Shown: piece by piece, positions 1-24,342 of the stretch
How the letters are laid out: each line of letters opens with the position of its first letter
Numbering within the stretch: the first letter of the stretch is position 1
IMG/VR virus record: IMGVR_UViG_3300030451_000561
Span: 13,940 to 38,281 of that record
DNA from: a virus
DNA length: 24,342 bases
Reading direction: 5' to 3' (one strand)
Made by a program: the position numbers and the translations under genes
Notes under the pieces: model-generated
The model's input: the letters and a program-made list of their open reading frames with translations, nothing else
What the model was told of the DNA's origin: nothing
The model's database searches: none

Positions 1-17
1 GATCAATGGACTATATA

Positions 18-42
18 AGGGGGTCAATATAGGGGGTCAATA
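18..42. repeat. Tandem AGGGGGTCAATA repeat, 13-bp period
   Basis: Two exact copies of AGGGGGTCAATA lie at 18-29 and 31-42, separated by one base; a shorter related TCAATAGGAC follows. The first copy is preceded by CTATATA, so each unit looks loosely like the CTATAGGG end of T7-class promoters. It could be a phage promoter pair, a protein-binding site or part of a genome-end repeat. The repeat itself is certain; its role is not. Confidence 0.6.
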
Positions 43-104
43 GGACACTAAAAGAGAATAAAAAAAGGATATAAAAAAAGGCTAGTAAACACTAAGATAA
101 TCTA

Positions 105-126
105 ATTGTTACAGAATGTAAACAAT
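105..126. promoter_or_regulatory. Imperfect inverted repeat, possible operator
   Basis: The arms ATTGTT and AACAAT enclose ACA/TGT around a GAA centre, giving nine pairs with one bulged base. It lies in the gene-free leader, about 50 bp upstream of the best host-type promoter candidate. That position would suit a regulator binding site for the early region. No partner repressor was identified, so the role is an inference. Confidence 0.3.
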
Positions 127-176
127 GAATTTAGTCAGTGATAGCAAGGGAAGTCAGACTAATTTGAAAAAGGTTG

Positions 177-206
177 TTGACAGTTTCAAGAAACACTTGT
201 TAGAGT
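177..206 (+). promoter_or_regulatory. Putative host sigma-70 early promoter
   Basis: A perfect -35 hexamer TTGACA at 177-182 is followed after 18 bp by TAGAGT at 201-206, which matches TATAAT at four of six positions. It is in the gene-free leader 63 bp before the first early gene. In T7-like phages the early genes are read by host RNA polymerase, so a promoter is expected here. The -10 is weak, hence moderate confidence. Confidence 0.45.
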
Positions 207-268
207 GTGTTCAACGAGTCAAGCAAGACTTGTTTAACTTTACCAAAACCAATTAACCAAAAGTTTTT

Positions 269-502
269 ATGAACAAAGTAAAAATAGGCTCTAACATTTA
301 TGAGTCTAAACTAGGCAACGGATCAGTTTTTTTCTGGTCATACAATACAATAGTTGCCGCTTACCTAGTCAATGAGGGCTATGTAAGAACTGAGATGCAC
401 CATAGTAAGACTACTACTAGGCAACTTAACAAGTGGCTATCAGGCCTTAAATACAAGACTGTATCTCAACAATTCTTAGATAGCTTTATCTATTGCGACT
501 AA
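269..502 (+). CDS. Early small protein with SYxTxVA-type motif, unknown function
   Basis: A 77-residue protein, the first gene of the early region. Residues about 24-60 contain SYNTIVAAYLVNEGYV followed by TTTRQLNKWL. This resembles small uncharacterised phage proteins with the pattern SYxTPVA...TxxHLN that I recall from phage genomes; no function is established for them. It has no membrane segment or signal peptide. The ATG has no Shine-Dalgarno; the leader carries CTTTACCAAAA at 238-248 and a second CCAAAAG near the start. The T-rich TTTTT just before the ATG also argues against SD-led initiation. As the first gene after the presumed host promoter it is probably made very early. Confidence 0.7.
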   Translation: MNKVKIGSNIYESKLGNGSVFFWSYNTIVAAYLVNEGYVRTEMHHSKTTTRQLNKWLSGLKYKTVSQQFLDSFIYCD

Positions 503-533
503 CTACCTAACCTTTACCAAAAACTTAACTATC

Positions 534-725
534 ATGTCTGAAATTTTAATCTCAACTAGGGTTGCCTACGGAACTACATACGTTGATGTAGTCAATGATG
601 ACCAAAGAATACCGCTACAGTCTTTGACTGGTAACAGTACTCTCACTCAAAGTAATATTAATGCTCTCAAGAAACTAGGATTTAGTTTCAAGTTGCAAGC
701 TACTACACCTGACATTGACTTTTAA
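534..725 (+). CDS. Early small protein, unknown function
   Basis: A 63-residue protein I do not recognise. The N-terminal part (residues 3-30) alternates hydrophobic and polar residues and looks beta-rich. Residues about 37-53 contain TLTQSNINALKKLGFSFK, which reads like a helix-strand unit. It has no cysteines or membrane segment. Its leader contains CCTTTACCAAAAA at 511-523 and it starts at ATCATG without a Shine-Dalgarno. The next gene begins two bases after its stop, so the two are probably cotranslated. Being short, its reality rests on tight packing and consistent gene spacing. Confidence 0.65.
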   Translation: MSEILISTRVAYGTTYVDVVNDDQRIPLQSLTGNSTLTQSNINALKKLGFSFKLQATTPDIDF

Positions 726-727
726 CT

Positions 728-952
728 ATGTACTCTCACGAAAAAACTAAGGCATTTTATGACACTGAATTTAATGTCAAGCTAACTGGTTCAATGTTGA
801 TAGAGTTATTATGGCACTCTCAACAGTTCAAAGAAAACCACCCAAGATATTGGGATTATAAAGACCCTGACCATTGTCAAGCATACTGTGATGAGTTCAG
901 TGACATGATCGCTAGACTTAAACAGCCACAGCAAACCTTTACCATTGATTAA
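728..952 (+). CDS. Early small protein, unknown function
   Basis: A 74-residue protein, acidic and aromatic-rich, with HSQQFKENHPRYWDYKD in the middle and two cysteines (in CQAYCDEF). It is probably mostly helical. It starts two bases after the previous stop in the context TTAACTATG, which recurs at the next gene and at 2350. Its 3' end overlaps a copy of the CCTTTACC leader element (936-946) that precedes the next gene. I cannot assign a function; the tight packing in a row of early genes supports it as real. Confidence 0.65.
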   Translation: MYSHEKTKAFYDTEFNVKLTGSMLIELLWHSQQFKENHPRYWDYKDPDHCQAYCDEFSDMIARLKQPQQTFTID

Positions 953-954
953 CT

Positions 955-1209
955 ATGACTAACTTCAAAGAATTTATTGACTATGTTCTATCTTTCTATG
1001 GTGCAGGTCAAATCTATGACCAACAAAGAACTAGGGAACAAATCTCATACGCTACCTTGATCTATCTTGACAGGATAGCTGACAATAAAAACCCTGACTA
1101 CAAACATTATCGTTATTGGTCTTGGGGTGGTGGAGATTCCCTAGATAGAGAGAGAGTTAGAGACATAATGAATGAAGTCTATAACGATTCCTTAGAGCCT
1201 ACTAGATAG
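955..1209 (+). CDS. Conserved-looking early phage protein (GDSLDRERVRD motif)
   Basis: An 84-residue protein. It contains FYGAGQIYDQQRTREQI at residues about 14-30 and WGGGDSLDRERVRDIMNEVY near the C-terminus. I recall similar small phage proteins with the pattern FYGxGGIY...T.eqI..A and a terminal GDSxDRERVRDI, which are uncharacterised. The paired invariant-looking blocks suggest a compact folded protein, not a random frame. It begins two bases after the previous stop, in the TTAACTATG context. A hairpin at 1194-1214 includes its stop codon. No function can be assigned. Confidence 0.75.
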   Translation: MTNFKEFIDYVLSFYGAGQIYDQQRTREQISYATLIYLDRIADNKNPDYKHYRYWSWGGGDSLDRERVRDIMNEVYNDSLEPTR

Positions 1210-1235
1210 GCTCTCAAGAATCCTTACAAGATTCT
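1194..1235 (+). promoter_or_regulatory. Two tandem hairpins at gene end
   Basis: AGAGCCTA (1194-1201) pairs with TAGGCTCT (1207-1214) around a five-base loop; the TAG stop of the upstream gene is inside the hairpin. AGAATC (1217-1222) pairs with GATTCT (1230-1235). There is no T tract, so they are more likely RNA processing or 3'-end stabilising structures than intrinsic terminators. T7 early mRNA is cut at RNase III hairpins between genes, which is a possible parallel. Confidence 0.5.
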
Positions 1236-1263
1236 ACAAACCAAAACTACTTTACCAAAAACA

Positions 1264-2247
1264 ATGACCCAAACAACTGTCAAAAAACAAACTACCAAAG
1301 AACCTTACAATCCTGATAAGGGGGTTCAAGAATTAGCTGATAAGCTGATCTCACTAATGGAAAAAGGTTGTAATCCTTTCCGTAAAGAGTGGACACCTGA
1401 AGCTGACCACATGAACTTTACCACTGGAGAATACTACCAAAATGGTAACTTGATATGCCTTGAGATAGATAAACTCGCACAAGGTTTTGAACACCCTTAC
1501 TGGTGCGGTTTTAAACAGGCTCAAAAATGGGGTCTAAAAATCAAAAAAGGTAGCAAGTCAGCTATCATTCTTAGACCTATCACAATCAACGATAAGCGAC
1601 TAGATGATGATGGCCAACAAATAGAAACAGGTGCTAGATTTACTATCTTTAGACCTGTGCGAGTGTTCAATATAGCCTGTTTCGTAGGTTCAAATCCTGA
1701 GAATCAGAAAAAGCTAGACAATAGAATAGCTGAGCTACAAAAACAACATGAAGCTACTAACTTTGAGCCACTAGATGACAGGTTAAAGCGTGTACATGAC
1801 ATAGTTGTTACCAACTACATTGATAAGCACCTTAAAAACTTCAGTCACAAAGGGGATAGAGCATACTATGACGTACTCTTTGACGAGATCGTAGTTCCCG
1901 ATAGAACTAGGTTCTCTAATAACGAGAATTACTACGCTGTAGTTATGCACGAAGCCTGTCATAGCAGTGGTTCTCAAGAGAGACTAGCGAGACAAGGCAT
2001 AGTAAAAGCCTGCGGATTTGGCTCTGAACTTTATGCCGAGGAGGAGATCATCACAGAATGTGCAGCGTTTTTACTAGCTAGAGAGTTGAAAGTCAGCACC
2101 ACTGATGACCAACACGCTAGTTACCTTAAGAACTGGATTAGTAAACTCAGGAAAGAACCCAAGTTTATTAACACTATCTTAGGACAATCAGTAAAAGCTA
2201 AGAACTTTATCCTAAACCCGATAGTTGACAAATCCGATAACACATGA
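1264..2247 (+). CDS. ardC: ArdC-like antirestriction protein (ssDNA-binding + zincin metallopeptidase)
   Basis: A 327-residue protein with the ArdC two-domain layout. The N-terminal part (about residues 15-140) resembles the ArdC single-stranded-DNA-binding domain, with the typical KGCNPFRKEW, GEYYQNGNLI and KQAQKWGLKIKKGSKS segments. The C-terminal part holds the zincin motif HEACH (H229, E230, H233) and a downstream YAEEEIITECAAFLLARE helix whose E261 or E265 would be the third zinc ligand. ArdC of plasmids protects incoming single-stranded DNA from type I restriction. In this early position the protein plausibly plays the role that Ocr (gp0.3) plays in T7. The leader is CTTTACCAAAAAC directly before ATG, with no Shine-Dalgarno. 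Both domains look intact and the length is normal for the family. Antirestriction activity in this phage is inferred. Confidence 0.88.
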   Translation: MTQTTVKKQTTKEPYNPDKGVQELADKLISLMEKGCNPFRKEWTPEADHMNFTTGEYYQNGNLICLEIDKLAQGFEHPYWCGFKQAQKWGLKIKKGSKSAIILRPITINDKRLDDDGQQIETGARFTIFRPVRVFNIACFVGSNPENQKKLDNRIAELQKQHEATNFEPLDDRLKRVHDIVVTNYIDKHLKNFSHKGDRAYYDVLFDEIVVPDRTRFSNNENYYAVVMHEACHSSGSQERLARQGIVKACGFGSELYAEEEIITECAAFLLARELKVSTTDDQHASYLKNWISKLRKEPKFINTILGQSVKAKNFILNPIVDKSDNT

Positions 2248-2259
2248 TAGAGTGTTATC
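2236..2259 (+). promoter_or_regulatory. Hairpin spanning the ardC stop codon
   Basis: GATAACAC (2236-2243) pairs perfectly with GTGTTATC (2252-2259) around the loop ATGATAGA, which contains the TGA stop of the ArdC-like gene. No T tract follows. It is the first of three stems in the 100-bp gap before the next gene. Confidence 0.5.
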
Positions 2260-2263
2260 AGAA

Positions 2264-2304
2264 CCACTCTTATTAGCCCTTGATTCAGGGGCTAGTATGA
2301 GTGG
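2264..2304 (+). promoter_or_regulatory. Long 17-bp stem-loop, possible RNA processing site
   Basis: Bases 2264-2280 pair with 2288-2304 around the loop TGATTCA. Sixteen of 17 positions pair, counting two G-T pairs; the outer arms are CCACTC and GAGTGG, the inner core TAGCCC and GGGCTA. There is no following T run. The length and position between early genes resemble T7 RNase III sites, which is an inference. Confidence 0.55.
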
Positions 2305-2321
2305 CTCACAAAGAGTCACTC
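2299..2321 (+). promoter_or_regulatory. Alternative hairpin sharing an arm with the preceding stem
   Basis: GAGTGGCTC (2299-2307) pairs with GAGTCACTC (2313-2321) around ACAAA, giving nine pairs including one G-T. Its 5' arm reuses the GAGTGG that closes the 2264-2304 stem, so the two structures cannot form fully at once. Such an arrangement is typical of attenuator or switch RNAs, but no ligand or leader peptide is evident. Confidence 0.45.
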
Positions 2322-2349
2322 AGTTGTAAACGCTTTACTTCTATTAACT

Positions 2350-2853
2350 ATGGAATTACAATTCCCACAATCCTCTCATCATTCAGGTTTAAGAATGATG
2401 CTTCGCAACCCACACCCTAACAAGGAAAGGCATGGCGACTGTGGTACAAGGGCTATATGTTTAGCCTACGACCTTGACTATAAGGAAGTCTGGGATAGGG
2501 CAACCTATTACAAACGGAGAGATAGTTACTACTATGACCAATGGGGTCAACGTAGAAACAGTATGCGATCAGCCGACTGGGGTCTAAGTAAGCAAGACTT
2601 ATTGGCAACACTAAGGTACTTCGACCTTGATGTTACATACGTCAGCCTTACTGGATATGACAACAAAGACAAGTCAACGTGGTTGTACTTTAATCAGAAC
2701 AATTTACCTAAGACTTGTATAGCTCATATCCCTAGCCACTGGGTTGCTGTAAGAGATGGGGCAATCTGGGATACCTACGATAGTAGAGGTAAACGACCCA
2801 GAAAACTTAGAGGTTATGTATGTCTCAAGACAGACAGATTACCTAACCACTAA
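2350..2853 (+). CDS. Early papain-fold-like cysteine protease family protein
   Basis: A 167-residue protein with a likely Cys-His-Asp arrangement. GDCGTRAI at residues 29-36 would carry the nucleophile C31 at a helix start. HWVAVRDGAIWDTYDS at 130-145 would supply H130 and D141 or D144. The pattern DCxxRAIAxA...HxVAVxDGxxxDTW is one I recall in uncharacterised phage and bacterial proteins with a papain-like or transglutaminase-like fold. The cellular target is unknown. The early position and single-domain build make it a candidate host-takeover peptidase, isopeptidase or amidase; an inactive scaffold role is possible. The start is ATG in the TTAACTATG context, 28 bp after the alternative hairpins, which may control it. 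Confidence 0.6.
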   Translation: MELQFPQSSHHSGLRMMLRNPHPNKERHGDCGTRAICLAYDLDYKEVWDRATYYKRRDSYYYDQWGQRRNSMRSADWGLSKQDLLATLRYFDLDVTYVSLTGYDNKDKSTWLYFNQNNLPKTCIAHIPSHWVAVRDGAIWDTYDSRGKRPRKLRGYVCLKTDRLPNH

Positions 2854-2867
2854 GGGTCACAACTACA

Positions 2868-2921
2868 GGGGCATAGTGTAAAAGCTATGCCCTTACTAAC
2901 CAAACAAAAGGAGTCACATGA
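2868..2921 (+). promoter_or_regulatory. Hairpin-leader-RBS module, copy 1
   Basis: GGGCATAG (2869-2876) pairs with CTATGCCC (2885-2892) around an eight-base loop. It is followed by a 27-base leader (2895-2921) ending in GGAGTCACATGA, which holds the ribosome binding site and start of the 2918 gene. The 27 bases are identical to 3429-3455. This is one of the few clear Shine-Dalgarno sites in the early region. Confidence 0.7.
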
Positions 2922-3226
2922 CTAACAGAAAAACAATTACATCAAAAGATTTTAAGATGGTCTTTTACATTAATGACAATCGAGACTTTTGTTGTACATC
3001 ACTAGATACTCAAGACCCAACAGTACATTATGTCTCAAGTTGGATAGCTCGCACAACAAAGTTATTAAGTGAGAGTGAGAAAGCTGTAAATCTTGAACAC
3101 GTTTTTGAAATCTATGAACACTTAGTAATAGTCTCAATGGGCGGTTACAGTTCGTGGGTAGATCAGCAAGTCAGCATTAAAGATGGTGCTGATACTAAAC
3201 AAACACAACCTTTACCAAACCAATGA
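2918..3226 (+). CDS. Early protein of 102 residues, unknown function
   Basis: I do not recognise this protein. It is soluble-looking, with a beta-rich N-terminal half (KMVFYINDNRDFCCTSLD) and the segment HVFEIYEHLVIVSMGGYSSW at about 66-85. The C-terminal tail is Gln/Pro-rich and polar. Translation is set by the GGAGTCAC site of the repeated leader, six to eight bases before ATG. The stop TGA overlaps the ATG of the next gene (ATGA), suggesting translational coupling. The tail codons also form a CCTTTACCAAACC element at 3209-3221, like that before several other early genes. Confidence 0.65.
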   Translation: MTNRKTITSKDFKMVFYINDNRDFCCTSLDTQDPTVHYVSSWIARTTKLLSESEKAVNLEHVFEIYEHLVIVSMGGYSSWVDQQVSIKDGADTKQTQPLPNQ

Positions 3227-3381
3227 AACTAAACGACCTAATCAAACAAGTCAATGATGAACACTGGCCACCAGAACTAGATCAAGACTTTAAAAATACA
3301 GTTGATAAAGACGCTATTAAAAAGCTAAAGAAAGATCAACTAAAACAAGTGTCAGATATTCTAAATAAAATAGATTATTGA
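3224..3381 (+). CDS. Small charged protein, 52 residues, unknown function
   Basis: A 52-residue open frame starting in the ATGA overlap with the previous gene. The product begins MKLNDLIKQVNDEHWPPELD and ends in KKDQLKQVSDILNKIDY. It is highly charged and probably helical, with a lysine-rich centre; I know no close family. It is supported by the coupled start, by the CCTTTACCAAACC element just upstream and by filling an otherwise empty 225-bp gap up to the next module. Being short and unrecognised, it is a moderate-confidence call. Confidence 0.55.
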
Positions 3382-3397
3382 CAACCTAAAAACATTC

Positions 3398-3455
3398 GGG
3401 CATACTTAACTAAGGGTATGCCCTACCCACTAACCAAACAAAAGGAGTCACATGA
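3398..3455 (+). promoter_or_regulatory. Hairpin-leader-RBS module, copy 2
   Basis: GGGCATAC (3398-3405) pairs with GTATGCCC (3416-3423) around a ten-base loop. The last stem base differs from copy 1 on both arms (AG/CT becomes AC/GT), so pairing is kept by a compensatory change. The 27 bases 3429-3455 are identical to 2895-2921 and end in the GGAGTCAC site and ATG of the 3452 gene. Confidence 0.7.
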
Positions 3456-3886
3456 AAACTTCACTAACAACAATCGTACTTGACGCTATCGAGTTTGAGC
3501 TAGATGACCAAGAGTACTGTAACGGACTAGACAATTCAGGGTGGTACAACTGGAATGATAAAGAGAAATTCCAGTGGTGCTATAACCTATGGTTCTCAAG
3601 TGCTAGACCTAACACAACATCAATGCGAACTACTTTAGATGAGTGGCTCGCAGGTTTACCGATAGCTCTACCCTACATGAATGACAACATCAGGGCTATG
3701 GGTCACGACCCTTACACATTCTTTCTTGACTGTGCCTGTGAGATTATTAATCAAGCAGGGTGGGAACATATAGAGTTCAAGAACATTCAGTATCCTGAAC
3801 TAGCAAGACAACCACTCAAGGGTTATGTAAGAAAAGACCGACCTGAAACTTTAGAGGGCGAGTTCATACCTAACTTTCACGATTAG
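3452..3886 (+). CDS. Early protein of 144 residues, unknown function
   Basis: The protein is acidic and rich in aromatic residues, with WYNWNDKEKFQWCYNLWF at about 31-48 and WLAGLPIALPYMNDNI at about 64-79. The C-terminal region has KGYVRKDRPETLEGEF. It contains a few cysteines but no metal-binding pattern, and no transmembrane segment. I cannot assign a family. The start is fixed by the strong GGAGTCAC site of the second leader module. The next gene begins two bases after its stop. A host-takeover role is possible from position alone. Confidence 0.7.
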   Translation: MKTSLTTIVLDAIEFELDDQEYCNGLDNSGWYNWNDKEKFQWCYNLWFSSARPNTTSMRTTLDEWLAGLPIALPYMNDNIRAMGHDPYTFFLDCACEIINQAGWEHIEFKNIQYPELARQPLKGYVRKDRPETLEGEFIPNFHD

Positions 3887-3888
3887 GT

Positions 3889-4071
3889 ATGAAGCACCGC
3901 AAACCCTCGCAAACTCTTTGGGAACTAGAGTCTATCTATGATCGCCTTAGTAGGATTACAGGCACACAACCAAAGGATTACTGGCGAACCCTACCTACTA
4001 GGGAAGCTATCACAATTCTCAAAAGAGAAATTATTAAAACAACTTTATCCATTAAGGAGTCACAACAATGA
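3889..4071 (+). CDS. Small basic early protein, unknown function
   Basis: A 60-residue protein starting two bases after the previous stop. It is basic and helical-looking, with SQTLWELESIYDRLSRITGT near the N-terminus and EAITILKREIIKTTLSIKE near the end. The layout suggests a small two-helix protein. Its stop TGA overlaps the ATG of the next gene (ATGA). The Shine-Dalgarno of that next gene lies inside this coding region. A longer frame at 3938-4153 on the same strand crosses both genes and is judged a shadow. Confidence 0.6.
   Translation: MKHRKPSQTLWELESIYDRLSRITGTQPKDYWRTLPTREAITILKREIIKTTLSIKESQQ
4056..4064 (+). promoter_or_regulatory. GGAGTCACA ribosome binding site, third copy
   Basis: GGAGTCACA sits three bases before the ATG at 4068 and fixes that start. 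The same nine-base element precedes the genes at 2918, 3452 and 4834, but the upstream hairpin and long leader are missing here. Confidence 0.7.
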
Positions 4072-4370
4072 GAAAACACACTATCACTGTCTATTCCAAC
4101 AGCGAGTATTCACTTCACGAAATACTAAGAGATACCAGTTGGGATATTACTAAACAAGTTTTCGATAGAGAAGACAAGACCAAACAAAAGTTTGAAGGAC
4201 ACATTGAAGTCGAGAGAGAGTATATGCTATCCGACTATGATGGCAAGAAAGAAAATCCTAATTGGAGATTCTCAGGTAATCAGGACACAGTTTCTAGGTG
4301 GACTAGCGAGGTAGTACCTGACGAAGAATATATAAACTTTCAAGACCCTAATAATTATGTGAGGTATTAG
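4068..4370 (+). CDS. Early protein of 100 residues, unknown function
   Basis: This protein is not recognised. It begins MRKHTITVYSNSEYSLHEIL, contains EGHIEVEREYMLSDYDGKK and GNQDTVSRWTSEVVPDE, and ends in NYVRY. It is charged, near neutral and probably alpha/beta; it has no cysteine or membrane segment. The start is supported by GGAGTCACA and by the ATGA overlap with the preceding gene. The next small gene starts two bases after its stop, continuing the tightly packed early operon. Confidence 0.65.
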   Translation: MRKHTITVYSNSEYSLHEILRDTSWDITKQVFDREDKTKQKFEGHIEVEREYMLSDYDGKKENPNWRFSGNQDTVSRWTSEVVPDEEYINFQDPNNYVRY

Positions 4371-4372
4371 TA

Positions 4373-4525
4373 ATGGAGTATGAAATTAAACAAGTACTTA
4401 TGCAGGACAACATAGGTATTTATGAAGCTTACTTTCTTATAGATTATAAGAACTGTAAGATAAACAAATTTGGCATAGAAGAAAAAGCTAAAGACTTAGC
4501 TGTAAAGAGAGGTCTTGTTAGATGA
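4373..4525 (+). CDS. Small early protein, 50 residues, unknown function
   Basis: A 50-residue frame beginning MEYEIKQVLMQDNIGIYEAY and ending in EEKAKDLAVKRGLVR. It reads as a plausible beta-beta-alpha miniprotein with a basic tail. It starts two bases after the previous stop and its TGA overlaps the ATG of the zinc-ribbon gene (ATGA). It exactly fills the gap between two better supported genes, which is the main evidence. Confidence 0.6.
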   Translation: MEYEIKQVLMQDNIGIYEAYFLIDYKNCKINKFGIEEKAKDLAVKRGLVR

Positions 4526-4755
4526 GTATATGCCCTAACTGTAGGAGTCTCAATACTAAAAATCTTGAGACTCGATTCAGGAGTGGTAAGCCTAACCCTA
4601 TCAATAAGAACAAGGCTAACATTCCATACACTTCAAGGCGAAGAGAATGTACTGACTGTGGTAAAAGATACACTACAAGAGAATACAATATCGTTGATCT
4701 TATTGCCTTTGCAAAACTGCCAGAGCTACAAAGGATTGATGACCTTATGCCTTGA
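4522..4755 (+). CDS. NrdR-like zinc-ribbon protein lacking the ATP-cone
   Basis: A 77-residue protein with a four-cysteine zinc ribbon: CPNC (C4, C7) and CTDC (C43, C46). The segment RRRECTDCGKRYTTRE at 39-54 closely matches the signature of NrdR, the repressor of bacterial ribonucleotide reductase genes (RRRREC..C..RFTT.E). Real NrdR is about twice as long and carries an ATP-cone after the ribbon; that part is absent. The spacing between the cysteine pairs is also longer than in NrdR. It may bind DNA, perhaps competing with host NrdR, or may be a general zinc-ribbon transcription factor. The gene is coupled to both neighbours by ATGA or adjacent overlaps. Confidence 0.7.
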   Translation: MSICPNCRSLNTKNLETRFRSGKPNPINKNKANIPYTSRRRECTDCGKRYTTREYNIVDLIAFAKLPELQRIDDLMP

Positions 4756-4913
4756 TGAACACAAGAGAAAAGATTGACTACGCACAAAAGCGTATCAAAG
4801 AACTAACCACCCTTATTAACCTTTGGAGTCACAATGAAAAAGAAAGTACCAACACTCAAGGAAGCTGCTCGCACAACTTACAAGAGAAGAAAGAACGGAG
4901 ATGTATCAGCTAA
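4755..4913 (+). CDS. Small helical protein overlapping the integrase start
   Basis: A 52-residue frame whose ATG shares a base with the preceding stop (TGATG). It begins MNTREKIDYAQKRIKELTTL and continues INLWSHNEKES. An amphipathic helix of the pattern YAQKRIKELTTLINLW is common in small uncharacterised proteins near the RNA polymerase gene of related phages, as I recall. The last 80 bp overlap the integrase in another frame, where its sequence becomes unstructured and Cys/Ser-rich. The useful part is therefore probably the first 30 residues. Confidence 0.5.
   Translation: MNTREKIDYAQKRIKELTTLINLWSHNEKESTNTQGSCSHNLQEKKERRCIS
4825..4833 (+). promoter_or_regulatory. GGAGTCACA ribosome binding site of the integrase
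   Basis: GGAGTCACA abuts the integrase ATG at 4834. It is the fourth copy of this site and sets the integrase start inside the overlapping 4755 frame. Its GGAG core is eight bases from the ATG, a normal distance. Confidence 0.65.
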
Positions 4914-5682
4914 AGATTTTCTTACTAGCATGAGACACAATGTTCAAGCGTTAGGAGACATACCAGTAAACAAGATTACTACCAGTCTTATTAACAAGAT
5001 GAATGACTACAACAAGTCACGACCTAACTGTAATGAAGTAGTCAACAAGAAGATGGGTCATCTCAAGCTAGTGTTAGAAGACTGTAGAGATGATGGGTAT
5101 ATAACTATGCCTGAGTTTCCTAAAGCTAGGCGAGTCAAGAAGAACAAGAAGGTACACTACCTGACTGCTGATATGGAAAGAGAACTCATGTCTTACTTGA
5201 CTTGCTTCAATTACCACGAACACCGAGATGTGTTCAAGTGTTTGATTGATATAGGTTGCAGGGTCATGGAACTACTGACACTCGAAAAAAGATTTGTTGA
5301 CTTTGACAAGAATCAAATTACATTCCAGTACAGGAAGAACGGAAGACCTAACACTGTGCCTATGACTAATGCTGTCAGGTCTATCATCAAACCTTACTAT
5401 GACAAATGCAATAGCTTAGACTTACTGTTCGATCACGACTACTACTGGGCTAGTAGTATCTTTGCTAAAGCTAAGAAGGAACTAGGGTATAGCAAACACA
5501 AGTGGTACAAGATACATTTGTTTAGAGATACGTGTGGTTCAAGACTTGCTCAAGCAGGAATACAATTACTGATTATCCGAGACTGGCTAGGACACGAAGA
5601 CGTACAAATGACAGAGAAGTATTCTCATCTAGCACCTGACTCTATGCACCAAGTAGTAGGAGTACTAAATGAATCCGAGTAA
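4834..5682 (+). CDS. int: Tyrosine recombinase, phage integrase
   Basis: A 282-residue site-specific recombinase. The N-terminal core-binding region (about 1-100) includes the SAM-like helices around DIPVNKITTSLINKMNDYN. The catalytic domain contains R143 (IGCRVMELL), K168 in the beta-hairpin (YRKNGRPNTVPM), H228 and R231 (HLFR), H254 (WLGHEDVQMT) and the nucleophile Y263 (EKYSHL), so the full R-K-H-R-H-Y set is present. The short length suggests that a separate arm-binding domain is reduced or missing. The gene lies directly upstream of the RNA polymerase and overlaps it by 14 bp. This is the place where integrases occur in several marine T7-like phages. It implies a lysogenic option; attP and repressor were not identified. 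Confidence 0.95.
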   Translation: MKKKVPTLKEAARTTYKRRKNGDVSAKDFLTSMRHNVQALGDIPVNKITTSLINKMNDYNKSRPNCNEVVNKKMGHLKLVLEDCRDDGYITMPEFPKARRVKKNKKVHYLTADMERELMSYLTCFNYHEHRDVFKCLIDIGCRVMELLTLEKRFVDFDKNQITFQYRKNGRPNTVPMTNAVRSIIKPYYDKCNSLDLLFDHDYYWASSIFAKAKKELGYSKHKWYKIHLFRDTCGSRLAQAGIQLLIIRDWLGHEDVQMTEKYSHLAPDSMHQVVGVLNESE

Positions 5683-8062
5683 GAAACAATTAGAGCTAGA
5701 GCAAAGTATCTTTAGCATCTCAGGGTATAACAAACTATCTAGGAATAACAAACTAAGAGAGAAGGGCAGGGAGTCTGAAACACCATACGCTAGAAACATG
5801 ATTGAAGCAGGACTTGATGCCCTTACAAAAGCACTGAAGTTATACGTTGAAAAATCTATGACAGGACAGGCAGGAGTCAGGGCTGTAGCTGCAAAATATA
5901 TAGCTCAGTTCCCTGACCTTGACGTAGTTTCTTTTATTGCTTTTAAAGTAATCATAGATAACACATCACTTGAAAAACCTACAACAACAATCGCTATAAA
6001 CATAGGTCAAATGTTAGAAGATGAAATGCGTTATACAATCTTTGAACAGCTAGACCCAAAACATTTTAAGAACATCAAGAGACATACCAGAGATACAAAC
6101 CATACTGGTTACAAAAAGAATATGGTTAGAACTCACATGAGTAAGAAGGGTATAGAGTTTGAGACATGGAAGAAGGAAGACAAGTTAAAGATAGGTCTAG
6201 TTCTTATTGATCTAGTAATGATAAACGTAGGTATGGTCAAGATGATTAACAAGAGAGTAGGCAAGAGTCTGTTATCTTGCTTAGTCTTTACTGAAGTAAC
6301 AATGAAGTGGATACAGAAGGGGCGAGCTAATCGCATAGCTGCATACCCACAATACTTACCTTGCTATGACAAACCCAAACCATATACAACATTATCTGAT
6401 GGTGGTTTTTATACTGAGAGACTTAGAACAAAAGCTATTAAGACTTCTAATCCTGAGACATTAAAAAGGTTACAAGAAGAAAACTTAACAGTATGTCTAA
6501 AGGCTCTAAACCTTGCGTCAAGTACAGCGTGGGGGGTAAATAAATTTGTGTTTGATACTCTTGTATATTGTTGGGAAGAAGGTATAGAAGTAGGGGGTTT
6601 GATAAATAAAGAACCACTAGAGTTACCACCTAAACCTGATGACTGGAATGATAAGGAGAAGACAAAGACATGGAGATACCACGCAGGTCTTACACATGAT
6701 ACTAACCACAAGAACAAAGTCAAAAGGTATCAGATACTATCAATCATTGATACCGCAAAAAAATTTCTTGGAGAAAAATTTTATCACGTTTACCAAATGG
6801 ATTTTACTTCTAGGTTTTATCCTGTAACTGCACACTTCCACCCACAAGGAACTGACATAGCCAGAGCCTTGCATCAATTCTATGAAGGTGGAGAGATCAA
6901 GACTAAGAGACAACTAGACTGGTTAGCTATAGCAGGAGCTAATGCTTTTGGTATGGGTAAGTGTAGCTATGAAGAGAGACTAGAGTGGGCGTACATAGAA
7001 GGACAAGACTATGCAGAACAAGTAGCACTTGACCCTATAGAGAATCTAGATATATGGGGTAATGCTGCTGACCCATTCCAGTTTCTTGCATGGTGTAAAG
7101 AGTGGCATGACTTTATGCAAGTGGGAATGAACAATGGTTTTATCTCACGTTATTGTTGTTGCCTTGATGGTACGAACAATGGCTATCAACACATAGCAGG
7201 ACTGGTATCTTGTAAGGAATTAGCAGGCAAGGTTAACTTACAATACAGCAAACAACCGCAGGATTTATACAAAGAAGTATTAGATAAAGTATTACTCTTA
7301 CTCAAGAACGACAATACAATACAGGGTCAACTTTGGTATGGCCATAGAAATAAATTAACTAGGAAGTTTATAAAGAAACCAGTGTTGATGATACCTTATA
7401 ACTCAACTACCTTTGGCATAGCTAATCATGTGGAAAGATATTTTGTTAATGAGAATTTTTATCTAGCAAAAAATTTTAAGAACAACTTTTATCTTGCAAC
7501 AATTATTGAGACTGCTGTAAGTATGATTAGTCCTGAGAGTATAAACCTGCTGAAGTATCTATCAAAGATAGCTGTATGTTTTAACAAAGAAAACAAAACT
7601 ATATCTTGGAATACTCCCTCTGGTTTTCTAGTTCAACAGAAGTACTTTGTTAACAACAGCAAGATAATAAGAACTAAGTTAAGTAATCAAAGTATGAGAT
7701 TAAACTTGGCTGAACCTACCTTGCAAGTTGACAAAAGAAAACAAGCACAAGGTTTTCCTAGTAACTATATACATAGCTTTGATGCTGCACACCTACAGTT
7801 AACCTTAGTTGAAGCAAGTAAGATGGGTCTTGAACAGTTCTGTATTATCCACGACTGCTTTGGTAGTCCTGCTGCTGATCTTGATAGACTGATTGAATGT
7901 GTGAAGCAGACATTTTTCTACATATATAGTGACAATAATTTAGACAACTTACATCATCAAGTAGCAGAACAACTTAGTGATACAAAGGGATTACCACCTG
8001 CACTACGCATGGGAGACTTTGATATTACAGATGTGTTGACAGCACCATATATATTTACATGA
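5669..8062 (+). CDS. T7-like single-subunit DNA-dependent RNA polymerase
   Basis: A 797-residue polymerase, somewhat shorter than T7 gp1 (883). Motif A is CLDGTNNGYQHIAGL with catalytic D500. Motif B is TRKFIKKPVLMIPYNSTTFG, whose R565, K569 and Y577 align with T7 R627, K631 and Y639. Motif C is IIHDCFGSPAADL with H728 and D729, matching T7 H811 and D812. The upstream YQMDFTSRFYPVTAHFHPQG block and the terminal region are also conserved. The enzyme transcribes middle and late phage genes from phage promoters. The start has a good AGGAG site at 5658-5662 inside the integrase gene, so the two are probably cotranslated. The shorter length lies mainly in the N-terminal, promoter-recognition half, so specificity is likely different from T7. 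Confidence 0.97.
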   Translation: MNPSKKQLELEQSIFSISGYNKLSRNNKLREKGRESETPYARNMIEAGLDALTKALKLYVEKSMTGQAGVRAVAAKYIAQFPDLDVVSFIAFKVIIDNTSLEKPTTTIAINIGQMLEDEMRYTIFEQLDPKHFKNIKRHTRDTNHTGYKKNMVRTHMSKKGIEFETWKKEDKLKIGLVLIDLVMINVGMVKMINKRVGKSLLSCLVFTEVTMKWIQKGRANRIAAYPQYLPCYDKPKPYTTLSDGGFYTERLRTKAIKTSNPETLKRLQEENLTVCLKALNLASSTAWGVNKFVFDTLVYCWEEGIEVGGLINKEPLELPPKPDDWNDKEKTKTWRYHAGLTHDTNHKNKVKRYQILSIIDTAKKFLGEKFYHVYQMDFTSRFYPVTAHFHPQGTDIARALHQFYEGGEIKTKRQLDWLAIAGANAFGMGKCSYEERLEWAYIEGQDYAEQVALDPIENLDIWGNAADPFQFLAWCKEWHDFMQVGMNNGFISRYCCCLDGTNNGYQHIAGLVSCKELAGKVNLQYSKQPQDLYKEVLDKVLLLLKNDNTIQGQLWYGHRNKLTRKFIKKPVLMIPYNSTTFGIANHVERYFVNENFYLAKNFKNNFYLATIIETAVSMISPESINLLKYLSKIAVCFNKENKTISWNTPSGFLVQQKYFVNNSKIIRTKLSNQSMRLNLAEPTLQVDKRKQAQGFPSNYIHSFDAAHLQLTLVEASKMGLEQFCIIHDCFGSPAADLDRLIECVKQTFFYIYSDNNLDNLHHQVAEQLSDTKGLPPALRMGDFDITDVLTAPYIFT

Positions 8063-8130
8063 CAAGTAATCGAGGTACAATAAATATACGTCTTAGATAA
8101 GACGAATTACACGCATACACTCCAAGCAAA
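8063..8130 (+). promoter_or_regulatory. Intergenic gap with short palindrome, possible phage promoter region
   Basis: This 68-bp gap between the RNA polymerase and SSB genes contains CGTCTT (8089-8094) pairing with AAGACG (8099-8104) around AGAT. It is preceded by AATAAATATA. A phage promoter for the replication block would be expected about here, but I could not derive a convincing consensus. Confidence 0.3.
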
Positions 8131-8754
8131 ATGGAACAAATTAATTCGGAGACTATTAAGATAGTCACTCCTGTTGGTACACGTTTTAGGTACTCATGGT
8201 TAGTCACACCTGATGAATATAAAGGTGTTGAGAAATGGAAGACTGAAGCTATCGTACCTGTTGGCGAAGCTAGTCAGAAAATAGCACAACAGTTAGAGGA
8301 CTTGATTGAAGGGTGGAAGGCACAGCTAAAGGCTGCGTTTCCTAAGAGAGAGTTTACTCTTACAAAGAGTCAGAAGACTGGTAAGCCTAGCTTCCCTTGG
8401 TCGTTTGAAGACGAGGGTTTAATCATACGATTAAAGAAAAATGTAATAGGTAAGAAGGGTAAGCTTAGTCCTATCACTATGTTTAAACATGACCCTGCGA
8501 CTGGACAAAACTTGTTGATGACTGAAGAACAAAGACATGAGATGGATAAGATAAGTCCTGAAACTACAGGTCAAATATCTTTCCTAGCTTCAGGCTATGA
8601 CGCAGGTGCTAATGGTGTTGGCATTAAGTGTATGCCATTATCCATTTGTTTCAGAGAGATAGTTCCTTTCAATGGTGGAGCTAGTGACTTTGAAACAACT
8701 GAACCTGCAAGCTATGAAGAAAAAGAAACAGTCAGTTCAGGGGCAGACTTCTAA
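8131..8754 (+). CDS. Single-stranded DNA-binding protein, T7 gp2.5-like
   Basis: A 207-residue protein (T7 gp2.5 has 232). The body fits the gp2.5 OB-fold family, with PVGTRFRYSWLVTPDEYKG at about 11-29, KPSFPWSFEDEG and FLASGYDAGANGVGIKC. The C-terminal tail is acidic and ends in an aromatic residue (EEKETVSSGADF). In T7 such a tail recruits polymerase and helicase-primase. It coats single-stranded DNA in replication and recombination. It is the first gene of the DNA block, and its 3' end overlaps endonuclease I by 41 bp. Its usual polymerase partner is missing from this window, so the tail may contact the helicase or a host polymerase. Confidence 0.9.
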   Translation: MEQINSETIKIVTPVGTRFRYSWLVTPDEYKGVEKWKTEAIVPVGEASQKIAQQLEDLIEGWKAQLKAAFPKREFTLTKSQKTGKPSFPWSFEDEGLIIRLKKNVIGKKGKLSPITMFKHDPATGQNLLMTEEQRHEMDKISPETTGQISFLASGYDAGANGVGIKCMPLSICFREIVPFNGGASDFETTEPASYEEKETVSSGADF

Positions 8755-9100
8755 ATACAAGAGTCAATTTGAAAGTCAATTTGCTGACGACCTAAACAAA
8801 AAGAAAATTATCTTTACCTATGAAACACTCAGCATTGACTATGAAATTACTTGCACCTACAAGCCTGATTTTATACTCAACAATTTTATTGTTGAAACGA
8901 AGGGCTACTTCTCAAAGGAAGATAGACGAAAACATCTTGCGATTAAGAAGAAACGACCCGACCTAGATATAAGGTTCTGTTTTCAAAATAGCAGAACCAA
9001 ACTATCTAAAGCTAAGAACTCTATCTCGTATGCCAAATGGTGTACGAGACATGGGTTTCAATACTGCGACAAATTTATTCCTGACTCTTGGTATGCCTAG
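8714..9100 (+). CDS. Endonuclease I, Holliday-junction resolvase, T7 gp3-like
   Basis: A 128-residue nuclease when started at 8714. A start at 8672 adds 14 residues without family similarity. The catalytic residues line up with T7 gp3: E20, D52 (YKPDF), E61 and K63 (VETKG) correspond to T7 E20, D55, E65 and K67. The segments DRRKHLAIKKKRPDLDIRF and SRTKLSKA are also conserved. The enzyme resolves branched DNA and helps degrade host DNA, supplying nucleotides. It overlaps the SSB gene end in another frame, and its stop overlaps the next small gene. No lysozyme-amidase (gp3.5) gene follows, unlike in T7. Confidence 0.92.
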   Translation: MKKKKQSVQGQTSKYKSQFESQFADDLNKKKIIFTYETLSIDYEITCTYKPDFILNNFIVETKGYFSKEDRRKHLAIKKKRPDLDIRFCFQNSRTKLSKAKNSISYAKWCTRHGFQYCDKFIPDSWYA

Positions 9101-9251
9101 CTATCCTTTACCACCAAACCCTAAACTTGGTTGCACAATCTATGACGATTACAAACGTGTATGGGTTGTATGGAACGGAAGTGAGTGGGTAGATATAGTC
9201 CTTAACGAACACAGATGCAAGTTAGATAATGAAGAGTCAGTACAAGATTAA
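9093..9251 (+). CDS. Small protein between endonuclease and primase-helicase, unknown
   Basis: Started at 9093, it has 52 residues and overlaps the endonuclease stop by eight bases. An upstream ATG at 9030 would lengthen it inside the endonuclease gene and is less likely. The sequence is MPSYPLPPNPKLGCTIYDDY followed by KRVWVVWNGSEWVDI, a compact beta-strand-rich unit (YDDYKRVWVVWNG is hairpin-like). It ends in an acidic tail that overlaps the primase-helicase start by 23 bp. I do not recognise it. The tight overlaps on both sides support it as a coupled gene of the replication block. Confidence 0.6.
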   Translation: MPSYPLPPNPKLGCTIYDDYKRVWVVWNGSEWVDIVLNEHRCKLDNEESVQD

Positions 9252-10842
9252 AGAAGTTTGCCCTGAGTGTGGCAAGAAAAACTGTGCGGTCTTTAGTGAT
9301 GGACATAAACATTGTTTCACTATGGACTGTGGCTATACCTACTACCCCAACAAGAAAGAAAAGAAAGTGACTATCATTCCACTACGAAAACAAAACCCCA
9401 AACTATTAAAGGTCACACCTATAGCTTTAGCTAAACGTGGAATCACTAAAGAGACTTGCGAACTATTTGGTTATGGACAAGCAGAGTTCAGAGGTCAGCC
9501 TGTTCAGGTTGCTACGTATAAAGATCAGAAAGGTAATGACGTAGCACAACACGTTAGGTTTGCTGACAAAAAGTTTGCTTGGATAGGAGACATATCAAAC
9601 GTACAACTATGGGGTCAGCATCTATGGAGACAGCATGGTAGTAATGGTTCAGTGTTTGTCAGTTGCTTTGAAGGAGAGATCGACTGCATGAGTGGGTCAC
9701 AGATACAAGGCAACAAGTTTCCCTGTGTATCTATTCCGTCAGGTGTACAGTCAGCAGCTAAGTATCTAGCAGCAAACTACAAATGGTTAGATACTTATTG
9801 TCGTATAGTTCTATGCTTTGATAATGATGAAGCAGGTAATAAAGCAGCAGAGAAATGTATGGAAGTCTTACCCAAAGGTAAGGTTGCCATAGCAAGACTA
9901 GATCGTAATGACGTAAACGATCATCTTGTATTAGGCGAAGGAGATATAGTACAGGAAAGATTATGGAAGGCTAGACCAGTTAGACCTGACTCTCTTATTA
10001 ATGCAGCAGACGCATGGGATTTGTTTACCAGAGAAACAAGTAAAGCTATAACAGACTTTCCCTTTCCAAAGTTAAATGAATTTACCAGAGGTTTATTTCC
10101 TAGCCAACTGTTCACAGTAGCCAGTGGTAGTGGGGCAGGGAAGTCCACGATATGTAGAGAATTTTGTCATCACTTTCTTACTCAAGGAAATGGATTGAAA
10201 GTAGGTTACATAGGTTTAGAAGAGTCAGTACAAAGAACACTTCAAGGTTTAGTAGGTATTGACTTAAACGTACCTTTGCACTTAAATGAAGATGTCATAA
10301 AAAAAGAAGAATTGAAGGTTGCGTTTGATAGGTTGACTTCAACTCGCAACCTTTTTCTTTACAATCATTTTGGTAGTCTTGACCCTGATGTATTGCTAGA
10401 ACAGATAAGGTATCTAGCAACTGTAGATAAAGTACAAGTAGTTATCTTAGATCACATATCAATCGTTATGTCTGGTCTTGAGTTAGACAATGAACGCAGA
10501 GCTATAGATGTAACAATGACTAAGTTAAGAAGTCTATGTGAATCAACGAACATAGCTTTGATAGTAGTCAGTCATCTACGCAGACCACAAGGACAAGGGC
10601 ATGAAGAAGGTAGAGACATATCTGTATCTGATCTAAGGGGTTCTCACTCTTTAGTACAGCTATCAGATGTGGTACTTGGTGCATCAAGAAACCAAGTAGG
10701 AGACGCTAGTGAAAGACAAAGACTACAGTTAAAGGTATTGAAGTCCAGACATACTGGTATGACAGGAGAAGTAGATAAGTTATTGTACGACCAAAAGACA
10801 GGTCGGCTAGTAGTTTATGAAAACACATTCGGAGACTTATGA
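9229..10842 (+). CDS. DNA primase-helicase, T7 gp4-like
   Basis: A 537-residue bifunctional replication protein (T7 gp4A has 566). The N-terminal zinc-binding domain has C11, C14, C29 and C34, for template recognition. The Toprim primase core has FEGEID (E148, E150, D152) and CFDNDEAG (D198, D200). The helicase domain has Walker A GSGAGKST (K305), VILDH with D408, VVSHL with H449, DLRGSHSLVQLSD and a likely arginine finger R487 (ASRNQ). All catalytic elements appear intact. It unwinds duplex DNA 5'-3' as a ring and primes lagging-strand synthesis. The stop overlaps the exonuclease ATG by four bases, where other T7-like phages usually carry DNA polymerase. Confidence 0.96.
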   Translation: MKSQYKIKEVCPECGKKNCAVFSDGHKHCFTMDCGYTYYPNKKEKKVTIIPLRKQNPKLLKVTPIALAKRGITKETCELFGYGQAEFRGQPVQVATYKDQKGNDVAQHVRFADKKFAWIGDISNVQLWGQHLWRQHGSNGSVFVSCFEGEIDCMSGSQIQGNKFPCVSIPSGVQSAAKYLAANYKWLDTYCRIVLCFDNDEAGNKAAEKCMEVLPKGKVAIARLDRNDVNDHLVLGEGDIVQERLWKARPVRPDSLINAADAWDLFTRETSKAITDFPFPKLNEFTRGLFPSQLFTVASGSGAGKSTICREFCHHFLTQGNGLKVGYIGLEESVQRTLQGLVGIDLNVPLHLNEDVIKKEELKVAFDRLTSTRNLFLYNHFGSLDPDVLLEQIRYLATVDKVQVVILDHISIVMSGLELDNERRAIDVTMTKLRSLCESTNIALIVVSHLRRPQGQGHEEGRDISVSDLRGSHSLVQLSDVVLGASRNQVGDASERQRLQLKVLKSRHTGMTGEVDKLLYDQKTGRLVVYENTFGDL

Positions 10843-11573
10843 CTTTACTAATTGATGCAGACTGGTTGATCTACAATTCTTGCTGTGCTTGTGAACAAGA
10901 CACAAGATGGACTGAGCATGAACACACCTTACATTCAGATGAAAGAGATATTATGAATCTGATTGATAACAGGATAGATGTATATAAAAACATAGCAGGA
11001 GAAAACCACGACATAATTATGTGCTTTACTTCTTACCCAACATTTAGACATGAGATATTTCCAGAGTACAAGATACATAGAATAGGTAGAAGAAAACCAC
11101 TAGCTTTGCGATCAGTAATTAATAACTGTAAAAAAATATATGACTGTGTATCTTATCCAAACTTAGAAGGAGATGACGTACTTGGATTACTAGCTACTAA
11201 CGGACAATACAAAAATCCAATAATAGTATCAGTCGATAAAGATATGAGAACTATACCTTGTAAGCTAATAGCTGCTGAAGAAGTAGAACATATTACAGAG
11301 AAGAAAGCTAATAGACACTGGTTTGAAATGTCTATAGCAGGAGACAGTACAGATGGAATAGTAGGAGTTAAAGGCACAGGTATGGTAACTGCTACTAAAT
11401 TACTAGCAGATACACCTGACACCATAGATGCACTGTGGTCTAAGGTTGCTGAAACATACACAAAGAAAGGCTATACCTTGGCTGATGCCATACTCAATGC
11501 AAGACTTACAAGGATACTTAGGGAAGGAGACTATGACTACAACACAGGGGAAGTAAAACTCTGGCAGCCATAA
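10839..11573 (+). CDS. 5'-3' exonuclease, T7 gp6-like (FEN/PIN fold)
   Basis: A 244-residue FEN-type nuclease. Acidic metal ligands are visible as D6 and D8 (LLIDADWL), E110-D113 (EGDD), D133 and D135 (SVDKD), and D169 and D172 (GDSTDG). They are followed by the helix-hairpin-helix GVKGTGMVTATKLL. The C-terminus RILREGDYDYNTGEVKLWQP matches the T7 gp6 end (ARILRFNEYNF...LWRP). The enzyme removes RNA primers and degrades host DNA. It is shorter than T7 gp6 (about 300). The start overlaps the primase-helicase stop (ATGA), with GGAG at 10831-10834. It is the last gene before the strong terminator. Confidence 0.93.
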   Translation: MTLLIDADWLIYNSCCACEQDTRWTEHEHTLHSDERDIMNLIDNRIDVYKNIAGENHDIIMCFTSYPTFRHEIFPEYKIHRIGRRKPLALRSVINNCKKIYDCVSYPNLEGDDVLGLLATNGQYKNPIIVSVDKDMRTIPCKLIAAEEVEHITEKKANRHWFEMSIAGDSTDGIVGVKGTGMVTATKLLADTPDTIDALWSKVAETYTKKGYTLADAILNARLTRILREGDYDYNTGEVKLWQP

Positions 11574-11613
11574 GAAAACCCCCAAGACGAGTCACTTGTC
11601 TCAGGGGTTTTCT
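11573..11613. terminator. Strong two-tier hairpin terminator after the exonuclease gene
   Basis: AGAAAACCCC (11573-11582) pairs fully with GGGGTTTTCT (11604-11613). An inner stem AGACGAG (11585-11591) pairs with CTTGTCT (11595-11601). The A-rich and T-rich ends make it usable on either strand. It begins at the last base of the exonuclease stop and separates the replication block from the late genes. Confidence 0.8.
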
Positions 11614-11622
11614 ACGCTTTAC

Positions 11623-11644
11623 CAATGGGTAACCACTCCCATTG
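11623..11644. terminator. Second hairpin behind the main terminator
   Basis: CAATGGG (11623-11629) pairs with CCCATTG (11638-11644) around an eight-base loop, ten bases after the main terminator. It has no long T tract, so it may be a backup terminator, an RNA processing site or a promoter-linked element for the late genes. Confidence 0.45.
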
Positions 11645-11703
11645 ATTAAATTGTAGCATGAAATCTATACAAAAGTATTTATATTTCCAGATTAAGAGTT
11701 ACT
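11645..11703 (+). promoter_or_regulatory. Candidate late promoter region
   Basis: After the two hairpins lies a 59-bp AT-rich stretch before the first late gene. It contains ATATTTCCAGATTAA at 11681-11695, nearly repeated as ATATTCCAGATAA at 15558-15570 upstream of the capsid gene. A phage promoter is expected in both places. Two occurrences are too few to define a consensus. Confidence 0.3.
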
Positions 11704-11925
11704 ATGTTAATAGTTTCAATCTTATTCTTGGCTGTTAAGTTACCACCTATCACTGATGACTTGATTCAAGGACTAGATGAGGTCTTTCCTAACCGCCACC
11801 CTGACCTGTCATTTTCTGATAGGGAAGTTTGGTATCGGGCAGGGCAAAGGTTTGTTGTCGATTGGTTAATTGAACAACAAAAGAGACAACGTGAAACTAT
11901 GTTGACTGAAAAAGTTTTAGATTAG
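11704..11925 (+). CDS. Small late protein (LPPITDDLIQGLDEVFP), unknown function
   Basis: A 73-residue protein, first of the late genes. After a short hydrophobic N-terminus come KLPPITDDLIQGLDEVFPNR and FSDREVWYRAGQRFVVDWLI. Similar small proteins upstream of the portal gene occur in marine T7-like phages, as I recall, without known function. The ATG at 11704 (TTACTATG) gives MLIVSILFLAVKLPP. A TTG at 11729 would instead give MAVKLPP, so the hydrophobic start may be an artefact. The tail is helical and charged (EQQKRQRE). It is four bases from the next gene. Confidence 0.7.
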   Translation: MLIVSILFLAVKLPPITDDLIQGLDEVFPNRHPDLSFSDREVWYRAGQRFVVDWLIEQQKRQRETMLTEKVLD

Positions 11926-11929
11926 TATT

Positions 11930-12229
11930 ATGTGTTTGGCTTCTAAACCTGCTCGTGCTATGACTCAACCTAAAAAAGCTGAGTTTACTGATGCCCCTCC
12001 TGTTGTTACAGGAGAGCAAGAAGGTGTAGAGAATCCATTTGATACTAAAAAAATAACAGATCAGTTAAAACTTAGAAGGAAGAAGAAAGAATCAGGAGTC
12101 AAGATTAAAAAAGGCGACCCTAATTTTTCTGACGTTAGAATTGCAGGTCTTACTGCTGAACCTGATACTAGAAGAAAATCTGGTATGGGTAGTACTTCTT
12201 CTCCTTACAACACGAAATCTATTTATTAA
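11930..12229 (+). CDS. Small basic late protein, possibly gp7.3-like virion protein
   Basis: A 99-residue protein beginning MCLASKPARAM, with a lysine-rich centre (LKLRRKKKESGVKIKKGD) and a Gly/Ser-rich end (RRKSGMGSTSSPYNTKSIY). The basic, low-complexity build, the terminal RRKSGMGST motif and the position just before the portal gene recall T7 gp7.3, a virion tail-associated protein ending in RKKARAGGKKSLSVARSSGG. The next gene has a similar layout, so the two may be a diverged pair. It probably has no enzymatic activity. The family assignment is tentative. Confidence 0.55.
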   Translation: MCLASKPARAMTQPKKAEFTDAPPVVTGEQEGVENPFDTKKITDQLKLRRKKKESGVKIKKGDPNFSDVRIAGLTAEPDTRRKSGMGSTSSPYNTKSIY

Positions 12230-12235
12230 ATTATT

Positions 12236-12484
12236 ATGTGCGTTTTCTCAGCCCCACCACCTCCCCCACCACTACCAGACCCAGAGCCTACAGCCCCTAA
12301 AGCTGAAAAGACTGCTGACGCTGTAGTAACTGGACAACAAAGAACCTCTGTTAAAAAGAAAGGACAAAAACTAGGTAGAACTGCTGCAAGGGAAGCAGGT
12401 AGAAAAGGCACAGCATCTTTAAGAATACCTTTATTAGGTAAAAAAGAGACTACCAGAAGTGGTAACTTAAACACACCTATTTAA
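12236..12484 (+). CDS. Small proline-rich late protein, gp7.3-like
   Basis: An 82-residue protein starting MCVFSAPPPPPPLPDPEPTA, followed by a basic region KKKGQKLGRTAAREAGRKGT and the end RSGNLNTPI. Poly-proline starts followed by a basic, Gly/Ser/Arg-rich tail are common in small podovirus structural proteins encoded just before the portal, and the tail resembles T7 gp7.3. It shares the MC N-terminus with the preceding gene and with the gp14-like protein. Six bases separate it from both neighbours. The minus-strand frame over the same bases is poly-glycine and is a shadow. Confidence 0.6.
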   Translation: MCVFSAPPPPPPLPDPEPTAPKAEKTADAVVTGQQRTSVKKKGQKLGRTAAREAGRKGTASLRIPLLGKKETTRSGNLNTPI

Positions 12485-12490
12485 AACAAC

Positions 12491-14098
12491 ATGGAATACA
12501 ATTCTCCTGTAGGTTCAGCAGCGTCACTGTATGAGCAGTACTCTACTGAACGATCTTCTTATTTAAGAGAAGGGCAGGAGTCTAGTAAGTACACTTTGCC
12601 TTACTTGATACCTGAAACACAAGCAGGTACAGGTGGTAAACGAACAAAGATCAAAACAAACTATCAAGGGATAGGAGCAGCAGGTACTAATAGTCTTGCT
12701 GCAAAACTCTTGACAGGTTTGTTTCCTACAAATGTGCCATTTTTTAAATTAGTTTTAGATCAAATAAAGATAGCTCAACAGGGCGGTACTGAAGCAGTTA
12801 CAGAAATAGATAAAGCACTGCGTAAAGTAGAAAATGCTTTGATGAGAGAGATAGAAGTCTCTACTGACAGAGTGGCTATGTTTGAAGCACTTAAACATTT
12901 AGTAGTTGGTGGAAATGTTTTACTGTATTTACAAAAAGATGGGTTACAAGTATATCCACTAGAAAAATATGTATGCAAACGTGACCCTACAGGGAATACG
13001 TTAGAAATTATTATTAAAGAAACAATAAATGCTAAAGCGTTACCACCTGATTTCTTAAAAAATTTACAACAAAAAGCAGAGTACACAGAAAAAACTCTTG
13101 AAGAAGACTTAGATATATATACATACGTCAAAAGAGATGGAGATTATTTTAATTATCATCAAGAATGTAAAAATGAGGTCATACCAAACACAGAAGGTAG
13201 AGCAAAGAAAGATGTATCTCCTTTTATAAATCTTAGATTTACCCGACTTAGCGGAGAAAATTATGGTCGTGGTTACGTTGAAGAATATAGAGGAGACTTG
13301 ATCTCTTTAGAGGGGTTAATGAAAGCCATAATTGAGAACGCAGCAGCTTCTGCACGTACTGTTTTTCTAGTAAATCCAAATGGTACGACAAGAGCTTCAA
13401 CGCTTAGTAAAGCACCAAATGGAGCAATACGAGAAGGTAACGCAAAAGACGTTACAGTTATGCAAGTAGGTAAGGGGCAAGACTTGCAGGTATCTTTTCA
13501 AGCAATACAAAGAATAGAACAGAGATTACAATATGCTTTTATGATGGCTAAAGCAGTACAACGTGACGCAGAAAGGGTAACAAGTACAGAATTAAAACTA
13601 TTAACACAGGAGTTAGAACAAACTTTGGGGGGCATATATTCTATTTTGTCTTCAGAACTACAGCTACCTTATTTAAGAAGACGTATGCACCTATTAACTC
13701 AGTCTGGCAAAGTACCAAAACTACCTGATGATGTAGTAGGCATCTCAATTATTACAGGTTTACAAGGTTTAGGTAGAGGACAGGACAAAGAGAAGTTACT
13801 TGAGTTTATTACAGTCATGGCACAGGCTTTAGGGGCTGATGTAATGAGACAATACGTTAATCTTGACGAAGCTATTAAGCGTCTGGCTACCAGTATTGGC
13901 ATTGAAACTGAAGGTTTGATAAAATCAGGAGAACAGATCGCTGCTGAACAACAACAAGCACAACAACAAGAACTTGTTAGAAGTCTTGGTAGTGCTGCTG
14001 TAGGTTCTCCGTTACTTGACCCCAAGAAACAGGCTGAAGCAGGTCTTCTTCAACAACAAATGGATTCAAATGCCCAACAACAAGAACAGCCAGTCTAA
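12491..14098 (+). CDS. Portal (head-tail connector) protein, T7 gp8-like
   Basis: A 535-residue protein, almost the same length as T7 gp8 (536). It starts with the helical stem region SLYEQYSTERSSYLREGQES at about 12-31. Conserved blocks include GIGAAGTNSLAAKLLTGLFP, RLSGENYGRGYVEEYRGDL and AERVTSTELKLLTQELEQTL, typical of T7-type portals. The C-terminal 60 residues are Gln-rich (EQQQAQQQELV), a low-complexity tail. Twelve copies form the ring at one capsid vertex through which DNA is packaged. The gene starts seven bases after the previous stop and overlaps the next small gene by 29 bp. Confidence 0.95.
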   Translation: MEYNSPVGSAASLYEQYSTERSSYLREGQESSKYTLPYLIPETQAGTGGKRTKIKTNYQGIGAAGTNSLAAKLLTGLFPTNVPFFKLVLDQIKIAQQGGTEAVTEIDKALRKVENALMREIEVSTDRVAMFEALKHLVVGGNVLLYLQKDGLQVYPLEKYVCKRDPTGNTLEIIIKETINAKALPPDFLKNLQQKAEYTEKTLEEDLDIYTYVKRDGDYFNYHQECKNEVIPNTEGRAKKDVSPFINLRFTRLSGENYGRGYVEEYRGDLISLEGLMKAIIENAAASARTVFLVNPNGTTRASTLSKAPNGAIREGNAKDVTVMQVGKGQDLQVSFQAIQRIEQRLQYAFMMAKAVQRDAERVTSTELKLLTQELEQTLGGIYSILSSELQLPYLRRRMHLLTQSGKVPKLPDDVVGISIITGLQGLGRGQDKEKLLEFITVMAQALGADVMRQYVNLDEAIKRLATSIGIETEGLIKSGEQIAAEQQQAQQQELVRSLGSAAVGSPLLDPKKQAEAGLLQQQMDSNAQQQEQPV

Positions 14099-14249
14099 AA
14101 AGACTGCAAGACAACGTGACAACAATGGGAGATATGTAGCTCCTGAAAAAGCAGTTGTTAGTAGAATAGGAATTAACGAGGAAAACCCTGTGCCTGAGAA
14201 GTCAGGAGACAGAGTTACTAGACATGGTTCAACAATTCACTATAGTTAA
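14070..14249 (+). CDS. Small late protein between portal and scaffold, unknown
   Basis: Started at 14070, this is a 59-residue polar protein: MPNNKNSQSKKTARQRDNNG followed by RYVAPEKAVVSRIGIN and the end DRVTRHGSTIHYS. An earlier ATG at 14016 lies deeper in the portal gene and is less likely. The basic N-terminus may bind nucleic acid or another virion protein. I do not recognise a family. It overlaps the portal gene by 29 bp and stops 12 bases before the scaffold gene. Confidence 0.6.
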   Translation: MPNNKNSQSKKTARQRDNNGRYVAPEKAVVSRIGINEENPVPEKSGDRVTRHGSTIHYS

Positions 14250-14261
14250 GAAAAAACCACT

Positions 14262-15032
14262 ATGACATCATCACAAGTGCAGGTTAATGAGACACCTCCT
14301 ATGTCAGCACAAGACATGGAAAGTCTTAGAGATGAATCAGGTCTTATTGCAGGTAAATTTAAAACTGTAGAAGATATGGTTGCTAGTTACAAAGAACTAG
14401 AAGGTAAGTTAGGTGGTGTGCAAGACACACAAACAGAAGAAACAACAGAAGAAACAACACAAGAAGAGTGGAATCCTAACGAAATTTATGGAGAAGGTCT
14501 TGCTTCTGTTTTAAATGAAGCAGGTATAGACACACAAGAAATTACAAATGTTTTTGAAGAAACAGGAGACATAAGACCAGACGATTATACAAAGCTAGAA
14601 CAGGCAGGATTTTCAAAACAAATAATTGAAACCTATCTAAATGGTCTTAGAGGTGGTGCTGCTGTTACAGATGAAATCCAACAATCACAATTAGATGATA
14701 TTAAGTCTGTTGTTGGTGGAGATGAAGGCTATAACAAGTTAAGAGAGTGGACACAGGCTAATGTGCCAGACGAAACTCTTAAAGCATTTGATAAAATACT
14801 AGATACTCAAGACCCAACAATGATTAAGGTTGCAGTTGAAGGTTTTGCAGCACAGATGAGACAAGCAGAAGGGTACGAACCAAATCTTATTAATGGTAGA
14901 AGTCCACAAGGAGTAACACCATTTAAGACAAGTAAAGAAATAGAAGCTGCTATGGGCGACCCTAGATACGGAAAAGATGAAGCATATACATTATCTGTAT
15001 ATAAAAGACTAGAAGACTCTACTGTTGTTTAA
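14262..15032 (+). CDS. Capsid assembly scaffolding protein, T7 gp9-like
   Basis: A 256-residue acidic protein between portal and capsid genes, the place of T7 gp9 (307 residues). Residues about 25-50 read DESGLIAGKFKTVEDMVASY then KELEGKLG, a segment characteristic of podovirus scaffolds. A Glu/Thr-rich linker follows (TEETTEETTQEE). The C-terminal half is helical with TSKEIEAAMGDPRYGKDEAY, which likely contacts the capsid protein. It directs procapsid assembly and leaves before maturation. The start ATG is in the context CCACTATG without a Shine-Dalgarno. Confidence 0.88.
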   Translation: MTSSQVQVNETPPMSAQDMESLRDESGLIAGKFKTVEDMVASYKELEGKLGGVQDTQTEETTEETTQEEWNPNEIYGEGLASVLNEAGIDTQEITNVFEETGDIRPDDYTKLEQAGFSKQIIETYLNGLRGGAAVTDEIQQSQLDDIKSVVGGDEGYNKLREWTQANVPDETLKAFDKILDTQDPTMIKVAVEGFAAQMRQAEGYEPNLINGRSPQGVTPFKTSKEIEAAMGDPRYGKDEAYTLSVYKRLEDSTVV

Positions 15033-15034
15033 TT

Positions 15035-15202
15035 ATGGCTAAAAAAGGACTTTACTACAACATCAACAAAAGAAAGAAAGCAGGTACTAGCAGGTCTAAG
15101 AAGAATAGTACTATCAGCGAAAAGGCATATAAGAATATGCAAGCAGGGTTTCCTAAAAAAGGAAAGAAGAAAAAAACAGATCAGTTAAAAATGAGCAAAT
15201 AG
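15035..15202 (+). CDS. Small basic late protein (MAKKGLYYNI), conserved in marine phages
   Basis: A 55-residue, very basic protein, MAKKGLYYNINKRKKAGTSR at the start and KKGKKKKTDQLKMSK at the end. Small proteins beginning MAxKGLYxNIxxKRxRI are frequent in marine T7-like phages near the capsid gene, as I recall, with unknown function. It begins two bases after the scaffold stop. The strong charge suggests binding to DNA or to an acidic virion protein. A weak hairpin TGAGC/GCTCA spans its stop codon. Confidence 0.7.
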   Translation: MAKKGLYYNINKRKKAGTSRSKKNSTISEKAYKNMQAGFPKKGKKKKTDQLKMSK

Positions 15203-15247
15203 CTCAAGTTAATGATATATTTTATTTAAGCTACTAACTCGTAGTTC

Positions 15248-15514
15248 ATGTCTCCACGCAGAAAATCTTTATCTCTTAGAAAATCTGACAAGAATCCAAC
15301 AGGAGGATTATCAGAAAGTGGGAGAAGAAGAATAAACGCTGCTACAGGTTCTAAGTTGCAACGACCTGTCACTCAAAAGAGTGGACTTTCGCCTAGACAA
15401 AAAGCTAGAAAAAAATCTTTTTGTGCAAGAATGAAAGGTGTCAAAGGAGCTATGAAAGACGATAAGGGTAGGCCAACTAGGAAGGCTCTTGCACTACGCA
15501 AGTGGAATTGCTAG
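15248..15514 (+). CDS. Small basic phage protein with RKSFCARM...RPTRKALALRKW (DUF6321-like)
   Basis: An 88-residue basic protein. GGLSESGRRRINAATGSKLQ at about 18-37 and KSFCARMKGVKGAMKDDKGR followed by PTRKALALRKWNC at the C-terminus match a widespread uncharacterised phage family that I associate with DUF6321. The invariant-looking SFCARM and the end RKWNC are well preserved. Its function is not known; the location between scaffold and capsid suggests a head-related or DNA-binding role. It is preceded by a 45-bp AT-rich gap and followed by the gap before the capsid gene. Confidence 0.75.
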   Translation: MSPRRKSLSLRKSDKNPTGGLSESGRRRINAATGSKLQRPVTQKSGLSPRQKARKKSFCARMKGVKGAMKDDKGRPTRKALALRKWNC

Positions 15515-15635
15515 GACTCTCATAATACAAATCTGAATAACAAAGTGCCTGAGAATCATATTCCAGATAACGCTTTGGGAAAGGGTTAAGTAGGACAGAG
15601 GAAGTAACAACTTATTCACAACAACAGACAAACAG
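15515..15635 (+). promoter_or_regulatory. Leader of the capsid gene, candidate phage promoter
   Basis: This is the largest gap in the late region (121 bp) and lies just before the most highly expressed gene. It includes CATAATACAAATC and ATATTCCAGATAA (15558-15570), the latter nearly shared with 11681-11695. T7 places its strongest promoter upstream of the capsid gene, so a promoter is likely but is not proven by the sequence. Confidence 0.35.
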
Positions 15636-16622
15636 ATGGCTAACGCAACTGTATCTCGTCTGGGCTTAGTGAACGCAACTGGTACAAACTTTGACGCTTT
15701 ATTTCTCAAGGTATTTTCTGGCGAGGTGCTTACAGCATTTAGTCAAAACAATATCTTTAACGAGTCTTTACACACAGTTCGCACTATAGCTTCAGGCAAA
15801 TCGGCAAGCTTCCCAGTTTTGGGTACTGCAACTGCTGCTTATCACGTTATTGGAGAACCTTTAGTAGGGGCGAACCAAATCAAAGCTAACGAGAAGATTA
15901 TTAACATAGATGATATGTTGATCTCTCAAGCAGTAGTCGCCAAATTAGATGAATTGAAGAATCACTATGATGTGAGGTCAATTTACACTGCTGAACTTGG
16001 TAAGGCACTAGCAAAGGCATACGATCAAAACGTAGCCAAAGTAATTGCAAATGCTTCAAGAGCTTCTACTACATTGACAGGTGGTAATGGTGGACTTGTT
16101 CTAACACTACCTACTGGTAATACAACTTCAGCCAACGTCACAGGAGACGAACTGGTTGCAGCTATATATGATATAGCTCAAGAGTTTGATGCTCGTGACA
16201 TTCCTCCTACAGATAGATTCTGTGTGTTGCCACCTGCTGAATACTATAAAATTCCTGAGTCAGCGACTAGGATTATAGATACTGACTTCAACCCACAGGG
16301 TAATGGTTCAGTAGCAGCAGGTCGTGTATCAATGGTTGCAGGTATCCCTGTAATGATGAGCAACAATGTACCACAATCTAACGTAGCTTCTAACCCAAGT
16401 GGTGCTAATAACACTTACTCAGGAGATGATAGCAAGACGCTAGGTTTGGTATTCCATAAGTCAGCAGTCGGAACTGTAAAACTACAGGACATGACAACTG
16501 AAATCTCAGGCTCAGACTATGGCATTATGTATCAATCAACATTGATGTTAGCGAAGTACGCACTGGGGCATGGAATCCTTAGACCAGAGTGTGCAGCAAC
16601 AATTAAATTGTCTACTACATAA
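15636..16622 (+). CDS. Major capsid protein, T7 gp10-like
   Basis: A 328-residue HK97-fold capsid protein (T7 gp10A has 345). Conserved features include DALFLKVFSGEVLTAFSQNN near the N-terminus, SGKSASFPVLGTATAAYHVI with the GEPLVGANQI segment, the INIDDMLISQAVVAKLDE helix, and RISMV-like GRVSMVAGIPVMMSNNVP in the C-terminal half. It forms the icosahedral shell together with the scaffold. An intrinsic terminator follows 21 bp after the stop, as with the T7 terminator after gene 10. I saw no slippery sequence for a gp10B-type frameshift product. The start has no Shine-Dalgarno, only an A/C-rich leader. Confidence 0.96.
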   Translation: MANATVSRLGLVNATGTNFDALFLKVFSGEVLTAFSQNNIFNESLHTVRTIASGKSASFPVLGTATAAYHVIGEPLVGANQIKANEKIINIDDMLISQAVVAKLDELKNHYDVRSIYTAELGKALAKAYDQNVAKVIANASRASTTLTGGNGGLVLTLPTGNTTSANVTGDELVAAIYDIAQEFDARDIPPTDRFCVLPPAEYYKIPESATRIIDTDFNPQGNGSVAAGRVSMVAGIPVMMSNNVPQSNVASNPSGANNTYSGDDSKTLGLVFHKSAVGTVKLQDMTTEISGSDYGIMYQSTLMLAKYALGHGILRPECAATIKLSTT

Positions 16623-16642
16623 TCTACCTAAATTCCTAAAAT

Positions 16643-16675
16643 GGGGTATTCTATTATTAGATACCCCTTTTTTTT
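16643..16675 (+). terminator. Intrinsic terminator after the capsid gene
   Basis: GGGGTAT (16643-16649) pairs with ATACCCC (16661-16667); an inner CTA/TAG extends the stem around TTAT. It is followed directly by eight T bases (16668-16675). This is the only canonical stem plus T-tract terminator in the window. It stands where T7 has its T-phi terminator, so it probably boosts capsid transcripts relative to the tail genes. Confidence 0.88.
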
Positions 16676-16795
16676 ATGCCTTACGGAAAAGGTACTTACG
16701 GAAACAAAGTAGGAAGACCTAAAAAAAAGACAGACGATAAAAAGAAATCGTCAAAAAAAAACAAACTAATGGCTCTAAAGTTATCAAAAAAGTAA
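16676..16795 (+). CDS. Small basic protein (MPYGKGTYG) downstream of capsid
   Basis: A 39-residue frame, MPYGKGTYGNKVGRPKKKTD followed by a Lys/Ser-rich end LMALKLSKK. The MPYGKGTYG(S/N)KVGRPKK start is one I recall from small proteins of many marine phages, function unknown. The ATG follows the terminator T tract immediately, so it could only be translated from read-through transcripts. The glycine/tyrosine start and poly-lysine tail suggest binding to nucleic acid or to virion proteins. The stop is six bases before the tail tubular A start. Confidence 0.65.
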   Translation: MPYGKGTYGNKVGRPKKKTDDKKKSSKKNKLMALKLSKK

Positions 16796-16801
16796 AGAAC
16801 A

Positions 16802-17413
16802 ATGGCTGTAGCTGCAAGCACTGAACTGGAATGTGTAAACATTATGCTCGCTGCAATAGGCGAAGCACCAATAAATAAACTAACAGGCTTGCTTCCTGTA
16901 GATGCAAGAACTGCACAATCAACTTTGCTTGAAGTTAACAAGTCAGTTCAATCTGAAGGTTGGTCATTCAATATGGAGTTCAATGTTGTATTAACTAAAG
17001 ACTCTGTTACTAACGAAATCACTATTGCTAATAATGTTTTAAAAGTAGATACTAATGTATATGACCACCCGACTACTGACGTTATACAAAGAGGATTAAA
17101 ATTATACGATAGAAAAAATAATACTTTTAAATTTGATGGAGATATAACTTGTCATATTACTTACTTTAGAGATTTTACAGAACTACCTGAACCTGCTAGA
17201 TATTACATGACAGTAAAAGCAGCAAGGCTTTTTGTTGACAGGCTAATAGGAGATGACGGACTAAGAACATATACAGCACAAGATGAAGCAAGAGCAAGAG
17301 CAATACTTATGGAAACAGACTTGTCTAATGCAGATCATAATGTTTTATCAGGCGACCCTAATCTAAATAATCCAATCAATACATTTACTCCTGCTGATGT
17401 TCTTAATAGGTAA
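16802..17413 (+). CDS. Tail tubular protein A, T7 gp11-like
   Basis: A 203-residue protein, like T7 gp11 (196). Typical segments are STELECVNIMLAAIGEAPIN at the start, STLLEVNKSVQSEGWSFNME at about 38-57 and ELPEPARYYMTVKAARLFVD in the second half, the latter a hallmark of gp11-type gatekeepers. It forms the ring between portal and nozzle and closes the DNA exit channel. It starts six bases after the small basic gene and is two bases from tail tubular B, with which it interacts. Confidence 0.92.
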   Translation: MAVAASTELECVNIMLAAIGEAPINKLTGLLPVDARTAQSTLLEVNKSVQSEGWSFNMEFNVVLTKDSVTNEITIANNVLKVDTNVYDHPTTDVIQRGLKLYDRKNNTFKFDGDITCHITYFRDFTELPEPARYYMTVKAARLFVDRLIGDDGLRTYTAQDEARARAILMETDLSNADHNVLSGDPNLNNPINTFTPADVLNR

Positions 17414-17415
17414 TT

Positions 17416-19863
17416 ATGGGAATTGTATCAAGAGCTATTCCAACTTTATTGAGAGGAATTTCTCAAGCTTCTGACTCATCTAAACAAGCTGACCACGCAG
17501 ACATACAAGACAATGCAGATAGTAACCCTGTTGTTGGTCTTATAAAAAGATCAGGCATACAACACGTTACAAATTTAAGTACACAAAGTTTAGGAAATGT
17601 TCATATACAAACTATCAACAGAGATGTTAATGAACAGTATGTAGCTATCTTTAGTAATGGAAATGTAAAGGTTTATGATTTACAGGGAAATGAAAAGACT
17701 GTTGTAACTCCTGATGGTACAACTTACCTGAACACAACAAACCCAAGAAGTGAAATTAAAACTGTAACTATTGCTGACTTTACTTTTGTTGTTAATACCA
17801 GTGTGGCTACTGCTATGGATACTACTTTGTCAGGTGGTACAGGAACGAAAGCAATTATATTTATTGAGCAGGTTTCAAATAACACTGTCTATACTGTCAC
17901 AGTAGATGGGGTAACTGTCACAGATGACACTACTAATGACTCGACTCTTAGTACTTCAGGAGTAGCCAACGATATAGCTAACGGACTTGCAAGTGGATTG
18001 ACAGGATTTGATGTAACAAGAAATGGAAGTGTTATATATGTTAGAAAAACAGATGGAAGTAATTTTTCTATAGATGGAAGTGACACTCAAGGTAATACAC
18101 AACTATCTATTGTAAAAGACTCAGTACAAAGATTTACAGACTTACCTACTGTTTCCCCTAATGGTTATGTTGTTGAGGTAAAAGGAGATGACCAGACTAA
18201 CTTTGATAATTACTTTGTAAAATTTGTCACTAACAATGGTGGAACTTTTGAAGAAGGACAATGGGAGGAGACAGTACAGGCAGGAATACCTTTTAAATTT
18301 GATGCTTCTACTATGCCCCACGTTTTAATTAGACAGGCAGATGGTAATTTTAGATTTGCAAGGGTTGATGGGGATACTTATACTTTAAATGGAACGGATT
18401 ACACTTTACCTGTTTGGGGAGAACGTACTTCAGGAGATGAAATATCTGCCCCTGACCCCTCCTTTATTGGTCGTAAAATAAATAACGTATTTTTCTTTAG
18501 AAACAGATTAGGCTTTCTGGCAGATGACAACGTGATCTTGTCTAACGTGTCAGACTTTTTTAACTTCTTTCCTGATACTGTTTTAACTATTGTTGACTCA
18601 CACCCTATAGACGTTGCAGCTTCACATACAAAAGTTGCTATCTTGAAACACGCTGTAACTATGGGAGAGCAGTTGATTCTATTCTCAGAACAAACGCAGT
18701 TTATATTATCTAGTTCAGCAGACAACTTAACACCATTAACAGCTAACGTACTTGTAGCAACTGAGTTCGAGTCTTCAGATGACGCACCGCCTGTAGGTTC
18801 TGGTTCTTCTATTTATTTTTTAACCAAAAAAGGAGCTTTTGCAGGTATTAGAGAATATATAACTCAAACAGATGTAACTCTAAAAGATGCTAGTAACATC
18901 ACTATTCATGTACCAAGACTTATACCAAGCGGAATATTTAAGCTTGCTGTATCTAATAACCAAGATATTTTAGTTTGTTTGGGAACTGATAATCCTAACA
19001 AGTTATATATCAACAGATGGCTATTTGGTACACAAGGACAGAAGGTACTAAATAGTTGGTTTACTTTTACTATTAATGAAAACAGGTCTATAAAAAATGT
19101 TGACTTTATAGGTACTGATTTGTTTATGGTAATAGAAGAAGCTAGTAATGTAACTTTAGAAAAGTTACCTTTTGAATCTGACTATAAAGAACAATACGCT
19201 AGTTTTGAATACCACTTAGATCATAAAGTTACTGAGTCAGATATAACAGTTGCATATAACACAACAACTAAAAAAACTACTTTTACTTTGCCTTACAGGT
19301 TAAGAGCAAATATGAATGTGGTTGGCAGATATACAGCACCTAATGAAACCAGTACGTTTGTTGATCTAAATGGTACGACTCAAACATTAAAAGCAGGCAC
19401 AATAGTCAAAACTACAAACGCAACTGATGGCACGACATCAATAATAGAAGCTAATGGAAACTATACAAATGCAAAGGTTATTATTGGAGAACCTTTTGAT
19501 ATGCACTACAGGTTTAGTAAACAAAGAATTACTGAATCTCCACAACAAAGTAGTGCTGAAATTATTAGTTCAAGATTACAGCTACACCATTTTTATATTA
19601 AGTTTGAACAGACAGGGTTTTTTAAAGTAGAAGTAACACCTGAGTATAGAGACACAAGTGTTCACAAATTTAGTGGTCGTCTGCTAGGTGCTGCTTCTTC
19701 AGCTATTGGAGAAATCAATTTAGCTACAGGTACATTTAGAGTTCCAATAATGACTAGAGCAGACAGAGTTGATATAGATGTCAAAAATATTACCTTCTTA
19801 CCTACGCTGTTAGCTAGTGCAGAATTTGAAGCTATGTTTAATATGAGAAGTAGGAGAATGTAG
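17416..19863 (+). CDS. Tail tubular protein B (nozzle), T7 gp12-like
   Basis: An 815-residue protein (T7 gp12 has 794). The N-terminus IPTLLRGISQASDSSKQADH fits the gp12 start pattern (P.L..GVSQQP...R). Downstream blocks such as IGRKINNVFFFRNRLGFLAD, SNVSDFFNFFP, SHTKVAILKHAVTMGEQLIL and FILSSSADNLTPLTANV are strongly conserved in this family. The C-terminal part has the beta-rich HHFYIKFEQTGFFKVEV region. Six copies form the conical tail nozzle carrying fibre contacts. It begins two bases after tail tubular A and ends one base before the next gene. Confidence 0.95.
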   Translation: MGIVSRAIPTLLRGISQASDSSKQADHADIQDNADSNPVVGLIKRSGIQHVTNLSTQSLGNVHIQTINRDVNEQYVAIFSNGNVKVYDLQGNEKTVVTPDGTTYLNTTNPRSEIKTVTIADFTFVVNTSVATAMDTTLSGGTGTKAIIFIEQVSNNTVYTVTVDGVTVTDDTTNDSTLSTSGVANDIANGLASGLTGFDVTRNGSVIYVRKTDGSNFSIDGSDTQGNTQLSIVKDSVQRFTDLPTVSPNGYVVEVKGDDQTNFDNYFVKFVTNNGGTFEEGQWEETVQAGIPFKFDASTMPHVLIRQADGNFRFARVDGDTYTLNGTDYTLPVWGERTSGDEISAPDPSFIGRKINNVFFFRNRLGFLADDNVILSNVSDFFNFFPDTVLTIVDSHPIDVAASHTKVAILKHAVTMGEQLILFSEQTQFILSSSADNLTPLTANVLVATEFESSDDAPPVGSGSSIYFLTKKGAFAGIREYITQTDVTLKDASNITIHVPRLIPSGIFKLAVSNNQDILVCLGTDNPNKLYINRWLFGTQGQKVLNSWFTFTINENRSIKNVDFIGTDLFMVIEEASNVTLEKLPFESDYKEQYASFEYHLDHKVTESDITVAYNTTTKKTTFTLPYRLRANMNVVGRYTAPNETSTFVDLNGTTQTLKAGTIVKTTNATDGTTSIIEANGNYTNAKVIIGEPFDMHYRFSKQRITESPQQSSAEIISSRLQLHHFYIKFEQTGFFKVEVTPEYRDTSVHKFSGRLLGAASSAIGEINLATGTFRVPIMTRADRVDIDVKNITFLPTLLASAEFEAMFNMRSRRM

Positions 19864-19864
19864 T

Positions 19865-20317
19865 ATGGGGCATTTAAGAAAATGCACCCTTAAAGATGTT
19901 CTTCATGTAAGTGACAACATGAGGGCTATGGATAGACTTGAAGCTGTTTATCAAACAAACCAAGACCCTGATGCTGCATTAAAAATTTCTTATCTTTCTA
20001 GTAAAACAGTTATGGCTATCTGTGGAGATGATGATAACCCGATTGGTGTATGTGGAGTAACTAATAATGGTGTTATATATATGGTTGCTACAGATGAATT
20101 ATTTTCTAAGAAAAAATATAAAATACAATTAATAAGAGAAGGCAGAAAATGGGTTGATGATCTGTTGAAATCATATAAAATTCTATACAATGTGGTATAT
20201 GCGGAGAATACAGCAGCTATGAAATGGTTAAATACTTTAGGGTTTAAATTTATCAAGTATCATAAAGAATATGGCGAACACAAAAAACCTTTTGTTCAAT
20301 TTATGAGGACAATCTAA
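19865..20317 (+). CDS. gp13-like internal virion/assembly protein with GNAT fold
   Basis: A 150-residue protein in the place of T7 gp13 (138 residues). The C-terminal VVYAENTAAMKWLNTLGFKF is the typical last motif of GNAT acetyltransferases (N..A...L..LGF). The middle has the strands VMAICGDDDNPIGVCGVT and IYMVATDELF. The acetyl-CoA loop (Q/RxxGxG) is not clear in IQLIREGRKWVDD, so enzymatic activity is doubtful. T7 gp13 is needed for proper virion assembly. An acetyltransferase acting on the host is possible. It overlaps the next gene by one base (TAATG). Confidence 0.75.
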   Translation: MGHLRKCTLKDVLHVSDNMRAMDRLEAVYQTNQDPDAALKISYLSSKTVMAICGDDDNPIGVCGVTNNGVIYMVATDELFSKKKYKIQLIREGRKWVDDLLKSYKILYNVVYAENTAAMKWLNTLGFKFIKYHKEYGEHKKPFVQFMRTI

Positions 20318-20946
20318 TGTGTTTTGTAGCACTTGGCACAGCATTAAGTGGAGGAGCTTTAACAGCAGGTACAGGAGCAGGACTATTTGGTGCTTCTTTA
20401 GCTCTTAGTGCAGGTACACAGATTTTAGGTGCTGCTTCTAAAAATAGAATAGCTAGACAACAAGCATCATACGCATATCAAGCAGCAGAGAGAACAGCTA
20501 GATCGGCTGATGCTGCTATGACTGCACAGCAAGAAGCATTAAATGCACAATTACAAGAACGAAGGGCTGATGCTGCACAAAAGAAATTAGCAAAGACTGT
20601 TGAAGGATTAAAAGCTAGAGGGTCAGTAGCAGCAACAGAAGGTCGGTCAGGTAGATTAATGCAACTTATACAAATAGACGTAGATAGACAAGTAGCAGGA
20701 ATGAGAGAAAGTCTTAGTCAGTCTTTAGAATCAGCAGAAGTCCAATATAGTAGAGATGTTGCAGGAATAATTGGACAAAGAGATAGTCGTAGAAATCAAG
20801 CTATGGATATAGGCAATAGAGGATATATGGAAGCACAGAAAAATTATCAAGGTTTACTACCTACAATAGCTAATATAGCGTCTGCGGGTTTACAGACTTA
20901 TATAGACGTTGACCCAAATCAAAGAACCTTTACTACAAAAGAATAA
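20317..20946 (+). CDS. Internal virion core protein, T7 gp14-like
   Basis: A 209-residue protein (T7 gp14 has 196). It begins MCFVALGTALSGGALTAGTG, followed by a Gly/Ala-rich hydrophobic stretch to about residue 40 that can span or insert into a membrane. Next comes a long Ala/Gln/Arg-rich coiled-coil region (about 45-120) and a C-terminal part with SAGLQTYIDVDPN. In T7 gp14 is ejected first and forms the outer-membrane pore for DNA entry. Position and composition support the assignment. The next gene begins immediately after its stop. Confidence 0.87.
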   Translation: MCFVALGTALSGGALTAGTGAGLFGASLALSAGTQILGAASKNRIARQQASYAYQAAERTARSADAAMTAQQEALNAQLQERRADAAQKKLAKTVEGLKARGSVAATEGRSGRLMQLIQIDVDRQVAGMRESLSQSLESAEVQYSRDVAGIIGQRDSRRNQAMDIGNRGYMEAQKNYQGLLPTIANIASAGLQTYIDVDPNQRTFTTKE

Positions 20947-23900
20947 ATGGCAGTACCAGAGGGCTTTCAATCATTCACACAACCTAGAGATACTTTTGTT
21001 CAACAAAGTACTCAGGCTGCTATTAACGTAACTGACCCATTAACTCAGGTTGCTACTGCGTTGGCGACTATAGAACCTACTTTGCAAAAATTTATACTAC
21101 AAAAAATCGAAGATAAAAAAGAAGAAGAAGTAGCAGCAGGACAATCTAAAGGTCAACAAGCAGGTCGTGTATATACCAAGACAGAAAAATTATTATATCC
21201 ACGAAACGTAGAGATAGACGAAACTTCAGAAGAATACGCACAATCTTTAGTTGCTTTAAGAAAAAATCAAAAAGCAATAGATGTAGAAATTACTAGAGGA
21301 AGAAGTGCATGGTTTAAAAACGCATATCAAGAAGCTAAAGCTATAACTTTAGGTAAAAACTTTGCAGTAGAACTTGAAGCTAACTACGACACTTATAGAG
21401 TGCCAGACAGCGTTACAGGAGAAATGAAACCACTTTCTGCATATCCTTTTCAAAGTCCAGAAGTGCAAAACTATATCAGTTCATTTAGAAATAAAAATGT
21501 TGAAGCAGCTAATATAGAAGACTTTTATTTTAATAGATCATTTCTACCACAGATAGAAAAAGGAGTAACAAAGTTTGCTACAGAACATGAAAAAGACCAC
21601 TCATACTACAAGTTAGAAGAATATAGTAAATCGCTAAAAGAAAACTTAGGGTTAACTTGGACTGCTTATCAGCTTAAAAAAGCAAAGTTTGGAGATAAAG
21701 CAGATATGACAGCAGAAGCTAATGATATTAAACTCATGGTTGAAAACGTAGCAAAGTTATATCAAGCAGAAGATTTGGCAAAAATTTATGACGAAGTAAT
21801 TATTCCTTGGATTATGGAAAGAGGATTATTAATGGCATCTAATGACCAAATAGGTGCAGAAAGATTTGACATAGCTAGAGAATTTTTAAAAGAATTTACT
21901 ATGCTGTTTCCTCGAAAGATGAAGACAGAAACAGTAATAAATAAAAAAGGAGAAGTAGAAGTTAAACCAGTATTAAGACAAGTCTTTGAAGAAGATGGTA
22001 GTCCTACTATTGATGAAAAAGGTAAAGCTGTATTTGAGCCAGAATATTTTGACCAGAATGTTTTACAAACAAAAAAGAATTATGAGAAGAAATTAAACAC
22101 TGCACTAAAAGCAATTAATACTTTAGAAGTGCAATATCAAAAAACAGGTAAAGAAAAAAATCAAAGAGCAGACATATTAGAAATGAAAACACTTTTGAAA
22201 AAAGGAAAAGAAATGACAAAGGAAGATAAGCAAAGAATAAAAGAGTTAGCTTCAAACAGTACAGCAGCTACAACATGGTTAAAAAATAATAGAGATACAT
22301 ATAACCCAAATACTGTGCAGAGTTTTAATCAGTTGTATAAAGAGTTAAGGGGTGGAGAAATACGTGACGATAAGTACGCTTATGTACGAATTAATGATTG
22401 GTTTGACAGTACTTTAAAACTAGATAAAGATGAAGCTAATTATAAAAAACTAATTGAGATAGTAGATGATGAAGCTAACGAAGAGAAGAAATATGCAGCA
22501 GCAGGAGCAAAAGCAGTAGTTCAATCTAAATCACTTCTCTTTAATACTTTGCCTGACCAAACAAAAAACGACCCTTTGTTAATGGATAAATTAAGTGATG
22601 AAATAGAAAAAATAGTGCCATACATGATTGAGTATGCAGAAACAAAACGAATTTTTGGAGAAGAAACAAAAGAAAGATACCCCACAGTAGAAGAAATAGA
22701 TCAAGAATTAGAGAGACAAAAAGAAGTTATGGATATTAATTTGTTAGCTATACAAAAGTTTGCATCTGAAGGAACAGCAACAAATTTGAGTCTTGACCCA
22801 TTTACCCCAGAAAACAAACAAAAAGATAAATCTATTAATATAGAAAGAATTAAATTTGTGCTAAGAGAATTGAACGGAAAACAAAGTTATGTAAATGGTA
22901 AAAAAAGAAAACCTACACTTGAAGACTTAGAAGATGCTTATGATTATTTAGGTACAGATGTAAGTATTGAATTTTTATTAGGACAATATGACGCAGAGTT
23001 AGATAAGAATAAATTAGATAGCAAAATAGAATTAGCTAAATTATTAGACAATTTAGATTTAAGTTTTGAAGATATAGAAAAATATAATTTGTACGACAAA
23101 TTTACTGAGATAGGTGCAGACATAACAAATAATTATGCAGACCTAACAAAAGTAATGGAAGAATATAAAGTATCTAAAAATATTGACCAACCACCTAGTC
23201 CACCTACAGAAGATAATGCAGGTGCAAATAATCCAAATTTAAGACTTGATGGCAGTGGCGATAGGTTTGACGAATTAAATGAAGAAGAAAAACAACAAGT
23301 AAACGAAATGCTTGGTAGAGAGGTTTTTCCAAAGGTACAAACACCCTCGACCACTAATGAAAATGTAGAAAAATTAAATGTTTCAGATGAGACTACAGAT
23401 GAGACAGTAGATACCAACAAGGAAGTTAAAACAGATAATAAACCTAAAACTAGAAAAGATTTGAATTTATCTAAAATCTTTGCAATACCTGAAGGGGCAA
23501 CAGATGGCAGTTTACTTGCGTCAGGAGAAGTACCATTCCCAATAGGAGCAGGAAAAGATTTTGGAAAACAATTTGATTTTTACTTAGAGGAATACTACGG
23601 ATTTAATCAAGACAGCAGAATATACAAGCAAATGCCTGCTTACATAAAATCTAATTTAATGGAAGATTTCCAAGAACAACAAGCAAAAGACATAGCAGAA
23701 ATTGAACAAGACAGTGAAGTAAAAACAACAGGAGATATGATAGAAAGTCTTGACTTGTCTGAAGTACAGTCTGATGTAACTCCAAACTTAGGTTTACGAG
23801 ATGGCAGTCTTATAGCTATGGCTTTACCTCCAAAAGGCACAGAAACAAAACAGCAACAAGATACAGAAGTAGAAATTAGTAAAGACCCAAATAATGTAGT

Positions 23901-24342
23901 TCGTATGGAAACTAACTTTAAAACAATTTACGCTTTAGCTAAAGAAGTTGGTATTAAATTCCCAGAAGTAGTTGCTGCACAATTTGGTGTGGAATCGCAA
24001 CATGGATTAAAAGTTACTGGTACAAATAATTATCTAGGTATAAAAGCAAGACCTGAAGATATAGAATCAGGTAACTTTACTGAAGCTGAAACTTATGAAG
24101 AGATAGATGGCAAGATGGTTAAACGTATGGAGAAGTTTAAAAACTTTACATCTATAAGAGAAATGTTACTGGATTACAAGAAACATTATAATGACGACTG
24201 GTTTAATGGATTTACAACTAGAAAAGGCACAGTCAATGTCAATACTGCTGAAGAAGCAATAATAAGATTAAAAGAAAATGGTTATGCAACAGACTCAGAC
24301 TACGTTAAGCTAGTGACAGATGTTCTTAATGATGCACGTAGA
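20947..24342 (+). CDS. Large internal virion protein, gp15-like, with glucosaminidase domain (partial)
   Basis: The frame is open from ATG 20947 to the window end: at least 1132 residues, C-terminus not seen. The first about 740 residues are a charged, helical region like T7 gp15, beginning MAVPEGFQSFTQPRDTFVQQ. Residues about 747-837 are a Pro/Glu/Thr-rich linker. From about 988 there is a glucosaminidase-like domain: ALAKEVGIKFPEVVAAQFGV then ESQHG with likely catalytic E1016, TGTNNYLGIKA, and a later TSIREMLLDYKKHY segment. This fold cuts peptidoglycan glycan strands, letting the ejected core proteins cross the wall. In T7 the wall-cutting activity is a transglycosylase at the start of gp16, so the enzyme class and place differ. 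It could be a gp15 or a merged gp15-gp16 protein. Confidence 0.88.
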   Translation, partial: MAVPEGFQSFTQPRDTFVQQSTQAAINVTDPLTQVATALATIEPTLQKFILQKIEDKKEEEVAAGQSKGQQAGRVYTKTEKLLYPRNVEIDETSEEYAQSLVALRKNQKAIDVEITRGRSAWFKNAYQEAKAITLGKNFAVELEANYDTYRVPDSVTGEMKPLSAYPFQSPEVQNYISSFRNKNVEAANIEDFYFNRSFLPQIEKGVTKFATEHEKDHSYYKLEEYSKSLKENLGLTWTAYQLKKAKFGDKADMTAEANDIKLMVENVAKLYQAEDLAKIYDEVIIPWIMERGLLMASNDQIGAERFDIAREFLKEFTMLFPRKMKTETVINKKGEVEVKPVLRQVFEEDGSPTIDEKGKAVFEPEYFDQNVLQTKKNYEKKLNTALKAINTLEVQYQKTGKEKNQRADILEMKTLLKKGKEMTKEDKQRIKELASNSTAATTWLKNNRDTYNPNTVQSFNQLYKELRGGEIRDDKYAYVRINDWFDSTLKLDKDEANYKKLIEIVDDEANEEKKYAAAGAKAVVQSKSLLFNTLPDQTKNDPLLMDKLSDEIEKIVPYMIEYAETKRIFGEETKERYPTVEEIDQELERQKEVMDINLLAIQKFASEGTATNLSLDPFTPENKQKDKSINIERIKFVLRELNGKQSYVNGKKRKPTLEDLEDAYDYLGTDVSIEFLLGQYDAELDKNKLDSKIELAKLLDNLDLSFEDIEKYNLYDKFTEIGADITNNYADLTKVMEEYKVSKNIDQPPSPPTEDNAGANNPNLRLDGSGDRFDELNEEEKQQVNEMLGREVFPKVQTPSTTNENVEKLNVSDETTDETVDTNKEVKTDNKPKTRKDLNLSKIFAIPEGATDGSLLASGEVPFPIGAGKDFGKQFDFYLEEYYGFNQDSRIYKQMPAYIKSNLMEDFQEQQAKDIAEIEQDSEVKTTGDMIESLDLSEVQSDVTPNLGLRDGSLIAMALPPKGTETKQQQDTEVEISKDPNNVVRMETNFKTIYALAKEVGIKFPEVVAAQFGVESQHGLKVTGTNNYLGIKARPEDIESGNFTEAETYEEIDGKMVKRMEKFKNFTSIREMLLDYKKHYNDDWFNGFTTRKGTVNVNTAEEAIIRLKENGYATDSDYVKLVTDVLNDARR

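Follow-up and report, generated by a model that had tools for sequence, protein, structure and literature searches.

The question raised by this locus is whether the gene at positions 2350-2853 (+ strand) of the window, by which we mean the whole stretch of 24,342 nucleotides that was analysed, codes for a papain-like enzyme and, if it does, what that enzyme would act on. The initial annotation had noted a Cys, a His and an Asp in the order of a papain-like triad in its translation, and had suggested that the protein is an early cysteine protease, possibly one that takes part in host takeover.

The coding sequence and its conserved residues

The ORF is real and codes for a single-domain protein of 167 residues, as had been described. 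Differences between close relatives fall mostly in the third codon position (46-65 there, compared to 29-36 at the first and 19-24 at the second position), which argues that the ORF is under selection at the protein level. The residue positions given by the initial annotation are also correct in the translation: G29-D30-C31-G-T-R34, H130-W131-V-A-V and W140-D141-T-Y-D144. The codons for D30-C31-G32-T33-R34 are at 2437-2451 (+ strand) and include C31, the predicted nucleophile at the N-terminus of a predicted helix (residues 31-40), with the invariant D30 and R34 around it; those for H130, the predicted catalytic base, and W131, the aromatic residue after it, are at 2737-2742 (+ strand); and those for D141-T-Y-D144 are at 2770-2781 (+ strand), where D141 is the predicted third residue of the triad and family members have either Asp or Asn at position 144. 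An N-terminal signal, a transmembrane stretch or a cell-wall-binding domain is not visible in the 167-residue sequence.

The order of these residues was examined for chance occurrence by using a pattern of Cys, then His at least 60 residues on, then Asp or Asn 8-25 residues further. This pattern was contained in 87% of the shuffles of the 167-residue protein, and Cys-His-Asp/Asn with papain-like spacing was also found in 13 of the 24 ORFs of at least 100 residues in the window. Residue order is at chance level and was therefore rejected as evidence for a triad by itself. The papain-like triad that had been proposed stands instead on the near-invariance of its residues, on their joint loss and on the predicted fold, and it is the conservation among relatives together with the fold that makes it more than a chance arrangement.

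Close relatives of the protein come from marine contigs. More distant relatives were taken from phages, both uncultured and cultured (the latter with members in Myxococcus phage Mx1, Sinorhizobium phage Phosso and Geobacillus phage GBK2), from many viral contigs and from bacterial genomes; the main alignment holds 180 distinct relative sequences from viral and bacterial contigs. The two residues on which the initial annotation had built are near-invariant in these homologues (C31 in 177 of 180 and H130 in 172 of 174), D141 is present in 169 of 173, and D30 and R34 are each present in 178 of 180. When 117 sequences were aligned, most of them 20-30% identical to the 167-residue protein, the strictly invariant columns were exactly D30, C31, R34, H130 and D141, and an alignment of 78 rows led by a distant member gave the identical five. 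Two exceptions at D141, L078 and L093, diverge from the family sequence at just that place, and judged from the sequence their departure resembles what a truncation or a frame break would do. Two relatives on large viral contigs, L100 (3833-4318) and L104, have lost all five residues, which are replaced by N, Q, I/T, S and A, respectively, so that the whole predicted active site is exchanged and these would be natural inactive versions. Both are still open reading frames and retain the remaining domain as well as the residue that matches D144. Because the five residues were lost jointly in L100 and L104, we take C31, H130 and D141, with D30 and R34, to be one active site. The acid of the triad had been left as either D141 or D144. 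D141 is near-invariant, whereas D144 (Asp in 143 of 173 relatives) is Asn in 24 of 173 and was kept when the triad was lost, and D144 was therefore placed second as the triad acid behind D141.

That L100 and L104 have persisted as open reading frames after losing the active site would fit a protein of this family that is catalytically dead and serves as a papain-fold binding protein. For the 167-residue protein this is very improbable, since it retains all five active-site residues, and these residues are near-invariant in a family that is otherwise only 20-30% identical.

Predicted fold and relation to known enzyme families

In the AlphaFold2 model of the 167-residue protein (pLDDT 92.3, pTM 0.87) the helix of residues 31-40 begins at C31, a strand of residues 130-135 begins at H130, and after a two-residue D-G turn a strand of residues 138-141 ends at D141. 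In the model of a remote relative that is about 27% identical (pLDDT 95.7, pTM 0.90) the Cys (residue 20) begins a helix of residues 20-29, the His begins a strand of residues 110-115 and the Asp ends a strand of residues 118-121. The helix with the Cys is the first long one in either case. The predicted secondary-structure positions of the Cys, His and Asp thus fit the papain arrangement in both models. Foldseek matches of the 167-residue model to the PDB were weak (best E 0.023) with papain-fold proteins in the leading rows, and the best E of 0.28 obtained with the remote relative is by itself uninformative. In a second look with VIA-align all 50 rows listed for the 167-residue model were papain-fold proteins, namely C39 peptidases, staphopains and Josephin-type proteins. 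The best among the matches listed was the C39 peptidase 6mpz_B (Z 8.3, rmsd 3.6, 115 residues aligned), and the others included ComA 5xe8_A (Z 7.7, rmsd 3.2, 107 aligned), staphopain C 8oig_A (Z 7.7, rmsd 4.2, 120 aligned) and the clippase PaJOS 9g7g_A (Z 7.3, rmsd 4.3, 137 aligned). All 50 rows listed for the remote relative were papain-fold proteins too (best Z 6.7). A Z of 7-8 is middling and a value of this size can reflect a common arrangement; the papain fold is accepted because the matches are of uniform identity, the triad is conserved and the two models agree, and not because of Z alone. At the level of the predicted model, the protease likeness first suspected from the sequence is supported, as the structures listed are papain-fold proteins, with Josephin-type clippases among them. 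Structure matches in BFVD were nearly all to uncharacterised phage proteins and therefore give no function.

By sequence, the protein matches PHROG 3754, a family listed under 'unknown function', with an E value of 2.9e-9 over residues 20-149 (positions 12-136 of the 145 in the profile), and gut-phage members match the same profile at E 1e-30 to 1e-33. Compared to PHROG 3754, the marine branch to which the 167-residue protein belongs has N- and C-terminal additions and an insert around residues 59-70, and the Trp after the His is a feature of this branch. No match to the 167-residue protein reached the cut-off in Pfam, NCBIfam or PADLOC, tblastn against plasmids gave no match, and neither phmmer nor a profile search of the PDB gave a true sequence match; the antibody chains that were returned from the PDB were discarded as spurious. 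Neither the protein nor its relatives reached the curated cut-off of a known peptidase family, the Pfam models for deamidase, transglutaminase, NlpC/P60, CHAP and amidase gave no match, and Pfam C39 (PF03412) did not match the 167-residue protein or 116 relatives. The only peptidase family in Pfam that recurred was Josephin (PF02099), which scored 11.9 bits with the 167-residue protein against a cut-off of 26 (E 0.21) and had an E below 0.1 in 3 of 117 members, the best being 0.0041, still below the cut-off. When the family was compared with C39 peptidases by hhalign the result was non-significant (P 0.03), although Cys was aligned with Cys and His with His.

With respect to the papain-like superfamily (Pfam clan Peptidase_CA), the predicted fold and the ordered Cys-His-Asp triad are both present, whereas the canonical oxyanion Gln about 5-6 residues ahead of the Cys is absent; no conserved Gln is found in alignment columns 23-29. 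The canonical oxyanion-hole residue is not universal, as cluster III papain-like enzymes are mostly without it (PMC10318531). We hold with high confidence that the 167-residue protein belongs to a family of papain-fold Cys-His-Asp enzymes. On present evidence it resembles a papain-fold enzyme that is not placed in C39, Josephin or NlpC/P60. The PHROG 3754 family was not described in the selected papers of a limited open-access literature search on papain-like phage proteases and, going by the databases and this literature, it is a probable enzyme family newly recognised within a known superfamily. Its likely active site is previously unrecognised in the databases and papers searched. For a family listed without a function there is thereby a specific enzyme hypothesis, which names the active-site residues and has natural inactive variants as controls. 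Members of the family are found in phages of marine, soil and gut origin, in giant phages, and in genomes of Planctomycetes and Acidobacteria.

The known enzymes that the protein resembles most in structure are the C39 peptidases (PCAT1, ComA; PF03412), with Z of 7.5-8.3 among the matches listed. They have in common with it the order of a helix Cys, an LP..I strand, a His on the next strand and then an Asp. However, the C39 domain is joined to an ABC transporter for the export of double-glycine peptides, whereas the phage protein stands alone with 167 residues and no transporter-like ORF adjoins 2350-2853. The spacing from His to Asp is 11 residues in the phage protein compared to about 16 in the aligned C39 sequences, and the phage family differs from C39 also in lacking the conserved Gln and a significant sequence or profile match. 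Staphopain and papain-type peptidases are secreted and have the oxyanion Gln; they are like the phage protein in fold (Z 7.5-7.7) and in the Cys-His-acid order but have no sequence match to it, and, unlike in the classical papain families, the Cys of PHROG 3754 has near it an Asp and an Arg that are both invariant. The Josephin domain and the clippases PaJOS, BpJOS and PcJOS match the model with Z of 6.6-7.3. To our knowledge, the substrate of Josephin-type enzymes is ubiquitin, which bacterial hosts do not have. Josephin-type enzymes have an aromatic residue after the His (PMC7391069), which is not general in the phage family.

Since the closest folds are peptidases, peptidase or isopeptidase chemistry is favoured and is somewhat the likelier outcome; the 167-residue protein would then be catalytically active and specific for peptide bonds. 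The main rival is that the papain fold and the triad belong to a deamidase, transglutaminase or amidase, which would modify rather than cut a host protein. The papain superfamily contains both deamidases and transglutaminases, and PHROG 3754, being without a conserved Gln ahead of the Cys, is in this respect like the cluster III enzymes (PMC10318531). The model of the remote relative also weakly matches the deamidase OspI and Tae amidases (Z 3-4), but the C39, staphopain and Josephin-type peptidases score higher than these (Z 6-8) and no Pfam deamidase or transglutaminase model is matched, which makes this rival unlikely, though it is the first that we would weigh against cleavage. A cell-wall hydrolase of the NlpC/P60 type, acting in entry or lysis, is far less likely still. 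NlpC/P60 enzymes, which are found in phages, have this fold as well (PMC7824862), and gut-phage members of the family are located in a late-type region, next to head genes. However, the third residue is Asp and not His, and strand beta-1 of NlpC/P60 enzymes (cluster II) carries a GD motif that contacts an Arg on strand beta-5 (PMC10318531), but a Gly-Asp is absent from residues 118-127, the strand ahead of the His. Moreover, the protein has no visible signal, membrane or wall-binding part, no NlpC/P60, CHAP or amidase model in Pfam matches it, and its gene has an early position.

The predicted early region of a probable marine podovirus

Immediately upstream of the hydrolase gene, at 1264-2247 (+ strand), is a gene for an ArdC-like protein of 327 residues and two domains, a ssDNA-binding ArdcN domain (PF08401, E 2.6e-19) and a zincin metallopeptidase domain with a HEACH motif (MPTase-PolyVal PF18818, E 7.1e-29); it also matches PHROG 7245. 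This is an ArdcN and MPTase-PolyVal zincin combination in a podovirus early region, and ArdC-N domains have been described as rare in phage-type polyvalent proteins (PMC5512222). An ArdC-like gene is directly upstream in all relatives that are at least 79% identical to the 167-residue protein. Since the hydrolase gene lies directly behind it, two predicted proteases of unlike chemistry are encoded in tandem; the zinc chemistry and the fold of ArdC-type and polyvalent-protein zincins are unrelated to those of a cysteine hydrolase, although the genes are adjacent here. Peptidases of this zincin type in phages are believed to work early or to act against proteins of the host (PMC5512222, PMC7824862), and patchy phage peptidases, ArdC-like zincins among them, have been proposed to target host proteins (PMC7824862). 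Papain or cysteine peptidases are not mentioned in the paper on polyvalent proteins (PMC5512222).

Between the two genes, at 2225-2352 (+ strand), is an intergenic RNA with strong predicted stem-loops (MFE -44 kcal/mol, z -6.35). The complex RNA structure that had been noticed ahead of the gene is thus upheld, and its stems are near-invariant in five related contigs (mean column identity 89% in 6 sequences). Two possible hairpins in it are mutually exclusive as both use the segment GAGTGG. Rfam gave no match for 2225-2352.

Downstream of the hydrolase gene are a tyrosine integrase gene (4834-5682) and a gene for a T7-type RNA polymerase (5669-8062), so that the early-region position beside an ArdC-like gene that the initial annotation had described agrees with what lies on both sides. 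The polymerase and its counterpart in Prochlorococcus phage P-SCSP2 share 63% identity, with similarity at the DNA level too, and P-SCSP2 is a marine podovirus of the MPP-C group that has an integrase upstream of the polymerase (PMC9860041). From the polymerase identity and the integrase-polymerase order, this phage is very likely related to the MPP-C podoviruses. Its host is presumptive, and so is the early timing of the hydrolase gene. Two small genes were also seen here: the one at 4522-4755, just before the integrase, codes for a protein of 77 residues that has an NrdR-like zinc ribbon (PF22811, E 1e-7), and the one at 8131-8754, after the RNA polymerase, for a Gp2.5-like ssDNA-binding protein (PHROG 112, E 3e-9).

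Taken with the fold and the conserved residues, this setting leads us to conclude that the gene product is probably a small cytoplasmic papain-fold cysteine hydrolase, with peptidase or isopeptidase as its probable activity, that is made early beside an ArdC-type zincin. What counts against this explanation is that there is no curated peptidase match, that the Foldseek matches are weak, that the oxyanion Gln is lacking and that gut-phage members have a head-gene cassette. In the mechanism that we propose, the nucleophile that attacks a protein amide bond would be C31, located where the central helix begins, H130 would act as the base and would be oriented by D141, and D30 and R34 would probably be a structural or electrostatic part of the active site. 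The enzyme would be produced early, its gene being upstream of that for the phage RNA polymerase and in the same block as the ArdC-type zincin, and would probably cut or modify a host protein, perhaps a defence protein, as infection starts. That the substrate is a host or defence protein is proposed tentatively, with a probability that we put a little short of even, and a role in host takeover, as had been suggested at the outset, is plausible. If marine members do target host or defence proteins, there would be an early papain-fold cysteine protease in ocean phages related to Prochlorococcus phages.

Relatives in other settings and the choice of substrate

In gut phages, most contigs have the member ahead of a conserved cassette of unknown genes, and in some of the contigs a minor head protein is close by. 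These positions would suit an enzyme that is internal to the phage and that processes a phage protein, for example a head protein or the ArdC-like protein, instead of a host protein. Zincins joined to ArdC-N are thought to free these domains by autoproteolysis (PMC5512222), and because of this proposal proteolytic processing may be a theme of the gene neighbourhood. However, no head gene lies near the marine gene in its early block, the ArdC-like protein, with only its two domains, is short and has a zincin of its own, and more distant members are without an adjacent ArdC gene. Processing of a phage protein is for these reasons quite improbable for the marine gene, and we return to the early hydrolase directed at a host or defence protein as the preferred reading.

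Within that reading, the residue after the catalytic His offers a more specific idea for the marine branch. W131 is present in 20 of 20 marine relatives and absent from the other two groups, where the residue is Leu, Val or mixed. When the position next to the catalytic His is a conserved aromatic one, this is a mark of proteases that cleave ubiquitin or ubiquitin-like proteins after Gly-Gly (PMC7391069), and aligned C39 peptidases that keep the His mostly have Phe or Tyr directly after it. From the Trp, this aromatic mark and the Phe/Tyr of C39 peptidases, Gly-Gly cleavage becomes a testable idea for the marine branch. Its members would be Gly-Gly-directed papain-fold proteases, comparable to a deubiquitinase or a C39 peptidase, and would be produced ahead of the phage RNA polymerase. 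Working in tandem with the ArdC-type zincin, they would be aimed at a host or defence protein or at a bacterial ubiquitin-like modifier that ends in Gly-Gly. It is kept open because of W131 in all 20 marine relatives, the best structural matches being of C39 and Josephin type, and the early position, but we regard it as a long shot.

Outside the gut group the neighbours of the family vary, and the gene-neighbour analysis gave no partner gene common to the whole family. In Planctomycetes members are on chromosomes and are fused to DUF2786-DUF7168, and of 99 Acidobacteriota genomes only 2 have a member. On account of the gut cassette, the Planctomycete fusions and the sporadic presence in Acidobacteriota, the PHROG 3754 family probably serves more than one purpose, and therefore 'host takeover' is not transferable to all of its members.

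Some details of these relatives were also recorded. In the Planctomycete loci, among them L184 (7995-9188) and L195 (7956-9188), the domain is N-terminal in DUF2786/DUF7168 proteins of about 400 residues. The gut cassette lies downstream of the gut-type member in L129, L131, L162, L140, L169 and about 40-50 other gut-phage loci; its genes code for a Q/Y-rich protein, a small M/Q-rich protein, a Gly-rich protein with a W-I-I-L-L-L-L-L stretch and two more, and they match PHROGs 21718, 22984, 16490 and 20016, all annotated without a function, with the fifth gene weakly matching PHROG 20624. One viral contig, L040, carries two members of different subfamilies (453-851 and 3962-4420) that are 3.5 kb apart.
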